Source: Marixanthomonas spongiae
GTDB lineage: Bacteria > Bacteroidota > Bacteroidia > Flavobacteriales > Flavobacteriaceae
NCBI RefSeq assembly: GCF_003095375.1
Contig: NZ_QEHR01000006.1
Coordinates: forward strand, 1-64,000
DNA: 64,000 nucleotides
Direction of reading: 5' to 3'
Position 1 is the first letter of the stretch, and every line of letters starts with the position of its first letter. The position numbers were made by a program, and so were the translations under genes. Below, piece by piece: positions 1-64,000 of this stretch. Below the pieces are notes generated by a model. That model was not told where the DNA came from. It did not search any database and worked only from the letters and a program-made list of their open reading frames with translations.

Positions 1-57
1 GACAATGCCTATAAGGAACTGGGGCATCATTTTAAATCAGTTCCTAACGATCTATGA
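1..57 (+). CDS. C-terminal tail of an unidentified protein (partial)
   Basis: Frame 1 is open from the window edge and reads 18 residues (DNAYKELGHHFKSVPNDL) before a TGA at 55-57. A strong hairpin follows 5 bases later, which supports this being the real end of a rightward gene. Eighteen residues are too few to name a family. Confidence 0.45.
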   Translation, partial: DNAYKELGHHFKSVPNDL

Positions 58-62
58 AAAAA

Positions 63-89
63 GGGTCAGACTTTAAAAAAGTCCAACCC
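63..89. terminator. Hairpin terminator, probably bidirectional
   Basis: GGGT-CA-GACTTT, a 3-base loop, then AAAGTC-CA-ACCC pair over 10 bp around a 2x2 internal loop. On the minus strand the hairpin is followed by six T residues (57-62). It lies between the end of the partial rightward gene and the end of the leftward recombinase gene, so it could stop both. Confidence 0.6.
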
Positions 90-103
90 CTGTTATTTTA
101 AAC

Positions 104-1630
104 TTACACACTTAGTGGGATAGTGTCGTTTTTTGAAATTCCCACTTCTTTTTGGAGTTTTTTCAGTTGCCTATTATAGACTATAGACTTTTTATTTATA
201 CGACTGTATTGCTTTTCGGAAATTCTTGAAAAATCGTTTTTTTGGCCAATATTGCTAAAATCTTCATTGGGTAAATAATCAAATAAAAATTGGTTTTTGG
301 TGTGGGGGTTTGTTGCCAATTCTTCAAGTTCTTCTCGCTTCTTGTTAAAATATTTTTTTTCCAACTTATCAATTTTTGACTTTACATCCTTGATTACGTG
401 CGGAAGGAATTTTTGAGTTTTAAAAAAAATTTCTTTGGAGATCTCGACTTTGGAATTATTTCCTATCTTACTATAGCCTCTTTCCCTTTTAAATGATTCG
501 AGTTTTATTAGTTCATTTTTGATCTCTTCCAAATTCATGCTGCAAAGTATCTCTTGATACGAGTCGACATAATATTTGCCGTGTAAAACAGGTTTTATTT
601 CTTCAAAAACTTCAATGTAAATTGGCGCATATTTTAAAGGATTGATTCTTTTAAAAAGCCTGTCCTGAGGCTTTCCATCCTCCCGAGGTGGGCTCCAGTC
701 ATTAAATTTATTCCTTATAGACTTATAACGTAATCTTTGCTTTTTTTCATAATTAAGGAAAACATCATCAACTTTTGTTTCAAAACATACAAATGGCTCT
801 AATAATTCAAAATGTATGGGCAATAATTTCATAAACATACTATTTTTCGTTTTAAACATAGTATATTTCAAATGTCCGGATGTAAGATTATTGAATCGGA
901 GTAATAGAAGATCTGAAACCCTCATGCCTTTCGAAAATAATTGAAATAAAAACATACTTCTAGTTTTTTCTATTTCCTTTTTAACTGTTTCAAAACTGAT
1001 AATTTTTTGAATCTCATCTTTTGAAAGTACCTCTTTGATCTTGTTCAGTTGCTTCGGATATTTATAGTTGATAAAGTGATTTGGAACATTATAATAACCT
1101 TCTGTTTTTTGCGCCTTTCGGACAACTGAGTTAACAACTTTTAAATAATTTCGACAAGTATTTTGTTCTAGACCATTGTTTCTCATAAATTCAAAGAAAG
1201 AGCTAATCATAGCAACATTAAAGTCTTTGAACTTTATGTCACTGTAATTTTCCGAATCTCTAAAGGATTTTAACTTCTTTAGTATTGTGAAATATTTGCT
1301 TTTTGTTCCTGGATTTAAGGAAGTAGACTTTAAATAATGATTAAAAAAATGAACCAAAGAAGCTCTTTTACTAGGATCCAGGGGGCCGTGTGATGATTTT
1401 ATTTCTTTTAATTTTGCTTCTATTTTATTGTTATATAATTTGTAATCAATCTGGTTTGATTTCCTTACTCTCTGAGTACTTTCATTCCAATATTTAATCT
1501 TTAATCGTGGTAATCTTAGCGATTCGTATGTCTTTTTCCTATTTTTAATTTTTCTTAAATGAATATGACCCTCATTGTTTATCTTTGAAGGTCTGATAAT
1601 AAATTTGAAAGAAGTATCATTAAATTTCAT
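104..1630 (-). CDS. Tyrosine recombinase (phage integrase family), C-terminally truncated
   Basis: A protein of 508 residues if started at the second ATG (1628-1630); an earlier ATG at 1651 adds 7 residues. The N-terminal third is basic (an arm-binding-like part). It is followed by a helical SAM-like core-binding domain (roughly residues 90-190) and the start of the catalytic domain with the first active-site Arg in KGMRVSDLLLLR and a beta-hairpin Lys in FKTKNS. The reading frame stops where members of the family normally continue into HxxR, His/Trp and the nucleophilic Tyr; none of these can be found. The protein is therefore probably inactive. It is AT-rich compared with the genes after 2.8 kb and points away from the neighbouring tRNA-Arg. 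Family assignment is good; loss of activity is inferred from the missing motifs. Confidence 0.75.
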   Translation of the reverse strand: MKFNDTSFKFIIRPSKINNEGHIHLRKIKNRKKTYESLRLPRLKIKYWNESTQRVRKSNQIDYKLYNNKIEAKLKEIKSSHGPLDPSKRASLVHFFNHYLKSTSLNPGTKSKYFTILKKLKSFRDSENYSDIKFKDFNVAMISSFFEFMRNNGLEQNTCRNYLKVVNSVVRKAQKTEGYYNVPNHFINYKYPKQLNKIKEVLSKDEIQKIISFETVKKEIEKTRSMFLFQLFSKGMRVSDLLLLRFNNLTSGHLKYTMFKTKNSMFMKLLPIHFELLEPFVCFETKVDDVFLNYEKKQRLRYKSIRNKFNDWSPPREDGKPQDRLFKRINPLKYAPIYIEVFEEIKPVLHGKYYVDSYQEILCSMNLEEIKNELIKLESFKRERGYSKIGNNSKVEISKEIFFKTQKFLPHVIKDVKSKIDKLEKKYFNKKREELEELATNPHTKNQFLFDYLPNEDFSNIGQKNDFSRISEKQYSRINKKSIVYNRQLKKLQKEVGISKNDTIPLSV

Positions 1631-1769
1631 TGTAGAACATTTGCAGAACAAATTAAGAAATATATTAGAAATCTAATGAAGTGGTAGTGATTTTATATAA
1701 TATATTGATATTATGGCGCTGATAGCCTCTGTAAATATAGGTAATAGGCACTTAATTTAGTTGTAAATC

Positions 1770-1841
1770 GGCCTCGTAGTTCAATGGATAGAATAGAAGT
1801 TTCCTAAACTTTAGATCCAAGTTCGATTCTTGGCGAGGCTA
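1770..1841 (+). tRNA. tRNA-Arg (anticodon CCT)
   Basis: The cloverleaf can be folded by eye: acceptor GGCCTCG/CGAGGCT (first pair is G-U), D arm GTTC...GAAT, anticodon stem GAAGT/ACTTT with loop TTCCTAA (anticodon CCT, reading AGG), and T arm CCAAG-TTCGATT-CTTGG. The CCA tail is not encoded. The 3' part from 1825 is repeated at 1881-1914, so the gene looks like an integration target. Confidence 0.93.
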
Positions 1842-1858
1842 CGAGAAAAGAAGAGAAG
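1825..1858 (+). repeat. Direct repeat copy 1: tRNA-Arg 3' end plus flank (att-like)
   Basis: 34 bases starting at the T loop of tRNA-Arg and running 17 bases past the tRNA. They are identical to 1881-1914. The spacer of 22 bases contains the word GAGCCTGTCGAAG, part of a palindrome type that recurs in this window. Confidence 0.75.
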
Positions 1859-1880
1859 TTTATGCTGAGCCTGTCGAAGT

Positions 1881-1914
1881 GATTCTTGGCGAGGCTACGA
1901 GAAAAGAAGAGAAG
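1881..1914 (+). repeat. Direct repeat copy 2: tRNA-Arg 3' end (att-like)
   Basis: Exact second copy of 1825-1858, 56 bases downstream. It contains only the tRNA 3' fragment, not a second gene. This is the usual trace of site-specific integration or excision at a tRNA 3' end, but no element now lies between the copies. Confidence 0.75.
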
Positions 1915-2052
1915 CGCTGTATTGAGCCGCTTACTTACGTTGAGCAAGCAGGTGTGGTCGAAATGTTTATGCGGAACACTTCGGGAAATTCCAAATAGGT
2001 TTAACTGTTCCCAACTATAACAGTCGGTAAAGAAATTTGTAGATAAAAAAGC

Positions 2053-2060
2053 TATCTTTG
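2053..2060 (+). promoter_or_regulatory. Bacteroidota -7 element before the antitoxin
   Basis: TATCTTTG matches the TAnnTTTG consensus of the Bacteroidota primary sigma factor. It lies 20 bases before the ATG at 2081. Confidence 0.5.
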
Positions 2061-2080
2061 TTGTTATAAAAGTAGGAATT

Positions 2081-2302
2081 ATGAATATAGAAGCCACAAA
2101 ATTAGAATTAATGCATCTTTTACTGCAAACACAGAAAGAAAGCCTACTAAAAAAACTTAAAACAGTTTTTCAAGAAGAACAAGGGGATTGGTGGAATGAA
2201 ATGTCTAAAAAAGAGCAAGAAGAAATCAAAACAGGTTTAAATCAAGCAGACAAAGAAGATTATATAGCTAATAAAACTGTGATGAAACGATTTGATAAAT
2301 AG
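2081..2302 (+). CDS. Antitoxin-like protein of a RelE/ParE-type pair
   Basis: 73 residues, mostly charged helix, with a WWNEMSKKEQEEI segment that resembles small antitoxins of addiction-module families. An in-place promoter (2053) and ATG look intact. The next reading frame, starting at the stop codon, encodes the fragments of a RelE/ParE-like toxin. Gene order (antitoxin first, toxin immediately after) is the normal one for this type. The function comes mainly from that partner; the antitoxin itself has no diagnostic motif. Since the toxin is broken, this is a solitary antitoxin now. Confidence 0.6.
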   Translation: MNIEATKLELMHLLLQTQKESLLKKLKTVFQEEQGDWWNEMSKKEQEEIKTGLNQADKEDYIANKTVMKRFDK

Positions 2303-2590
2303 CACTAAAAATTGTTTGGACACCCCAAGCAGACGAAGGCTTAGATAAGGTTATTGATTTTTTAGAAGAAGAAGGACAGTAATGGAAATTCTAAATTTAG
2401 AACAGAATTTACAAGACCTTTTAAATCGTATTCGTAAATATCCAAAAATCTGTCCTCCCACCGGAAAATTTAAAAATGTCCACAAGGATTGATAGATAAA
2501 AACAATTATATAATCTACAGAATTCCACCTGAAAAGGAATTGATCGAAATAATTAATTTTAGAGGAACAAAACAAAAACCTCTGGAATAA
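2299..2590 (+). pseudogene. RelE/ParE-family toxin, broken by start loss and two frameshifts
   Basis: Three consecutive frames reconstruct one toxin of about 95 residues. Frame one reads ALKIVWTPQADEGLDKVIDF... and stops at 2380-2382. A shifted frame continues EILNLEQNLQDLLNRIRKYPKI... until a TGA. A third frame ends with NNYIIYRIPPEKELIEIINF, then RGTKQKPLE and a TAA at 2588-2590. The conserved IIYR core and the final FRGTKQ match the usual end of flavobacterial ParE/RelE toxins. The expected start codon is ATA (2299-2301), not ATG. Three independent lesions make sequencing error unlikely. The order of fragments shows decay by small indels, not rearrangement. Confidence 0.8.
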
Positions 2591-2825
2591 AAATATTTAA
2601 GGTCGCTATAATTGATTTTTTCTTACTTACAAATTTCGATCTGTAAGGATTCTTATTTTTACGAATGTAGCCAAGCAAGTCCAATTTGTGTTTTTTGAAT
2701 TTTGAGCTTAATCACTCAGCTAAACATAAACAAATACACACCAAACATTTTTCATTAAAAACCTACTACAACACTTTCAAAACAAAGCTAAATACCGTAT
2801 GTTTCAGCTTATCTAAAAGAAAATT

Positions 2826-4670
2826 ATGAAAGAGAATAAAATGCTACAGTATATAAAAGATGTCTTAGAAAATATGCCAACAGATTGGTTGAAACTCACC
2901 ACCCATCGACTGGATATTTATAATGAAGAATTAGCTAAAACCCAGTTTTTAGAACAGTTTGAAGCCTTGTTTAATAACAATAATGCTGAAACCTCCAAAC
3001 TCAGTGCATTACCCACTGCCTACGACTATATTCGGTTAGGGCATCCGTTATCGTGTATATTGGAATGGGCGATAGCCAATATGCATCAACTAAACCCAGA
3101 AAAGGTAATCAGTTTTCAATCCAAGACAATTCCTGTTTTGGCCATTCTACGGAAAAATTCATTGGATAATAAGCGTACTCAAATTGTTTACACAGGTAAA
3201 TTACCTGAAGATTTTGATGCTGAGGTGATTCAGCAGGTTTACGAATATCAATTTGATTTAAGGAAGATAGAAAACGTTTCAGATATTTCAGAATACGATG
3301 GTAGTACCATTCTCATTTCAGAAGCTGATAAAATTTCTGCTGGCAACCTACCTTCACAAGTTGACTTTTCCATCAATCTGTATGGACATCTTGGAAGTAT
3401 TCTTATGGTTAATGGATCGCAAAACGAAAATTACATTTCAGAAATACAGCATGTTCGGCGAAGGGAAACCATTGCCATGACACCAGATAACTGTTATGCT
3501 GCCTTACAGTCTTTAGTGGAAGACGCTTCGCTAAAACCTCAAAAAAACACGGTGGAAACCAATAAACGCAGTGTTGTGGAATCCATCCATAACATTGCCG
3601 GTACAACCACCAAGGCGCTGGTCGCTTCTTCGGGCTTGTCGATGCAGTATGCGATTATGATGGGGCTTGTGCACGATGCACTGGAAAACCATCAAGGAAA
3701 ACCCATTAAATTTATTGTCCCTCCCAATTGTTATGGCGGCACAAACGATCAAGCAAGACGTGTAGCCGCCTGCCTTGATACTGTTGAGGTGGTGGATTTG
3801 CCGGTGGACGGCGATAACGATATGGTTAAAAGCCTGGATACGGTTTTAACTAAGGTCGCGAACGAAGATGCCGTGCCGTATATAATTGCAGAAATTCCTA
3901 CAAACCCCAGGGTGGAGGTTCCCAACCTTCAAAAACTGAAAGACGTTTTAAATGCTGAACGCAAAACCGCAACAGGTAAAACGGCGATCGATCCCGTGTT
4001 TATTTTAGACCAAACTTTTTGCCCCAATGTTCATTTTCTGGGGAAAGGCGAAATACTCGCAACGGGACGGGCACTTTCGTATGTTAGCGGGTCGAAATTC
4101 CCGAGCGGCGGAAAATGTACAGCTGGGTATTGTGTAGGAAATACAAAAACTAATTCGCTATTAGATAAAATTGAAACACATCTAAACCTTTGTGATAACG
4201 AAGCTACCGATCTTCAATATGAAATACTCGCAAAACAAATGCCTTCCATGAACCAACGGATCAAGGATGCGTATAAAAACACCCGTGAGTTTGTAACCTT
4301 TATCCATGATGTTTTACCAAAAGCAAAGATCAACTTTGTTTCAGACGAACTAGCGCAAAAAGGATTTACACCATCGGTATTTTCGTTGGACCTCCCCACA
4401 AAAGGAAATACGGCTGAAGAAAAAGAAGCACATAAACGTGCCTTGAATTTGAAACTGATCAACTTAATGATTACCGAAATTCCTGATGAAAGCAAATTTT
4501 GCGTAAGCTACGGGCAGTTAAAAGGCTGTTATTGGACCATCCCCGCAACTTCCACGCAGGGAACGACCAAAGAAGGCGACAAGGATTATATTGTCCGGGT
4601 TTCCGTTTCCGGTAATTTAGACCTGGAACGGCATAAAAAGGTGTTTTTGGAGTTTGTTGAGCATATTTAA
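2826..4670 (+). CDS. Cys/Met-metabolism PLP-dependent enzyme, long form
   Basis: 614 residues. The C-terminal two thirds are a Cys/Met-type (trans-sulphuration) PLP fold: a large-domain start near SSGLSMQYAIMMGLV, the aspartate in VFILDQTFCPN, and the PLP lysine K424 in SGSKFPSGGK. The C-terminal small domain ends in RVSVSGNLDLERHKK. The family is normally about 380-420 residues, so the roughly 215-residue N-terminal part is extra. It may be a degenerate second domain. Likely reaction: beta- or gamma-elimination or replacement on cysteine, homoserine or methionine derivatives in the cytoplasm; the substrate cannot be read from sequence. It stands alone between the toxin remnant and a convergent threonine dehydrogenase gene. 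A second, standard family member is at 11035. Confidence 0.8.
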   Translation: MKENKMLQYIKDVLENMPTDWLKLTTHRLDIYNEELAKTQFLEQFEALFNNNNAETSKLSALPTAYDYIRLGHPLSCILEWAIANMHQLNPEKVISFQSKTIPVLAILRKNSLDNKRTQIVYTGKLPEDFDAEVIQQVYEYQFDLRKIENVSDISEYDGSTILISEADKISAGNLPSQVDFSINLYGHLGSILMVNGSQNENYISEIQHVRRRETIAMTPDNCYAALQSLVEDASLKPQKNTVETNKRSVVESIHNIAGTTTKALVASSGLSMQYAIMMGLVHDALENHQGKPIKFIVPPNCYGGTNDQARRVAACLDTVEVVDLPVDGDNDMVKSLDTVLTKVANEDAVPYIIAEIPTNPRVEVPNLQKLKDVLNAERKTATGKTAIDPVFILDQTFCPNVHFLGKGEILATGRALSYVSGSKFPSGGKCTAGYCVGNTKTNSLLDKIETHLNLCDNEATDLQYEILAKQMPSMNQRIKDAYKNTREFVTFIHDVLPKAKINFVSDELAQKGFTPSVFSLDLPTKGNTAEEKEAHKRALNLKLINLMITEIPDESKFCVSYGQLKGCYWTIPATSTQGTTKEGDKDYIVRVSVSGNLDLERHKKVFLEFVEHI

Positions 4671-4738
4671 AGAAAAGATAGATGCAACGCAGCTGCCTTT
4701 TTATTTTACATAAAGTCCAATCTTAGATTTTGAATGCG

Positions 4739-5689
4739 TTACGCGTACTCCCCCTTCAAATTCTCCAACATCTCTTCCGTCATTTCATCTAAGGCGTATC
4801 GATGCTGCCAGCCCCAATCGTCGCGGGCTGCGCTGTCGTTGATGCTGCTGGGCCAAGAGTCGGCTATGTCTTGCCTAAAGTCGGGTTGGTAACTTATCTC
4901 AAAATTAGGGATGTGTTTTTTAATGCTTTCTGAAATCTCTTCAGGATTAAAGCTCATTGCAGCCAAATTGTAGGAGCTTCGTATTTTAATGTCTGCCTCA
5001 TCGGCCTCCATAATGCCTACGGTAGCCCTAATGGCATCTTCCATATACATCATGGGCAATGTTGTTTCGGCATTTAAAAAACAGATGTAATTTTGGTGTT
5101 TTAAGGCTTTGTGAAAAATATCGATGGCATAATCGGTCGTGCCGCCGCCCGGAAGTGTTTTATAACTCACAATCCCGGGATACCGGATGCTCCGCACATC
5201 GACCCCAAAACGTTTGTTGTAGTATTCGCACCACCGTTCGCCGGTTTGTTTGCTAATGCCATATACGGTAGAAGGTTCCATCACGGTGCGTTGCGGGGTG
5301 TCTTGCTTTGGAGTGGTAGCGCCAAAAACCGCAATACTGGATGGCCAGAACACTTTATTTACTTTCCCTTCCTTGGCAAGGTTCAATATGTTGAAAAGCG
5401 AATCCATATTCAAGTTCCAGGCTTTCATCGGGAATTTCTCGGCAGTGGCCGAAAGCATGGCGGCCATGAGGTACACATCGGTAATTTCATAATTGATCAC
5501 CACATCTTGCACGGCATCATAATCCATGGCATCCAGCACCTCAAAAGGGCCGCTTTCCATCAATTCGTCGTCTCCTTCGCGTATATCGCTGGCAATCACC
5601 TTGTGAGAGCCGTGTTTTTCTCGTAAAAAGTTGGTGAGTTCGGTTCCTATTTGTCCGCAAGCGCCAATAATGAGGATTCTTTTTTTCAT
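4739..5689 (-). CDS. L-threonine 3-dehydrogenase, short-chain (SDR) type
   Basis: 316 residues with an extended SDR fold. The NAD-binding loop is GACGQIG (residues 8-14), the catalytic Tyr/Lys are in YGISK, with a serine-rich WPSSIAVFG strand before them, and substrate-loop residues lie in YPGIVSYKTLPGGGT. This composition fits the UDP-galactose-epimerase-like threonine dehydrogenases found in Flavobacterium, which oxidise L-threonine to 2-amino-3-oxobutyrate with NAD. An NAD-dependent epimerase is the alternative, but the GGGTTDYA segment is characteristic of the dehydrogenase group. Monocistronic; a TATCTTTG element lies upstream at 5719-5726 on the same strand. Confidence 0.85.
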   Translation of the reverse strand: MKKRILIIGACGQIGTELTNFLREKHGSHKVIASDIREGDDELMESGPFEVLDAMDYDAVQDVVINYEITDVYLMAAMLSATAEKFPMKAWNLNMDSLFNILNLAKEGKVNKVFWPSSIAVFGATTPKQDTPQRTVMEPSTVYGISKQTGERWCEYYNKRFGVDVRSIRYPGIVSYKTLPGGGTTDYAIDIFHKALKHQNYICFLNAETTLPMMYMEDAIRATVGIMEADEADIKIRSSYNLAAMSFNPEEISESIKKHIPNFEISYQPDFRQDIADSWPSSINDSAARDDWGWQHRYALDEMTEEMLENLKGEYA

Positions 5690-5718
5690 ACTGAAAAGTT
5701 AATGGAGTTTAAACGCTG

Positions 5719-5726
5719 CAAAGATA
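5719..5726 (-). promoter_or_regulatory. Promoter -7 element for the threonine dehydrogenase gene
   Basis: TATCTTTG on the minus strand, 29 bases before the ATG at 5689. Its divergent partner at 5783 serves the lipoprotein gene. Confidence 0.5.
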
Positions 5727-5782
5727 CTCATTCTACAAAGGACTTCTTTTGCCCGAAACCAACTTAATTTCAACAGAACCCG

Positions 5783-5790
5783 TATCTTTG
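5783..5790 (+). promoter_or_regulatory. Promoter -7 element for the lipoprotein gene at 5810
   Basis: TATCTTTG, 19 bases before the ATG at 5810, in a 120-base divergent intergenic region. Confidence 0.5.
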
Positions 5791-5809
5791 TCTCTTGTAG
5801 GTAATTGCA

Positions 5810-6403
5810 ATGAATCGAATTTTATTTTTTTTAACAGCAGTTTCTTTAGGAGTGTTTCTGGTTAACTGCGGAAATGAAGAACCCCAAGAAGAACCGGATG
5901 TCTTGGAAGAACATGCCGATATCCGTTATGGGAATACCAACTATCCTTTTCCTCAACTTACCGAAAAAGCCCGCACCTTTACCAGCAAATGGGGCGGTTT
6001 CGAGGATTTTGAAACCCAAGTAAAATCCATTAACGGAGCCACGGTGGAAGCTTTAAAAAACAACAGCGAACGCTTGGTGGTTTATACCGATTCCATCGCA
6101 AAAAAATTACCCGATACCTTAGCCGTGCAGGCTATAGAATCACGGGTCATGGTCGCGAAGACCAGAGCCCATTTATTGGATCAATTGGTGCACCGAACGC
6201 GTATCGACTCGGCAACGCTTCAAACCTATATTACCGAGATGAACAATGCCGCCAGCAATTTAATGGTTCAAATCAATGATAAATTCAAAAAAGACGCCAT
6301 AGACCAACAGCGCATCGATGCTGAGAAAAAAGAAATCGAAAAACAAAAAAAGATTCGCGACTCGATATTTCAGCAAGAATTAAAAGACAAAAACCAAAAA
6401 TAA
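5810..6403 (+). CDS. Hypothetical lipoprotein with C-terminal coiled coil
   Basis: 197 residues. A hydrophobic signal ends in FLVNCG, so Cys21 should be lipidated by the SpII pathway and the protein anchored in the envelope. The middle contains repeated helical heptads. The last 40 residues (DAEKKEIEKQKKIRDS...) are highly charged and predicted to be coiled coil. No enzyme motif is visible. It lies 71 bases upstream of the M13 peptidase gene on the same strand and may be cotranscribed with it. Family not recognised. Confidence 0.75.
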   Translation: MNRILFFLTAVSLGVFLVNCGNEEPQEEPDVLEEHADIRYGNTNYPFPQLTEKARTFTSKWGGFEDFETQVKSINGATVEALKNNSERLVVYTDSIAKKLPDTLAVQAIESRVMVAKTRAHLLDQLVHRTRIDSATLQTYITEMNNAASNLMVQINDKFKKDAIDQQRIDAEKKEIEKQKKIRDSIFQQELKDKNQK

Positions 6404-6474
6404 GTGTAACAAAACTAAATAGTTGCTACTTATACAATTCAAACTTTAAGAAGTACTAATTCAATAATCACACA

Positions 6475-8544
6475 ATGAAAACAAATTTTGTAGCACCTGT
6501 TATTGCTATTGCTGCCCTTGCATTTGCGGTAAGCGCCTGCGATAACAAGGACAAGAAAATGGCTCAGGCCGAAGAAGAAGAGCACGGGATCATACTTGCA
6601 AATATGGATACCACCGTGGATCCTAAGGACAATTTTTACAATTACGTGAACGGCACGTGGATGAAAAACACCGAAATACCAGACGATCAAGTGCGTTGGG
6701 GCGGTTTTGGCGTGTTGAGAAAGAAAACCGACCACGATATGTTGGCCATTCTTGAAAAAGCCGAGAAAAGCGACAAATATGCCGATGATACCGACCAAGC
6801 AAAGGCCTTGATGATCTTTGAATCAAAACTGGATACGGTGGCTCGTAACGAATCTGGGGTAAAGCCATTACAGCCAGCATTAGATAAAATTGCAAGCATT
6901 TCTTCGGTAGAAGATTTGCAAAAAGTAATCACCGAAAACGCCACGCTGGTAAGCCAACCGTTTTTTGGCATTGCAGCATTTTCAAACCCAAGCAACAGCG
7001 CGATGAACGCAGCCTATATAACGCCGGGCGGGCTTGGTCTTCCAGATCGGGATTACTACACCAATACCGATGCCAAATCTGTTGAAATACGCGAAGAATA
7101 TGTCAACCACATCACCCGTATGCTTCAATTTTTGGGTGATACCGAGGAAGAAGCACGCAAACAAGCTGAAACCATTTTGGCTTTCGAAACGAAACTGGCT
7201 GAACCAAGATTGGACAAGGTGGCGAGTCGTGATTTCAGAAATTTCAACAACCCGCGTTCTATGGAAGCAGTACAGAATATGGTGCCGGCCATTAACTGGG
7301 AACAGGCATTAGATGATCTAGGCGTAACCAAAGACGTTGATACTTTAATTGTGATGCAGCCTAAGTATATGGATGTGGTTCAAAAAACCCTTGCAAACGG
7401 CGATGTAGATACTTGGAAAACCCAATTACGCTGGGCAACATTAAACAACGCTGCAGGAATGCTCACTACTGAAATTGATAAGGCAAACTGGGACTTTTAC
7501 AGCAAGTACCTTAACGGAAGCAAAAAGCAAAAACCCGCGGACGAACGGGCGTTGAAAACCGTAAACAATACCGTAGGTGAAGCCGTTGGTAAATTGTACG
7601 TAGATGAAATGTTCCCACCAGAAGCGAAGGAAAAAGCTGAAAACATGATAGATAATATCATTGTAGCCTTCAAAGACCGCATCAACAACTTAGAATGGAT
7701 GAGCGACAGCACCAAAACCAAAGCCATTGAAAAACTGGATAAGTTTACTGTTAAAATCGCCTATCCCGACAAGTGGAAAGATTATTCGAGCATGGAAGTA
7801 AAACCGGGCAACAGCTATTATGAAAATATGACTGCTGTTGGCAAGTGGAACCTGGAAGACAACTTGAGTAAAATAAATGAACCTGTGGACCGTACCGAGT
7901 GGGGCATGTCGCCACAAACCGTGAACGCGTACTTCAATCCATTTAACAACGAAATCGTGTTCCCAGCGGCGATTTTACAACCACCTTTCTATGATTACAA
8001 AGCAGACGAAGCTGTAAATTACGGCGGAATTGGAGCGGTGATCGGTCACGAAATTTCCCATGCTTTTGATGATAGCGGCTCCCGTTTTGACGCCAACGGA
8101 AACTTGGTAAACTGGTGGACCGATAAAGACCTGGAAAATTTTACCGAAAGAGGAGATAAACTAGCCGAACAGTACAGCAATATCGAAGTATTGGACAGCG
8201 TATTTATCAACGGTAAGTTCACCTTGGGCGAAAACATTGGCGATTTAGGTGGCGTATTGGCTGCCTATGATGGTTTGCAGCGTTTTTACGAAAAGAACGG
8301 CCGTCCCGGGAAAATTGATGGCTTTACCCCAGAACAACGCTTTTTTATGAGCTGGGCCACCGTATGGCGCACAAAACAGCGGGAAGAGTCGTTGAGCGAG
8401 CAGGTAAAGACCGATCCGCACTCACCAGGACGTTACCGTGCCACACAGCCTTTACAAAATGTGGATGCTTTTTACGAAGCGTTTAATATTAAAGAAGGCG
8501 ATTCTATGTGGTTAGCGCCAGAGGAGCGTGTGCGCATTTGGTAA
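6475..8544 (+). CDS. M13 family metallopeptidase (neprilysin/PepO-like) lipoprotein
   Basis: 689 residues. The signal ends in AVSACDNKD (lipobox, SpII). The mature part begins with the M13 N-terminal lid domain (DTTVDPKDNFYNYVNGTWM), a typical start for this family. The catalytic domain has the zinc site HEISH within VIGHEISHAFDD, the third ligand and catalytic Asp in ENIGDLGG, and the substrate-binding NAYF motif. It ends in a conserved basic/Trp tail (VRIW). It should cleave short extracytoplasmic peptides for nutrition or turnover. A terminator follows directly. Confidence 0.93.
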   Translation: MKTNFVAPVIAIAALAFAVSACDNKDKKMAQAEEEEHGIILANMDTTVDPKDNFYNYVNGTWMKNTEIPDDQVRWGGFGVLRKKTDHDMLAILEKAEKSDKYADDTDQAKALMIFESKLDTVARNESGVKPLQPALDKIASISSVEDLQKVITENATLVSQPFFGIAAFSNPSNSAMNAAYITPGGLGLPDRDYYTNTDAKSVEIREEYVNHITRMLQFLGDTEEEARKQAETILAFETKLAEPRLDKVASRDFRNFNNPRSMEAVQNMVPAINWEQALDDLGVTKDVDTLIVMQPKYMDVVQKTLANGDVDTWKTQLRWATLNNAAGMLTTEIDKANWDFYSKYLNGSKKQKPADERALKTVNNTVGEAVGKLYVDEMFPPEAKEKAENMIDNIIVAFKDRINNLEWMSDSTKTKAIEKLDKFTVKIAYPDKWKDYSSMEVKPGNSYYENMTAVGKWNLEDNLSKINEPVDRTEWGMSPQTVNAYFNPFNNEIVFPAAILQPPFYDYKADEAVNYGGIGAVIGHEISHAFDDSGSRFDANGNLVNWWTDKDLENFTERGDKLAEQYSNIEVLDSVFINGKFTLGENIGDLGGVLAAYDGLQRFYEKNGRPGKIDGFTPEQRFFMSWATVWRTKQREESLSEQVKTDPHSPGRYRATQPLQNVDAFYEAFNIKEGDSMWLAPEERVRIW

Positions 8545-8567
8545 TTCACATTTTCATAATACAATAT

Positions 8568-8595
8568 AAAAGAGCCTTTCGGGGCTCTTTTTTTT
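8568..8595 (+). terminator. Rho-independent terminator after the M13 peptidase gene
   Basis: AAAAGAGCC, a 6-base loop, GGCTCTTTT and further T residues: 9 bp stem, 24 bases after the stop codon. Confidence 0.85.
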
Positions 8596-8651
8596 ATAAC
8601 TGTTGTTTACATTTTCAAATAAACACCAAGCCTATTCTCTTTCCGTGAGGA

Positions 8652-8750
8652 AGTGCTGTGCTCGCCTGACGGTTTGCCATGGGCGTACCCTATTTTGGCT
8701 TCTTCCCCTGTCAGGAGAACCTGCCTGAATGCACGGCAGGCAGGGGTGGC
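8652..8750. repeat. Cluster of GC-rich palindromes
   Basis: Two inverted-repeat pairs lie in the 276-base gap: CCTGAC with GTCAGG about 45 bases on, and CCTGCC-tgaatgcac-GGCAGG. Similar GGCAGG/CCTGCC words recur near 20105, 22625 and 33600. An open frame of 68 codons here has no start signal and is not credible as a gene. The element resembles a short interspersed palindrome of unknown function. Confidence 0.45.
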
Positions 8751-8820
8751 TCAAAACGGAGCGAACGGGTCGGAAGAGGTTTTAAGCCCAAAACCTTTCA
8801 TTAAGTCCTTTACCCTAATT

Positions 8821-9726
8821 TTAAGCACGTATTTTTTTTCTCTTTTTAGGTTTCCTTGAAGATAGATAAACTCCTAAAAAGATCAATACCGCTGCCACAA
8901 TTCTTATCGGTGTTAGGGTATCGGCCCCTAACAAAACAGCAAATAACACAGCGAGCACCGGCTGCAGGTAGATAAATGCACCAATGGTCGATGGGCTAAG
9001 CTGTTTTAAAGCATAAATATTGAACAAATAAGTTAAAAACGTCGTGCCCACCACTACAAAGGCCAATTTCCAAATGGCGTTAAAGGATAAATTAAACCAA
9101 TCCACAGCTATAAACTCGGTAAAACCAATGGGAAGGTTGATTATGGTGGCAAGCAGGAAAAACAATTTCATCAAGGTTATGGAACTGTATTTGGCCACCA
9201 GCGGTTTCACCAATATCAAATAGACCGAATACGAAGTGGCATTTACAATAAACAACAGATTCCCCAATGGTATGTTGGGCGCATTGGGCTGTACCTTCAC
9301 CCCAAAAAGAATGAGCACCAAGGCTCCAGCCAATCCCATGCCGATGCCCACGGCTTTACGCACGGTAATACGCTCCTTTAAAAACAAAGCAGAAAGGATA
9401 AGCAACAAAACCGGCGAAATAGTGATCACCACCGAGCTATTGATAGGCGTTGACAAGCTGAGGCCCTTAAAAAACATCAACATATTAATCACCATCCCAA
9501 AGCAGGCACAGGCAATAATGCGCAGCCAATCGCGCTTCGCTATTTTTTCCGAAGGATAAAAAATACTGATAGCCCAAAACAATACGGCAGCACCGCCCAC
9601 CCGCAGCACGATAAACCCGTAAGGTTCAATTACGGTTGGCATCAAGCCTTTTGCAATGGTGTGGTTTAGTCCATAAATGGCACTGGCCGCGGTAGCCGCT
9701 AACAACGCCAATACCCTACTGTTCAT
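8821..9726 (-). CDS. EamA-family (DMT superfamily) transporter
   Basis: 301 residues with ten hydrophobic segments in two EamA repeats (about residues 6-140 and 155-292). The first has the family-typical GLNHTIAKGLMP and the second GAFIYLQPVLAVLFA. This superfamily exports metabolites such as amino acids or drugs across the inner membrane; the substrate is not deducible. The end is basic (SSRKPKKRKKIRA). Its ATG overlaps the stop of the upstream ArsC/Spx-like gene (ATGA overlap), so the two are translationally coupled. Confidence 0.88.
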   Translation of the reverse strand: MNSRVLALLAATAASAIYGLNHTIAKGLMPTVIEPYGFIVLRVGGAAVLFWAISIFYPSEKIAKRDWLRIIACACFGMVINMLMFFKGLSLSTPINSSVVITISPVLLLILSALFLKERITVRKAVGIGMGLAGALVLILFGVKVQPNAPNIPLGNLLFIVNATSYSVYLILVKPLVAKYSSITLMKLFFLLATIINLPIGFTEFIAVDWFNLSFNAIWKLAFVVVGTTFLTYLFNIYALKQLSPSTIGAFIYLQPVLAVLFAVLLGADTLTPIRIVAAVLIFLGVYLSSRKPKKRKKIRA

Positions 9727-10082
9727 GAGCTGCTGTGGATTGAATTTTTAGCTGCTTCTACCGTTTTTTTACTGTTGCCAATAAAGATTTCGTCATTGTT
9801 TACAATAACCGGCCGTTTTAAAAAGGTATAGTGTTCCAGCAACAGGTTTTTAAAGTCCTCTTCCAGCAGTTGCTGTTCTTTTAAATTGCGTTTTTTGTAC
9901 AATTGCGCCCGCTTGCTGAACAACGCTTCATAACTACCGGCCAGATTATATAGTTCTTCCAGCTCTTTTTCGGTAAGTCCCTCCGTTTTTATGTCCTGAA
10001 GTTGAAATGATTGTGGAATTCCAATTTCATTCATAATGCGTTTGCACGTATCGCAACTGCTTAAATAATATATTTTTTTCAT
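9723..10082 (-). CDS. ArsC/Spx-like thioredoxin-fold protein
   Basis: 119 residues, the normal length of the arsenate reductase/Spx family. The N-terminal active-site motif is SCDTCKR (Cys9 and Cys12 counted from ATG). The later signature FLKRPVIVNNDEIFIGN matches the RPv region of ArsC-like proteins. Spx-like regulators also have a CxxC, whereas classical glutaredoxin-coupled ArsC has CX5R. Redox protein or regulator are both open. Coupled to the EamA transporter gene downstream by a 4-base overlap. Confidence 0.8.
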   Translation of the reverse strand: MKKIYYLSSCDTCKRIMNEIGIPQSFQLQDIKTEGLTEKELEELYNLAGSYEALFSKRAQLYKKRNLKEQQLLEEDFKNLLLEHYTFLKRPVIVNNDEIFIGNSKKTVEAAKNSIHSSS

Positions 10083-10141
10083 CGTTTCTTAAATTTAATT
10101 GATCCGCCTTTTTGGTGAACTATTGTTTTCTTCAGAATAAC

Positions 10142-10903
10142 TTATTCAACGGAAAAATCTAAAAATTCCTTGGCTTTTTCCATCGGTATTTCCAGTTCAA
10201 TAGGGCCGTCGGCATAGCTGGCAATATCGTACTGGTTATAGATTATAATCACGTTGTCTTTGGTGAACCCGATGTTTTCGGGCACGTAAAAAGTGTCGTT
10301 TTCAAACCAAAATCCCGTGGCGTTTATCGATTCGTTTTCTGAAATATTATGTTGTTTCCTAAATTCGTTTTCAGCAAATTCCTTAAAAGCTTGCCAATCT
10401 TTAAAAAGGTCTTTCTGCTGAAGCAACGCGCCGGTTTTTGGGTCAAAATTGTCAAAAGTGGTACTGCCATAACCGTGGGCGCCACCAGTAAAAGTGTACT
10501 GCTGTTCTTCGACCGATAGCAGTTGATCGTTTTCAAAAATGTTGCGCACGTTGATTTCCGAAACGTATTCCCCAACCATATCGGGGAATTGCTCCAAGTC
10601 CTTACGGTAAGTGGCCACAAAGTTTCTTGCAGCTTGCTTCATGCCTTTGGCGTTGGGGTCTTCATCGGTTGTTTTCAGCGATGCTATAATGAATTGTTCT
10701 ATTTCAGCATTGATTTTTTCTGAAACACGTTCCTCGCCTTGTACCGTAAAATAATTGACGGTTATTTCAGGACAGTCGCCATTGTTGCATTCGGCAAGGT
10801 CTTTTTCAGTGAAACTTTCCGCAGAAAAAGAAAGTGGCTGTTCTTTTTCACAGCTTGCCAATACCAACAGGCAGAAACAAAAGCCTAAAAATTTGTTGTT
10901 CAT
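10142..10903 (-). CDS. DUF4163/DUF3298-type lipoprotein
   Basis: 253 residues from ATG 10901-10903; an ATG nine codons earlier is less likely because it precedes the signal peptide. The signal ends in VLASCEKEQ (lipobox). The mature region has the PdaC/DUF4163 type domain (NYFTVQGEERVSEKINAEIEQFI) and then the DUF3298 core (FTGGAHGYGSTTFDNFDPKTGALL with FTKDNVIIIYNQYDIASYADGP). These domains occur in envelope proteins such as RsiV and PdaC and bind peptidoglycan or lysozyme in some cases. The exact role here is unknown. Confidence 0.83.
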   Translation of the reverse strand: MNNKFLGFCFCLLVLASCEKEQPLSFSAESFTEKDLAECNNGDCPEITVNYFTVQGEERVSEKINAEIEQFIIASLKTTDEDPNAKGMKQAARNFVATYRKDLEQFPDMVGEYVSEINVRNIFENDQLLSVEEQQYTFTGGAHGYGSTTFDNFDPKTGALLQQKDLFKDWQAFKEFAENEFRKQHNISENESINATGFWFENDTFYVPENIGFTKDNVIIIYNQYDIASYADGPIELEIPMEKAKEFLDFSVE

Positions 10904-10946
10904 AGGTTTAAATTTTAATGCATTCATCATCCCAAAGGGAAACTGC

Positions 10947-10954
10947 TATCTTTG
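10947..10954 (+). promoter_or_regulatory. Promoter -7 element upstream of cystathionine gamma-synthase
   Basis: TATCTTTG, 80 bases before the ATG at 11035, in the divergent gap with the lipoprotein gene. No riboswitch-like fold was recognised in the leader. Confidence 0.4.
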
Positions 10955-11034
10955 TTTGTAAAAGTAGTAAGTTTTGGGGCGGATGGCACTAAAAATTATA
11001 TTAAAAGAAAAAGAACAAACTTGAAATAAAGGAT

Positions 11035-12177
11035 ATGAAATTCAATACAAAAACAATACACGGGGGGCAAAAAAATACAGACCCGGCTTACGGAGCGGTC
11101 ATGCCGCCAATCTATCAAACCACTACTTACGCTCAAAAATCGCCTGGCGACCACAAGGGCTTTGAATATTCTCGAAGCGGCAACCCAACGAGAAGTGCTT
11201 TGGAACGCGCCATTGCCAGCATAGAAAACGGGAATTACGGCATGGCTTTTGGCAGTGGCCTCGCTGCCATCGATGCCGTTTTGAAATTGCTAAAAGCGGG
11301 CGATGAGGTGATTTCCACCAACGACCTGTATGGAGGTTCCTACCGCTTGTTTACCTCTATTTTTGAAGATTTCGGCGTCAAATTCAAATTCATCGGGATG
11401 CAACAAGCCAATGCCATTGAAGACCATATAAACGATAAAACAAAACTCATCTGGGTAGAAAGTCCAACCAACCCTATGATGAACATTATCGATATACAAA
11501 AAGCAGCAGCGGTGGCAAAAAAGCACAATGTGCTCTTGGCGGTCGACAACACCTTTGCAACGCCATACTTACAGCGTCCGCTTGATTTAGGTGCCGATAT
11601 CGTGATGCACAGCGCCACTAAATATTTGGGCGGCCACAGTGATGTGGTTTTAGGTGCTTTGGCCGTAAAAGATGAACAACTGGCCAAAAAATTATACTTC
11701 ATTCAAAAGGCCAGTGGCGGTATTTGCGGGCCACAAGATAGCTTTTTGGTGCTGCGAGGCTTAAAAACATTGCATGTGCGTATGCAACGCCATTGTGAAA
11801 ATGGCAAAAAAGTAGCCGAATACTTATACGATCATCCAAAAATAGAAAAAGTGTATTGGCCCGGGTTTAAAAACCATCCCAATTACGAGATAGCCAAAGC
11901 ACAGATGAACGATTTCGGTGGAATGGTTTCGTTTACCACCAAAGGGAATGATTATGAAGAAGCCATTAAAATAGTGGAAAACTTAAAACTATTTACCTTG
12001 GCAGAAAGCTTGGGCGGAGTGGAAAGCCTAGCCGGTCACCCTGCAAGTATGACCCATGCCAGTATTCCAAAGAAAGAACGGGAAAAAACCGGGGTGGTCG
12101 ATTCGTTGATACGGTTGAGCGTCGGCATTGAAGACGCGACCGACCTTATTGCCGATCTTAAACAGGCCATAGGTTGA
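11035..12177 (+). CDS. Cystathionine gamma-synthase / cystathionine beta-lyase family PLP enzyme
   Basis: 380 residues, the full family length. Family signatures in order: YSRSGNPTR (substrate/PLP phosphate contact), FGSGLAAIDAV, ESPTNP, VDNTFATPYLQ, and the PLP lysine K196 in SATKYLGGHSDVVLG. Near the C-terminus, ESLGGVESLAGHPASMTHASIP is the segment typical of gamma-synthases and lyases of this group, and the protein ends RLSVGIEDATDLIADL. It acts in cytoplasmic trans-sulphuration (methionine or cysteine synthesis). Synthase and lyase cannot be separated from sequence alone. Monogenic, with a terminator. Confidence 0.9.
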   Translation: MKFNTKTIHGGQKNTDPAYGAVMPPIYQTTTYAQKSPGDHKGFEYSRSGNPTRSALERAIASIENGNYGMAFGSGLAAIDAVLKLLKAGDEVISTNDLYGGSYRLFTSIFEDFGVKFKFIGMQQANAIEDHINDKTKLIWVESPTNPMMNIIDIQKAAAVAKKHNVLLAVDNTFATPYLQRPLDLGADIVMHSATKYLGGHSDVVLGALAVKDEQLAKKLYFIQKASGGICGPQDSFLVLRGLKTLHVRMQRHCENGKKVAEYLYDHPKIEKVYWPGFKNHPNYEIAKAQMNDFGGMVSFTTKGNDYEEAIKIVENLKLFTLAESLGGVESLAGHPASMTHASIPKKEREKTGVVDSLIRLSVGIEDATDLIADLKQAIG

Positions 12178-12200
12178 AACTGTAGCACGAACATAAAAAA

Positions 12201-12226
12201 ACCCGGAAACAGTCTCCGGGTTTTTT
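12201..12226. terminator. Bidirectional terminator between convergent genes
   Basis: ACCCGGA, a 7-base loop, TCCGGGT, then T residues on the plus strand and, before the hairpin, A residues that give a T tract on the minus strand. It serves the cystathionine synthase and the leftward outer-membrane protein gene. Confidence 0.85.
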
Positions 12227-12245
12227 GTTGAAATTTTAAAAAGGG

Positions 12246-13046
12246 TTAATCCAAATAATAGATGTACCCAATGTTTATCCAGTAAATCCAGTCGTTGCTT
12301 TTATTTTCGGGTACCTGGCGCACTTCGTTTTGGTCAATGCCGGGATTAAGGCCATCTACCCAATCACTGAAATAGTACTGCCAACGGCTGTCGAGCATCA
12401 AGTCGCTCAACGGGCTCAATTTGTACCTTACCCCAACGCTTCCCACCACCGAAAAAGTGGAAGCTGCCTCTTGCTGAAAAGCATTGATGTATTTAACCGG
12501 TGTGGAAACAGGATCGTTCAAAGGTCCTAAACTGGATGTCGCTTCTGGGTTGAAATTTACATAATGCACGCCCAAGCTTACAAAAGGGGCAAGTTTAAAT
12601 CCCCCAGCGGCAAAATCCCGTATGCTCAGTGGGAAATATTCAAGCTGCGAGCCAATATCAAAAACCGTTGTTGAACCTTTCATTGCGCGTAATTGCTGTG
12701 CAAATTCCGAATTGTCGTCGGGATCTACCCAACGGCCCATATGTTCCAAGTTGGTTTTGTGGTAATCTATTTCGTTGCGTATTTTAAAATGGTCGTTAAA
12801 ATAGGTATCGCGGCTGTAACAATTACAGTCTGCTCTGTAAGAAAAGTTAATGTAATGTATTAAACCAATGCCAAAACCAACATTTCCTACATTGGTTTCA
12901 AAGTCGTTCCGTTGCCCATAATCGGAATAAAATGTAACGGGACCGGTAATTACACCTATTTCGTGAGAGAAGCCAAACTGGCTCAAAACATCCTGCTTAA
13001 CAGAAATAAAGAGTAAAAATACCAACAGTAGGTTTCTGGTATTCAT
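12246..13046 (-). CDS. Putative outer-membrane beta-barrel protein next to gdhA
   Basis: 266 residues. A signal peptide (hydrophobic to LLFISVKQDVLSQ) is followed by many alternating aromatic strands (GVITGPVTFYSDYG, VGFGIGLIHYINFSY) and the terminal strand ends in YYLD, as in flavobacterial outer-membrane barrels. It resembles small proteins annotated as the THC0290_0291 family, from memory. Divergent from the glutamate dehydrogenase gene over about 240 bases, which might mean shared regulation. Function unknown. Confidence 0.75.
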   Translation of the reverse strand: MNTRNLLLVFLLFISVKQDVLSQFGFSHEIGVITGPVTFYSDYGQRNDFETNVGNVGFGIGLIHYINFSYRADCNCYSRDTYFNDHFKIRNEIDYHKTNLEHMGRWVDPDDNSEFAQQLRAMKGSTTVFDIGSQLEYFPLSIRDFAAGGFKLAPFVSLGVHYVNFNPEATSSLGPLNDPVSTPVKYINAFQQEAASTFSVVGSVGVRYKLSPLSDLMLDSRWQYYFSDWVDGLNPGIDQNEVRQVPENKSNDWIYWINIGYIYYLD

Positions 13047-13075
13047 ATGTCGATTGGGTTTGGTTTGAATGGTAA

Positions 13076-13083
13076 CAAATATA
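13076..13083 (-). promoter_or_regulatory. Promoter -7 element for the barrel protein gene
   Basis: TATATTTG on the minus strand, 29 bases before the ATG at 13046. Confidence 0.45.
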
Positions 13084-13165
13084 TAAAAACATATCTAACA
13101 GTGAAATATAATGTAGATATTTAGCTTATTTATAAAAAATTAACCTCCTTTTTTCTTATTACGTT

Positions 13166-13173
13166 TATATTTG
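13166..13173 (+). promoter_or_regulatory. Promoter -7 element for gdhA
   Basis: TATATTTG, 111 bases before the chosen ATG at 13285, implying a leader of about 100 bases. Confidence 0.45.
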
Positions 13174-13284
13174 TGAATAGATAACGTAAACTTATATTCT
13201 AAAGTATTCTTTAGAACCAATTAATTGCAAACAGGTTCCTTATCCTGTCAATACCATAAGGCACAACACAAAACCAGTTATACG

Positions 13285-14628
13285 ATGAAACAAAGCATTC
13301 AGGATTTCATTTCTAAAGTTGAAGCGTCCAATCCCAATGAACCCGAATTTTTACAAGCGGTGACCGAAGTAGCCGAAACAGTGATTCCCTTCATTGAAAA
13401 AAATGAAAAATACCAAAACAAAATGCTACTGGAACGTATGGTCGAGCCAGAACGCACCATTCTTTTCAGGGTCCCGTGGGTGGACGACAACGGCGACATA
13501 CACGTTAACAAAGGCTATAGGGTAGAGTTCAACTCGGCCATAGGCCCTTATAAGGGTGGTTTGCGCTTTCATCCTTCGGTAAATTTGAGCATCTTGAAAT
13601 TTCTGGGTTTTGAGCAAGTGTTCAAAAACAGCTTGACCACGCTCCCTTTGGGCGGAGGGAAAGGCGGGTCCAATTTCAATCCAAAAGGAAAAAGCGATAA
13701 TGAGATTATGAATTTCTGCCAAAGTTTTATGACGGAACTTGCCAAGCACATTGGCCCCAATACCGATGTCCCGGCAGGCGATATTGGCGTGGGTTCCCGC
13801 GAAATAGGCTTTATGTACGGTCAGTATAAGAGGCTCCGCAATGAATTTACAGGGGTGTTGACGGGCAAGGGCCTATCCTATGGAGGCTCTTTAATTAGAC
13901 CGGAAGCCACAGGCTATGGGAATGTTTATTTTGCAAAAAACATGCTCGAAACCCAAGGCAAATCCTTTAAGGATAAAACAGTGGTACTATCTGGATCAGG
14001 AAACGTAGCACAATATGCCGCCCAAAAAACCATGCAATTTGGCGGTAAAGTGGTGACGTTTTCAGATTCTTCGGGTTTTATTTACGATGCTGAAGGAATA
14101 GACGAAGAAAAACTGGCCTTTGTCATGGAACTTAAAAACGAAAAACGCGGTCGCATTAAAGAATATGTAGAAAAATATGCTGCGGCCGAATATTACGAAG
14201 GAAAACGCCCTTGGGGAGTAAGTTGCGACATTGCTTTGCCGTGCGCCACCCAAAACGAATTGAACGCCGAAGAAGCCAAAACATTGGTCGATAACGGCTG
14301 TATTTGTGTGGGTGAGGGTGCCAATATGCCCTGTACGCCCGAAGCCATCGAGGTGTTTCAAAAAGCCAAGATACTGTTCTCGCCCGGAAAAGCCTCAAAT
14401 GCCGGTGGCGTGGCAACCTCTGGTCTGGAAATGTCCCAAAACTCCTTGCGCTTAAGTTGGACAGAGGAAAAAGTGGACGAAAAACTGCACGGTATTATGA
14501 ACGATATCCACGCTGCCTGCGTAAAATATGGAAAAGAAAGCGATGGATACGTAGATTACGTAAAAGGAGCCAATATTGCCGGATTTGTAAAAGTGGCCGA
14601 TGCCATGATGGCTCAAGGTGTGGTTTAA
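13285..14628 (+). CDS. gdhA: NADP-type glutamate dehydrogenase
   Basis: 447 residues from ATG 13285; the 20 extra codons of the longer frame lack family similarity. All hallmark segments of hexameric GluDH are present: the substrate-binding RVEFNSAIGPYKGGLRFHPS, catalytic lysine in PLGGGKGGSNFNPKG, and PAGDIGVGSREIGFMYGQYK. The nucleotide-binding Rossmann region is VVLSGSGNVAQYA, with a serine after the second strand (FSDSSGF) that suits NADPH. The enzyme makes glutamate from 2-oxoglutarate and ammonium (or the reverse) in the cytoplasm. Divergent from a barrel protein gene. Confidence 0.95.
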   Translation: MKQSIQDFISKVEASNPNEPEFLQAVTEVAETVIPFIEKNEKYQNKMLLERMVEPERTILFRVPWVDDNGDIHVNKGYRVEFNSAIGPYKGGLRFHPSVNLSILKFLGFEQVFKNSLTTLPLGGGKGGSNFNPKGKSDNEIMNFCQSFMTELAKHIGPNTDVPAGDIGVGSREIGFMYGQYKRLRNEFTGVLTGKGLSYGGSLIRPEATGYGNVYFAKNMLETQGKSFKDKTVVLSGSGNVAQYAAQKTMQFGGKVVTFSDSSGFIYDAEGIDEEKLAFVMELKNEKRGRIKEYVEKYAAAEYYEGKRPWGVSCDIALPCATQNELNAEEAKTLVDNGCICVGEGANMPCTPEAIEVFQKAKILFSPGKASNAGGVATSGLEMSQNSLRLSWTEEKVDEKLHGIMNDIHAACVKYGKESDGYVDYVKGANIAGFVKVADAMMAQGVV

Positions 14629-14759
14629 AATAGCCATGAACACTCTTTAAATTATGCAAAGTAATGGGTAATGCCTTACTCTGTCTTTCCCTTTTTTCAT
14701 TGAAATCCTGCAATAAATAGTATTTTAGCGTGTTATATTTTCTGAACAAAGCATCCCTT

Positions 14760-17057
14760 ATGAAGTATGTTGTAACCACTGTTTTGGTTTTCTTTGCCCT
14801 TTGCAGCCGTGCCCAAACTTTTGAAGATTCCTGGACCGGGTATTTTTCATATACCGAAATCAAGGATATTTCCCAAGGGGATGATAAAATCTATGCGGCT
14901 TCAGAAAATGCGGTGTTCACTTACGATTTAAGCACCAACGAGCTACAGACTATTTCTACCATTGAAGGTCTTTCCGGAGAGTTTATTTCAACCATCCATT
15001 ACAGCGAAAACCACAACCTATTGGTAATAGGATACCAAACAGGATTGATTGAGATTGTTCGTGAAGATGAAGACAAAGTGCTTACGGTGGTGGACATACT
15101 GGACAAACAGGTAATCCCGCCCAACCAGAAAAACATCAATCACTTTGATGAATATGAAGACCTGCTCTACATCGCAACCGAATATGGAATTTCCGTCTAT
15201 AATTTGGCGACTTTGGAGTTTGGTGACACCTATTTTATAGGCAATGGCGGTTCGCAGATCAATATTACCCAAACCGAAATAGCCGAGCCATATATTTTTG
15301 CGGCAACAGCTTCCAACGGGATAAAAAGGGCTTTGCTGGAAAGCGATAACTTAATCGATTTTCAACAATGGACCACCGTACAAAACGGAAATTTTAAAGG
15401 CATTCAAAAATTGGGCACGGAACTTTACGTTGCCAATACCGCAAACACGGTTTTTAAACTGAATCCCAACGGTGGGATTACAACAGCCGGAAATTTTGGC
15501 AGTATGGTCGATTTCCAGGCCTTCAACGACGTATTGACCATCGCCACTTCAACTGCTATTTACGCGTACACCGAAGGGTTTCAGCAACAGGCATCGGTAA
15601 CATCGGTGCCGGGGTTTGATTACCAATTGCTTTCTGGGTATGCCTTTAACGATATATTTTATATGGGGACAAAAGAAGATGGTATTTTGGCCGTTCCCTT
15701 CGCCAGCAACCAAGCCGAACAGATTTTGCCCGACGGCCCATTGTTCAATCAAAGTTTCAGCATCGATGCCTCTCCCGGTCAACTTTGGGTGAATTATGGC
15801 GAAATTACCGTTACCTTTAATCCATTTCCCCGTACATTTAGAGGCATTAGCAACTTAAGGGAAGGTACGTGGACCAATATTCCCTACGAGGACCTTGTTG
15901 CAAAATTTGGCAAAGACGTTAACGATTTGGTACAGGTAGAGATCAATCCGAATAATTTTGAAGAAGTGTTCATGACTTCTTTTGAAAGAGGACTCTTGCA
16001 AATAGAAAACCAACAACCTGTTGCGCTATACGATGAAACCAACAGCCCGTTGGAAATCGTTACCCTATCCAATGGCGACCTAGCCAACATCCGGCTGTTC
16101 GGGATGGATTATGACAACCAAGGCAATTTGTGGTTTACCCAGTCGCTCATCGACAACGGATTGATAAAACGCACCCCAGAAGGGCAGTTTCAACGAGTGG
16201 ACGTGAGCTCTATCATTAACATAAACAGTCAATTGGCGTTGACCGATGTAAAAACCACCTCCCAAGGCTATGTGTTTTTCGGCAGTGCCTCCAGCGGATT
16301 GTTAGGCTACGACCCCAGCCGAAACAAGTTTAACAAGATAACCGAAGGCGAAGGCAACGGCAATTTGCCCAGCATATCGGTACGGGCTTTGGCAGTAGAT
16401 AAGCAAAACAGGCTTTGGATAGGCACTTACGAAGGGCTTAGGGTGCTTTTCAACACTGGCAGTTTTTTTGAAGAAGATGCAAATGTGGAGGCCCGGGCAA
16501 TAATCATTGTGGAAGACGGAGTGCCTCAAGAACTTCTTTTTGAACAAGCCATTACCCAAATCGTGGTCGATGGCTCCAACAACAAATGGATAGCAACGGG
16601 TAACTCGGGTGTTTTTTATGTGTCGTCCAACGGGCAGGAAACCCTCTTGCGTTTTACCAAAGACAACTCGCCCTTGCCCTCCAACAACATACAGGATATC
16701 GCCGTTGACAACTTTAGTGGGGAGGTATATTTTGCCACCAACAAAGGGTTGGTGTCGTACAATGGTACAGCCACGGCACCCCGTGAAAACTTGGACGAAG
16801 TTTATGCTTTTCCCAATCCCGTGCGACCAGGATTTAGTGGAAATGTTACCATCGATGGGCTTACGGCCAATGCAAACGTAAAAATTACCGATATCGAAGG
16901 CAACCTCGTTTTTGAAGAGACCAGCGAAGGCGGCAGCGTACTTTGGGACACCACGGCTTTTGGAAAATATAAAGTCGCTTCTGGGGTTTATTTGGTTTTG
17001 ATAAGCACCGACGATGCCCTAGAAACCAAAGTAGCGAAAATCATGATCGTAAGGTAA
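14760..17057 (+). CDS. porZ: PorZ-like beta-propeller protein of the type IX secretion system
   Basis: 765 residues from ATG 14760; the ATG ten codons upstream precedes the signal peptide (MKYVVTTVLVFFALCSRAQ). About 600 residues form repeated propeller strands (for example YIATEYGISVYNLATLEF, LWIGTYEGLRVLFNTG, YFATNKGLVSYNG), grouped into two or three propellers. The last 85 residues begin VYAFPNPVRPGFSGN and make an Ig-like sorting-type domain. This matches PorZ, an outer-surface partner of the PorU sortase that presents A-LPS in Porphyromonas. Its position directly before recO, with a 1-base overlap (TAATG), supports the call. The A-LPS role is established in Porphyromonas only. Confidence 0.85.
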   Translation: MKYVVTTVLVFFALCSRAQTFEDSWTGYFSYTEIKDISQGDDKIYAASENAVFTYDLSTNELQTISTIEGLSGEFISTIHYSENHNLLVIGYQTGLIEIVREDEDKVLTVVDILDKQVIPPNQKNINHFDEYEDLLYIATEYGISVYNLATLEFGDTYFIGNGGSQINITQTEIAEPYIFAATASNGIKRALLESDNLIDFQQWTTVQNGNFKGIQKLGTELYVANTANTVFKLNPNGGITTAGNFGSMVDFQAFNDVLTIATSTAIYAYTEGFQQQASVTSVPGFDYQLLSGYAFNDIFYMGTKEDGILAVPFASNQAEQILPDGPLFNQSFSIDASPGQLWVNYGEITVTFNPFPRTFRGISNLREGTWTNIPYEDLVAKFGKDVNDLVQVEINPNNFEEVFMTSFERGLLQIENQQPVALYDETNSPLEIVTLSNGDLANIRLFGMDYDNQGNLWFTQSLIDNGLIKRTPEGQFQRVDVSSIININSQLALTDVKTTSQGYVFFGSASSGLLGYDPSRNKFNKITEGEGNGNLPSISVRALAVDKQNRLWIGTYEGLRVLFNTGSFFEEDANVEARAIIIVEDGVPQELLFEQAITQIVVDGSNNKWIATGNSGVFYVSSNGQETLLRFTKDNSPLPSNNIQDIAVDNFSGEVYFATNKGLVSYNGTATAPRENLDEVYAFPNPVRPGFSGNVTIDGLTANANVKITDIEGNLVFEETSEGGSVLWDTTAFGKYKVASGVYLVLISTDDALETKVAKIMIVR

Positions 17058-17776
17058 TGCTCGTTGCCACGAAAGCCCTCGTTATTTCTTCGTTGCGGTA
17101 TTCCGAAGCCGATTTGATCGTGAGCTGTTATACCGAAACCGATGGCATGAAAAGCTACATGCTGCGAAATATTCTAAAATCTAAAAAAGGGAAGCTCCGC
17201 ACCTCCTTGTTTCAACCTTTAACCCAGCTCGAGATGGTCGCCAATCACAAAAACAAAGGCGCGTTGGAATATGTTAGGGAAGCGAAAATCATCCATCCCT
17301 ACCAAAGTCTGCACAGCGACGTGTACAAATCTTCGTTAGTGCTGTTTCTTTCTGAAATTTTAAAAAACACCATAAAAGAAGAAGAGGCCAATGCGCAACT
17401 GTTTCGGTTTTTAACGTATTCATTTCAGTGGTTGGATATTCATGAAACCTATGCCGATTTCCACATTCTATTCCTTCTTAAATTGTCTCGTTACTTAGGG
17501 TTTTATCCCGATGCGTCGCATGAGGAGCGACCATATTTTAATTTACAGGAGGGGACATTTCAAAATCATTTTGACAACCACTTTTCAGCAGAGGGAGATG
17601 AGGTAGAAGCCTTGAAGCGTTTTTTCAATAAAGATTTCAATAATTTAACTGAAATTAGACTCCCCAAAAAAACACGTACCGCAACATTGAATTTAATGCT
17701 TACCTATTACCAATACCATTCCCAAGGGTTTAAAACGCCTAAATCGTTGGCGGTATTACAGCAGCTTTTTAATTGA
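17057..17776 (+). CDS. recO: DNA repair protein RecO
   Basis: 239 residues. The N-terminal OB-fold starts with the typical TKALVISSLRYSEADLIVSCYTE, followed by YMLRNI and the TSLFQPLTQLEM segment. The helical C-terminal part includes SEILKNTIKEEEAN and a helix ending in LLKLSRYLGFYPD. The usual cysteine zinc site is absent, as in other flavobacterial RecO. RecO mediates loading of RecA at ssDNA gaps with RecR. Its ATG overlaps the porZ stop, so translation is coupled. Confidence 0.92.
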   Translation: MLVATKALVISSLRYSEADLIVSCYTETDGMKSYMLRNILKSKKGKLRTSLFQPLTQLEMVANHKNKGALEYVREAKIIHPYQSLHSDVYKSSLVLFLSEILKNTIKEEEANAQLFRFLTYSFQWLDIHETYADFHILFLLKLSRYLGFYPDASHEERPYFNLQEGTFQNHFDNHFSAEGDEVEALKRFFNKDFNNLTEIRLPKKTRTATLNLMLTYYQYHSQGFKTPKSLAVLQQLFN

Positions 17777-17794
17777 TTAAAGGCGGAAATATTT

Positions 17795-17827
17795 AAACTT
17801 CACAGGTTTTGAAAACCTGTGAAGTTT
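17795..17827. terminator. Perfect 16-bp palindrome acting as a convergent terminator
   Basis: AAACTTCACAGGTTTT, one base, AAAACCTGTGAAGTTT. It lies between the ends of the convergent recO and TonB-receptor genes. The word TTCACAGGTTTT occurs in repeated palindromes in other flavobacterial genomes as far as I recall, so it may also be an interspersed repeat. Confidence 0.6.
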
Positions 17828-17847
17828 GTTTATGCATGCAAAAATGG

Positions 17848-20070
17848 TTAGAAATTAACAGTAACTTTCCCGCGAATAAAAAAGGGTGTTCCCGGCGTAA
17901 AATGGATTTCCTCCACAGGTTCCACCTCATTGAACAACCGGCTTTCGGTAGCGAATTGCGTTTCGTTCCATTCGGTATCGAACAGGTTTTCGATAATTAC
18001 CCCAAAAACCAGGTTTTTATAGGTGTAATTTATGTTGAAATCGGTTACAAAATAGCCTTCTGCAACGATACTGTTGTCTTCGTTTGCCGGACGGTCTTTA
18101 ATGTAGCGGTAATTCAAGCCTCCGGAAAAATCGCCAATGTTGTCAAAAGCAATTCCTCCTGTTGAAGTTAAATCGGGCGCCAACGGTATATAATCTTCGC
18201 CTTCAGGTGCTTCCGTGCTTCTGGCGTAGGTGTAATTTACATCGCCAAAAAGGTACATCCAGTCGGTCGCTTCATAACGAAGTCCAAAATCAACGCCCAT
18301 TCTTCGGGTTTTTCCACTGGGTTCCACAATCGCTGCATCGCCCACGTACACAAATTCTTGGTCTAAAAATAACGTCCAAAGCGCAGTGTTCACTATTAAA
18401 TTGTCTGTCACCTTGTAGATTGCGCCTAAATCTGCTCCGTAAGCTGCGGGAAGGATGTCCTCACCGCTGTTTGCTGTTACCACACGGCTGTCGTTGGAGT
18501 GAAACCCAATCCCGGTTTTTGCGAACAATTGCAGTTGTCGGGTAGGGCTGTACACAAAGTTCAGCTTAGGGCTGGCAAATAGGTTGCTTTCACTTTTGTT
18601 GTCATAGGTTTCCGTCAAGAAATTTTCATAATCAAACTTAAAGTAATCCAAACGCAAGGCAGGATTGATTTTGAAATCACCAAAATCAAATTCGGTATTT
18701 ACAAAACCGAAGGCGTTTATTTGATCTACATTTCCGAAGGCCAAACGCTCCAAGAGTTCGTCGCGGTTTTTGGTTCTGGAAAGTTGCACATCGTTCACAT
18801 CGTCATAACGCACGCCACCACCGGCCGTGTATTCAAAATCGAAGGTATTGGCTTCCATTTTCTCTGTGTAGGCCGTTTTAAACCCGAACAGGTTCCGGTC
18901 TTCTTGTTGCATAATCTGGTCGGCATTTATCGGGTCTTCCAAAAAGAAGGTAAAGTTGGAGTACAGCTCAAAATCGTAATGTGTAACGTAAGCGGTGCTC
19001 TTCAGTTTTTGCGTTGGCGAGAGTATTTTGGTATGATTCAATATCAAGTTGGTACGGCTGGTATTGCCGCCCTCGGTATCGTCTATTGAGCCAAAACGGT
19101 CAATTAAGCCCGCATCCACGGCACGCTGCGGTATTTGCCCAGAGGCATCCCATTTGCTTTGCAGGTGCGAGGCACTTACCGATACGTGCTGATCTCCCGG
19201 AAGTTGAAAATTGAACTTCCCCATCACATTGTAGCGATTAAAATTCTGAGGCGATTCGTAAGGCCCGTCAAATGTGTTTAAAGAAGCCGCGATGTAAGCG
19301 TTGCTTTTTTCGGTTTCCAGCACCTTGAACATCCCAACGGTCCTAAACGAGCTGAAATCGCCATATTCCACCGAAATAGAACTGTTTTCCAAACGATCCT
19401 TGGTTTTAAAGTCCACATAGCCAGCCGTGGTAAAATCACCCTGCTCGGCATAATATGGGCCTTTTCCAAACTCGATGTTCTCAATGGTTTCCGGGATTAA
19501 AAAGTGCAGGTCGCTATAGCCTTGACCGTGGGCGTGCGACACCATATTGACGGGCATGCCATCTACCGAAAGGCTGATGTCGGTCCCGTGGTCAATATCG
19601 AAGCCGCGCAAAAAAATCTGTTCGGCTTTTCCGCCACCGGCGTGCTGGCCAATGATGAGCCCTGGGACCTTCCGCAGGATTTCTTGTGACGATTTTACGG
19701 GGTCGGTTTCCAAGTCCACATCTGCCATTTGGTTCAGGGCGTTCACTTGGGGCGTAATAACAATCTGCCCTAAACTTACCGAGGTTTCCTGCAAGGTAAT
19801 GGTGATTTTTTCAGTAAAACTTTCAGCAGTAACGGGAATGATAGCGTTTTTATACCCCAAATGTGAAATATAAAGCATGTCGCCTTCCGTATTGCCGTTC
19901 AAGGTGAAATTTCCTTGGATATCGGTATGCGTATGCGTATTCGAATTTTTGTTGAAAACGTAAACATCTTCAAGCGGGGTGTTTTTTTGGGTAACTATTT
20001 TGCCGGTAATGCTTTGCGATTGCGCAACAACAGCGCATAATAGTAGTGCCCATAATAAAATAGGTTTCAT
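17848..20070 (-). CDS. TonB-dependent receptor, probably metal or siderophore type
   Basis: 740 residues. Signal peptide (ends AVVAQSQ), then a CarboxypepD-regulatory-like domain (ITGKIVTQKNTPLEDVYVFN, residues 20-105). A TonB plug domain follows (QEILRKVPGLIIGQHAGGGKAEQIFLRGF) and a 22-strand barrel ends in RGKVTVNF (terminal F). The plug contains histidine-containing segments such as VSHAHGQGY. It transports a ligand across the outer membrane using TonB energy. A His-rich protein gene lies 85 bases upstream on the same strand, which suggests a metal-related ligand; this is inference. Confidence 0.88.
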   Translation of the reverse strand: MKPILLWALLLCAVVAQSQSITGKIVTQKNTPLEDVYVFNKNSNTHTHTDIQGNFTLNGNTEGDMLYISHLGYKNAIIPVTAESFTEKITITLQETSVSLGQIVITPQVNALNQMADVDLETDPVKSSQEILRKVPGLIIGQHAGGGKAEQIFLRGFDIDHGTDISLSVDGMPVNMVSHAHGQGYSDLHFLIPETIENIEFGKGPYYAEQGDFTTAGYVDFKTKDRLENSSISVEYGDFSSFRTVGMFKVLETEKSNAYIAASLNTFDGPYESPQNFNRYNVMGKFNFQLPGDQHVSVSASHLQSKWDASGQIPQRAVDAGLIDRFGSIDDTEGGNTSRTNLILNHTKILSPTQKLKSTAYVTHYDFELYSNFTFFLEDPINADQIMQQEDRNLFGFKTAYTEKMEANTFDFEYTAGGGVRYDDVNDVQLSRTKNRDELLERLAFGNVDQINAFGFVNTEFDFGDFKINPALRLDYFKFDYENFLTETYDNKSESNLFASPKLNFVYSPTRQLQLFAKTGIGFHSNDSRVVTANSGEDILPAAYGADLGAIYKVTDNLIVNTALWTLFLDQEFVYVGDAAIVEPSGKTRRMGVDFGLRYEATDWMYLFGDVNYTYARSTEAPEGEDYIPLAPDLTSTGGIAFDNIGDFSGGLNYRYIKDRPANEDNSIVAEGYFVTDFNINYTYKNLVFGVIIENLFDTEWNETQFATESRLFNEVEPVEEIHFTPGTPFFIRGKVTVNF

Positions 20071-20155
20071 AAATTTTAAGATTTTTGAATAAATAGTTGG
20101 TTTCAGACCTGCCCGATAGTAGGCGGGGTATTTTTCCTGAAACTTGAAAAACGGA

Positions 20156-20575
20156 TTATGAAACCGGTGTTTTGGGAGGAGGTGTCTGTACGGAAAGCGG
20201 TGTGGAATAGGTTCCGTAGCGATACATAAAAATATGATTGATGCTCGTTGGAATTTCAGGTTTCAGCGTCAGGTATTCTTGCGTAAGGTGTTTGTCGTAT
20301 TTAATTTCCTGAAACAGCACGTCTTGTTCGGTAGGGCTGTCTTTTGTAGAGAACAATTCAGAAAAAAAAGAAATCAGTTTATGTTCGTGGGTGTGGTCCC
20401 TTCCCAATTGGTGGTCTAAATCATGGTGGTGGTCGGCACTGGTGTTGGTTAGTGCATGTGATAATCTGTGAAAACCCTCGGACAACGACCGCTGCAAAGG
20501 GACCATAAGGTACAAAACAGCCAGCGATAGAATAAACCGCTTTTTTAAAACCGAAAGAAAGGCCGTGTTGAACAT
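20156..20575 (-). CDS. His-rich membrane-associated protein, unknown
   Basis: 139 residues. One hydrophobic N-terminal segment (RFILSLAVLYLMVPL), then a histidine cluster HHHDLDHQLGRDHTHEH (residues about 48-64) of a kind that can bind Zn, Co or Cu. The tail is proline-rich (QTPPPKTPVS). No enzyme motif. The stop is 85 bases before the TonB receptor start on the same strand, and a shared transcript is likely. It could present or sense metal for that receptor. Function not established. Confidence 0.7.
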   Translation of the reverse strand: MFNTAFLSVLKKRFILSLAVLYLMVPLQRSLSEGFHRLSHALTNTSADHHHDLDHQLGRDHTHEHKLISFFSELFSTKDSPTEQDVLFQEIKYDKHLTQEYLTLKPEIPTSINHIFMYRYGTYSTPLSVQTPPPKTPVS

Positions 20576-20700
20576 AGGGAAACGTTGGTTACAATAAAAT
20601 ACGTAAAGAAACGGAAGAATGGTTTTTTAAACCGGCCTGTTTAACCCTTTCTTAACAAAATTTCGTAGGTTGTAGGAAAGGGAAACAACAAAATACCTTA

Positions 20701-20708
20701 TATCTTTG
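20701..20708 (+). promoter_or_regulatory. Promoter -7 element that implies leaderless uvrC mRNA
   Basis: TATCTTTG sits only 4 bases before the uvrC ATG (20713). With the usual 5-8 bases to the start site, transcription would begin at or near the ATG. No Shine-Dalgarno-like sequence is present. Confidence 0.5.
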
Positions 20709-20712
20709 GTTT

Positions 20713-22509
20713 ATGGCAGAAGCTTCGGTACAGTTACAGATTTCTACGCTCCCCAATTCGCCCGGGGTGTACCAATACTATGATAAAAATGAAAAATTGC
20801 TGTATGTAGGAAAGGCTAAAAACCTAAAAAAACGGGTGGCTTCCTATTTTACCAAACAACACGATAATGCCCGCATCCGGCTATTGGTAAAAAAAATAAA
20901 GACCGTTAAGCACATTGTGGTCGCCACCGAAACCGATGCACTGTTGCTGGAAAACAACCTCATTAAAAAATACCAGCCGCGCTATAATGTGCTGTTAAAA
21001 GACGATAAATCGTACCCGTGGATATGTATTAAAAACGAACGGTTTCCACGGGTATTTTCAACGCGGCGGTTGATAAAAGACGGCTCGGAATACTTTGGGC
21101 CATACACCAGTATGAAAACCGTACATACGTTGCTAGATTTAATTCGTGGATTGTATCAATTGCGTACGTGTAACTATGACCTAGCGGAAGAAAAAATACG
21201 CAACGACAAGTACAAAGTGTGCTTAGAATATCATTTGGGCAACTGTTTGGGCCCTTGCGAAGGCAAACAAACTGAAGCCGATTATAACGAAAACATTGAA
21301 GCGATTCGGAACATCATTAAAGGAAACTTTAAAGACTCGCTCAATCAGTTTAAAAACCAAATGAAACAATATGCGGCCGATTTAAAGTTTGAAGACGCCC
21401 AACGGGTAAAGGAAAAAATCGACGTGTTGGAAAACTACCAGGCAAAAAGTACGGTAGTAAATCCGAAAATCAATAATGTGGATGTGTTTTCCATTGTTTC
21501 AGATGAAAGTTATGGGTATGTTAATTTCCTTCAAATTTCCTTCGGAAGCATCATTCGTTCGCATACGTTGGAAATAAAAAAGAAACTGGACGAAAGCGAT
21601 AAAGAGTTGTTAACGCTGGCGGTAATTGAATTGCGGCAACGGTTCAATTCGCAATCTAAAGAGCTGTATTTACCGTTTAAAATTGAAACCGAAGAAGGAT
21701 TGAAAGTTCATATACCCAAAGCCGGCGATAAAAAGAAAATTCTCGACCTATCACTTCGCAACGCCAAATATTACCGGATGGAGCGGTTTAAACAAGCAAA
21801 AATAGTCGATCCCAACCGCCATGAAAACCGCATTATGGCACAGATGAAAAAAGACCTTCGGTTATCTGAAGAACCGCGGCACATAGAATGTTTTGACAAC
21901 AGTAACATTCAAGGCACCAACCCGGTGGCCGCTTGCGTGGTGTTTAAAAACGGAAAACCCAGCAAGAAGGACTACCGTAAATTTAACATTAAAACCGTGG
22001 AAGGCCCGGACGATTTTGCCTCTATGGAAGAAGTGGTGTATCGAAGGTACAAAAGACTGAAAGAAGAGGAGCAACCTTTGCCGCAACTCATCATCATAGA
22101 TGGAGGGAAGGGGCAGTTGTCTTCAGCTTTAAAAAGTCTCGAAAAACTGGACTTACGCGGCAAAATTGCCATTATTGGTATTGCAAAACGGCTGGAAGAA
22201 CTGTTTTATCCCGATGATCCCATCCCGTTGTATTTGGACAAGAAAAGTGAAACCCTAAAAATAATCCAGCAATTGCGCAATGAAGCCCACCGGTTTGGCA
22301 TTACCTTTCATCGCGATAAGCGAAGCAAAGAAGCCTTGGGGACAGTATTGGAAACCATTCCCGGCATTGGCGAAAAAACCGTTATTCAATTATTGAAACA
22401 ATTTAAAAGCACCAAACGCATTAAAAAAGCCAGTTTTGACGAGTTGGCAGATGTAATAGGCACAAGCCGGGCGAAGAAAATAGTGACGCATTTACAAGAA
22501 GCAGAATGA
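20713..22509 (+). CDS. uvrC: Excinuclease ABC subunit C
   Basis: 598 residues, full length. N-terminal GIY-YIG-type nuclease: GVYQYYDKNEKLLYVGKAKNLKKRV (residues about 18-42) for the 3' incision. A cysteine cluster CLEYHLGNCLGPC follows. The UVR motif for UvrB binding is in LKFEDAQRVKEKIDVLENY. The RNase-H-like nuclease for the 5' incision is around HIECFDNSNIQGTNPVA and IIDGGKGQLSSA. The C-terminal helix-hairpin-helix is ETIPGIGEKTVIQLL. It works with UvrAB in nucleotide excision repair. The start is fixed by position after the promoter. Monocistronic. Confidence 0.96.
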   Translation: MAEASVQLQISTLPNSPGVYQYYDKNEKLLYVGKAKNLKKRVASYFTKQHDNARIRLLVKKIKTVKHIVVATETDALLLENNLIKKYQPRYNVLLKDDKSYPWICIKNERFPRVFSTRRLIKDGSEYFGPYTSMKTVHTLLDLIRGLYQLRTCNYDLAEEKIRNDKYKVCLEYHLGNCLGPCEGKQTEADYNENIEAIRNIIKGNFKDSLNQFKNQMKQYAADLKFEDAQRVKEKIDVLENYQAKSTVVNPKINNVDVFSIVSDESYGYVNFLQISFGSIIRSHTLEIKKKLDESDKELLTLAVIELRQRFNSQSKELYLPFKIETEEGLKVHIPKAGDKKKILDLSLRNAKYYRMERFKQAKIVDPNRHENRIMAQMKKDLRLSEEPRHIECFDNSNIQGTNPVAACVVFKNGKPSKKDYRKFNIKTVEGPDDFASMEEVVYRRYKRLKEEEQPLPQLIIIDGGKGQLSSALKSLEKLDLRGKIAIIGIAKRLEELFYPDDPIPLYLDKKSETLKIIQQLRNEAHRFGITFHRDKRSKEALGTVLETIPGIGEKTVIQLLKQFKSTKRIKKASFDELADVIGTSRAKKIVTHLQEAE

Positions 22510-22843
22510 AACTAATATAGAAGAAACTTTATTCCCTCTTTGAAGGGGGTTAGGGGGATGTTCAAAGAAGAATTTAGAAGGTATGGATTTTAATAAAAAA
22601 CCAAATTAACGATGTTTGAGCCTGTCTGCCGTTCTTTAGGCAGGTGAGATTACAGACCTCATAGCGACTGTGATTTTGTATCGAAAACAAAGTGGAATGA
22701 AAAAAGCAATAAAAAATATAAACCTTCGCAGTGATTTAACCGAAATCACAGCAATGTTAGACGGATTGTACAAATCACAGCTAAAAAATTGATATATTCA
22801 ATATTCATAAACTCATCGACTATTTCAAACTCATCAACATAAA
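22510..22843. other. 334-base gap without a confident gene; repeat and remnant material
   Basis: Holds a G-rich word (TTTGAAGGGGGTTAGGGGG), an imperfect GGCAGG/CTGCC palindrome at about 22622-22648 and a 31-codon open frame at 22697-22792 (separate entry). No clear promoter for the next gene was found. Confidence 0.4.
22697..22792 (+). other. Possible 31-codon small ORF
   Basis: Reads MKKAIKNINLRSDLTEITAM... and ends LYKSQLKN. The sequence looks protein-like (amphipathic helix) but there is no good Shine-Dalgarno or promoter. It may be a decayed gene end or a real microprotein; evidence is weak. Confidence 0.2.
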
Positions 22844-25078
22844 TTGAAAAACCTAATCTACATACTAACCCTGCTTCTTGTAACTTCAGCCTTTTCCCAA
22901 AACAAAGAACAAGAAGACTTGAAAGTCGGTCTTGTGCTCAGTGGTGGTGGCGCCAAAGGCTTGGCGCACATTGGAGCGTTGAAAGTAATTGAAGAAGCCG
23001 GTATTAGGGTAGATTATATTGGCGGCACCAGTATGGGAGCGATTATAGGCGCTTTATACGCCTCGGGTTACTCAGCAAAACAGTTGGATTCCATTTTTAA
23101 TCAAGTTGAATTCAACAGTCTTATTCAAGATGATATCCCCCGCAGTTCCAAGACATTTTACGAAAAAGACGAATCGGAGAAATACGCCATTAGTTTACCG
23201 TTCGATGATTTTAAGGTGGGGTTTCCTTCGGGGCTTTCAAAAGGACAAAATGTATATAACTTATTGTCAAAACTAACCTTGCATGTGAGCGATATTGAAG
23301 ATTTCAGCAAGCTTCCCATTCCTTTTTTCTGTGTTGCCACCGATGTGGAAACAGGAAAGGAAGTGATTTTGGACAAGGGTTATCTGCCTCGGGCCATTAC
23401 TGCCAGTGGAGCCTTGCCATCGTTGTTTTCGCCAGTGGTAATCAACGATACGGTTTTGGTGGACGGTGGTGTAGTCAACAATTACCCAGTGGACGAAGTA
23501 CGAAACAAAGGCGTTGATGTGGTAATAGGCGTAGATGTACAGGACAGCTTAAAGACCCGGAAAAAACTGAAATCGGCCTTTGATGTTTTGGTACAGATAA
23601 ACAACTATCGCACCATTGAGGATATGGCCAAAAAAAGCAAGCGCACCGATATTTACATCAATCCCGACATCAAAGATTTCTCAGTGGTTTCGTTCAATGA
23701 AGGAAAAAAAATAATTGAGGCAGGCGAAGAGGAAGCGAACGAGCTAAGAAACCGCTTGGACAGTGTGGCCGCACGCCAAAAGCGACATAAAAGAAAGGAA
23801 GTGGATTTTTTCAGAAAAGATGCCATCTTTATCCAGTCAGTCGCTATCAATGGCAACGAAAATTATACCCGGGCGTACGTGTTGGGAAAACTGAAATTGA
23901 AAGTTCCTTCAAAAGTAACTTATGAACGTTTTAACGAAGGGGTGAATAACCTATCGGCAACGGGCAATTTTCAGGATATTAACTACCGGTTGGAAAAAAA
24001 TGAGGAAAACACCTATGATTTGGTGTTCAATTTGCGGGAAAACGATTCGAAAATGCTGATGCGTCTGGGCGCGCATTACGACGATCTGTACGGTACCGCC
24101 GCCTTGATGAACGTAACCCGAAAGCGGCTGTTTACCAACAACGACATTGCGGCCTTCGATTTTATTGTGGGCGATAATTTACGGTACAATTTCAATTACT
24201 ACATCGACAAGGGGTTTTATTGGAGCATTGGGTTCAACTCACGGTATCACTTTTTTGATAAAGATGTGGATATTGAATTTCTGTCCCCAGAATTACCTCC
24301 TGACCAAAATCCGCAACTAAACAAACTGGAACTGAAATACGGTGACTTCACCAATACAATTTACTTGGAAACCCTTTTTAGGAGAACCTTTTTATTGGGC
24401 GCGGGGATAGAACAAAAATGGCTGCGTTACCTTTCAGAAACCATTGGGATCGACGAAGACGGCGTGCCGCGAACGGTTTTTGAAAACACCAATTACGTTA
24501 GCACCTACGGTTATTTGCGTTATGACACCTTCGACAACAGTTTTTTTCCTAAAAATGGCGTGTTCTTCGATGGCGATTTTCACCTCTACCTCTTTGCCGA
24601 AGGGGATAACGAGAATTTTAAAAACTTTTCGATAGCCCAAGCCAAGGTAGGCTATGCCCATTCTTTTTCAACAAAATTTTCCGCAGTGATATCCACTGAG
24701 GGAGGGTTTAAAATTGGCGACAAAAACACCCATTCGTTGGACTTTTTCTTGGGCGGCTACGGTTATAAACCCATTAACAATATAAAACCATTTTATGGCT
24801 ACGAAGGGTTGAGCCTGCGGGGCGATACGTACCTAAAATCCACCTTGACCTTCGATTATGAAATTTTCAGGAAAAACCACATCAATATAGCTGCCAATAT
24901 TGCCAACGTGGGTGATGACCTTTTTACCCAAGGCAAATGGATAGATGGTATCGATTACAGTGGCTTTGCACTGGGTTATGGCATGGAAACGTTTCTCGGT
25001 CCCCTTGAAGTAAAATGGGCTTTTTCTCCAGAACGGGACGAAAGCGAATGGCATATTTCTGCGGGGTTTAGGTTTTAG
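22844..25078 (+). CDS. Patatin-like phospholipase fused to an outer-membrane barrel (PlpD-like)
   Basis: 744 residues, TTG start (22844) directly followed by a good signal peptide (ending TSAFSQ). The patatin domain covers about residues 25-230: oxyanion hole GGGAKGLAHIG, serine nucleophile in GGTSMGAIIGALYASG, catalytic Asp in DGGVVNNYPVDEV. A POTRA-like segment (about 330-400, FIQSVAINGNENYTRAYVLGKLKLK) and a Bam/TamA-type surface-antigen barrel ending in HISAGFRF follow. This architecture matches PlpD-type (type Vd) autotransported phospholipases. The lipase could act on membranes or be released. No neighbour hints at a substrate. Confidence 0.9.
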   Translation: MKNLIYILTLLLVTSAFSQNKEQEDLKVGLVLSGGGAKGLAHIGALKVIEEAGIRVDYIGGTSMGAIIGALYASGYSAKQLDSIFNQVEFNSLIQDDIPRSSKTFYEKDESEKYAISLPFDDFKVGFPSGLSKGQNVYNLLSKLTLHVSDIEDFSKLPIPFFCVATDVETGKEVILDKGYLPRAITASGALPSLFSPVVINDTVLVDGGVVNNYPVDEVRNKGVDVVIGVDVQDSLKTRKKLKSAFDVLVQINNYRTIEDMAKKSKRTDIYINPDIKDFSVVSFNEGKKIIEAGEEEANELRNRLDSVAARQKRHKRKEVDFFRKDAIFIQSVAINGNENYTRAYVLGKLKLKVPSKVTYERFNEGVNNLSATGNFQDINYRLEKNEENTYDLVFNLRENDSKMLMRLGAHYDDLYGTAALMNVTRKRLFTNNDIAAFDFIVGDNLRYNFNYYIDKGFYWSIGFNSRYHFFDKDVDIEFLSPELPPDQNPQLNKLELKYGDFTNTIYLETLFRRTFLLGAGIEQKWLRYLSETIGIDEDGVPRTVFENTNYVSTYGYLRYDTFDNSFFPKNGVFFDGDFHLYLFAEGDNENFKNFSIAQAKVGYAHSFSTKFSAVISTEGGFKIGDKNTHSLDFFLGGYGYKPINNIKPFYGYEGLSLRGDTYLKSTLTFDYEIFRKNHINIAANIANVGDDLFTQGKWIDGIDYSGFALGYGMETFLGPLEVKWAFSPERDESEWHISAGFRF

Positions 25079-25139
25079 CATAACCTTAAACCAAAAACCA
25101 TGAATTTTTTCCGATATTTGTGTGCAAAACAAGCATATT

Positions 25140-26312
25140 ATGCCATTCTATCATAAATTAGGAAAAATACCCCACAAGCGTCATACACAATTCCGCAAAC
25201 CGGACGGCAGTCTGTATGCCGAGCAACTGTTTGGCACCATTGGTTTTGACGGCATGTACACCAACAGTTACCACGAACACCGCCCCACCCAAGTAAAGGA
25301 AATCAATAAACAATACAGCGTTGCCCCAAAAATTGCAAAACAGAACAATTTACAATCCTATAAGTTTAAAGGCCTCGACATACAACCTGAAAAAGACTAT
25401 CTCGAAAGCCGCAAAACGGTATTAACCAACAGCGATTGCAGCATCATTCTCGCTGCGCCGCAAGAATCGCAAAAGGAGTATTTCTATAAAAACACCGATG
25501 CCGACGAGCTGATTTTCATTCACAAAGGCAGCGGAAAGTTACGAACCCACCTTGGAAACCTCGATTTTGAATATGGCGATTACTTGTTGGTGCCCCGCGG
25601 AATTATCTATAAAATGGATTTTGACACCAAAGACAATAGGTTGTTTATTGTAGAATCACGTCGTCCTATCTATACGCCAAAACGCTACCGCAACTGGTTT
25701 GGGCAATTATTGGAACATTCCCCGTATTGTGAACGCGATTTACGAAGGCCCCAAGAATTGGAAACCCACGACGAAAAAGGCGACTTTTTAATTAAAGTAA
25801 AAAAACAGGACGATATTTTTGAAATGACCTACGCCACCCACCCGTTTGATGTGGTAGGCTACGATGGGTATAATTACCCATATGCATTTTCCATTCACGA
25901 TTTTGAACCCATTACAGGCCGCATACACCAACCGCCACCGGTACACCAAACTTTTGAAACCGATGCCTTTGTAGTATGTAGTTTTGTGCCACGGCTGTAC
26001 GATTACCATCCAGAATCCATCCCGGCACCTTATAATCATAGCAATATTGACAGCGATGAGGTGTTATATTACGTAGATGGCGATTTCATGAGTCGAAACG
26101 ATATTGATGCAGGTTACATATCATTGCACCCAGCGGGAATCCCCCACGGGCCGCATCCTGGAGCAACCGAGCGCAGTATCGGTAAAGTGAAAACCGATGA
26201 ACTGGCCGTCATGGTCGATACCTTTAAACCGCTTCAGGTAACCGAAGACGCTTTAAAACTGGCCGATGGAACCTATTATCAATCTTGGTTAGAAGACCAA
26301 CAAAAACATTAA
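25140..26312 (+). CDS. hmgA: Homogentisate 1,2-dioxygenase
   Basis: 390 residues from ATG 25140; a GTG six codons upstream is less likely. The cupin-like enzyme has the family's opening MPFYHKLGKIPHKRHTQFR, iron-site region HPAGIPHGPHPGATERSIG with the His/Glu ligands, and EVLYYVDGDFMSR. It opens the ring of homogentisate with O2 to maleylacetoacetate in the cytoplasm. It is followed by hppD, the enzyme for the preceding step. The later enzymes (isomerase, fumarylacetoacetase) are not in the window. Confidence 0.95.
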   Translation: MPFYHKLGKIPHKRHTQFRKPDGSLYAEQLFGTIGFDGMYTNSYHEHRPTQVKEINKQYSVAPKIAKQNNLQSYKFKGLDIQPEKDYLESRKTVLTNSDCSIILAAPQESQKEYFYKNTDADELIFIHKGSGKLRTHLGNLDFEYGDYLLVPRGIIYKMDFDTKDNRLFIVESRRPIYTPKRYRNWFGQLLEHSPYCERDLRRPQELETHDEKGDFLIKVKKQDDIFEMTYATHPFDVVGYDGYNYPYAFSIHDFEPITGRIHQPPPVHQTFETDAFVVCSFVPRLYDYHPESIPAPYNHSNIDSDEVLYYVDGDFMSRNDIDAGYISLHPAGIPHGPHPGATERSIGKVKTDELAVMVDTFKPLQVTEDALKLADGTYYQSWLEDQQKH

Positions 26313-26425
26313 TTCTGTGAGAAAATTAGCAATTTCAGCTCAAATGCGAGCTATGTGGTAATTATTGAAGTTAAAACCTTAATCAATTACAATAAAACAT
26401 AACCACATATAAAAAATATATCAAA

Positions 26426-27586
26426 ATGAGTAAAGCAATAAAATCAGTCAATTACGGATTGGAAAAAATATTTGAAGGAGCACAAGACTTCCTTCCCCTA
26501 TTAGGAACGGACTATGTGGAATTTTACGTAGGCAACGCCAAACAAGCGGCCCATTATTATAAATCGGCCTTCGGTTTTCAATCGTATGCCTACAAAGGCT
26601 TGGAAACAGGCAGCAAGAACAGCGTGTCGTACGTGCTTAAGCAGGACAAGATACGCTTGGTGTTGACCACGCCCTTAAGTTCCAAAAACCCTATAAACGA
26701 CCATATTGTAAAACATGGCGATGGAGTAAAAGTGATTGCCCTTTGGGTAGAAGATGCCCGAAAAGCTTTTGAAGAAACCACCAAGCGTGGGGCAAAACCA
26801 TTTATGGAGCCTACTGTTGAAGAGGATGAGCACGGCGAAATAGTTCGAGCAGGAATATATACCTACGGCGAAACCGTCCATATGTTCGTGGAGCGCAAAA
26901 ACTACAACGGAACGTTTATGCCCGGCTTCAGGAAATGGAATCCAGAATACAGCCCAGAGCCAGTGGGCCTAAAATATATAGACCATATGGTTGGCAACGT
27001 AGGCTGGAACGAGATGAACACTTGGGTAAAATGGTACGAAGACGTCATGGGCTTCGTTAACTTCCTCTCGTTCGACGATAAACAAATACATACTGAATAT
27101 TCGGCCTTGATGAGCAAGGTAATGAGCAACGGAAACGGAAGGATAAAATTTCCTATTAATGAACCAGCCGAAGGAAAGAAAAAATCGCAAATAGAAGAAT
27201 ACTTAGACTTTTATGAAGGTCCAGGAGTGCAGCACATTGCCGTAGCCACCGATGATATTATTTCAACAGTGTCAAAATTGCGCGAGCGTGGGGTCGAGTT
27301 CCTATCCACTCCTCCCGAAGAGTATTACAAAGCCGTACCCGCACGGTTGCAAAAATTTGAACATGAGCTAAAAGAAGATATCGATAGGTTAATGAAACTG
27401 GGTATCATGATCGATGCCGACGAAGAAGGCTATCTACTGCAAATTTTTACCAAACCTGTAGAAGACAGGCCTACATTGTTTTTCGAAATCATCCAGCGTA
27501 TGGGTGCGAGAGGCTTTGGGGCAGGTAATTTTAAAGCCTTGTTTCAGGCCATAGAGCGCGAACAAGAATCCAGAGGCACATTGTAA
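26426..27586 (+). CDS. hppD: 4-hydroxyphenylpyruvate dioxygenase
   Basis: 386 residues with two VOC-fold halves. Iron ligands of the family: His in YIDHMVGNVG, His in GPGVQHIAVATDD and Glu in TLFFEIIQRMGARGFGAGNFKALFQAIE. It turns 4-hydroxyphenylpyruvate, O2 and a decarboxylation into homogentisate. Located 113 bases after hmgA on the same strand, so the two make a tyrosine-catabolic unit. A strong terminator follows. Confidence 0.96.
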   Translation: MSKAIKSVNYGLEKIFEGAQDFLPLLGTDYVEFYVGNAKQAAHYYKSAFGFQSYAYKGLETGSKNSVSYVLKQDKIRLVLTTPLSSKNPINDHIVKHGDGVKVIALWVEDARKAFEETTKRGAKPFMEPTVEEDEHGEIVRAGIYTYGETVHMFVERKNYNGTFMPGFRKWNPEYSPEPVGLKYIDHMVGNVGWNEMNTWVKWYEDVMGFVNFLSFDDKQIHTEYSALMSKVMSNGNGRIKFPINEPAEGKKKSQIEEYLDFYEGPGVQHIAVATDDIISTVSKLRERGVEFLSTPPEEYYKAVPARLQKFEHELKEDIDRLMKLGIMIDADEEGYLLQIFTKPVEDRPTLFFEIIQRMGARGFGAGNFKALFQAIEREQESRGTL

Positions 27587-27603
27587 AACCATGTAACATA
27601 TAT

Positions 27604-27642
27604 CAAACTCCATCGTTTCAAATGATGGAGTTTGTTTTTTTT
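27604..27642 (+). terminator. Rho-independent terminator after hppD
   Basis: CAAACTCCATC, 9-base loop, GATGGAGTTTG, then eight T residues; 17 bases after the stop codon. Confidence 0.9.
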
Positions 27643-27686
27643 GGAATAGAACTTGCAAAGGTTTTTATAGATTAAAACCCCAAATA

Positions 27687-28457
27687 ATGAAACACTTAAT
27701 TTTCCTCCTGTTTTTATGTACATCTTTTATGCTGTCTGCACAAAAAAAAGCCTATGGCAATGGCGAGTGGTTTAAATTCAGGGTGCATTACGGGTTTGTC
27801 ACCGCAGGGTATGCAACTCTCGAGGTTGACCACGCAGTTTTGGATGGCAAACAGGTGCATCATGTAAAAGGGGAAGGCCGTACCGTGGGGCTTTCAAAAT
27901 TGTTTTTCAATGTAGAAGATTATTATCAGTCTTATATTGACACAGAAAAAGATATTCCGTACCGTTTTATACGTAAAATCAATGAAGGTGGCCATACCAA
28001 GGACATTCAGATAGATTTTGACCATTCCACCGGAATTGCCCTGGTTAACAACAAAAAGCACAACAAAAAAGAAGCAGTGTCATTCCCAACAGATGCCCAG
28101 GATATGGTATCGGCTTTTTATTATCTGCGGAATAACCTGGATGTTTCCAAAATAAGAAAAGGTGAAACCATTGATATGAACATGTTTTTCGATAAGGAAA
28201 ACTATAAATTCCGGTTGAAATTTCTGGGAAGGGAAATACTGGATACCAAATTTGGGCGGGTGCCTTGTTTAAAGTTTCGGCCTTATGTACAAGCTGGGCG
28301 TGTTTTCAAAGAAAAGGAAAGCTTGACCGTTTGGGTGACCGATGATGACAACAAAATGCCTATGCTCATTAAAGCAGATTTGGCGGTAGGTTCTCTAAAA
28401 GCTTCTCTTTCAGAATTCAAAGGGCTGCAACATTCGTTTAAAGTCTTGATGGATTAA
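27687..28457 (+). CDS. DUF3108-domain protein, exported
   Basis: 256 residues. Signal peptide ends MLSAQ. The mature protein shows the DUF3108 pattern: GEWFKFRVHYGFVTAGYATLEV, a middle YRFIRKINEGGHTKDIQIDFD, and the end LTVWVTDDDNKMPMLIKADLAVGSLKASL. It is a beta-rich periplasmic protein without enzymatic residues. Family function is not known; its position between tyrosine-catabolism and cell-wall genes suggests envelope maintenance at most. Confidence 0.85.
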   Translation: MKHLIFLLFLCTSFMLSAQKKAYGNGEWFKFRVHYGFVTAGYATLEVDHAVLDGKQVHHVKGEGRTVGLSKLFFNVEDYYQSYIDTEKDIPYRFIRKINEGGHTKDIQIDFDHSTGIALVNNKKHNKKEAVSFPTDAQDMVSAFYYLRNNLDVSKIRKGETIDMNMFFDKENYKFRLKFLGREILDTKFGRVPCLKFRPYVQAGRVFKEKESLTVWVTDDDNKMPMLIKADLAVGSLKASLSEFKGLQHSFKVLMD

Positions 28458-28735
28458 TGTTTGCTACGTTAATCTAGAAATAAAATTGGTTTGGTATAAG
28501 ATTTTTAAAAGTTTTACGTTAACGCACTAAAAGAAATACGGATAAAAAATAAGCTTCCTTATCTTAACCAACACCTCTGTTTGTGTTATTTCTGTTAAAA
28601 TAAGCCTGTTAACTTGTTTTTTTGAGAATTTAATTTCTAAAAGTTCTTTTTTTTCGTAATATTGAAACCAAATTAAAGCCCACTGTTTTGTCCCAAAAAA
28701 AGCAGTGTATGTAACCCCCAATAAAGCTACGAACA

Positions 28736-29962
28736 TTGAAAAAAATACTTGTAATATGCTTGCCCGTCTTGCTTTTTATAGCTTGCAATTCTGGCAATAA
28801 AGACTTAGCCGAAGTTGTTGAAATAGAAACTGCCCCCGTACTCGTTAAAGAATACGGTTATATTTTAAATGATTACAATATAGTGAGGGACACTATTCGT
28901 CCAGGCGATACTTTTGGTGACATCCTTGATGCTCACGGAGTTTCGCAAGATAAAATTTTTAAGGTCGCCACGAAGTTCAGGGACAGTTTCGATGTTCGTA
29001 AAATGGTGGTAGGCAAGCCTTATGTTTTGCTAAACTCTAAAGATTCCTTAAACAGCACCCAGGTTTTTATTTACGAGAACAATAAAGTGGACTATTCGGT
29101 AGTCGATTTCAGGGATGAAATGACCAGTTATACAGGGGAAAGACCTGTAACCTATGTTGAAAAATCCGCCGGTGGCATCATTGAAAGCTCCTTGTCGCAG
29201 ACCATGGAAGATCAAGAGTTGAGTCCGTATATGACCGACAGACTTTCCAATATCTATGCGTGGACCGTTAACTTTTTTCACCTTCAAAAAGGCGATCGCT
29301 TTAAGGTTATCTATACCGAAAAATATATCAACGATAGCATTCCAGCCGGTCTGGGCGAAATAAAAGCCGCTTATTTTGAACACCGCGGCACTCCGTTGTA
29401 CGCTTTTAATTACGAAACGAAATTGGACAGCACCAGCGTAATGGATTTTTATGATGAAAACGCAGACAACTTGCGTCGCGCTTTCTTAAAGGCCCCGGTG
29501 AAATTCAGTAGGATTTCATCAAGGTACAATCTTAACCGAAGAATTGCGTATTATGGTTACAAATTACGCCCACATAAAGGGACCGATTTTGCAGCACCGT
29601 TGGGCACCCCTATTTTGGCCACCGCAGATGGTACGGTAATCAAATCTGAATACCGCGGCGGTAATGGCAACTACGTAAAAATTCGCCATAACAGCACTTA
29701 TGATACCCAGTACCTGCACATGAAAAAACGAAACGTACGCGTGGGCGATTATGTGCGCCAAGGCGATGTAATAGGTTGGATTGGGATGACGGGGAACACT
29801 GGAGGCCCGCACGTGTGCTATCGTTTTTGGAAAAACGGCAAACAAGTAGATCCTTTTAAACAGGATTTACCCATGTCCAAACCCTTGGATGAGCAATACA
29901 AAGAAGAATACCTATCTTATATGACGCCTTTAAAGGCGCAATTGGATTGTATTGAATATTAA
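28736..29962 (+). CDS. M23-family peptidoglycan DD-endopeptidase, lipoprotein
   Basis: 408 residues, TTG start. The signal ends FIACNSGN (lipobox), so the protein is anchored. A LysM/SH3-like linker (about residues 40-250) precedes the M23 domain. Zinc-site parts are H280 and D284 in RPHKGTDFAAP and H328 in QYLHMKK. The last motif reads GPHVCYRFWKNGKQVDP, so the HxH second histidine is replaced by Cys361. This Cys occupies the position of the zinc ligand. Cleavage of peptidoglycan cross-links is expected if Cys can bind zinc. Fair certainty on family, less on activity. Confidence 0.88.
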   Translation: MKKILVICLPVLLFIACNSGNKDLAEVVEIETAPVLVKEYGYILNDYNIVRDTIRPGDTFGDILDAHGVSQDKIFKVATKFRDSFDVRKMVVGKPYVLLNSKDSLNSTQVFIYENNKVDYSVVDFRDEMTSYTGERPVTYVEKSAGGIIESSLSQTMEDQELSPYMTDRLSNIYAWTVNFFHLQKGDRFKVIYTEKYINDSIPAGLGEIKAAYFEHRGTPLYAFNYETKLDSTSVMDFYDENADNLRRAFLKAPVKFSRISSRYNLNRRIAYYGYKLRPHKGTDFAAPLGTPILATADGTVIKSEYRGGNGNYVKIRHNSTYDTQYLHMKKRNVRVGDYVRQGDVIGWIGMTGNTGGPHVCYRFWKNGKQVDPFKQDLPMSKPLDEQYKEEYLSYMTPLKAQLDCIEY

Positions 29963-30110
29963 ATTTCACAATTTTTTTCATTGTTGAAAACTTTGTTGTT
30001 AACTAACACACAGAAGTTCAAATCCTTAACGATTTCATTGTATTTTTATTGAAGTTAATTTTGTTAGCATTTTCTTAACCTTTGTATTCGATAAAAGGAA
30101 AAAGGAGGTG

Positions 30111-30118
30111 TATATTTG
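30111..30118 (+). promoter_or_regulatory. Promoter -7 element for the TonB receptor at 30150
   Basis: TATATTTG, 31 bases before the ATG; a purine-rich AAAGGAGGTG precedes it. Confidence 0.5.
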
Positions 30119-30149
30119 CAGAAATTTTTAAAAAACAAACTTCATTACA

Positions 30150-32918
30150 ATGAAAAATCTATTTTTATTTACTTTCCTTTTGATAGGCTTTGCTGCCTTT
30201 TCGCAAGGGACTATTACCGGAAAAGTATTGGATGGAAATACCAATGAGCCGCTATTGGGCGCCAATGTTGTTGAAACCAACACCAACAATGGGACAACTA
30301 CCGATTTTGACGGTAACTTCTCGTTGAGCGTTTCAGCAAACTCTGGAAGCGTGAACATTACGTATGTAGGGTACGATACGCAAAATATTTCGTACACCTT
30401 GAGCAATGGCACGGCTAACCTTAAAACGATTGTTTTAATGCCTGATGACAACGCACTCTCTGAAGTGGTGATTACTGCTGCCGGAGTTTTGGACATCGCA
30501 AAGGACCGAAAAACGCCTGTTGCTGTTTCCACCATTGGTGCAGAACAAATTCAAGAAAAATTAGGCTCTCAAGAGTTTCCTGAAATTTTAAGCAACACAC
30601 CGTCTATATACGCCACCAAACAAGGAGGTGGATTTGGAGACGCTCGTATCAACATTCGTGGTTTTGACACACAAAACTCAGCGGTGATGATCAATGGGGT
30701 TCCGGTGAACGACATGGAAAATGGAAGCGTGTACTGGAGTAACTGGGCCGGATTGTCCGATGTTGCTTCGGCCATACAGGTACAACGTGGTTTAGGATCT
30801 TCAAAACTGGCCATTTCTTCGGTTGGAGGGACCATTAACGTGCTTACCAAATCTGCAGACCGTATGGAAGGCGGTTTCTTCTCAGGTTCTGTAGGGAACA
30901 ATAATTATATAAAAAATGTAGCGTCGTACTCAACCGGTTTGAGCGAAAGTGGTTGGTCTGGTTCGTTTCTTTTCAGTAGAACAGCTGGTGACGGCTACAT
31001 CAACGGTGGTAAATTTGAAGGCTACAACTATTTCGCCGCAATAGGCTATAAACCTTCCAATAACCATGCTTTGGAGTTTACCGTAACAGGAGCACCACAG
31101 TGGCACCACCAACGGTCTAGAGGTATTTCAATTGAAAACTACCTTAAATATGGAAATAATGGTGAGCCTAACATTAAATATAACGACCAATGGGGGTATA
31201 AAAATGGAAAAGAGTATTCCTTCAGAAGAAACTTCTATCACAAACCAGTGCTTAGCTTAACTTGGGATTGGGACATTAGCGAAGCAACCAAGTTAAACAC
31301 CACAACCTACGCTTCTTTTGGCCGTGGCGGTGGAACCGGGGAAATAGGTGAAATAAACGGTAGAAGACAATTTCAATTGCCAACTACCGATAGGGGATTG
31401 ATTCGTGTAGATGACATCGTACGCTACAACAGCGGTGGTTTTGTGCCTGACTTCAATGACCAGACAAGGGATAAAATAGATGGGCTGTATTTAAACAATA
31501 GCGACAAGAACGACAATGAAGAAAACACTAACGGAATAACCCGTAGGGCTTCCATAAACTCCCACAACTGGTACGGGATCATTGCTAACTTAAATACCGA
31601 ACTGAACGAAAACCTTGTCTTAGATTTTGGTATCGATCTTAGAAATTATACTGGGTTCCACTACCGCAGGGTAAACGATCTTTTAGGCGGTGATGCGTAC
31701 CAGCAGACCGATGACAGAAACAACCCGTTGGGCGAAGGCGAAACAAACATTTTTTACGAAACCTACGATGCCAACCAACCGTGGTGGGTATTTGGCGATA
31801 TTGATGATGAAGAAAAAATAGATTACTACAACGTAGGTTATGTTAACTGGGCCGGTGTTTTTGGTCAGTTAGAATACACCATTGGAGACGACATCACGAC
31901 CTTTGTTCAAGGATCTTTGGCCAACCAAGGATTTGCCCGGAAAGAATTTTTTGGCGAAACACCTCCAGAAAAAACCGACTACGAAAACATTTTGGGCGGA
32001 AACATTAAAGGGGGAATCAACTGGAACATAGATGAAAACCACAATGTGTTCGCAAATGGAGGTTATTACTCCAAGCAACCCTTGTTTGATGCTGTGTTCA
32101 TTAACTTCTCCAATACCGTGAACCCAGATTTACAGAACGAAAAAGTAATTGGTATCGAAGCTGGATATGGCTTTAGAAGCAGAAAACTTAGAGCAAATGT
32201 AAATGTGTATCGTACCAGTTGGGCAGATAGGTTTGAGTCAGTCTCTGTTGACGTGACAGATGAAATAAGAGGAAATGCTAATCTCTATGGTATTACGCAG
32301 GTGCATATGGGGGTTGAAGCAGATTTCCGCTATAAATTGGCAAATTTCGTAACCTTGAGAGGAATGCTTTCGGTAGGCGATTGGACCTATCAAGACGATG
32401 TAACCGCTGCTTTATTTGATAATGATCAAGAGCCAATTATCGTTGACGGTCAACCACAAGTAACAACATTGGAGTTAGATGGTGTAAAAGTGGGCGATGC
32501 CGCTCAATTTACAGCCTCGCTTGGTGGTGATTTCCATATTTTGGATAACTTAAGCATAGATGCCAACTATAGATTTCACGACAATCTATATGCAGATTTT
32601 GAAGCTACATCCGTAGGACCTAAAGGAGCTTTGCAATTGCCTTCATACGGGTTGTTGGATGCAGGACTGTCTTTCGACTTTCCTTTCTTAAACGACGAAC
32701 GCGTAGAGTTTAGGTTAAATATCAACAACGTGTTGGACGAAACCTATATTTCGGAATCTGATACCAATGTATTTGCAGATGATTTGATAAACTCAAGGGA
32801 TCCTTCTCAGGGAACGTATGCAAGCAATGGAAAGCTATATGATGGCGTAGCAGATGGTAACCGTGTTTATTTCGGTTTTGGAAGAACATGGAATGCAAGC
32901 ATTCGCTTTAACTTCTAA
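30150..32918 (+). CDS. TonB-dependent receptor with carboxypeptidase-like domain (A)
   Basis: 922 residues. Signal peptide (FAAFSQ), CarboxypepD-like domain (GTITGKVLDGNTNEPLLGANV, residues 20-105), plug domain (about 115-225; INIRGFDTQNSAVMINGVPVN) and a barrel ending in NASIRFNF. The SusC-size extra domains and a SusD partner are missing, so this is not a PUL-type receptor. It shares the segments SNWAGLSDV, NHALEFTVTGAPQ-like and NYGLL-like with the receptor at 34894, so the two may be paralogues. Ligand unknown. A terminator follows. Confidence 0.88.
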   Translation: MKNLFLFTFLLIGFAAFSQGTITGKVLDGNTNEPLLGANVVETNTNNGTTTDFDGNFSLSVSANSGSVNITYVGYDTQNISYTLSNGTANLKTIVLMPDDNALSEVVITAAGVLDIAKDRKTPVAVSTIGAEQIQEKLGSQEFPEILSNTPSIYATKQGGGFGDARINIRGFDTQNSAVMINGVPVNDMENGSVYWSNWAGLSDVASAIQVQRGLGSSKLAISSVGGTINVLTKSADRMEGGFFSGSVGNNNYIKNVASYSTGLSESGWSGSFLFSRTAGDGYINGGKFEGYNYFAAIGYKPSNNHALEFTVTGAPQWHHQRSRGISIENYLKYGNNGEPNIKYNDQWGYKNGKEYSFRRNFYHKPVLSLTWDWDISEATKLNTTTYASFGRGGGTGEIGEINGRRQFQLPTTDRGLIRVDDIVRYNSGGFVPDFNDQTRDKIDGLYLNNSDKNDNEENTNGITRRASINSHNWYGIIANLNTELNENLVLDFGIDLRNYTGFHYRRVNDLLGGDAYQQTDDRNNPLGEGETNIFYETYDANQPWWVFGDIDDEEKIDYYNVGYVNWAGVFGQLEYTIGDDITTFVQGSLANQGFARKEFFGETPPEKTDYENILGGNIKGGINWNIDENHNVFANGGYYSKQPLFDAVFINFSNTVNPDLQNEKVIGIEAGYGFRSRKLRANVNVYRTSWADRFESVSVDVTDEIRGNANLYGITQVHMGVEADFRYKLANFVTLRGMLSVGDWTYQDDVTAALFDNDQEPIIVDGQPQVTTLELDGVKVGDAAQFTASLGGDFHILDNLSIDANYRFHDNLYADFEATSVGPKGALQLPSYGLLDAGLSFDFPFLNDERVEFRLNINNVLDETYISESDTNVFADDLINSRDPSQGTYASNGKLYDGVADGNRVYFGFGRTWNASIRFNF

Positions 32919-32946
32919 ACCGCAAGGTTAAATTAAAAAGTCAAAA

Positions 32947-32979
32947 AAACCGCTTCAAAAATTTTGGAGCGGTTTTTTT
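32947..32979 (+). terminator. Rho-independent terminator after receptor A
   Basis: ACCGCT and AGCGGT flank an A/T-rich CAAAA-attTTTG extension, then seven T residues. Confidence 0.8.
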
Positions 32980-32992
32980 ATGGAATAATCGC

Positions 32993-33000
32993 TACCTTTG
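32993..33000 (+). promoter_or_regulatory. Promoter -7 element for the membrane protein at 33023
   Basis: TACCTTTG, 22 bases before the ATG, directly after the terminator. Confidence 0.45.
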
Positions 33001-33022
33001 GCTTTCTAAAAAAAATGAAACT

Positions 33023-33463
33023 ATGTACACTACTGTTCAGTTTGTCCATTCGTATTGGGCGTATCTTGTTTTAATTGTCCTTTTGGTGGCAACAGTCAAT
33101 GCCTTAATTGGTTTTTTTGCCAATAAAGAATACAGTCCTCGAGATTTCAGGATCGCATTGTTTGCCTTGATCGTAACCCATATTCAGTTATTGATTGGCA
33201 TCATCCTTTATTTTGTATCGCCTTTGGGCTTGCAATCCTTGACAAGCAGCGGTATGGGTACGGTCATGAAAGATTCTATGTTGCGTTTGTATGCTGTGGA
33301 ACATCCGCTTATGATGATTCTTACCGTGGTTTTCGTAACAATAGGCTATTCCAAACATAAAAAGAAATTAGTTTCCAAGCCAAAATTCAAGATGTTGGCC
33401 ATCTTTTATACCATTGGCTTAATTTTAATGTTAAGCCGCATTCCTTGGAGCCAGTGGTTTTAA
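33023..33463 (+). CDS. Four-helix integral membrane protein (cytochrome-b-like annotation)
   Basis: 146 residues with four hydrophobic helices (about 11-31, 43-65, 93-110, 124-143). Each of the first three has a His near the membrane (HSYWAYL, VTHIQLLIG, VEHPLMM), the pattern that makes pipelines call such proteins cytochrome B. Haem binding is not proven. Charged loop KHKKKLVSKPKFK lies between helices 3 and 4. Stand-alone gene. Confidence 0.75.
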   Translation: MYTTVQFVHSYWAYLVLIVLLVATVNALIGFFANKEYSPRDFRIALFALIVTHIQLLIGIILYFVSPLGLQSLTSSGMGTVMKDSMLRLYAVEHPLMMILTVVFVTIGYSKHKKKLVSKPKFKMLAIFYTIGLILMLSRIPWSQWF

Positions 33464-33700
33464 AATAGACATTTCTATCCCGAACCTTCGGGAGAGAAAT
33501 AACAATCTGCTTGTCCCGTTAAGTACTTAAAGCCTGTTCACTTTAAAGAAAATCGATTAGGCAATCCTATATTGTTCAACACAATATACTTATAGGTACG
33601 TCCGCCATATATTTTTCTGTAAGGCGGGAAACTGTCAGACAGGGTTTAAAAATCCCGAGAGACAATGTAAACACGGATTACAGCGCACTAACTACTGATT

Positions 33701-34759
33701 TTACTGATTTGAAACCTCTTTAATCAAATACACAAACACGGGGAAATGGTCGCTGTAACCGCCCGTAAACCCACCTACAAAACTACGGTAGGGATAGCCT
33801 TTATAGCGTCCACGCGGCGTTGCCAAATAGCTTTTGTTGAATACTCCGGCCTTGTAAAATCGATAAGAGGAGTATTCTTTTTTCAGGAATTCTTGCGAGA
33901 GAATCATTTGGTCAAATAAATTCCAGCTGTCCCTCCAGGCCAAGGTCCCTATGCCTTTGTTGTGCATGGCTTCCATAGGGTTGTACAGTTCTTTCAGTTT
34001 AACATCTTCCCTGTCTTCCTTTGCTTTTAATATTTCTTTTACGCTCGGGCTGGTGGGGTCGTCGTTAAAATCGCCCATGGTGATTATTTTTGCATACGGG
34101 TCCTCACTGAATAGCGAGTCGATAATCTGTTTGTTCAATTTTGCGGCTTTCATCCGTTTGGAACGGCTCCGGGCTTCCCCGCCACTTCGCGAAGGCCAGT
34201 GGTTCACGATAAAGTGCATTTTTTCGCCATCGAGCATTCCGCTCACCAAAAGCTGGTCTCTAGTATAAATACGTTTTGTACGGTCGTTGTTGTAGTATAT
34301 TAAAAGTGGGTGCGCTTTGTAATTGGTTGGGGTAAATAGCTTTTTTTGATACAAGAGCGCTACATCGATTCCGCGCCTGTCTGGCGAATCGAACTGTACA
34401 ATGCCATAATCTTTGTGCAACAAAGGTTCTTGGTTCAGCAGGTCTTCCAATACTTTTCTATTCTCAATTTCTGAAACCCCTACAATAGCAGGACTGGTAC
34501 CGGTAACGTCTTTTCCTATTTCAGAAATCACTTTCGCCATATTGGCAAGTTTTTGTTTATAGACATCTTCCCTAAGGTCTTCACCCATTTCCATTATGGG
34601 GCTGGCTTCATCGTTTATGGTCGTGTCGTCCACTGGGTCGTACAGATTTTCCAGGTTATAGAATGCAATGGTATTTACTTTGTACTTTTTTTCTTCTTGT
34701 GCCCAAATGTTAAGTGCTGAAAACGTAAAGATTACGAGCAGGTAATGCTTGAATTTCAT
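33701..34759 (-). CDS. Endonuclease/exonuclease/phosphatase (EEP) family protein, secreted
   Basis: 352 residues with signal peptide (ends FSALNIWAQ). The EEP fold is complete: N-terminal TIAFYNLENLYD (metal-binding Asn), GVSEIENRKVLEDL (metal-binding Glu), the His in VNHWPSRSGG, GDFNDDPTSPS (Asp/Asn) and the C-terminal SDHFPVFVYL (Asp/His). Such enzymes hydrolyse phosphodiester bonds in DNA/RNA or phosphoesters. It is divergent from the TonB receptor/DUF5689 pair at 34894-39075, which suggests external DNA or phosphate use. Substrate not readable. Confidence 0.9.
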   Translation of the reverse strand: MKFKHYLLVIFTFSALNIWAQEEKKYKVNTIAFYNLENLYDPVDDTTINDEASPIMEMGEDLREDVYKQKLANMAKVISEIGKDVTGTSPAIVGVSEIENRKVLEDLLNQEPLLHKDYGIVQFDSPDRRGIDVALLYQKKLFTPTNYKAHPLLIYYNNDRTKRIYTRDQLLVSGMLDGEKMHFIVNHWPSRSGGEARSRSKRMKAAKLNKQIIDSLFSEDPYAKIITMGDFNDDPTSPSVKEILKAKEDREDVKLKELYNPMEAMHNKGIGTLAWRDSWNLFDQMILSQEFLKKEYSSYRFYKAGVFNKSYLATPRGRYKGYPYRSFVGGFTGGYSDHFPVFVYLIKEVSNQ

Positions 34760-34836
34760 AGGAATAAATAAATTGTGTTTATGTAAATTTTTAATACAAA
34801 TTCGAAGCCAAAAGTAGGTATTTCATTTAAAAAATG

Positions 34837-34844
34837 TAGTTTTG
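34837..34844 (+). promoter_or_regulatory. Promoter -7 element for receptor B
   Basis: TAGTTTTG, 49 bases before ATG 34894, in the 134-base divergent gap. On the other strand TACTTTTG (34809-34816) could serve the EEP gene. Confidence 0.4.
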
Positions 34845-34893
34845 CTCGCAATAATATCATTAATTTAATTTTTTTAAACTAACTAACAACAGG

Positions 34894-37647
34894 ATGAAAC
34901 AGTTCATTATAACTTTATGGATTGGGTTGTTGGCCAGCTTTTCTTTAATGGCCCAAGACGCAATTGTAAAGGGAAGGGTTGTAGATACAAACTCCAGTGA
35001 GCCAATACCGGACGTGGAGGTAAGCATTCAATCCAGCAATTTCAGTGCTGAAACCACTGCTAAAGGAACCTTCAACATTGCCGCAAGCGATTTACCAGAA
35101 GGTGAACAAATACTTTTAGTGGCAAAGTCTGGTTACATTAACCAACAAATACCTATTAGCATTCAAAACGGAAAGACCGTAAACTTAGATCCCATTTTGC
35201 TCGAAGTGGACCTTACGGCAGTAGAAGCCGAAATAGGTATCATTAGCCTTTCAGACAACGAGCTGGACCAAGACGATGGCACCTCGTTCAACATTTCGGG
35301 GCTGTTGCAGGCATCCAGGGACGTGTTTCTCAATGCAGCTGCGTTCGATTTTAGTGCGACGTTTTTCCGTCCAAGGGGATTGGACAACGAAAACGGAAAA
35401 GTGCTCATTAACGGTATTGAAATGAACAAACAATACAACGGCCGGCCACAATGGAGCAATTGGGGCGGGCTCAACGATGTACAGCGAAACCGGGAGTTTT
35501 CTATGGGCATCGAAGCCAACGACTATCAATTTGGCGACCTAGCGGGTACAACCAATATTGTTATGCGTGCCTCACAATATCGTAAAGGCGGTCGTGTATC
35601 ATACGCCATGGCAAACAGAAGTTATGTGGGCCGTGTAATGGGTTCATACAACAGCGGACTGTTGGAAAACGGTTGGTCTTATTCAGTATTGGCCTCAAGG
35701 CGTTTTGGGGACGAAGGCTTTAGGGAAGGAACCTTATATGATGCCAATTCGTTTTTTGGTTCAGTAGAAAAACAACTGGGGGATGACCACAGCTTAAACC
35801 TTACTGCGTTCTATACACCCAACCGAAGAGGAAAATCTTCAGCCAACACTCAAGAAGTGTACGATTTAAAAGGAATCGATTACAATTCATACTGGGGAAA
35901 ACAAGATGGCGAGATACGAAACTCAAGAATTAAAGAAGTGGTAGAACCAGTGATTATGCTGAACCATTATTGGGATATTTCAGATAAAACAAGATTGAAC
36001 ACCAATGTTGGCTATCAATTTGGTAAAATGGGCAATAGCCGTTTAGGGTATGATAATGCACCTAACCCAGATCCTTCTTACTACCAAAAACTACCAAGTT
36101 ATTTCTTGGCAGATCCTACCGGCCCTAACTTGGCAGGGGCCTATACCGCAATGACCAATTTTGTTGAAGACGGACAGATTGACTGGCAGGATATTTATGA
36201 AACCAATATTTTTTACGGCGGAACATCCCGTTATTATTTATATGAAGATAGGGTTGACGACAACCAGTTAATGGCCAATACCATTTTTAGCTCGATAATA
36301 AACGACAATATTACGCTAAATGCTTCCGTGAATTACAGAAACCTTAACTCTAAGAATTTTGCCAATATGATCGACCTATTGGGTGGTAACGGATACCTTG
36401 ATGTGGACACCTTTAATACAGGTGATGAAGCACAGAGCGACCTGGACAACCCAAACCGAATTGTAGGCGAAGACGACACCTTTAAGTATAATTATGAGAT
36501 AGACGCTTCTGTGTACAACGGGTTTGCACAGGCCCAGTTTAAATACAGCAGCGTAGATTTTTACTTAGCAGGAAAAATAGGACAAACCAGCTATCAAAGA
36601 ACCGGGTTGTACCGAAACGGAAACTTTCCGGACAATTCAAAAGGGAAAAGCGAAAAACTGAATTTTACCACCTACGGCGCAAAAGGAGGGTTGACCTATA
36701 AAATCACAGGACGTCATTATTTAGGCGTAAATGGAGCCTATTTCGCAGATGCGCCCACCATTCGGAATTCATTTAGTAACTCACGACAAAACAACAACAC
36801 GGTCACAGGGTTGACCGAAGAAAAAAGTGTGAGTGTTGATGGTAGCTACATTTACCGTTCACCCATCGTAAAAGCACGGCTCACCGGTTATTACACTAAA
36901 ATTCAAGATGCGACCGATATTTCCTTTTATTACGCAGATGGAATTTCGGGGATTGGCCGTAACGTAACAACTGCTTTTGTGCAAGAGGTGCTAACAGGTC
37001 TCGACAAACGGCATGTAGGTGCCGAATTGGGCATTGAAGCACAGGTAACCCCAACCATTAAGTTAAAAGGTGCCGCTGCCTATGGACAATTTACCTATGA
37101 CAACAACCCGAATTTATACCTAACATCAGATGATTTTGATGAAGAATTGAATTTTGGTGAAGCCTATTTAAAAGATTATAAAATTGCCGGTGGGCCGCAA
37201 CAAGCCTATCAAATAGGATTTGAATACCGGGACCCCGATTTTTGGTGGTTTGGTGTTACTTCAAACTATTTTTCAAATGCATATATAGACATTTCACCGC
37301 TCACCAGAACCGAAAATTTCTATTTAGACACCGATGGGATTCCATTTAACGACTACGATCCAGAATTGGCAAGGGATTTATTAAAGCAAGAAAAATTCGA
37401 TGATTATATCCTTGTAAATGCCGTGGGTGGAAAATCCTGGAAAATCGACGATTATTATGTTGGGTTTTTTGCCACCGTAAATAATATCTTCGATAAAGAA
37501 TATAAAACAGGAGGGTTTGAACAAAGCCGAAGCGCCAACTTCCAAACGTTATCTGAAGACACCGCAAACGACAAACGGGTGTTTGGCCCTAAATACTGGT
37601 ATGGATACGGCACTACCTATTACTTAAATGTATATTTTAGATTTTAA
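34894..37647 (+). CDS. TonB-dependent receptor with carboxypeptidase-like domain (B)
   Basis: 917 residues. Signal peptide (ends SFSLMAQ), CarboxypepD-like domain (AIVKGRVVDTNSSEPIPDVEV), plug with FFRPRGLDNENGKVLINGIEMN, and a barrel ending in YLNVYFRF. A DUF5689 lipoprotein gene starts 33 bases later on the same strand, as in receptor/surface-lipoprotein pairs. The secreted EEP enzyme is encoded divergently. Ligand possibly DNA, nucleotide or phosphate ester; inference from neighbours. Confidence 0.88.
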   Translation: MKQFIITLWIGLLASFSLMAQDAIVKGRVVDTNSSEPIPDVEVSIQSSNFSAETTAKGTFNIAASDLPEGEQILLVAKSGYINQQIPISIQNGKTVNLDPILLEVDLTAVEAEIGIISLSDNELDQDDGTSFNISGLLQASRDVFLNAAAFDFSATFFRPRGLDNENGKVLINGIEMNKQYNGRPQWSNWGGLNDVQRNREFSMGIEANDYQFGDLAGTTNIVMRASQYRKGGRVSYAMANRSYVGRVMGSYNSGLLENGWSYSVLASRRFGDEGFREGTLYDANSFFGSVEKQLGDDHSLNLTAFYTPNRRGKSSANTQEVYDLKGIDYNSYWGKQDGEIRNSRIKEVVEPVIMLNHYWDISDKTRLNTNVGYQFGKMGNSRLGYDNAPNPDPSYYQKLPSYFLADPTGPNLAGAYTAMTNFVEDGQIDWQDIYETNIFYGGTSRYYLYEDRVDDNQLMANTIFSSIINDNITLNASVNYRNLNSKNFANMIDLLGGNGYLDVDTFNTGDEAQSDLDNPNRIVGEDDTFKYNYEIDASVYNGFAQAQFKYSSVDFYLAGKIGQTSYQRTGLYRNGNFPDNSKGKSEKLNFTTYGAKGGLTYKITGRHYLGVNGAYFADAPTIRNSFSNSRQNNNTVTGLTEEKSVSVDGSYIYRSPIVKARLTGYYTKIQDATDISFYYADGISGIGRNVTTAFVQEVLTGLDKRHVGAELGIEAQVTPTIKLKGAAAYGQFTYDNNPNLYLTSDDFDEELNFGEAYLKDYKIAGGPQQAYQIGFEYRDPDFWWFGVTSNYFSNAYIDISPLTRTENFYLDTDGIPFNDYDPELARDLLKQEKFDDYILVNAVGGKSWKIDDYYVGFFATVNNIFDKEYKTGGFEQSRSANFQTLSEDTANDKRVFGPKYWYGYGTTYYLNVYFRF

Positions 37648-37680
37648 AACCGAAAAAAAGAAAGCAATAAAACTATAATT

Positions 37681-39075
37681 ATGAAAGCGATAAAAAATTT
37701 AAGCTTACTGTTCTTGTTGGGGTTGATAGTCGTTTCTTGTGTAAAAGATGACGATTACGATATTCCAGAAATAAATGTTGATGAACCAGATGTAGATGTA
37801 AATTTTACAATTCAAAACGTTAAAGATGTATATAGAGGTTTTGAGCCGGTACTAATAGAAGCCGGAGAAGATTCAGAAACTCCTTTGTTTATTGAGGCAT
37901 ATGTGGTTTCAAGTGATGAATCTGGAAACTTTTACAAACAACTTATAATCCAAGATAGCCCTGAAAACCCAACAGCGGGGATATCGATTTCTACCCAAGC
38001 AACAGATTTGTACACCAAGTACGAACCGGGTAGAAAAATATATTTCCGTGTGGACGGCCTGTATAGCGGTGTTTATGCAGATTTGCCAACCTTAGGTACC
38101 CAAGACGGTGATGAAGTGGGCAGGATAGGCGTTGACGAGTTTAACAGCCGTATCTTCCGCTCTCAAGAAGTTGCAGATTTGGTACCTAAAGAGGTAAGTA
38201 TTTCCCAAGCATCTTCTAGTTCTTCGTTGCTCAATACATTGGTGAAATTTTCTGAAGTTGAATTTGCAGATGAGGAATTAGGGGAGAGCTATGGAAATAT
38301 CGATGATACATTTAGCGTAAACCGTTCGGTTGTTAACTGTGATAACGATGAAATTATCATGCGTACCAGTGGTTTTTCAGATTTTAAAAACCTATCCTTA
38401 CCAGAAGGCAATGGCATGCTCACGGCCGTCCTTAGCACATTCAATGGAACCAATCAACTGTTTATCCGTAATCCAGACGATGTTATGTTCGACGGTGAAC
38501 GTTGCGATGATGGTTCTGGCGGTGGCACTGGTGAAGGTTTTGAATGTACCACGCCAAGTGGCGGTGGAACAGCGTTTTTTAATGTAGATTTTGAAGAATT
38601 CAACGCCATAGAAGACTACGTAGATGCCGGGTGGACAAACGTAAACGTAGCCGGTGGCGGTACCGTTTGGGAAATAGGGAATTTTGAAAGCAACAACTAT
38701 GCACAAATATCTGGTTTCAACTCTGGCGAAGATGAAATAGCATCTTGGTTGGTAACCCCAGAAATCGATATGGACAACACCACTGGCGAAGAATTGAGCT
38801 TTGATGTCCAAGCCAGTTTTGACAATGGTACCATCTTAAGCGTGGTGTTTTCCACCAACTTTACAGGTGATGTTACAACAGCAGATTGGCAAACCCTTAG
38901 TGCTGTAAACATCCCTACAGGTCCGGACGATGGTTTTGGCAATTTTCAATCCGTTGGTCCAGTCAATATATCGTGTATCGACGGTCCCATCCATATTGCG
39001 TTTTTATATGAAGGCTCAGACCCCGATGCGACTACACGCTATCACGTAGATAACATTAAAATTACCGGAAATTAA
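37681..39075 (+). CDS. DUF5689-domain surface lipoprotein with choice-of-anchor J-like domain
   Basis: 464 residues. The signal ends in VVSCVKDDDYDIPE; the lipid-Cys is followed by acidic residues similar to the surface-export signal of flavobacterial lipoproteins. The DUF5689 domain is at about residues 45-265 (PLFIEAYVVSSDESGNFYKQLIIQD). A Gly/Thr-rich linker (about 275-290) then joins a jelly-roll-like region (FFNVDFEEFNAIEDYVDAGWTN... SWLVTPEIDM) like choice-of-anchor J. It is the likely ligand-capture partner of receptor B upstream. Confidence 0.85.
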   Translation: MKAIKNLSLLFLLGLIVVSCVKDDDYDIPEINVDEPDVDVNFTIQNVKDVYRGFEPVLIEAGEDSETPLFIEAYVVSSDESGNFYKQLIIQDSPENPTAGISISTQATDLYTKYEPGRKIYFRVDGLYSGVYADLPTLGTQDGDEVGRIGVDEFNSRIFRSQEVADLVPKEVSISQASSSSSLLNTLVKFSEVEFADEELGESYGNIDDTFSVNRSVVNCDNDEIIMRTSGFSDFKNLSLPEGNGMLTAVLSTFNGTNQLFIRNPDDVMFDGERCDDGSGGGTGEGFECTTPSGGGTAFFNVDFEEFNAIEDYVDAGWTNVNVAGGGTVWEIGNFESNNYAQISGFNSGEDEIASWLVTPEIDMDNTTGEELSFDVQASFDNGTILSVVFSTNFTGDVTTADWQTLSAVNIPTGPDDGFGNFQSVGPVNISCIDGPIHIAFLYEGSDPDATTRYHVDNIKITGN

Positions 39076-39099
39076 TCCTAGAATCTTATTTTATAGGAC

Positions 39100-39131
39100 A
39101 AAGGGCTTCATTTATTTGGAGCCCTTTTTTT
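39100..39131 (+). terminator. Rho-independent terminator after the DUF5689 gene
   Basis: AAAGGGCT, 12-base loop, AGCCCTTT, T tract. Confidence 0.85.
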
Positions 39132-39222
39132 ATAACTGAATTTTTCCTGAAGGTTTTCACTGCTCTTTAACCACAGTCCGTTAAATGATTATAAATACAA
39201 AATTCTGAAGCAAAACCTTTTG

Positions 39223-39230
39223 TATCTTTG
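39223..39230 (+). promoter_or_regulatory. Promoter -7 element for hflX
   Basis: TATCTTTG, 16 bases before the chosen ATG at 39247; this position supports that start over the upstream frame start at 39220. Confidence 0.55.
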
Positions 39231-39246
39231 TTACATAACTAAATAT

Positions 39247-40458
39247 ATGATTGAACAAACCACAATAGAATACGAAAAAACCATACTCATTGGTTTAATA
39301 ACCCAATATCAAGATGAAGATAAATCCAAGGAATATTTGGATGAGTTGGAATTCTTGGCTTATACCGCCGGGGGCGAAGTATCCAAACGTTTTACCCAAA
39401 AAATGGACGCTCCCAACCCAAAAACGTTCATTGGTTCGGGAAAAATGGATCAGGTACGCGAATATGTAGAAGAAAACGATATCGGCACCGCCATATTCGA
39501 TGACGAGCTGTCGCCTGCCCAACAGAAAAACATTGAAAAAATACTGCGGTGCAAGATTATAGACCGTACCAACCTTATTCTCGATATATTCGCCCAACGC
39601 GCTAAAACCAGCTATGCCCGCACCCAAGTGGAATTGGCCCAATACGAATACCTATTGCCCCGGTTGGCGGGGATGTGGACCCACTTGGAGCGACAACGTG
39701 GAGGTATTGGCATGCGCGGTCCCGGGGAAACTGAAATCGAAACCGACCGCCGTATCGTGCGCGACCGCATTACGCTGTTAAAGAAGAAATTGGAAAAGAT
39801 CGACAAGCAAATGGAGGTGCAGCGTGGCAACCGTGGTTCGTTGGTTCGGGTGGCTTTGGTTGGGTACACCAACGTAGGTAAATCCACCTTGATGAACAGC
39901 ATAAGCAAAAGTGAAGTATTTGCCGAAAACAAACTCTTCGCAACCCTCGATACCACGGTGCGAAAGGTGGTAATTGGCAACCTTCCCTTTTTATTGACCG
40001 ATACCGTAGGATTTATAAGAAAACTGCCCACGCAGTTGGTAGAATCGTTTAAAAGTACGTTAGATGAGGTTCGTGAAGCCGATTTATTGTTGCACGTGGT
40101 CGATATTTCGCACCCTTCTTTTGAAGATCACATCGCTTCGGTAAACAAAGTGTTGGACGAGATTGACAGTGCCGATAAACCCACTATCATGGTTTTTAAT
40201 AAAATTGACCAGTACGAACCTGAAAAAATAGAAGAAGATGATCTGGAAACCGAAAAAACAACCGCACACTACACACTAAAAGACTGGAAACAAACTTGGA
40301 TGAACCGAGAGGAAAACGCCATTTTCATTTCAGCACTGAACAAAGACAATTTTGAAGAGTTCAGGAAATTAGTCTATGAAAAAGTACGGGATATTCACGT
40401 CACTCGTTTCCCGTACAATAATTTCCTCTATCCAGAGAAGTATCTTTATGAAGAGTAA
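39247..40458 (+). CDS. hflX: GTPase HflX
   Basis: 403 residues. The N-terminal HflX domain includes the conserved NPKTFIGSGKMDQV and DELSPAQQKNIEK. The middle has RLAGMWTHLERQRGGIGMRGPGETEIETDRR. The G domain has the P-loop GYTNVGKST, switch region FATLDTTVRK, DTVGFIRKLP and NKID. It binds and splits stalled ribosomes after stress. The start is chosen by the promoter. Confidence 0.95.
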   Translation: MIEQTTIEYEKTILIGLITQYQDEDKSKEYLDELEFLAYTAGGEVSKRFTQKMDAPNPKTFIGSGKMDQVREYVEENDIGTAIFDDELSPAQQKNIEKILRCKIIDRTNLILDIFAQRAKTSYARTQVELAQYEYLLPRLAGMWTHLERQRGGIGMRGPGETEIETDRRIVRDRITLLKKKLEKIDKQMEVQRGNRGSLVRVALVGYTNVGKSTLMNSISKSEVFAENKLFATLDTTVRKVVIGNLPFLLTDTVGFIRKLPTQLVESFKSTLDEVREADLLLHVVDISHPSFEDHIASVNKVLDEIDSADKPTIMVFNKIDQYEPEKIEEDDLETEKTTAHYTLKDWKQTWMNREENAIFISALNKDNFEEFRKLVYEKVRDIHVTRFPYNNFLYPEKYLYEE

Positions 40459-40463
40459 AAAAA

Positions 40464-40586
40464 CCTGCTTTAAAATTGATTTTAACTGTCTGTTCGAGCG
40501 CAGTCGAGAACTATTAATTGATCTAAATCAATAAGGTTTCGACTGCGCTCAACCTGACAAAATTATTATTTTACTTTTAAAGCAGG
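40464..40586. repeat. Nested palindrome between convergent genes
   Basis: Outer arms CCTGCTTTAAAA (40464-40475) and TTTTAAAGCAGG (40575-40586), 12 bp; middle arms GAGCGCAGTCGA (40496-40507) and TCGACTGCGCTC (40539-40550), 12 bp; inner ATTGAT/ATCAAT (40517-40532). The outer pair looks like a bidirectional terminator for hflX and the DUF3078 gene, into which the inner palindrome was inserted. Confidence 0.75.
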
Positions 40587-40607
40587 ATTTAAGTTATGTT
40601 TTGCTTA

Positions 40608-41519
40608 CTAAAACTTATACCCAACACCTATACCAAGTGTTTCCCGTATTTGAAAAGCTTGTACGGCATTGTCGTCGTAAATGGCTTGAAAGGTGGCATT
40701 GGCCGTGATCCAGTCGTTTACTTTCATTACTAAGTTCATGGTATAATCTAAGTCCACATTTTGAGGGTCTTCCAAGTAATTGGAGTAAAGCCCCAGGATG
40801 TTTTCCATGGAGATGTTTTCCATTAAATCTACCTTGTAATAAGCATTCACAGAAGCACCAAATTCAAATCTGCTTGTCTCATTGGCTTCAACCCCAAAAT
40901 AACCGCCGGCATCGTTAAAAGCTTCGGCTGCAGCAGGATCTACCGAGGTGAATTTTTCGTTCACGAAGATAAGACGGGCTGTTGCCGGGGCGATGTTTAC
41001 TTTAAGGTTATCGCTTTTTTTCCACAGCATACCGGGACCAAATTGTAAATAACCGGGCGACATAAAACGGGTGGTTTCGGTGCGTATTTCGTTGCCATCA
41101 CCGTCTTCGCCAAACTCATACCCTTTGGCAAATTGGGTTTTAAAATTCACAAAAAAGGAGTAATACCACTTGCTTTCTTGTATCTGGCGCCCCAAAACCG
41201 AATTCAGCTCCAAACGGTCGTTGGTTTTTCTCGTAAATTCATCGTCTTTGGTCTTGGTAATGCCGTAATCTGCCAGTATGCGGTTGTCCCAAGTCAATTT
41301 TCCTTGGCGGTAGTTAAAATCGTAAGTAAAATTCAGGTTGGCGGCGTAATTGGAAGTTCCGCCACCGGTCCATTCCTCGTTAAAGGCGGCTTGGTTAAAT
41401 ATCAAGGAAACATTGCCCGCTCGGGTCCAACCGTCTTTGGGCTTTTCTTTTTCTTCATTATCTTGGGCCGTAGCTAAAAACGGGGAAACCAACAGCACTG
41501 CTAATAGAATCTTTTTCAT
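40608..41519 (-). CDS. DUF3078 outer-membrane-type protein
   Basis: 303 residues from ATG 41517-41519 (an upstream ATG adds 15 residues before the signal peptide). Signal ends PFLATAQ. The mature part has the DUF3078 pattern: GWTRAGNVSLIFNQAAFNEEWTGGGTSNYAANLNF, repeated amphipathic strands, and a terminal aromatic strand ending VGYKF, expected for a barrel inserted in the outer membrane. A TACCTTTG promoter is on the minus strand at 41542-41549. Function unknown. Confidence 0.88.
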   Translation of the reverse strand: MKKILLAVLLVSPFLATAQDNEEKEKPKDGWTRAGNVSLIFNQAAFNEEWTGGGTSNYAANLNFTYDFNYRQGKLTWDNRILADYGITKTKDDEFTRKTNDRLELNSVLGRQIQESKWYYSFFVNFKTQFAKGYEFGEDGDGNEIRTETTRFMSPGYLQFGPGMLWKKSDNLKVNIAPATARLIFVNEKFTSVDPAAAEAFNDAGGYFGVEANETSRFEFGASVNAYYKVDLMENISMENILGLYSNYLEDPQNVDLDYTMNLVMKVNDWITANATFQAIYDDNAVQAFQIRETLGIGVGYKF

Positions 41520-41541
41520 AGAATGTTTTTTAAGTTTTAGG

Positions 41542-41549
41542 CAAAGGTA
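41542..41549 (-). promoter_or_regulatory. Promoter -7 element for the DUF3078 gene
   Basis: TACCTTTG on the minus strand, 22 bases before ATG 41519; supports that start codon. Confidence 0.5.
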
Positions 41550-41630
41550 GGTTTTCTGCCCCATTTTTTAAAAAAGGAACCTTTGGAATGCCCGCAAATT
41601 CGATATAAAGAAGATAAATTTCGGTAACCG

Positions 41631-42140
41631 TTACTTTTTTCGCTTAAATAATGGCACCGAAGAGCAGGCTTCGCCATACATCACACTCTTGGCCACTTCT
41701 TGAAGGCGTTGGGCAAGCAGCACATACGCATTTTCTGGAATGGGCTTATGGGCACAGCCTTTAATGATGATTGGTTTGTCTTTATATTCTGAAATATCTA
41801 GGGTGTGTAAAATTTCAGCAAACAAAATACTTTCCAATGTTTCTGAAGAGCCAACGACCGTCTTTTTGGCAAACGGCGCCAACTGAAGCGAAAGGAACGT
41901 ATAGGCCCAAGCTGGGACAATGGCATCGGTAGAACAATAGAGGTTCACGAAACACCCTTCGTATTGCGACCAATCTTGTGCTTTAATGTCGTTGCGGAAG
42001 TCTTTTTCGCGCAAAACAATCCCTTCAAGCAACCATTGGGAAATATCAATGGAAACCCGTTTGCCCTCGGGATAAAAATCTTCAAGGTTAAAAGTTATTA
42101 GTTTACTGTTCGCTACGCGGTTTACTATTTGTTCTTCCAT
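41631..42140 (-). CDS. DUF2480 family protein
   Basis: 169 residues, soluble, with no signal peptide. Conserved pattern: LITFNLEDFYPEGKRVSIDISQWLLEGIVLREKDFR and a C-terminal segment FKRKK. Two Cys residues (FVNLYCSTD, KGCAHKP) could bind metal, which would suit the SUF setting. It is the last gene of the leftward SUF run and is separated from the DUF59 gene by 295 bases containing a long inverted repeat. Function unknown. Confidence 0.8.
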   Translation of the reverse strand: MEEQIVNRVANSKLITFNLEDFYPEGKRVSIDISQWLLEGIVLREKDFRNDIKAQDWSQYEGCFVNLYCSTDAIVPAWAYTFLSLQLAPFAKKTVVGSSETLESILFAEILHTLDISEYKDKPIIIKGCAHKPIPENAYVLLAQRLQEVAKSVMYGEACSSVPLFKRKK

Positions 42141-42162
42141 AAAGGCTTTTATTTCATTCAGG

Positions 42163-42406
42163 GGTTTCGATAAAATTTTTAAAATCTTGACGACTTTAAA
42201 AAATCACTCAACCACCTTAAGCTTCTTTGGGTTCATTTCCTCGGGGCTTGCCTCGTTTTATTTTTTGGGATTTGAATTTTTAATACCTCACGGGCTTATC
42301 TGCCGATAAAGACAGGCTCGCTCCAAGGTATTTTATTTTGGGCCAAAAGTAAGGTGGTTGAGTGATTTTTGAACAACGTAGTTGTCTCAAAAATCGTATC
42401 GAAACC
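42163..42406. repeat. MITE-like long inverted repeat
   Basis: Perfect 21-bp arms AAAAATCACTCAACCACCTTA (42199-42219) and its complement (42350-42370), 130 bases apart. The complementarity continues imperfectly outward to GGTTTCGAT (42163-42171) and ATCGAAACC (42398-42406), giving about 244 bases. No ORF lies inside. Two smaller pairs (TATC/GATA and AATACCT/AGGTATT) sit in the loop. Confidence 0.75.
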
Positions 42407-42435
42407 ACCGATTTACTACCAATTACCTTCTAAAT

Positions 42436-42762
42436 CTAAAGCATCCCCAATTCCAGCTTCGCTTCTTCGCTCATCAGGTCTTGGCTCCACGGTGGGTCGA
42501 AGGTGATTTCCACTTCGGCGTCTTTAACCATTTTAATGGATTTTACTTTGTCTTCCACTTCTTGTGGCAGCGACTCGGCTACGGGGCAGTTGGGGGTCGT
42601 CAAGGTCATCAAGATTTTTACTTCGCGGTCTTCATTTACGAAAACATCGTAAATAAGTCCGAGCTCGTAAACATCTACAGGGATTTCAGGATCGTAAACG
42701 GTTTTGATCACTTTTACGATTTTATCGCCCAATTCGGTGGTGTTTATAGTTTCAGTACTCAT
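42436..42762 (-). CDS. DUF59 (SufT/PaaD-like) Fe-S assembly protein
   Basis: 108 residues. MIP18/DUF59 core: KVIKTVYDPEIPVDVYELGLIYDV, then the conserved TLTTPNCPVAESLPQEVEDKV with the reactive Cys and FDPPWSQDLMSEEAKLELGML. Proteins of this kind mature Fe-S clusters together with SUF. In the run after sufE with a 106-base gap. Confidence 0.92.
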   Translation of the reverse strand: MSTETINTTELGDKIVKVIKTVYDPEIPVDVYELGLIYDVFVNEDREVKILMTLTTPNCPVAESLPQEVEDKVKSIKMVKDAEVEITFDPPWSQDLMSEEAKLELGML

Positions 42763-42868
42763 AGTTTTGGTTATTTTCTACTTCGCGTGCCGCTTCGGCG
42801 GACGAGAAGGAATTAATGTTATAGTGCCTATAGATTTAAGGTAAAGAATAGACCTTACACTACATCTC

Positions 42869-43297
42869 TTAAGTGTCATTTAGTTGTGCTTGGTAGGCCA
42901 CGGCATACAGTTTTAACTGTTTTACCATGGAGACCAGTCCATTTGCACGGGTAGGGGATAAATGTTCTTTTAAGCCAATTTCGTCTATAAATTGGGTGTC
43001 GGCTTCAATGATATCCTCCGGTTTTTGATTTGAAAACGCCCGTATCAATATGGCAATGATACCTTTGGTGATCACAGCATCGCTATCGGCTGTGAACACT
43101 ACTTTGTCATCTTTTATTTCAGCGTTTAGCCAAACACGGGATTGGCATCCTTTAATCAGTTTGTCTTCGGTTTTTAGTTCTTCATCGATTAATGGCAGCG
43201 ATTTTCCCAGTTCTATCATATATTCATAACGTTGCATCCAGTCGTCGAACATGGAGAACTCATCAATCAACTCGTTTTGAATTTCTTGTATGGTCAT
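42869..43297 (-). CDS. sufE: SufE-family sulfur acceptor
   Basis: 142 residues. The acceptor Cys is in IKGCQSRVWLNAEI; the upstream helix (MTIQEIQNELIDEF...YEYMIELGK) and the end LSPTRANGLVSMVKQLKLYA fit SufE. It takes persulfide sulfur from SufS and passes it to SufB. Its ATG overlaps the stop of the META-domain gene by one base (TAATG). Confidence 0.93.
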   Translation of the reverse strand: MTIQEIQNELIDEFSMFDDWMQRYEYMIELGKSLPLIDEELKTEDKLIKGCQSRVWLNAEIKDDKVVFTADSDAVITKGIIAILIRAFSNQKPEDIIEADTQFIDEIGLKEHLSPTRANGLVSMVKQLKLYAVAYQAQLNDT

Positions 43298-43734
43298 TAC
43301 TCTTCTTCTTTGTCTTTTGTAGCGGTTATCAAGACGCTTTGGTCACTTTTTGCATATAAAGTTAACACATTGTCTTGAATGCGATAGCCGCCCACTTTGC
43401 TTAAAGTTTTTAAATAATTATCTTCAACTTCCATTACATCTTCTCCACACATTTTTTTGGTGGCGGCCAACTCGCCAAAAGTCAAGGCGTTGTTGTTAAT
43501 GGTGTAATCGCCAAAATAGTTGTTGCAACCTGCATTCCCCGAAACCCTGCCGCTAAGGGCAGCAAAAGTAATGGTTGGCTGGATTGCAGTCATTGCAGTG
43601 CCTGGTACATTTGTTACGGTGTAATTGCCCGATAACTGTACGTTTCCGGCTACATCGATTACTTTTTTGGTTTCGTCACAGCTTGTAAAAACAAGAGCGA
43701 ATACTAACAGGCTAAGGGTGGCAAGTGATTTCAT
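43297..43734 (-). CDS. META-domain lipoprotein (HslJ-like)
   Basis: 145 residues. Signal ends VFTSCDETKK (lipobox). The META/HslJ domain has YTVTNVPGTAM..., FAALSGRVSGNAGCNNYFGDYTINNNALTFGELAATKKMCG and the C-terminal strand IQDNVLTLYAK. It lies between sufS (12-base gap) and sufE (1-base overlap) and is expected to be co-translated with sufE. Its export to the envelope does not obviously fit a cytoplasmic Fe-S pathway. Confidence 0.85.
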   Translation of the reverse strand: MKSLATLSLLVFALVFTSCDETKKVIDVAGNVQLSGNYTVTNVPGTAMTAIQPTITFAALSGRVSGNAGCNNYFGDYTINNNALTFGELAATKKMCGEDVMEVEDNYLKTLSKVGGYRIQDNVLTLYAKSDQSVLITATKDKEEE

Positions 43735-43746
43735 GTTTAATAACGT

Positions 43747-44964
43747 TTAGGTTAACATTGTTTTTGCTTTTTTTACGGCTGCCACTAAGGCATCGACCTC
43801 TTCTTTGGTGTTGTAAAAAGCGAAAGAAGCACGAACCGTCCCGGGTATTTTATAATAATCCATAATGGGTTGCGCGCAATGATGCCCCGTACGGACCGCT
43901 ATGCCCAATTTGTCAACAATAGTGCCAATATCGTACGGATGGATGCCTTCTATATTGAACGAAATCACCGATGTTTTATCAACACCTGTTCCGTAGATTT
44001 TCAAACCTTCGATTGCTGTTAACTGTTCGGTGGCGTACGTCAACAACTCGTGTTCGTGGGCTTCAATTTGGTCAAAACCGATGGTATTAAGGTAATCAAT
44101 TGCAGCACCAAAAGCAATACCGCCTGCGATATTGGGTGTTCCAGCTTCAAATTTATGCGGCAGCCCGGCGTATGTTGTTTTTTCGAATGTTACTTCGGCA
44201 ATCATCTCGCCTCCGCCTTGGTAGGGAGGCAGTTTGTTAAGCCACGTTTCTTTTCCGTAGAGCATGCCCACTCCTGTAGGGCCGCACATTTTATGGGCCG
44301 ATGTTACATAAAAATCAACATCCAACGCTTGTAAATCAGGTTTTATGTGCGAACAGGCTTGGGCTCCGTCCACTAAAACGGCGGCACCTTGTTGATGGGC
44401 CATTTCAATAATCTTGGCAATGGGATTGATGGTTCCCAAAGCGTTCGAAATATGGTTGACGAACACCAGCTTTGTGTTTTCTGAAAGCAGCTTCTCGTAT
44501 TCTGAGAGTACCAGCACCCCTTTTTCATCAATAGGGATTACTTTTAATTGGACCCCTGTGCGTTCACAGAGCATTTGCCAAGGTACGATGTTCGAATGGT
44601 GCTCTAATGCCGAAACGATAATCTCATCGCCTTCGCTTAAAAACCCAGTAAATCCATTGGCTACCAGGTTAATACCGTGAGTGGTTCCGGCAGTAAAAAT
44701 AACCTCGTGGTCATGCTTTATGTTGAAATGTTCCTGAACGGATTTCCGGGCGGCCTCATAAGCATCGGTCGCTTCTTGCGAAAGCGTGTGCACGCCCCGA
44801 TGGATATTGGCATTGTAGGTGGAATAATAGTCCACGATACAGTCAATAACAGCTTGCGGTTTTTGAGCCGTCGCTGCATTGTCGAGGTACACCAGGGGCT
44901 TACCATTTACTTCACGCTGAAGAATGGGGAAGTCATTTCTAATTTCCTGAACGTTGAAGGCCAT
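43747..44964 (-). CDS. sufS: Cysteine desulfurase SufS
   Basis: 405 residues. PLP lysine in TSAHKMCGPTGVGMLYG, nucleophilic Cys in RTGHHCAQPIMDYY. Other class-V signatures: YLDNAATAQKP, TAGTTHGINLVANGF, ALEHHSNIVPW. Produces persulfide from L-cysteine and passes it to SufE. Follows sufD after 23 bases. Confidence 0.97.
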   Translation of the reverse strand: MAFNVQEIRNDFPILQREVNGKPLVYLDNAATAQKPQAVIDCIVDYYSTYNANIHRGVHTLSQEATDAYEAARKSVQEHFNIKHDHEVIFTAGTTHGINLVANGFTGFLSEGDEIIVSALEHHSNIVPWQMLCERTGVQLKVIPIDEKGVLVLSEYEKLLSENTKLVFVNHISNALGTINPIAKIIEMAHQQGAAVLVDGAQACSHIKPDLQALDVDFYVTSAHKMCGPTGVGMLYGKETWLNKLPPYQGGGEMIAEVTFEKTTYAGLPHKFEAGTPNIAGGIAFGAAIDYLNTIGFDQIEAHEHELLTYATEQLTAIEGLKIYGTGVDKTSVISFNIEGIHPYDIGTIVDKLGIAVRTGHHCAQPIMDYYKIPGTVRASFAFYNTKEEVDALVAAVKKAKTMLT

Positions 44965-44987
44965 GAAATTTGTTGTTTAAGGAATGA

Positions 44988-46307
44988 TTACAACTGAAAA
45001 CCCAGACTGACGCCAATTTTTTTGGCAATCAGTTTGTTGATGCGCTGTTTCAGTTCGGGAATTTTAACACTTTCCAAAACACTGTTGGCAAAAGCATACA
45101 TCAACAACGCCCGTGCTTCTTTTTTGGCGATCCCGCGGGAACGCATATAGAACAATGCCTCCTCATCCAATTGTCCAATGGTACACCCGTGCGAGCATTT
45201 TACATCGTCTGCAAAAATTTCCAGTTGAGGCTTAGAGTTGATGGTAGCACGGTCGTCCACCAATATGTTGTTGTTCTGCTGAAAGGCATCGATTTTTTGG
45301 GCTATTTTATCGACCAAAACTTTTCCGTTGAAAACACCGGTCGATCGGTCTGCGTACACCCCTTTGTAATCTTGGTGGCTTTCACAGTTTGGTGCCGTGT
45401 GGTGAACCAGAGTGTTGTGGTCCACGTGCTGTTTGTCCTCAATAATGGTAATGCCGTTCAAGGTAGAATCACAACGCTCGCCGTACTGGTAAAAATGAAG
45501 GTTGTTGCGGGTCAATTTTCCACCAAACGAAAAGGTATGTACACGGCAGTGGCTTTCCTGTTGTTGTGAAACGTAGGTGCTATCTATTAAAGAGGCCGTA
45601 GGGTTATCGGTCTGTATTTTATAGTAATCCACATAAGCCCGTTTTTCGCCAAATATTTCGGTGACGCTGTTGGTGAACACCGCATTTTCCGAAAGGCTTT
45701 GGTGCCGCTCTATAATCTGTACGTGTGCATTTTCGCCCACCACGATTAAATTTCGGGGCTGTAGCATTACGGCGGCTTCGTTGCCCGTTGAGAAGTTAAT
45801 GATCTCGATGGGTTTTTCCACTTCCTTGTTTTTCGGGATATGGATATACGCCCCTTCTTTGGCAAAAGCCGTGTTCAATGAGGTGATACTGTCTTTTTCG
45901 GCCACTTTGTTGAAATAAGCTTCGATTACCGGTTGGTATTTCGATTTGTTCAACGCTGCAGAAAGCAAGCACACATCAATGGAATCGTGGGTGGTTTCAG
46001 ATAAAAACGAACTGTAAACACCATCGACAAACACAATTTTATAGGTGTCGATATCGTGCAAGAAATATTCCCGTACGTCTTTCAGTTCGATATGCTTTTC
46101 CTTTTGCTTCGGAAAAAGGCTATAATTGGTTTTTTCAAGGGATTTCAACGACGTGTATTTCCACGACTCTTCCTTTTTGGAAGGGAACCCTTGTTCTTCA
46201 AAAACCTTCATGGCATCGCTGCGAAGCTCATGAATAGGCGAGTCGTGCCCTAAATAATCTTCAAAAGCGATGTATGATGAAACTAACTTATCTTTTAAAT
46301 TGCTCAT
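44988..46307 (-). CDS. sufD: Fe-S cluster assembly protein SufD
   Basis: 439 residues from ATG 46305-46307 (a longer start adds 7 residues without support). N-terminal segment KKEESWKYTSLKSLEKTNY, beta-helix core, and the C-terminal conserved CSHGCTIGQLDEEALFYMRSRGI. Scaffold partner of SufB and SufC. 87 bases after sufC. Confidence 0.95.
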   Translation of the reverse strand: MSNLKDKLVSSYIAFEDYLGHDSPIHELRSDAMKVFEEQGFPSKKEESWKYTSLKSLEKTNYSLFPKQKEKHIELKDVREYFLHDIDTYKIVFVDGVYSSFLSETTHDSIDVCLLSAALNKSKYQPVIEAYFNKVAEKDSITSLNTAFAKEGAYIHIPKNKEVEKPIEIINFSTGNEAAVMLQPRNLIVVGENAHVQIIERHQSLSENAVFTNSVTEIFGEKRAYVDYYKIQTDNPTASLIDSTYVSQQQESHCRVHTFSFGGKLTRNNLHFYQYGERCDSTLNGITIIEDKQHVDHNTLVHHTAPNCESHQDYKGVYADRSTGVFNGKVLVDKIAQKIDAFQQNNNILVDDRATINSKPQLEIFADDVKCSHGCTIGQLDEEALFYMRSRGIAKKEARALLMYAFANSVLESVKIPELKQRINKLIAKKIGVSLGFQL

Positions 46308-46394
46308 TTTTTTTAATTCAGAATTCAAAATTCAGCATTCAACACCTAAGAAATATGAAAGGTCTTACATTTTGAAGCTTACCTTTTGAATTAT

Positions 46395-47144
46395 TTAAAC
46401 TAATTCTTCTTTAATCCAGTCGTAACCTTGTGCCTCTAGTTTATGGGCCAGTTCCTTTCCGCCAGATTTAACGATCTTACCGCCCATCAACACGTGTACG
46501 TGATCGGGTACAATGTAATCGAGCAACCGCTGGTAGTGCGTGATCACGATTACTGCATTGTCCTTGCTCTTTAGTTTGTTGACCCCATTGGCCACCACTT
46601 TTAAGGCATCGATATCCAAGCCGGAATCGGTTTCGTCCAATATGGCCAATTTGGGTTCCATCATGGCGAGCTGGAAAATCTCGTTGCGTTTTTTCTCACC
46701 TCCGGAAAAACCTTCATTTAAGGAGCGGGATAAAAACTTGCGGTCTATTTCAAGCATATCGGCCTTCTCTTTTATTTTTTTTAGCATGTCGCTGGCGGGC
46801 ATATCGTCCAGCCCTTTTGCTTTTCGGGTTTCGTTGATGGCCGTTTTAATAAAGTTGGTCACCGAAACCCCTGGGATTTCTATGGGGTATTGGAAAGAAA
46901 GAAACAACCCTTTGTGGGCGCGTTCTTCAGGGTCGAGCTCAGAAATTTCAGCACCTTCAAAAACAATTTCACCTTGGTGCAGTTCAAACTCTTCTTTTCC
47001 TGCAATAACCGAAGCCAACGTACTTTTTCCGGAACCGTTTGGTCCCATAATGGCGTGGACTTCCCCGGCATTCACATCGAGGTCAATGCCTTTTAAAATA
47101 TCTTTTCCTTCAACACCTGCGTGCAGATTTTTAATTTGTAGCAT
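46395..47144 (-). CDS. sufC: Fe-S assembly ATPase SufC
   Basis: 249 residues. ABC ATPase motifs: Walker A GPNGSGKST, signature FSGGEKKRNEI, Walker B LAILDETDSGLD (the DETDSGLD form is SufC-specific), and H-loop VITHYQRLL. Drives conformational change of SufBD. Starts 2 bases after the stop of the lipoprotein gene 47147. Confidence 0.97.
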   Translation of the reverse strand: MLQIKNLHAGVEGKDILKGIDLDVNAGEVHAIMGPNGSGKSTLASVIAGKEEFELHQGEIVFEGAEISELDPEERAHKGLFLSFQYPIEIPGVSVTNFIKTAINETRKAKGLDDMPASDMLKKIKEKADMLEIDRKFLSRSLNEGFSGGEKKRNEIFQLAMMEPKLAILDETDSGLDIDALKVVANGVNKLKSKDNAVIVITHYQRLLDYIVPDHVHVLMGGKIVKSGGKELAHKLEAQGYDWIKEELV

Positions 47145-47146
47145 AA

Positions 47147-47560
47147 TTAACTTTTCTTTTCTTCTAATTTTATATCGTTTTTAGCGGGTTTGTCGCTAAC
47201 ATGTAAAATATCCTTTATGGTAATTACTTCTTCCCAAACTTCTTCGGTTTCGGCTTTTGGGTTGGGTTTTACCTCGCCGCTTACAATTACCGGAACCATA
47301 TCGTAAGGGTCCCTTTTTATGCTGGAAACCCTGTTGGCCAGTTCTTGGCTTTTTTCGTCTATGGTAACACCGTAGATAAAGTTGTTTCCTTTTAACACCG
47401 CTGCGTCGTCCGTGTAAATGAACTCCCCTCTATACGTTTTCACGTTTTCGTTGGCTGGGGAAACTGCTGCTTCTTCAGGATTTTTTTCAGTCTCTTTCTT
47501 TGTATTGTTACAGGAAAGAATTGTAGCCGAAAGCGCGAGCAGCAAAAGTATTTTTCTCAT
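47147..47560 (-). CDS. Small lipoprotein of unknown function inside the suf operon
   Basis: 137 residues. Signal ends ATILSCNNTKK (lipobox). The mature part is a beta-rich FIYTDDAAVLKGNNFIYGVTIDEKSQELANRV... with the tail KDILHVSDKPAKNDIKLEEKKS. It may be an OB-fold-like domain; no catalytic residues. Fits between sufB (34 bases) and sufC (2 bases), so it is certainly cotranscribed. No known role in Fe-S biogenesis. Confidence 0.75.
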   Translation of the reverse strand: MRKILLLLALSATILSCNNTKKETEKNPEEAAVSPANENVKTYRGEFIYTDDAAVLKGNNFIYGVTIDEKSQELANRVSSIKRDPYDMVPVIVSGEVKPNPKAETEEVWEEVITIKDILHVSDKPAKNDIKLEEKKS

Positions 47561-47594
47561 TATATACTGTTTTGGTTATCAATTTTTTGAAAAA

Positions 47595-49043
47595 TTATCC
47601 TACGGATCCTTCCAAGGAAATTTCCAATAGTTTTTGTGCTTCTACGGCAAATTCCATCGGCAACTTGTTCAACACTTCTTTGCTGAAACCATTTACAATC
47701 AAGGCAATGGCTTTTTCAGTGTCGATACCGCGTTGGTTACAGTAAAAAATTTGATCTTCTCCAATTTTACTGGTGGTGGCTTCATGTTCCACTTGAGCCG
47801 TTTTGTTTTTGGCCTCAATGTAGGGGAAAGTATGCGCACCACATTCATTGCCCATCAACAACGAATCGCATTGCGAAAAGTTACGGGCGTTGGCTGCACG
47901 GCTATTGATCTGTACCAAACCACGGTAACTGTTTTGTGATTTCCCAGCCGAAATACCTTTGGAAATAATGGTGCTCTTGGTGTTTTTACCCAAGTGGATC
48001 ATTTTGGTCCCGGTATCGGCCTGTTGATAGTTGTTGGTAACAGCAATAGAGTAAAACTCGCCAATGGAGTTGTCGCCCTTTAAAATGCAACTTGGATATT
48101 TCCAAGTAACGGCACTTCCGGTTTCAACTTGCGTCCACGAGATTTTGGCGTTTTTCTCGCAAAGCCCTCTTTTGGTCACAAAGTTGAATACCCCGCCTTT
48201 ACCGTCTTTCCCGCCAGGGAACCAGTTTTGCACGGTGGAGTATTTAATCTCGGCACCATCCAAGGCAACCAATTCTACCACGGCGGCGTGCAATTGGTTT
48301 TCATCGCGCATGGGAGCGGTACAACCTTCTAAGTAACTCACATAGCTGTCTTCATCGGCAATGACCAATGTGCGTTCAAATTGTCCTGTTCCGGCTTGGT
48401 TGATACGGAAATAGGTAGAAAGCTCCATCGGGCAACGCACGCCCTTTGGAATGTAACAGAAAGATCCATCACTGAACACCGCACTGTTTAAGGCGGCATA
48501 AAAGTTGTCTTTTTGCGGTACTACCGAGCCAATGTATTTTTTTACCAACTCTGGATGTTCTTTTATCGCTTCGGAAATGGAACAGAAAATAATCCCTTTC
48601 TTTGCCAAAGTATCCTTAAAAGTGGTGGTTACCGAAACGGAGTCCATAACGATGTCCACGGCCACCCCAGCTAATTTTTTTTGTTCGTCCAGCGAGATGC
48701 CCAATTTGTTGAACGTATCCAACAACTCTGGGTCCACTTCGTCCAAGCTGTCGTATTTCGGTTTTTTGTTGGGAGCCGAATAATAGGAGATGTTCTGGAA
48801 ATCGGGTTTGTTGTAATGAACGTTTGCCCATTCGGGCTCGATCATTTCTTTCCAGTAGCGGAAAGATTCCAAACGCCATTCGGTCATCCATTCAGGTTCT
48901 TCTTTTTTCTTCGAAATGGCACGAACAACGTCCTCGTTCAATCCCACAGGGAACGTATCAGATTCTATATCGGTATAAAACCCATATTCGTACTCTTTGG
49001 TTTCGAGCTCTTTCTTTAAATCGTCTTCGGTAAACTTAGCCAT
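47595..49043 (-). CDS. sufB: Fe-S cluster assembly protein SufB
   Basis: 482 residues, full length. Conserved SufB regions: [70 protein letters not shown], the Cys-rich [26 protein letters not shown], and [22 protein letters not shown]. The scaffold on which the cluster is built. First SUF core gene after the sufA-like gene (85 bases). Confidence 0.97.
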
Positions 49044-49128
49044 GTTTAGCTTCTATTTTTGTTTTGCCGTGTTTTGCTCGTTTCAGGAACAAAACAGGCA
49101 AATTGGTGTTATACTTAAATTAGTTGAG

Positions 49129-49458
49129 TTATAGCGAGAAACTTTCGCCACAACCGCAGGTACGGTTAGCATTGGGGTTGTTAAAGACAAACCCTTTGCC
49201 GTTCAATCCACCGCTGTACTCCAGCGTGGTCCCTACCAAATAGAGAAAACTTTTTTTGTCAATTGCTATCTTAACCTGTTCATCTTCAAAAAGCTTGTCG
49301 TTTTCCCCTATGGCATTGTCAAATTTCAGGTCATAAGAAAGGCCGGAGCACCCTCCGCTTTTAACGCCAACCCGAACAAAATCGTTTGCTATATTAAAGC
49401 CTTCTTCAGCCATCAACTGCTCCAGCTTTGATTTTGCGTTTGCACTTACTTTTATCAT
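49129..49458 (-). CDS. A-type Fe-S carrier (SufA/IscA-like)
   Basis: 109 residues with the HesB motif: GVKSGGCSGLSYDLKFDN and the C-terminal cysteines in RTCGCGESFSL. Start at ATG 49458 is preceded by a TATATTTG promoter (49486-49493). First gene of the leftward SUF run. Confidence 0.93.
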   Translation of the reverse strand: MIKVSANAKSKLEQLMAEEGFNIANDFVRVGVKSGGCSGLSYDLKFDNAIGENDKLFEDEQVKIAIDKKSFLYLVGTTLEYSGGLNGKGFVFNNPNANRTCGCGESFSL

Positions 49459-49485
49459 AAGATAGAATTATTCTAAATTAGGGTA

Positions 49486-49493
49486 CAAATATA
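49486..49493 (-). promoter_or_regulatory. Probable main promoter of the SUF run
   Basis: TATATTTG on the minus strand, 27 bases before the ATG of the A-type carrier gene. No IscR-like operator was recognised by eye. Confidence 0.5.
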
Positions 49494-49650
49494 AGGTAAA
49501 TACAACTGTTTACCATAGTAAGCCGTCAATTAAAACTTATGGCGTTATAGTTTTAGATAATAATTAACAAATTGGCTTGTAAAGGGTTAAAATTGAAGGA
49601 GGAAGCCGATGCTTAAGCTTCAAAACAATTTTTGAAATAAGACACAAAGA

Positions 49651-49690
49651 CCTCCAAGGATTCCAAAATCTTTGGGGGCTGATTTTTTTC
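49651..49690. terminator. Hairpin between mauG-like and SUF genes
   Basis: CCTCCAAGGATT and AATCTTTGGGGG pair over 12 positions (two G-U) with a 4-base loop, then a T tract on the plus strand. The pairing is better for a plus-strand RNA, while the gene that ends nearby is leftward, so its role is not certain. Confidence 0.4.
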
Positions 49691-49708
49691 TGATTTATAG
49701 GCTTATGG

Positions 49709-50812
49709 CTATTTGTTTTGAAAGTCCGGGTTATTGATGAAGCTTTCGTCCGATAGTGCCAAGAGGAATGCTTTAAGGTCTTGTTTGTCCTGTTCTGAAA
49801 GTTGCACGCCACCTTCGCCCACGGCTTTCATAAGTGGATCGATGGTTTCGGAATAGACCAGACCTTCGCTGTAATGATCGATTACTTCTTCCAGCGTTTC
49901 AAAACGGCCATCGTGCATATAAGGAGCGGTATAGGCCAAGTTTCGAAGCGAAGGGGTTTTAAAAAGCCCAAACTCCCTAGGATCGCCGGTTATGGCGCCA
50001 CGGCCTAAATCGTCAAAGGTTTTGTCCAAGCCATTGTTGTGAAAGTCATTATCGGTCCACAATAAGTTATTGGGCGGTGTGCCGTGGCAATGGAAGCAAT
50101 CGCCCCGTTCTTCGTCTTTATAGACATTGAGTCCGTTCTGTTCGGCTTGGGTAAGCTCGATCTCACCCCGCAAGTATTGATCATATCGCGAATTGCCCGA
50201 AATAAGCGTGCGCACAAACTGTGCAATGGCTTTTGACACCAGGGTGGAATCGATGGTGGACGTGCCAAAGGCTTTCGCAAAAAGTTCGGGATATTCCGGT
50301 GCAGCTTGTAGGCTCGAAACCGCATTGGGCCAAGTGTTGTGCATTTCAACAGGGTCTATAACAGGTTCTAAGGCTTGGTTTTCAAGCGAAATGGCCCGCC
50401 CGTCCCAAAAAAAGGTTTCCTTATGGTTCCACGCCAAGTTAAAAAGCGGCATGGAGTTCCGTCTACCTTCAACGCCATCAATCCCCGGACTGAATTGCCG
50501 TGAATCTGAAAATCCCTCTTCCTGAATGTGGCAACCGGCACAGGCCAAAGTGTTGTTACCCGAAAGAATAGGATCGAAAAATAATTTTTTGCCCAAAGCC
50601 ACTCCTTCTACGGTTTGGGGGTTATCTGCCGGGATGACCGGTGAATCTAATTTTTCCTGAAATAAAACAGGGGTTTGCAATGCCAATGGCGTGGGCTCGT
50701 AGCCCTCTTCTGCTTGTTCAGTTTTATTAGTTTCTTCTTTGGCACAAGAGCTTATTAACAGTGCGCATGCTACTGTTAAAACAAAGGTCGGTATGTTTTT
50801 GAAAACGGTCAA
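49709..50812 (-). CDS. Di-haem cytochrome-c-peroxidase/MauG/MbnH-family lipoprotein
   Basis: 367 residues. Signal ends LLISSCAKEE (lipobox). Two c-type haem sites: CAGCH (residues 91-95) and CFHCH (239-243). The conserved FFWDGRA after haem 1 and PYMHDGRFETLEEVIDHY after haem 2 fit the CCP/MauG superfamily. Members either reduce peroxide or oxidise a protein partner. It is coded 9 bases after an MbnP-like protein, which makes partner oxidation of the MbnH kind more attractive. Third gene of a leftward operon. Confidence 0.9.
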   Translation of the reverse strand: MTVFKNIPTFVLTVACALLISSCAKEETNKTEQAEEGYEPTPLALQTPVLFQEKLDSPVIPADNPQTVEGVALGKKLFFDPILSGNNTLACAGCHIQEEGFSDSRQFSPGIDGVEGRRNSMPLFNLAWNHKETFFWDGRAISLENQALEPVIDPVEMHNTWPNAVSSLQAAPEYPELFAKAFGTSTIDSTLVSKAIAQFVRTLISGNSRYDQYLRGEIELTQAEQNGLNVYKDEERGDCFHCHGTPPNNLLWTDNDFHNNGLDKTFDDLGRGAITGDPREFGLFKTPSLRNLAYTAPYMHDGRFETLEEVIDHYSEGLVYSETIDPLMKAVGEGGVQLSEQDKQDLKAFLLALSDESFINNPDFQNK

Positions 50813-50821
50813 ATGAATTGT

Positions 50822-51601
50822 TTATTCCTCTACAATGGTCGTTTCTCCCAAGCTAAAAACAGTGCGTCCATTTTCCGACATTTTGAGCTGGGCGCCAAAA
50901 TTGCCCATTAAATTGCTGTTCAGTTCGTTCAAATCCCATTCGTTTGGGTTTTTGAACCATTCGGCCACGTCCATTTTAATTTCATAAACAACGCCTTCTT
51001 TAACCGTTACGGTGCCTAAATCTACTTCAAAAGAGGTGTCTTGCAGTTCCAAAGCATCATCGGTTTTGTTGGCTGCCCGTATGGTGTGGTACAAATATGG
51101 GGCGACTGTACCGGTATTGTCGATAAACGTACCTTCCAATTGCATAAAATGATACCCGCCGCCAAGGTCTTCGGGCACGTTCCAGTCGGCACTGGTTAAA
51201 TCGGGGTATGCGCCGTCGATATTGTCTTCTTTTTCAAACCCAAAAGTAAAACTCAAGGTGTAGGTGCCTTCCTGTATTTTTTTGGCGGGTTTGTATTGGG
51301 TGTTGGTTGCTTCCCGGGCGTTAACCAAGTTATAGCCTTTTATAATGGTGCTGTCGCCGTTTTCATCGGTAAACGCGATGTCTGAAATCAAGTACCGTAA
51401 CTTTGAAATAGTCATTGTTTCGCCGTGTGCATTGGTGTATTCGGTGGTTTGATAATCGGCGTTGGTAATTTCATCGCCCTCCCAGTTTTGGGTGAAGTTG
51501 AAGGTAACATTTCGGTTTGGGTTTAAAACCGCTGCTTCATCTACATCTTTACAGGCCACTAAAACGAGTGCCGCAACGACTAACAAAATATGCTTTTTCA
51601 T
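50822..51601 (-). CDS. MbnP-like lipoprotein
   Basis: 259 residues. Signal ends VLVACKDVDE (lipobox). The mature sequence has the MbnP family pattern: VTFNFTQNWEGDEITNADY, then NAHGETMTISKLRYLISDIAFTDENG and a C-terminal beta domain with KMDVAEWFKNPNEWDLNELN. In methanotrophs MbnP carries a kynurenine made from Trp by the MauG-like MbnH and binds copper. The mauG-like gene starts 9 bases downstream, which is the same pairing. Copper binding here is inference. Confidence 0.75.
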   Translation of the reverse strand: MKKHILLVVAALVLVACKDVDEAAVLNPNRNVTFNFTQNWEGDEITNADYQTTEYTNAHGETMTISKLRYLISDIAFTDENGDSTIIKGYNLVNAREATNTQYKPAKKIQEGTYTLSFTFGFEKEDNIDGAYPDLTSADWNVPEDLGGGYHFMQLEGTFIDNTGTVAPYLYHTIRAANKTDDALELQDTSFEVDLGTVTVKEGVVYEIKMDVAEWFKNPNEWDLNELNSNLMGNFGAQLKMSENGRTVFSLGETTIVEE

Positions 51602-51619
51602 ATTAAAAATGATTTAGGG

Positions 51620-53008
51620 TTATTTAAGTTTTATCAATAATATATCTTCCACGCCACGGTTTTGCGGGATGTCTTTGTCATTGCTTTGAGTGCTTCCCAC
51701 AATAACATAGGAGCTTTTTTCTGCTTCAACGGCGCTTTGGGCAAAATCGAATGTTGAACCGCCGATTGTTATTTGAAATTGCATGCTTTGCTTATCGTCA
51801 ATAACCATTGCCAGCGCATCATTGTCTCCTTTATCTCCATTGAAATCACCGTCTGTACTTCTGGTGTTCCCGGTTATTATGAAGTTTCCGTTAGACAGTT
51901 GGGTGATGCCCCTGGCGCTTTCAAATTCACTGCCCCCATAGGATTGTTGTGACAACAGGGTCCCTTCGGCATCGATTTTCACGCCCCAAATGTCTGCTTT
52001 CCCAAAATTACCGCTAACATCTTCATCGTTACTGCGGGTATCGCCAAACATCATAAAGTTTCCGTCAGCAGTTGTTGTAGCGGCATATAAATTTTCTATT
52101 TGGGTGCCACCATAGTTTTTTCCCCATACCAATTCTCCATTTGCTGAAACCTTTACCACCCAAAAGTCGTAGGTGCCAATGTTTTCTGAAATGTCCACAT
52201 CAAAGCTGTCTGACGTCCCAAAAACGAGGTATGACCCGTCAGCGGTTTGTTGAACATCGTAAGCAGTATCGGTAAACGTGCCGCCAAAATAGTTTCTCCA
52301 TTGCAGTTCTCCTGTTGAAGAGAGCTTGATGGCCCAGTAATCACCTCCTGCATGTTGTGGAGACCTACTTGTTTTTCCTCCAGGCCGTTTGGAACCCAGC
52401 CCTCCTTCGCCATTGCTTGCTGAAACATCCAACACGCCTACCGCTATATAACCACCATCTTTTGTTTGTCTGGCTTTATAAGCTTTGTCGCTACCTGGAA
52501 AACCGAAACTTTTTTCCCATTGAAGATCGCCTGAAGCATTAAACTTTACAATCCAAAAGTCGTGAAACCCTTCGTTATTGCTCACATCACCGCCAGCACC
52601 TCTGCTATAACCAGATGCAATATATCCTCCATCGTTTGTTTTTTCTAAGCCAGTGGCAGTATCGTCTTCGGGACCACCATAGGTTTTGCTCCAGATTATT
52701 TCGCCATCGGGTTTTATTTTTAAGAGCCAGAAATCTTCATCGGTCGTGGTTTTATCGGTAATATCGCCATCGGTGCTTTGGGTCGTGCCGAGAACTACGT
52801 AGTTTCCGTCATTGGCCAAGACAACACTTACCGCTTTGTCCAACTCGCTGCCGCCATAGGTTTTTATATAATCTATTTCGCCTTGAAACTCTGGTGTTGT
52901 TTCTATTTCCTCTTCTTCTTCTCTTGGGGAATCTGGGTCTTTACAGGAAACAATACCAACGACTAAAAAAATTATGAGTATTTTGTAGGTTAAGCTATTC
53001 TTTTTCAT
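51620..53008 (-). CDS. Seven-repeat propeller lipoprotein
   Basis: 462 residues. Signal ends VGIVSCKDPDSPREEEEE: lipobox followed by an acidic run, as in surface-exposed flavobacterial lipoproteins. About seven repeats of some 58 residues follow the pattern YGG-(x)n-TxDGGYIxxGxTxS-DGD-...-DFWxxKxxxxGxxxW; the third contains a Gly/Arg-rich insert. This should fold as a seven-bladed beta-propeller. First gene of the operon with MbnP (18 bases) and the di-haem gene. Confidence 0.8.
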   Translation of the reverse strand: MKKNSLTYKILIIFLVVGIVSCKDPDSPREEEEEIETTPEFQGEIDYIKTYGGSELDKAVSVVLANDGNYVVLGTTQSTDGDITDKTTTDEDFWLLKIKPDGEIIWSKTYGGPEDDTATGLEKTNDGGYIASGYSRGAGGDVSNNEGFHDFWIVKFNASGDLQWEKSFGFPGSDKAYKARQTKDGGYIAVGVLDVSASNGEGGLGSKRPGGKTSRSPQHAGGDYWAIKLSSTGELQWRNYFGGTFTDTAYDVQQTADGSYLVFGTSDSFDVDISENIGTYDFWVVKVSANGELVWGKNYGGTQIENLYAATTTADGNFMMFGDTRSNDEDVSGNFGKADIWGVKIDAEGTLLSQQSYGGSEFESARGITQLSNGNFIITGNTRSTDGDFNGDKGDNDALAMVIDDKQSMQFQITIGGSTFDFAQSAVEAEKSSYVIVGSTQSNDKDIPQNRGVEDILLIKLK

Positions 53009-53335
53009 AGTGTTGTTTTACCTTGCCAGTTTGCAGAGCGACAATGTTTATCTTTCTTGTTTAATTTTCTTTTGAAAACCTAATTTATAATACGTTACCC
53101 TAAAACGGAAAACACTTCAATTTGTTTTATGTCAGAATATTTTTCTGAGTGTACGGGGCTTTTTCTCTTGTTCCTTGTTCGACTTGAAAACAGTACAAAA
53201 TCGATTGCGTTTGATTTATGCACTCTAATTATAAAGTATCGTTTTAAAGCTTTAAATGTTAGCTTAAAAGATTAAAAATCAGTATGCTATTAATACTCTG
53301 TGTGTTTTGTTTGGCGTCGATGCATTTCAAAAAAG
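53009..53335. other. 327-base gap between two leftward genes
   Basis: AT-rich. It holds the leader of the propeller lipoprotein operon and the end of the next gene. No convincing promoter hexamer, terminator, repeat or ORF was found in it by eye. Confidence 0.4.
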
Positions 53336-55252
53336 CTATTTTTTCACAATTTTCTTAGTTGCCCTTTTATTAATTGTTATAAAATACATTCCTTTTGAAA
53401 AGCTCGAGATATTTATTGACTTTGCCATAGCGTTGATGTTTTTTTCAGTGTACACCTTTTTTCCCAATATGTCATAAACCTCAATAAGTTCTATTGTGGT
53501 GTTTTCTGAAGTGACGGTAACTTTATCCGAAGCCGGTACTGGGAATATTTTAATACTATTTTCAAAAGAAATGTCGTTAATGGCTAATTCTTCCATTACC
53601 GTTAATTGAAAGGAACAGTTTCCTGTGTTTCCAGAAGCGTCTTCAGCTTCAAAACTTATGGTGTAAGTTCCTTCGGTAAGCTGTGTTCCTGGAGCTGGCG
53701 TTTGTGTAACGGTGGGGGTTTGGGTACAGTTATCTATTGTAAGCACCAATCCTTCTGCCTCATAATCAGGTAATGTATAAAAATTGGCTCCAGAATCATA
53801 TTCGACAGTGGTGTCTGCAGTACAGGTTATTGCTGGAGCTGTGTTATCTTCTATCGTGATTATTGCTGTGCAGGTATCGGTATTCCCGGAGGGGTCTGTT
53901 ACGGTTAAGGTAACAGTGTTCTCTCCTATGTGGGTGCAGTTAAACTCATTTTGGCTCAACGATAAAGTGAAAAAACCACTATTGTCGCTAGACCCTCCGT
54001 CCACTAATGCAGGATCTACTACTGTTGTTTCATCTGGGTTTAATGAAACGGTAATGTTCTGGCAAACTGCCACAGGATCTTCATTATCTGCGATTGATGA
54101 TTTCACCAAAAAGAAACCTTCGCTAATATCGCTCATAACAATATTTCCACTTGCAAAATAAGGGTACACATTCCATACACTTGAGGTGCTGGCGTTGTCG
54201 TTACTGGGGTATGTGTCAAAAAAAGCTTCTTCCACAAAATTTTCCCCTGCTATATCGCTTATGTCAATAATGCGTAAACCAGCTCTATAATTGGCTAAGT
54301 AAAATTTTTGCCCCAACACATATCCATTATGGTCTGTTGCCGAAGTAGGTCCTGAATATTCAAAGTGCAATTGTGGATTATCAAGGTCGTTTAAATCGAA
54401 TATTAAGGTACGTGTGTTGAAGCCGTAATCGATTTCGTCGATTTCGTCCCCTGCTATAAAATAGCGTTCGTCTTCTGTAAACCAACCTTGATGCGTATAA
54501 GAAACGTTGGAATAACTTATGGTCGAAATACTCTGTGGGTTTGCTTTATCGGTTATATCTACAATAACAATTTCGTTTTCATTACTGCCAACATATATTT
54601 CTCTTCCTGTATAATCTGTATCAGGGCCATTATAAATAACTACTTGTGCATCGTGGCTATAATAATCGTTGGAATATCCACCTTCCCCAACAGGATTTAA
54701 AGGGTCTTGAATGTTTACAAAATGAGGGCCGCCGTTAAATGTGCCTGTCCCTACGCCATAAGCGTATCCAGAGTCTTCATTAATAACTAAATTGTGAGCG
54801 TTTCCAAAACCATCGTAATGGGCATCTTCGGTGAAAGTTACTGGGGGAGAAGTTACGTTTCTTAAACGGGTTAAGTCAAAAACCTGCATGCCGTGCCCCG
54901 AAGCTTCACTTACTACAAAAGCATAGTTGTTATATACTTTAATATCGCGCCAGCTACTTGACGAAGTATGTGTTGGCAATTTCCCCAAATATATAGGGTT
55001 TATAGGGTCCGAAATATCAATAAAAGCAGTACCATTGTCCAGTCCCATAAGTGCGTATTCGGTGCCGTCTTGTGGATCTGTCCAGCCCCAGGAATCATTC
55101 CCGCTTCCTGCGTTCATTTCACTTAATGAAATATGGGATTGTAGGTCAATCCCGTCGCAAGGATAGGGGCCAGCCATGCCATTATTACAAGGGGTCTGTG
55201 CATGTAATTGTGTACATGCCAAAATTAAAAGCGTAAGTAGAATATTCTTCAT
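53336..55252 (-). CDS. Choice-of-anchor B / LVIVD-repeat protein with HYR-like domains and T9SS sorting domain
   Basis: 638 residues. Signal ends CTQLHAQ. A propeller of LVIVD-type repeats spans about residues 35-385 (AFIDISDPINPIYLGKL, IYVGSNENEIVIVDITDKANPQSI). Two HYR/Ig-like repeats follow (DPSGNTDTCTAIITIEDNTAP, EDASGNTGNCSFQLTV). The last 75 residues (KIFPVPASDKVTV... SKGMYFITINK) form a type A T9SS sorting domain, so the protein is exported through T9SS. Function on the cell surface or outside is unknown. Monocistronic. Confidence 0.87.
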   Translation of the reverse strand: MKNILLTLLILACTQLHAQTPCNNGMAGPYPCDGIDLQSHISLSEMNAGSGNDSWGWTDPQDGTEYALMGLDNGTAFIDISDPINPIYLGKLPTHTSSSSWRDIKVYNNYAFVVSEASGHGMQVFDLTRLRNVTSPPVTFTEDAHYDGFGNAHNLVINEDSGYAYGVGTGTFNGGPHFVNIQDPLNPVGEGGYSNDYYSHDAQVVIYNGPDTDYTGREIYVGSNENEIVIVDITDKANPQSISTISYSNVSYTHQGWFTEDERYFIAGDEIDEIDYGFNTRTLIFDLNDLDNPQLHFEYSGPTSATDHNGYVLGQKFYLANYRAGLRIIDISDIAGENFVEEAFFDTYPSNDNASTSSVWNVYPYFASGNIVMSDISEGFFLVKSSIADNEDPVAVCQNITVSLNPDETTVVDPALVDGGSSDNSGFFTLSLSQNEFNCTHIGENTVTLTVTDPSGNTDTCTAIITIEDNTAPAITCTADTTVEYDSGANFYTLPDYEAEGLVLTIDNCTQTPTVTQTPAPGTQLTEGTYTISFEAEDASGNTGNCSFQLTVMEELAINDISFENSIKIFPVPASDKVTVTSENTTIELIEVYDILGKKVYTEKNINAMAKSINISSFSKGMYFITINKRATKKIVKK

Positions 55253-55436
55253 TATTGAGGTATTAAATTATTGAAAGGGAAACTATGTTTTTCTTATTAA
55301 AAGGGTAAAGTTAATAAGGGTTTCCTAATCATGTGCTGCGAAACTACAAAAATTATTCGTTTAGCCAACTTACAATCAAATTATTATCATTATGGTGTTT
55401 TCAGGATGAAACATTCATTTTTTAATGGGTAACCCG

Positions 55437-55444
55437 TATTTTTG
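55437..55444 (+). promoter_or_regulatory. Promoter -7 element for thiL
   Basis: TATTTTTG, 18 bases before ATG 55463; overlaps the longer frame's TTG start, arguing for the later start. Confidence 0.45.
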
Positions 55445-55462
55445 CACATTAAAGCACAACTT

Positions 55463-56515
55463 ATGTTCGAAAACAAAGACACTTCCAGAACCAGTATTTC
55501 ACAATTGGGCGAATTTGGCCTTATAGACCACCTTACCAAAAATTTCAAAATAAAACATGAAACCACGGTTAAAGGCATTGGCGACGATGCGGCGGTCATT
55601 GCTTCAGAAAAAGACCAGCAATTGGTGGTAACGACCGATATGTTGGTAGAAGGCGTGCATTTCGACTTAAGCTACATGCCCTTAAAACATTTGGGCTATA
55701 AAGCCGTGGTGGTAAACCTTTCCGATGTGTATGCCATGAACGCCAAAGCCTCGCAAATAACGGTGTCGATAGCCGTTTCCAACCGGTTCCCGGTGGAAGC
55801 CTTAGAAGAGTTGTATGCCGGAATCGAAACTGCGGCAAGCATCTACAACATTGATGTGGTGGGCGGCGATACCACTTCCTCTACAACAGGATTGGTAATC
55901 AGTATTACGGCTTTGGGGCAAGCTAAAAAAGATAATATAGTGTACCGTTCTGGTGCCAAAGCCAACGATTTGCTGGTGTTAACGGGCGATGTGGGCGCTG
56001 CCTACCTTGGGCTTCAGGTCTTGGAACGCGAAAAGCAAGTGTTTAAGGTCAATCCAAAATCGCAACCCGATCTTGATAAATATACCTACATTATTGAACG
56101 GCAATTAAAACCCGAAGCCCGTCAAGGCATTGCGGCCTTGTTGAACGAGCTGGAAGTGCAACCCACCTCCATGATCGATGTTAGCGACGGACTTTCTTCT
56201 GAAATAATCCACATCTGCAAAAACTCGAAAGTAGGCTGTAATCTATATGAAGACAAAATCCCGCTGGACCCGCAGGTTATTGCCACCTGTGAAGAATTTG
56301 AACTGGACAGCACCACCGTTGCGTTAAGTGGCGGGGAAGATTATGAACTGCTGTTTACCGTTTCAACCGAAGATTTTCCCAAAATAAAGGGCAATCCGCA
56401 TTTAACGGTCATTGGGCACATGACGCAAGAAAGTGAAGGCATGCACTTGATAACCCGCGCCAATACCAAAATACCTTTGGTGGCCCGGGGCTGGAACGCG
56501 ATGAAGGAAGACTAA
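55463..56515 (+). CDS. thiL: Thiamine-monophosphate kinase
   Basis: 350 residues from ATG 55463. AIR-synthase-like fold. ATP/Mg sites: GIGDDAAVI, TTDMLVEGVHFDL, VVGGDTTSSTTGLVISITALG; C-terminal DVSDGLSSEI and LSGGEDYELLFTVS. Makes thiamine diphosphate. Convergent with a small zinc-ribbon-like gene (4-base overlap at 56512-56515). Confidence 0.95.
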   Translation: MFENKDTSRTSISQLGEFGLIDHLTKNFKIKHETTVKGIGDDAAVIASEKDQQLVVTTDMLVEGVHFDLSYMPLKHLGYKAVVVNLSDVYAMNAKASQITVSIAVSNRFPVEALEELYAGIETAASIYNIDVVGGDTTSSTTGLVISITALGQAKKDNIVYRSGAKANDLLVLTGDVGAAYLGLQVLEREKQVFKVNPKSQPDLDKYTYIIERQLKPEARQGIAALLNELEVQPTSMIDVSDGLSSEIIHICKNSKVGCNLYEDKIPLDPQVIATCEEFELDSTTVALSGGEDYELLFTVSTEDFPKIKGNPHLTVIGHMTQESEGMHLITRANTKIPLVARGWNAMKED

Positions 56516-56754
56516 ACGGTCAATCTTCTGCTTCTTTTTTCAAAATAGGCGGCTACGTTGTTGTTTACTTCTTTTACCTTATGGGTGAGCAATTCAATTT
56601 TTCCTGCCGGGTTTTCAGTCACTTCACGGCCACAGTTCTTGCATTTGTATTCATGAATGTGGTTGGTGATTTTTCGTGTTTTAACGTATTTGTGTCCTAC
56701 GGTGTGGCAAACGATACGCAGTATCGAAAACGATGGGGAAGTGGGATTATGCAT
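56512..56754 (-). CDS. Small zinc-ribbon-like protein (DUF1660-like)
   Basis: 80 residues. CHTVGHKY near residue 16 and YKCKNCGREVTENPAGK around 36-52 give a Cys-containing ribbon that could bind zinc. Similar short proteins are listed as DUF1660 in other flavobacteria and phages. The stop overlaps the thiL stop region (convergent). Role unknown. Confidence 0.65.
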   Translation of the reverse strand: MHNPTSPSFSILRIVCHTVGHKYVKTRKITNHIHEYKCKNCGREVTENPAGKIELLTHKVKEVNNNVAAYFEKRSRRLTV

Positions 56755-56817
56755 GCTTCAGTTTTTTTGTTAGGATAAATATAGGAAAAACTTTTAAAAA
56801 AACGTTAAAATGCAAAT

Positions 56818-57588
56818 TTATTCGATGAAATGCAATATATTATAAATTTCGTAACTGTTTTCCAACCAGCTCATGTGTCCTCCCTCCAATTCGATAAAGC
56901 GGGTATTTGTCTTTTCTGAAATAGCCTTCGATTCTGCAATGGGCATAAGGGGATCTTCCTTACCACAGACCATTGTTTTCTTTTTGCTGAAATGCGCCAA
57001 TATATCGGTTCGGTCTTTTCTATCGATCATTCCACGAATAGCTGCTTGTATTCCTGCTACTGGAAATTGTAGCGCTGCGTTTTTCAGTGCTTCAATATCA
57101 GAAACAAAATGCTGCCTCGATTTTTCAGGAAACAAATTGGTGATCGCCATGCTAATAAACGCCTCCGCATTATAATCCATTACCTTAAGTGCCCTTTTTC
57201 GGTTTTGCTTGCGTGCTTCGGAATCTGCAAGCGGGGTGGAATTCAGCAAAATCAGTTTTTCAACTTCAGCTTCAAATAGCTCGGTATAGGCCAAGGCCAC
57301 ATAGCCGCCCATGGAATGTCCTACCAAGGTTGCCGATGCAATACCTGCTTCATTTAAAACGCTTTTTACAACTTTAGCCATAAGCTCCATAGTATGTGTT
57401 CCTGAAATGACCCCGCTTTTTCCGTGTCCGGGAAAATCGATGGTGATCACGGTGAATTTTTCTGAAAGAGAAGGAACATACCGGTCCCACATCGTTGAGC
57501 GTTCCAAAAAACCGTGCAGCAATACCATCGTCGGACCGGTTCCGGTTACATTATAATGTATAGGAGTGTTTTTATAAGTATGCGTCAT
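56818..57588 (-). CDS. Alpha/beta hydrolase
   Basis: 256 residues, no signal peptide. Fold signatures: VLLHGFLERSTMWDRYVPSL, nucleophile Ser in VGHSMGGYVALAY, catalytic Asp near CGKEDPLMP and His in LEGGHMSWLENSYE. Substrate unknown (ester or lactone). Upstream neighbour is an aminopeptidase P gene on the same strand 121 bases away. Confidence 0.9.
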   Translation of the reverse strand: MTHTYKNTPIHYNVTGTGPTMVLLHGFLERSTMWDRYVPSLSEKFTVITIDFPGHGKSGVISGTHTMELMAKVVKSVLNEAGIASATLVGHSMGGYVALAYTELFEAEVEKLILLNSTPLADSEARKQNRKRALKVMDYNAEAFISMAITNLFPEKSRQHFVSDIEALKNAALQFPVAGIQAAIRGMIDRKDRTDILAHFSKKKTMVCGKEDPLMPIAESKAISEKTNTRFIELEGGHMSWLENSYEIYNILHFIE

Positions 57589-57709
57589 TGTTTTTTTAAT
57601 AGAATCCTGATACAGAGTGATAAAAAAGCTGTAACAGGATTTTGGGTCTTTTTAATGAAGAAAACTTGCAGAACAGTTTGATTTCTCAGTCGTGCCTTTT
57701 TCGAGATGA

Positions 57710-59005
57710 CTATTTGTTCATGAGTTCTTCGATCTCGTCTGCTTCGATTGGGATGTTGCGCATCAGGTTGTGGGGCGCTCCGTTTTCCTGTATCACCACA
57801 TCGTCTTCCAAACGGATACCGAACCCTTCGTCCGGCAGGTAAATGCCCGGCTCTACGGTAAACACTTGGTTGGCTTGCACGGGTTCCCATAAAATACCGT
57901 AATCGTGGGGGTCCAGACCAATGTTATGGCTGGTGCCGTGCATAAAGTATTTTTTATAGGCCGGCCAATCTGGGTTTTCGTTTTTCACATCGGTTTTGTC
58001 GAGTATCCCCAGCCCCAATAATTCCGAAGTCATCAATTTCCCTACCTCTTTGTGAAACTCTTTCCAGATGGTTCCGGGAACGAGCATTTTTGTGGCCTCG
58101 TTTTTTACCCGGTTTACGGCATTATAGACCTCTTTTTGCCGCTTGGTAAACTTTCCGCCCACCGGGATGGTACGCGACATATCGCTGCTGTAGTTGGCGT
58201 ACTCGGCGCCCACATCCAATAAAATTAATTCGCCATCCTTGCATTGCTGGTTGTTTTCTACATAATGAAGGACACAAGCGTTTTTTCCGCTGGCAATAAT
58301 GGGGGTGTAGGCAAAGCCGCGGGACCTGTTTCGTAAAAACTCATGCATCAGCTCAGCTTCGATTTCATATTCCCAAACGCCCGGTTTTACAAAATCTAAA
58401 AGCCGTTTAAAGCCTTTTTCGGTAATGTTGCAGGCTTGTTGCATGAGCTCCAGCTCTATAGGGTTTTTTACCGAACGCAAGCGTTGTAAAATAGGGTTGC
58501 TTTTCGCCCAATTGTGGGCCGGATATTGCTGTTTGGTTTTTTTGATAAAGCGGTCTTCACGGGTTTCGGTCACCACGTTGGTGGCGCGGTAGTGTTCGTT
58601 GGTGTTAAAATAAATGGTGTTGGCCTGCGACATCAGTTCAAAGAAAATTTTATCAAATTCTTGAAGCCAATACACGGTTGTAACGCCGGAGGTTTCGGTT
58701 GCCTTCTCCTTGGTGAGCTTTTCGCCCTCCCAAACGGCTATATGGTCGTTGGTTTCGGTTAAAAACAGGATTTCCCGGTGTTTTTCTTCCACGGCATCGG
58801 GAAATAACAACAAGATGCTCTCGTCCTGGTCCACGCCACTTAGGTAAAACAAGTCACGGGATTGCTGAAACGGCATCGTGCTGTCTGCCCCGATGGGGTA
58901 CACATCGTTGCTGTTGAACACAGCAAGGCTTTTTGGCTTCATTTGGGCCATGAAATCCTTGCGGTTTTTAATAAATAATGCGTTGTCTATTGGGTGGTAC
59001 TTCAT
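57710..59005 (-). CDS. Aminopeptidase P family (M24B) protein
   Basis: 431 residues from ATG 59003-59005 (8 extra residues in the longer frame). The N-terminal creatinase-like domain is followed by the M24 fold with metal ligands: Asp in LLDVGAEYANYSSDMSRTIP, His in GTSHNIGLDPHD, Glu in TVEPGIYLPDEG and FGIRLEDDV. It removes N-terminal residues before proline in peptides. An AATTTTG-type element (59028-59035, minus) may be the promoter. Confidence 0.93.
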   Translation of the reverse strand: MKYHPIDNALFIKNRKDFMAQMKPKSLAVFNSNDVYPIGADSTMPFQQSRDLFYLSGVDQDESILLLFPDAVEEKHREILFLTETNDHIAVWEGEKLTKEKATETSGVTTVYWLQEFDKIFFELMSQANTIYFNTNEHYRATNVVTETREDRFIKKTKQQYPAHNWAKSNPILQRLRSVKNPIELELMQQACNITEKGFKRLLDFVKPGVWEYEIEAELMHEFLRNRSRGFAYTPIIASGKNACVLHYVENNQQCKDGELILLDVGAEYANYSSDMSRTIPVGGKFTKRQKEVYNAVNRVKNEATKMLVPGTIWKEFHKEVGKLMTSELLGLGILDKTDVKNENPDWPAYKKYFMHGTSHNIGLDPHDYGILWEPVQANQVFTVEPGIYLPDEGFGIRLEDDVVIQENGAPHNLMRNIPIEADEIEELMNK

Positions 59006-59127
59006 GATAGGTTTTTCTGGGATTTCCACAAAATTATAGGAATTAAAAGCAACGACTGTTAATGATAGAATAAAATTTTGGGAAGCCGAGACATTTCAGT
59101 AATTTCAACAGCTTAAAACCCATTTTC

Positions 59128-61968
59128 ATGAAGCAGTCCATACTTTTTCTATGTTCCCTCTTTTTTATTGCAGCGTTTTCCCAACAACCGGCCACCTCCA
59201 AAGCCGACCTTAAAAAAGCGCTTGAGCAGCGGCAACAGCTCTCGCAACAATCGCTTGTAAAAAACCTGCCGTTTAAAAACATTGGCCCAACGGTAATGAG
59301 CGGCCGGGTGGTTGATTTGGCCGTAAACCCCAACGACCCCACCGAGTTTTACGCAGCTTACGCCACGGGCGGTGTTTGGCACACCAACAATAACGGGACG
59401 TCTTTTACCCCGGTGTTGGACAACAGCCTAACCCAAAACGTAGGCAGCCTGGCCGTAGATTGGCAAAACGGCACTATCTGGGTAGGGACGGGCGAAGTGA
59501 ACGCCTCCCGTTCTTCTTACGCCGGAATCGGCTTGCTGAAATCTACCGACGACGGGAAAACCTGGCAAAACATGGGGCTGGAAGACAGCCATCACATTAG
59601 CAAAATATTGATTAACCCCAACAACCCCGATGAGGTGGTGGTAAGTGCTGTGGGGCATTTGTATTCTACCAATAACGAGCGTGGCGTCTATAAAACCATG
59701 GACGGCGGAGAAACGTGGAACCAAACTCTTTTTGTGAACGATAAAAGCGGCATCATCGAGATGGACCGCGACCCGAACAATTTTAACTTGATCTATGCTT
59801 CCTCTTGGGAAAAGGACCGAAAGGCCTGGAACTTTACCGGAAGCGGCGAAGGCAGCGCCATTTACAAAAGCACCGATGGCGGGAATACGTGGAAAAAAAT
59901 GACCGTTTCCGGCAGTGGGTTTCCTACCGGCAAAGATGCCGGCCGTATTGGTTTGGCAGTGGTTGATGAAAACACGGTCTATGCCATAATCGACAATCAA
60001 GACCATCGCGAAAAGGAAAAGATGGATGCCGATAGCGATGCCTTGACCAAAGATGTGTTTAAAGGTATGAGCGTTTCAGAGTTTTTATCACTGGACAACG
60101 ATAAACTGAAAAAATTCCTGCGAGCCAATGGTTTTCAGGAAAAATACAAAACCGAAAACGTAAAAAATATGGTGCGCAGCGGCACGATAACCCCAGCCGA
60201 TTTGACCAAATACTTAGAAGACGCCAATTCACAACTATTTGATACCCCGGTTATTGGCGCTGAGGTCTATAAGAGCTCCAATGCCGGAAAAACGTGGCAA
60301 AAAACCCACGATGGCTATTTAAATGATTTGTATTATTCCTACGGATATTACTTCGGAAAAATCCATGTGGACCCTTCCAATTCAGAAAAAATATATATTT
60401 ATGGGGTGCCTATTTTAAAATCTTCCGATGGCGGGAAAACGTTTGAATCCATCAATGCCGAAAACGTGCACGTGGACCACCACGCCCTGTGGATCAACCC
60501 CAACAAGCCCGGACATTTAATTGATGGCAACGACGGCGGGATCAACATTAGCTACGACGATGGCGAAACATGGATTAAAAACAATGCACCAGCCGTTGGT
60601 CAATTTTATACGGTGAACGTTGACAACGAAAAGCCTTATAACGTGTATGGTGGTTTGCAGGACAATGGCGTTTGGGTAGGGCCGCACAATGCCAAGATAG
60701 ATTACGGTTGGCAACAATCTGGACACAACCCCTACGAAAGCATTATGGGCGGCGATGGCATGCAGGTGCAAATCGATAGCCGAAATAGCAATATCGTTTA
60801 TACCGGATTTCAATTCGGAAATTATTTCAGGCTTAATCGTGAAACTGAAGAACAAACTTATGTGCAACCGAAACATGAACTGGGTGAGAGCCCGTATCGT
60901 TTCAACTGGCAAACCCCTATTTTATTGAGTTCGCACAATCAAGATATTCTTTATTTGGGCGGCAATAAGCTCATGAGGAGCATGAACCAAGGTGGCGACT
61001 GGGAAGCGATCTCTGGCGACCTCACCAAAGGCGGAAAACCCGGAAATGTCGCTTATGGAACCTTGACAAGCATCAGCGAATCGCCGTTTCAGTTTGGGTT
61101 GTTGTATGCCGGAAGTGATGATGGCATGCTGCATGTTTCAAACAATGTGGGTGGCAATTGGACGGAAATTTCAAAAACGTTTCCGAAAGATTTGTGGGTA
61201 AGCAGGGTGATTGCTTCGGCACATAAAAAAGAACGGGTTTACGTTACCTTGAACGGGTACCGCTGGGACGATTTTAACCTGTATGTATATGTAAGCGACA
61301 ATTATGGGCAAACGTGGAAGGACATTAGCAGTAATTTGCCGGCGTCGCCCATAAACGTTATAAAAGAAGATCCTGAAAATGAAAACGTCCTGTACTTGGG
61401 CACCGACAATGGCGCGTATGTTTCGTTAAACCGCGGTGCAAGTTGGGAAGCATTTTACGAGGGGTTGCCTAATGTGGCGGTGCATGACCTCGTGATACAA
61501 GAACGTGAAAAAGACCTGATTTTGGGCACGCACGGCCGTTCGTTTTACTTGGCCGATGTTGAATTGCTACAGAAATTGGAAGCATCAAAAATGGATGACC
61601 TTGTTCTTGCTGAAATAGCGCCCATAAAATCTTCCGGCCGATGGGGCAGTAAATACGGCGAATGGTACGAGGTGTACGAGCCTTCGGTAACCCTTCAGTT
61701 TTACAATCCTTCCGAAGGGAATGCGACCATATCCATTGAAACCGAAGATGGGGCAAAATTACAGCAATTTACCACCGATGCTGTAAGAGGCGTAAATGTG
61801 GTTGCGTATGATGTTAGCGTTTCAGAAAAAGGAAAAAAAGCGTTGAAAAAAGCCGATATCGAAATCAAGAAAGCCGATAATGAAAGCTATTATTTGCCAA
61901 AAGGCAAATATAAAGTGGTGGTTTCTGTTCAAGGGATTGCTGCCGAACAATCCCTTGAGGTTGAATAG
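59128..61968 (+). CDS. Large sortilin/BNR-type propeller protein, exported
   Basis: 946 residues. Signal ends FIAAFSQ. The bulk is VPS10/BNR-type propeller: NIGPTVMSGRVVDLAVNPNDPTEFYAAYATGGVWHTNNNGTSF, WVGTGEVNASRSSYAGIGLLKSTDDGKTWQN and repeated SSDGGKTF/SKSTDGGNTW motifs, about 14 in all. A C-terminal Ig-like part (ISIETEDGAKLQQF...) ends in KVVVSVQGIAAEQSLEVE. No obvious T9SS domain. May bind glycans or proteins on the cell surface or act as a glycosidase; not resolved. Confidence 0.88.
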   Translation: MKQSILFLCSLFFIAAFSQQPATSKADLKKALEQRQQLSQQSLVKNLPFKNIGPTVMSGRVVDLAVNPNDPTEFYAAYATGGVWHTNNNGTSFTPVLDNSLTQNVGSLAVDWQNGTIWVGTGEVNASRSSYAGIGLLKSTDDGKTWQNMGLEDSHHISKILINPNNPDEVVVSAVGHLYSTNNERGVYKTMDGGETWNQTLFVNDKSGIIEMDRDPNNFNLIYASSWEKDRKAWNFTGSGEGSAIYKSTDGGNTWKKMTVSGSGFPTGKDAGRIGLAVVDENTVYAIIDNQDHREKEKMDADSDALTKDVFKGMSVSEFLSLDNDKLKKFLRANGFQEKYKTENVKNMVRSGTITPADLTKYLEDANSQLFDTPVIGAEVYKSSNAGKTWQKTHDGYLNDLYYSYGYYFGKIHVDPSNSEKIYIYGVPILKSSDGGKTFESINAENVHVDHHALWINPNKPGHLIDGNDGGINISYDDGETWIKNNAPAVGQFYTVNVDNEKPYNVYGGLQDNGVWVGPHNAKIDYGWQQSGHNPYESIMGGDGMQVQIDSRNSNIVYTGFQFGNYFRLNRETEEQTYVQPKHELGESPYRFNWQTPILLSSHNQDILYLGGNKLMRSMNQGGDWEAISGDLTKGGKPGNVAYGTLTSISESPFQFGLLYAGSDDGMLHVSNNVGGNWTEISKTFPKDLWVSRVIASAHKKERVYVTLNGYRWDDFNLYVYVSDNYGQTWKDISSNLPASPINVIKEDPENENVLYLGTDNGAYVSLNRGASWEAFYEGLPNVAVHDLVIQEREKDLILGTHGRSFYLADVELLQKLEASKMDDLVLAEIAPIKSSGRWGSKYGEWYEVYEPSVTLQFYNPSEGNATISIETEDGAKLQQFTTDAVRGVNVVAYDVSVSEKGKKALKKADIEIKKADNESYYLPKGKYKVVVSVQGIAAEQSLEVE

Positions 61969-62040
61969 CGTTTATATTTAAAACAATTCTAAATAGACGG
62001 GAAAACAATTGATACTTTTTGTTTAAAGCTTTTTCAGTGG

Positions 62041-62048
62041 TATTTTTG
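62041..62048 (+). promoter_or_regulatory. Promoter -7 element for sdhCAB
   Basis: TATTTTTG, 31 bases before the sdhC ATG at 62080. Confidence 0.45.
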
Positions 62049-62079
62049 CGTATCTTAATTTTTCAAAAGTTAAACCATA

Positions 62080-62748
62080 ATGGGAAAATTATCCGCTTCG
62101 ATCGCCAAAAAGGTGGCGATGGCCCTTTCAGGTCTATTTCTTGTATTGTTTCTTGCACAGCATTTTACCATCAACTTTACTTCGGTTTTTTCTGAAGAAA
62201 CGTTTAACAGCTGGTCGCATTTTATGGGGCACAACTATATTGTGCAGTTTATTTTCCAGCCTATTTTAATTTTTGGGGTTGTATTTCACTTTGTGATGGG
62301 CATTGTGTTGGAGCTTAAAAACAACAAAGCCCGAAAAATAAGTTACAAATCATACAAAGGAAACTCCAACTCTACTTGGGCCTCTCGGAATATGATTATT
62401 TCCGGTGCTGTGATCTTGGCTTTTTTAGGATTGCATTTTTACGATTTCTGGGTGCCGGAGATCGTTCATAAATATGTAGAGTCCAACCCTGAAGATGCAT
62501 TTAGGTATTATACTGAATTGGTCCAAAAGTTTGAAAGCCCTGTGCGCACCGGTATTTACGTGTTGGCGTTCGTGCTGTTGATGTTCCATTTATGGCACGG
62601 CTTTGCCTCCTCCTTCCAGACGATGGGATGGAACAATAAATACTCGAAAGCCGTAAAAGGATTCACAAAACTGTATGCTATTATAATACCATTAGGTTTT
62701 ATCGTGATTGCCTTGTACCATCATTTTTTTAATCAAATTCCCCACTAA
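62080..62748 (+). CDS. sdhC: Succinate dehydrogenase cytochrome b subunit (SdhC-like)
   Basis: 222 residues with five hydrophobic helices and membrane His residues: SGLFLVLFLAQHFTIN, FHFVMGIVLELKN, LGLHFYDFWVPEIVHKY and MFHLWHGFASSF. This is the fumarate-reductase-type di-haem cytochrome b of Bacteroidota SDH. Anchors SdhAB in the membrane. The sdhA gene starts 12 bases on. Confidence 0.92.
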   Translation: MGKLSASIAKKVAMALSGLFLVLFLAQHFTINFTSVFSEETFNSWSHFMGHNYIVQFIFQPILIFGVVFHFVMGIVLELKNNKARKISYKSYKGNSNSTWASRNMIISGAVILAFLGLHFYDFWVPEIVHKYVESNPEDAFRYYTELVQKFESPVRTGIYVLAFVLLMFHLWHGFASSFQTMGWNNKYSKAVKGFTKLYAIIIPLGFIVIALYHHFFNQIPH

Positions 62749-62760
62749 ACCGCAACAGCT

Positions 62761-64000
62761 ATGTCGATATTAGATTCCAAAATACCAGAAGGGCCTTTAG
62801 CCGAAAAGTGGACAAACCATAAAAACAATATTAATCTGGTAAACCCAGCCAATAAACGAAACATCGATGTCATCGTTGTGGGCACAGGTTTGGCAGGAGG
62901 AAGCGCCGCGGCAACTTTGGCCGAATTGGGCTACAACGTAAAAACGTTCTGTTATCAAGATTCGCCTCGCAGGGCACACTCCATTGCCGCACAGGGAGGG
63001 ATCAACGCTTCCAAGAATTACCAAGGTGATGGCGACTCTGACTACCGCTTGTTTTACGATACCGTAAAAGGCGGCGACTACCGTTCGCGCGAAGGCAACG
63101 TATATCGTCTTGCCGAGGTGTCGGCCAACATCATCGACCAGTGTGTGGCACAAGGGGTCCCCTTTGCCCGTGAGTACGGTGGGCTGTTGGACAACCGATC
63201 GTTTGGTGGTGTATTGGTATCGCGTACCTTTTATGCGAAAGGACAAACAGGCCAACAATTGCTGTTAGGAGCATATGCCGCTATGAACCGCCAAATTAAC
63301 CGTGGTAAAATCGAAGCGTTTAACCGCCACGAAATGTTGGATTTGGTCCTTATTGACGGAAAAGCTCGTGGCATTATCGCCCGTGATTTGGTTACAGGCG
63401 AGTTGGAAAGGCATTCTGCACATGCGGTAGTGATTGCTTCAGGAGGCTACGGAAACGTGTTTTTCCTTTCTACCAATGCAATGGGGAGCAATGTAACGGC
63501 ATCTTGGAAAATACATAAAAAAGGGGCTTACTTTGCCAACCCGTGTTACACGCAGATACATCCTACCTGTATTCCGGTTTCTGGCGATCACCAGTCCAAA
63601 TTAACGTTGATGTCCGAATCGCTCCGTAATGATGGCCGTATATGGGTTCCGAAGAAAAAAGAAGATGCCGAGGCCATTCGCCAAGGTAAACTAAAACCTA
63701 CCGAACTTTCAGAAGACGAGCGCGATTATTACTTAGAACGCCGTTACCCATCTTTTGGTAACTTGGTGCCTCGTGATGTGGCTTCCCGTGCGGCAAAAGA
63801 GCGTTGCGATGCCGGATTTGGCGTGAACAAAACCGGTGAGGCCGTATTCTTGGATTTTGCATCGGCCATTAAACGCTACGGAAAAGAACAAGCCGTGATG
63901 CACGGAAACCACAACCCTAGTGAAGAAGAAGTAACAAAACTTGGAAAAGAAGTTGTCGCGAATAAATACGGCAACTTATTTGAAATGTACGAGAAAATCG
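62761..64000 (+). CDS. sdhA: Succinate dehydrogenase/fumarate reductase flavoprotein subunit (partial)
   Basis: ATG 62761; open to the window end (413 codons seen, normally about 660). FAD-binding [18 protein letters not shown], the covalent-FAD region [14 protein letters not shown], and dicarboxylate-site segments [22 protein letters not shown] and [15 protein letters not shown] are visible. Completes the SDH complex with sdhC upstream; sdhB would follow outside the window. Oxidises succinate to fumarate at the cytoplasmic face. Confidence 0.95.

Follow-up and report, generated by a model that had tools for sequence, protein, structure and literature searches.

A four-gene propeller operon with a divergent MbnP/MbnH-like pair in Marixanthomonas spongiae and a possible alternative in the propeller histidines of its relatives

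The B-R-P-H locus and its two propellers

The window analysed here is a stretch of 64,000 nucleotides from Marixanthomonas spongiae, and the four genes of interest lie on its minus strand. Gene B (53336..55252) encodes a choice-of-anchor B protein, an LVIVD-type propeller of 638 aa with a type A tail for type IX secretion (T9SS). Gene R (51620..53008) encodes a seven-bladed propeller lipoprotein of 462 aa, P (50822..51601) a divergent MbnP-like lipoprotein of 259 aa, and H (49709..50812) a di-haem MbnH/MauG-like enzyme of 367 aa, which is also a lipoprotein. Transcription runs in the order R, P, H. The gaps of 18 bases between R and P and 9 bases between P and H agree with the three tightly spaced reading frames of the initial annotation. 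The start codon of H as listed is TTG. The initial annotation had proposed R, P and H as a three-gene operon and a survey for that set. The three genes are real and recur together in 47 loci of the first survey, with the propeller as a conserved member of the operon. However, B, the next gene upstream of R on the same strand, had been overlooked and is present in all 47 of these loci. Therefore, the three-gene unit was rejected, and the conserved unit is the four genes B-R-P-H.

The median gaps over 67 loci are 10 bases for B-R, 5 for R-P and 6 for P-H. The B-R gap of the window is 327 bases, the largest among the 67 loci. In Flavobacteriaceae, the operon has in most cases thiL on one side and the SUF operon on the other, and in many marine flavobacteria both propellers are found in one operon with the divergent P-H pair. 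No copper genes were found adjoining the four genes, and no SCO1 gene was seen at the locus.

B scored 574 bits against TIGR04312, above the cut-off of 100, and 43.8 bits against TIGR04183, the model of the T9SS tail (cut-off 23). It carries many conserved His and Trp residues, and its Pfam search gave no match to the SBP56 model. R was assigned to no family in Pfam, where its matches to delta-60/SBBP repeats were weak and below cut-off. The predicted model of R has a mean pLDDT of 87.9. Its strands group into seven four-stranded blades, with the first strand closing the ring, and the seven repeats noticed earlier are thus seen in the model. The nearest solved fold is the propeller domain of CylK (E 1.8e-24), which is also the closest relative by sequence. 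However, CylK is a larger, alkylating enzyme, and there are no grounds to expect such activity in R. R had also been called acidic-tailed. The acidic stretch CKDPDSPREEEEE is real, but it is located at the N-terminus, directly after the lipobox Cys. An export signal of Bacteroidota surface lipoproteins, K-(D/E)2 or Q-A-(D/E)2 after the Cys, is described in PMC5080379. At least two acidic residues among the six following the lipobox Cys were counted in 62/90 R, 53/66 P and 40/59 H, by a crude lipobox rule that takes the wrong Cys in some proteins, including H of the window. Functional studies on choice-of-anchor B or R propellers were not found in the open-licence literature.

The MbnP-like protein and the di-haem enzyme

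P matched the Pfam MbnP family PF20243 with 102 bits (cut-off 27), and TIGR04052 gave no match at E 0.01. Ordinary flavobacterial P proteins scored 55.1 and 47.9 bits against the same TIGR04052 model, for which the cut-off is 140. Neither the single P nor a profile of window-type P found a solved MbnP by sequence, and a profile of ordinary P gave a marginal match to 7l6g (E 0.035) among solved structures. The identity of P was therefore settled by fold. The predicted model of P (pLDDT 91.3) matched 7l6g by Foldseek with E 9.6e-07, and the six best rows were all 7l6g. By VIA, 217 residues were aligned with 7l6g at Z 16.4 and rmsd 3.4, and the next entry had Z 5.1. The predicted model thus supports P as an MbnP homologue, in keeping with the MbnP-like label given to it at first.

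In 2021, Manesis et al. reportedly described an MxWxW motif in MbnP, of which the first Trp is said to be oxidised. The window P has A-D-W-N-V at this place; the first Trp is kept, and the Met and the second Trp are absent. A conserved Trp in P was one of the checks proposed in the initial annotation, and its outcome is divided. The canonical MxWxW is lost, with the Met absent in 61/61 window-type P, and the second Trp replaced by Val in 50/61 (Val142 in the window) and kept in 11/61. The first Trp, Trp140 (51182..51184, minus strand), is retained in 54/61 and is Phe in the other 7/61. Therefore, not every member of the group can be presumed to form kynurenine at the MxWxW place. His151 (51149..51151, minus strand) is present in 61/61 window-type P because the group was picked by this residue. 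Ordinary P does not share this invariance, and the position is Lys, Ile or Arg in 14/14 P from two-gene loci. His172 (51086..51088, minus strand) is invariant in both kinds of P (67/67 four-gene, 14/14 two-gene). Like His151 and His172, Trp222 and Met232 are invariant in window-type P. Six four-gene loci hold, at the same operon position, an ordinary MxWxW P together with its own kind of H.

H matched CCP_MauG with 196.8 bits (cut-off 25.6) and the solved chain 6e1c with E 8.6e-59. Its best match among the NCBIfam models was the MbnH model TIGR04039 (255 bits), under the cut-off of 362.85. The two haem motifs are CAGCH at residues 91-95 (50528..50542, minus strand) and CFHCH at residues 239-243 (50084..50098, minus strand), each conserved in 47/47 four-gene H. 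The earlier reading of a di-haem MauG-type enzyme is thus confirmed. For haem 2, a comparison of Tyr against Met as axial ligand had been suggested. Tyr314 (49871..49873, minus strand) takes the position that the axial Met has in bacterial peroxidases; the alignment there shows Tyr in 6e1c and Met in 2c1u. This Tyr is present in 47/47 four-gene H and 11/14 two-gene H. In MauG, the corresponding Tyr ligates the haem. Since the MbnH model and 6e1c are the closest matches to H, and Tyr314 stands where 2c1u has Met, the sequence of H does not look like that of an ordinary cytochrome-c peroxidase.

Distribution of the P-H pair and the histidines of R

The first 60 loci were hand-chosen, mostly from the low-scoring kind, so that shares of kinds in the sample are not frequencies. 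A further 80 loci were found via P and overlap with other genomes of the sample, and B-positive genomes were sampled in part. Three loci with B but no R (L134, L137 and L150) are outside the R counts, and L160-L164, which are R-like or B loci beyond Flavobacteriaceae, are in no count. In a 296-genome sample of the phylum, B was not adjacent to P outside Flavobacteriaceae among the matches listed.

Among the 99 loci with R, 31 have B-R without P-H and 67 have the P-H pair. One more (L174) has P on a contig that ends before H; it is within the 68 loci with P, and its P was too short for the 67 aligned. H is beside P in 67/68 four-gene loci with P, the other being L174. The same holds for 14/14 two-gene loci elsewhere, in which ordinary P-H pairs occur without B or R. 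Since 31 of the 99 loci have B-R but lack P-H, the two propellers make up the core of the unit, to which P-H is an optional addition; the opposite view, with P-H as the core, was rejected.

The presence of P-H is mirrored in R. His149, His173, His175 and His219 occur together in 31/31 loci without P-H and in 0/68 with P, and His149 alone is also found in 15/68 R from loci with P. At residues 173-175 (52484..52492, minus strand), the window has Ser-Asp-Lys, and the 31 loci without P-H have His-Asp-His. Only 5 of the 462 columns of R separate the two groups, namely the His pair and a set of Asp323, Arg325 and Ala338 that is fixed with P and relaxed without P-H. Arg325 (52034..52036, minus strand) is kept in 68/68 loci with P and is mostly Phe (22/31) in those without P-H. 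R of the six four-gene loci with ordinary MxWxW P is likewise without the His pair. A mixed state, with either four-His R beside P-H or neither of the two, was found in 0/99 loci. In B, six columns were listed at 75/45 percent and no column with one of the residues His, Trp, Cys or Met was tied to P-H; the comparison placed L156, which in fact has both, among the loci without P-H.

A tree of the flanking genes was made with 9/99 loci left out for a missing SufB or SufC. On this tree, the P-H state needs 7 changes, 5 of them forced, and the R histidines run opposite to P-H in 5/5 independent pairs (sign test p 0.0625). On the B tree, the P-H state also needs 7 changes, 4 of them forced. In contrast, it switches 1 time on R's own unrooted tree. 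This result indicates that R and P-H travel together and B less so. As R switches once on its own tree, one event followed by joint transfer would suffice, and joint inheritance without functional exchange would yield the same table of R and P-H. An NlpE-like gene between sufB and sufC is present in 55/62 loci with P-H and 4/28 without. Averaged over the 5 independent pairs, however, its presence agrees with that of P-H in 1.4, runs opposite to it in 0.7 and shows no difference in 2.9. The gene was rejected as a copper-linked fifth member. It served as a clade-linked control trait that does not follow P-H.

Candidate metal modules and their relation to known systems

The four-His site of R and the P-H pair are read here as alternative metal modules, probably for copper, on one surface complex. 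This reading is drawn from the four histidines in 31/31 R without P-H and 0/68 with P, and from their opposite run in all five pairs. In the model, B and R would form a complex at the cell surface, where B would be placed by type IX secretion or a lipid anchor and R as a lipoprotein whose acidic signal is of the export type. This complex would require a site for a metal, which is most likely copper. In one lineage, the four histidines of R itself (149, 173, 175 and 219) may supply this site. In the other, which includes the window, R would do without them and the operon would add P and H. Peroxide would serve H as the oxidant for a tryptophan of P; the likeliest target would be Trp140, giving kynurenine, and the second choice Trp222. 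P would then bind copper through a methionine (153 or 232) together with His151 and His172, and would dock on R. The metal identity, the Trp oxidation, the site residues, the complex and the docking are parts that we infer, and the model as a whole is offered tentatively, as one that may well fail. That the two modules can replace each other within a single surface complex is somewhat more doubtful. Several observations were counted against the model: the single switch on the R tree and the p value of the sign test; Phe for Trp140 in seven P though H is retained, and the loss of the MxWxW Met throughout; and the long B-R gap of the window, His149 in some R with P, and the lack of an adjoining copper gene.

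Copper is suggested by analogy with two systems. According to passages of PMC3912023 on CorA/CorB and MopE of methanotrophs, a copper protein at the cell surface is co-transcribed there with a protein resembling di-haem peroxidases. The CorA/MopE site of two His and a kynurenine, likened by its description there, is comparable to His151, His172 and Trp140 of P. The methanethiol oxidase operon mtoX-SCO1-mauG has a MauG-like gene beside a metal protein, and the four proposed copper His of MtoX, in the part of PMC5739008 concerned, recall the four-His R. However, R matches another propeller family, and four-His R is found where H is absent.

In the strongest competing explanation, P-H is an independent copper-capture pair, in which H makes kynurenine in P, and is no more than a neighbour of B-R. 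The difference in R would then be lineage divergence, and the joint movement an effect of neighbourhood. The one change on the R tree, the occurrence of ordinary P-H without B or R at 14 two-gene loci, and a gene order explained by constant flanks and vertical inheritance all speak for it. However, R does not show spread divergence: its few clean differences come down to one His pair that was gained and an Asp/Arg/Ala set that is fixed. The five or more changes on the tree of flanking genes also left no mixed state. This explanation is judged unlikely, if by no means far-fetched. It is quite improbable that H is a plain peroxidase that removes peroxide, with P as its partner for electrons or metal and no kynurenine formed. 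The homology of H to cytochrome-c peroxidases and its retention where Trp140 is dispensable speak for this view; Tyr314, which replaces the peroxidase Met in every four-gene H, and the six loci in which an ordinary pair with the Trp occupies that position of the operon speak against it. H might also mature a propeller instead of P, and B (or R) would then resemble methanethiol oxidase as an enzyme with a metal and a cofactor derived from tryptophan. This would fit the mtoX-SCO1-mauG operon with its four conserved MtoX His as proposed copper ligands (PMC5739008, in part), the propeller nature of B and R, and the wealth of conserved His and Trp in B. It is similarly improbable, and action on B is not favoured, as the His, Trp, Cys and Met columns of B are the same without H, B has no SBP56 match in Pfam and no complete locus with P lacks H.

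The favoured reading of alternative modules can be set beside MbnP and MbnH of Methylosinus trichosporium. The likeness lies in the adjacent genes, the fold of P, the closeness of H to MbnH with a Tyr at the same column, and the retention of His172 and mostly the first Trp in P. The differences are the degenerate MxWxW of P, the lack of a TIGR04052 match and a TIGR04039 score under cut-off, as well as the partners B and R, the lipoprotein nature of the proteins and the T9SS organism. To our knowledge, the roles of MbnP/MbnH outside copper operons are still open. Pairs far outside methanobactin producers have already been described, and in 2013 they figured as 'mysterious partners' of unclear role in passages of PMC3621798. 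A published account of the B-R-P-H set was not found in the open-licence literature, which excludes the two main MbnP/MbnH papers.

The present comparison indicates that closely related operons with and without P-H share one chromosomal site and that residues of a neighbour protein track the presence of P-H. R is a named candidate partner for MbnP/MbnH, and the role becomes testable with a few purified proteins. The comparison also offers an initial clue to what the choice-of-anchor B protein and the R propeller do. If the model is true, plain histidines and a protein-derived copper site of the kynurenine type would have been exchanged for one another naturally in these operons, and MbnP/MbnH would have a new use, as a cofactor that is plugged into a different protein.

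A four-gene locus and its distribution

The initial annotation had described an operon of a propeller, an MbnP-like protein and a MauG-type enzyme, and its three minus-strand genes were all present in the window. They are R, a propeller lipoprotein (53008-51620), P, an MbnP-like lipoprotein (51601-50822; Pfam MbnP PF20243, 102 bits, cut-off 27), and H, a di-haem enzyme (50812-49709; Pfam CCP_MauG, 196.8 bits, cut-off 25.6). The next gene upstream of R on the same strand is B, a choice-of-anchor-B propeller with a T9SS tail (55252-53336; TIGR04312, 574 bits), separated from R by 327 bases. Judged by their sequence, the flanking genes are presumably thiL-like on one side (55442-56515, plus strand) and of the SUF system on the other (below 49458); the family scan of the flanks was confined to the NlpE-like ORF. 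This ORF encodes a lipoprotein of 137 residues (47147-47560, minus strand) between the sufB- and sufC-like genes, and scored 20.8 bits against NlpE_C, whose cut-off is 22.

PF20243 was matched in 99 of 199 Flavobacteriaceae genomes, and 60 of the matched places were taken as the first locus set. R, P and H occurred together in 47 loci, the window counted. B was present and SUF genes lay downstream in all 47, and the thiL-like gene lay upstream in 40. P and H stood alone in 14 loci of this set (two-gene loci), with other neighbours than SUF and thiL-like genes. TIGR04312 was above its cut-off in 106 of the 199 genomes, and 31 loci (L125-L155) were taken from B-positive genomes without PF20243. 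In 28 of these, R came after B and both P and H were missing, mostly between the same flanks as in the four-gene loci; the other three had B without R. Twenty further loci were added, giving a final set of 99 loci with R, of which 67 had P and H, 31 had neither and one (L174) had P at a contig end. The median gaps in the 67 were 10 (B-R), 5 (R-P) and 6 (P-H) bases, and the B-R gap of the window was the largest among them. B was often found in tandem copies upstream of R, up to four (four each in L037, L055 and L057, among others), and a lipoprotein-type B adjoined a T9SS-type B in several loci. Named relatives of P included loci in Ulvibacter, Altibacter, Lacinutrix, Flavivirga, Algibacter, Tenacibaculum and Xanthomarina. 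When 296 genomes sampled across the phylum were searched with R, matches scoring more than 500 bits came from six of them, all Flavobacteriaceae; the next match scored 352.8 bits.

Histidines of R and descent of the P-H pair

The model of R (59 sequences, pLDDT 87.9) is a seven-bladed propeller, nearest to the CylK propeller by fold (E 1.8e-24) and likewise by sequence. R with and without the P-H pair was compared, and His-Asp-His was found at residues 173-175 where the pair is absent. His149, His173, His175 and His219 occurred together in 31/31 loci without P-H and in 0/68 with P; of these, His219 does not vary in either group, and His149 also appeared in 15/68 loci with P. The His173/His175 pair was found in none of 147 loci with P and H, a count that includes the named loci and overlaps the other sets. 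At 90/10 percent, only five of the 462 columns split the groups: His173 and His175 on the side without P-H, and Asp323, Arg325 (68/68) and Ala338 on the side with P. In the secondary structure of the model, positions 149, 173-175, 219 and 325 lie in or beside loops between blades or between strands 2 and 3. Because such loops share one face in propellers, we infer that these positions probably do so. Three genomes (L165-L167) carry a high-scoring MbnP gene elsewhere and none at this site, and their R still has the His pair. R lacks the pair in the six four-gene loci with an ordinary P, the MxWxW kind.

A flank tree of SufB and SufC, which covered 90 of the 99 loci, required seven changes of the P-H state, five of them forced by supported branches, and the R histidines ran opposite to P-H in 5/5 independent pairs (sign test p 0.0625). 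The B tree also required seven changes (four forced). The R tree, computed minus ten trait columns, required only one (support 93). Therefore, R and P-H were not parted, whereas B and the SUF genes had histories of their own; R itself, however, switched only once. The NlpE-like gene served as a control trait (55/62 loci with P-H, 4/28 without); it is clade-linked too, yet did not track P-H in the independent pairs. We conclude that the type of R and the P-H pair are inherited together as one unit.

The enzyme H and the rebuilt site of P

The top NCBIfam model for H was MbnH TIGR04039 with 255 bits, below the cut-off of 362.85, which was also missed by two ordinary flavobacterial H (229.6 and 226.3) and one other window-type H (240.6). 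The best solved chain was 6e1c (E 8.6e-59; 4.9e-79 with a profile), which we take to be MbnH and whose record reads 'Di-heme enzyme'. MauG has a Tyr as haem ligand. Whether H carries Tyr or Met there had been posed initially, and the alignment placed Tyr314 of H with Tyr in 6e1c and Met in the peroxidase 2c1u; Tyr was found in 47/47 four-gene and 11/14 two-gene H. Tyr at the position of the peroxidase Met argues for a MauG/MbnH-type chemistry rather than that of a plain peroxidase. One H gene beside an ordinary P (L087:7782-8838) is seemingly broken up into two ORFs that overlap (97 and 284 residues), by a frameshift or sequencing error.

The best six Foldseek rows for the model of the window P (71 aligned sequences, pLDDT 91.3) were chains of 7l6g, which is M. 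trichosporium MbnP, with E between 9.6e-07 and 9.1e-06 (next row 0.041). VIA-align gave Z 16.4 and rmsd 3.4 over 217 aligned residues (next entry Z 5.1). By sequence, the relation was visible only via the ordinary-P profile (E 0.035), in which GMAWNW and HVGS of 7l6g lie opposite motifs of ordinary P. Manesis et al. (2021) reportedly found that kynurenine arises from the first Trp of WxW, and that a His and a Met belong to the Cu(I) site. MxWxW was found in 14/14 two-gene P and in six four-gene P. The remaining 61 four-gene P, window included, were grouped by His151. Among them the Met of MxWxW is absent (0/61), the second Trp is kept in 11 and replaced by Val in 50, and His172 is found in 61/61. 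New besides His151 are Trp222 (61/61), Met232 (61/61), Trp215 (56/61) and Met153 (52/61). The first Trp is kept in 54/61 and replaced by Phe in 7/61, so the Trp on which the initial annotation relied is largely, not strictly, conserved. The Phe140 change required three steps on the P tree, one forced by supported branches. In the four of these seven loci whose H was in the alignment, the haem motifs, Tyr314, Trp136, Gln146 and Glu156 were all kept.

The two-gene loci have other neighbours. Upstream of the ordinary P-H pair, 11/14 of them encode a small exported protein that bears the motif CNGKCH (L072:11264-11629, 121 residues; no Pfam match). It is only a guess that its role resembles that of the copper-responsive leader CruR, as described in PMC9426467. 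A family of 331 residues (L088:8778-9773), without a Pfam or NCBIfam match, follows ordinary H in 8/14. In three loci (L080:8665-10008, L081, L082), a P-H pair of another kind is followed by a YHYH-domain protein that has a T9SS tail.

A proposed copper site

B and R would form the core, exported by T9SS or as lipoproteins; the acidic stretches after the lipoprotein Cys are consistent with the export signal described in PMC5080379. The metal site would come from R's own histidines, or from P once oxidised by H. MbnP binds copper, as does the analogous CorA, and copper would therefore be the likeliest metal. CorA is a surface protein that copper represses, its gene is transcribed together with that of the di-haem CorB, and its site consists of two His, water and kynurenine (PMC3912023). 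The same paper also reports, counter to a need for H in such pairs, that a mutant without a CorB-like gene grew faster. By analogy, His151, His172 and Trp140 of P would yield the His-His-Kyn set of CorA. Operons that are headed by CruR and linked to copper homeostasis also contain MbnPH-like genes (PMC9426467). For a copper methanethiol oxidase, whose gene lies beside mauG, four conserved His are the proposed ligands (PMC5739008), a possible parallel to the four-His R.

MbnP/MbnH pairs far outside methanobactin producers have been on record since 2013 (PMC3621798). Searches of an open-licence library turned up no earlier account of the four genes as a set, of the rebuilt site in P or of an exchange with histidines in R; the main MbnP/MbnH papers, which lie outside that library, may mention Bacteroidota neighbourhoods. 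The metal, the kynurenine and the complex are all proposed. Our best reading of the exchange, short of proof, is that the His site of R functionally replaces P-H.
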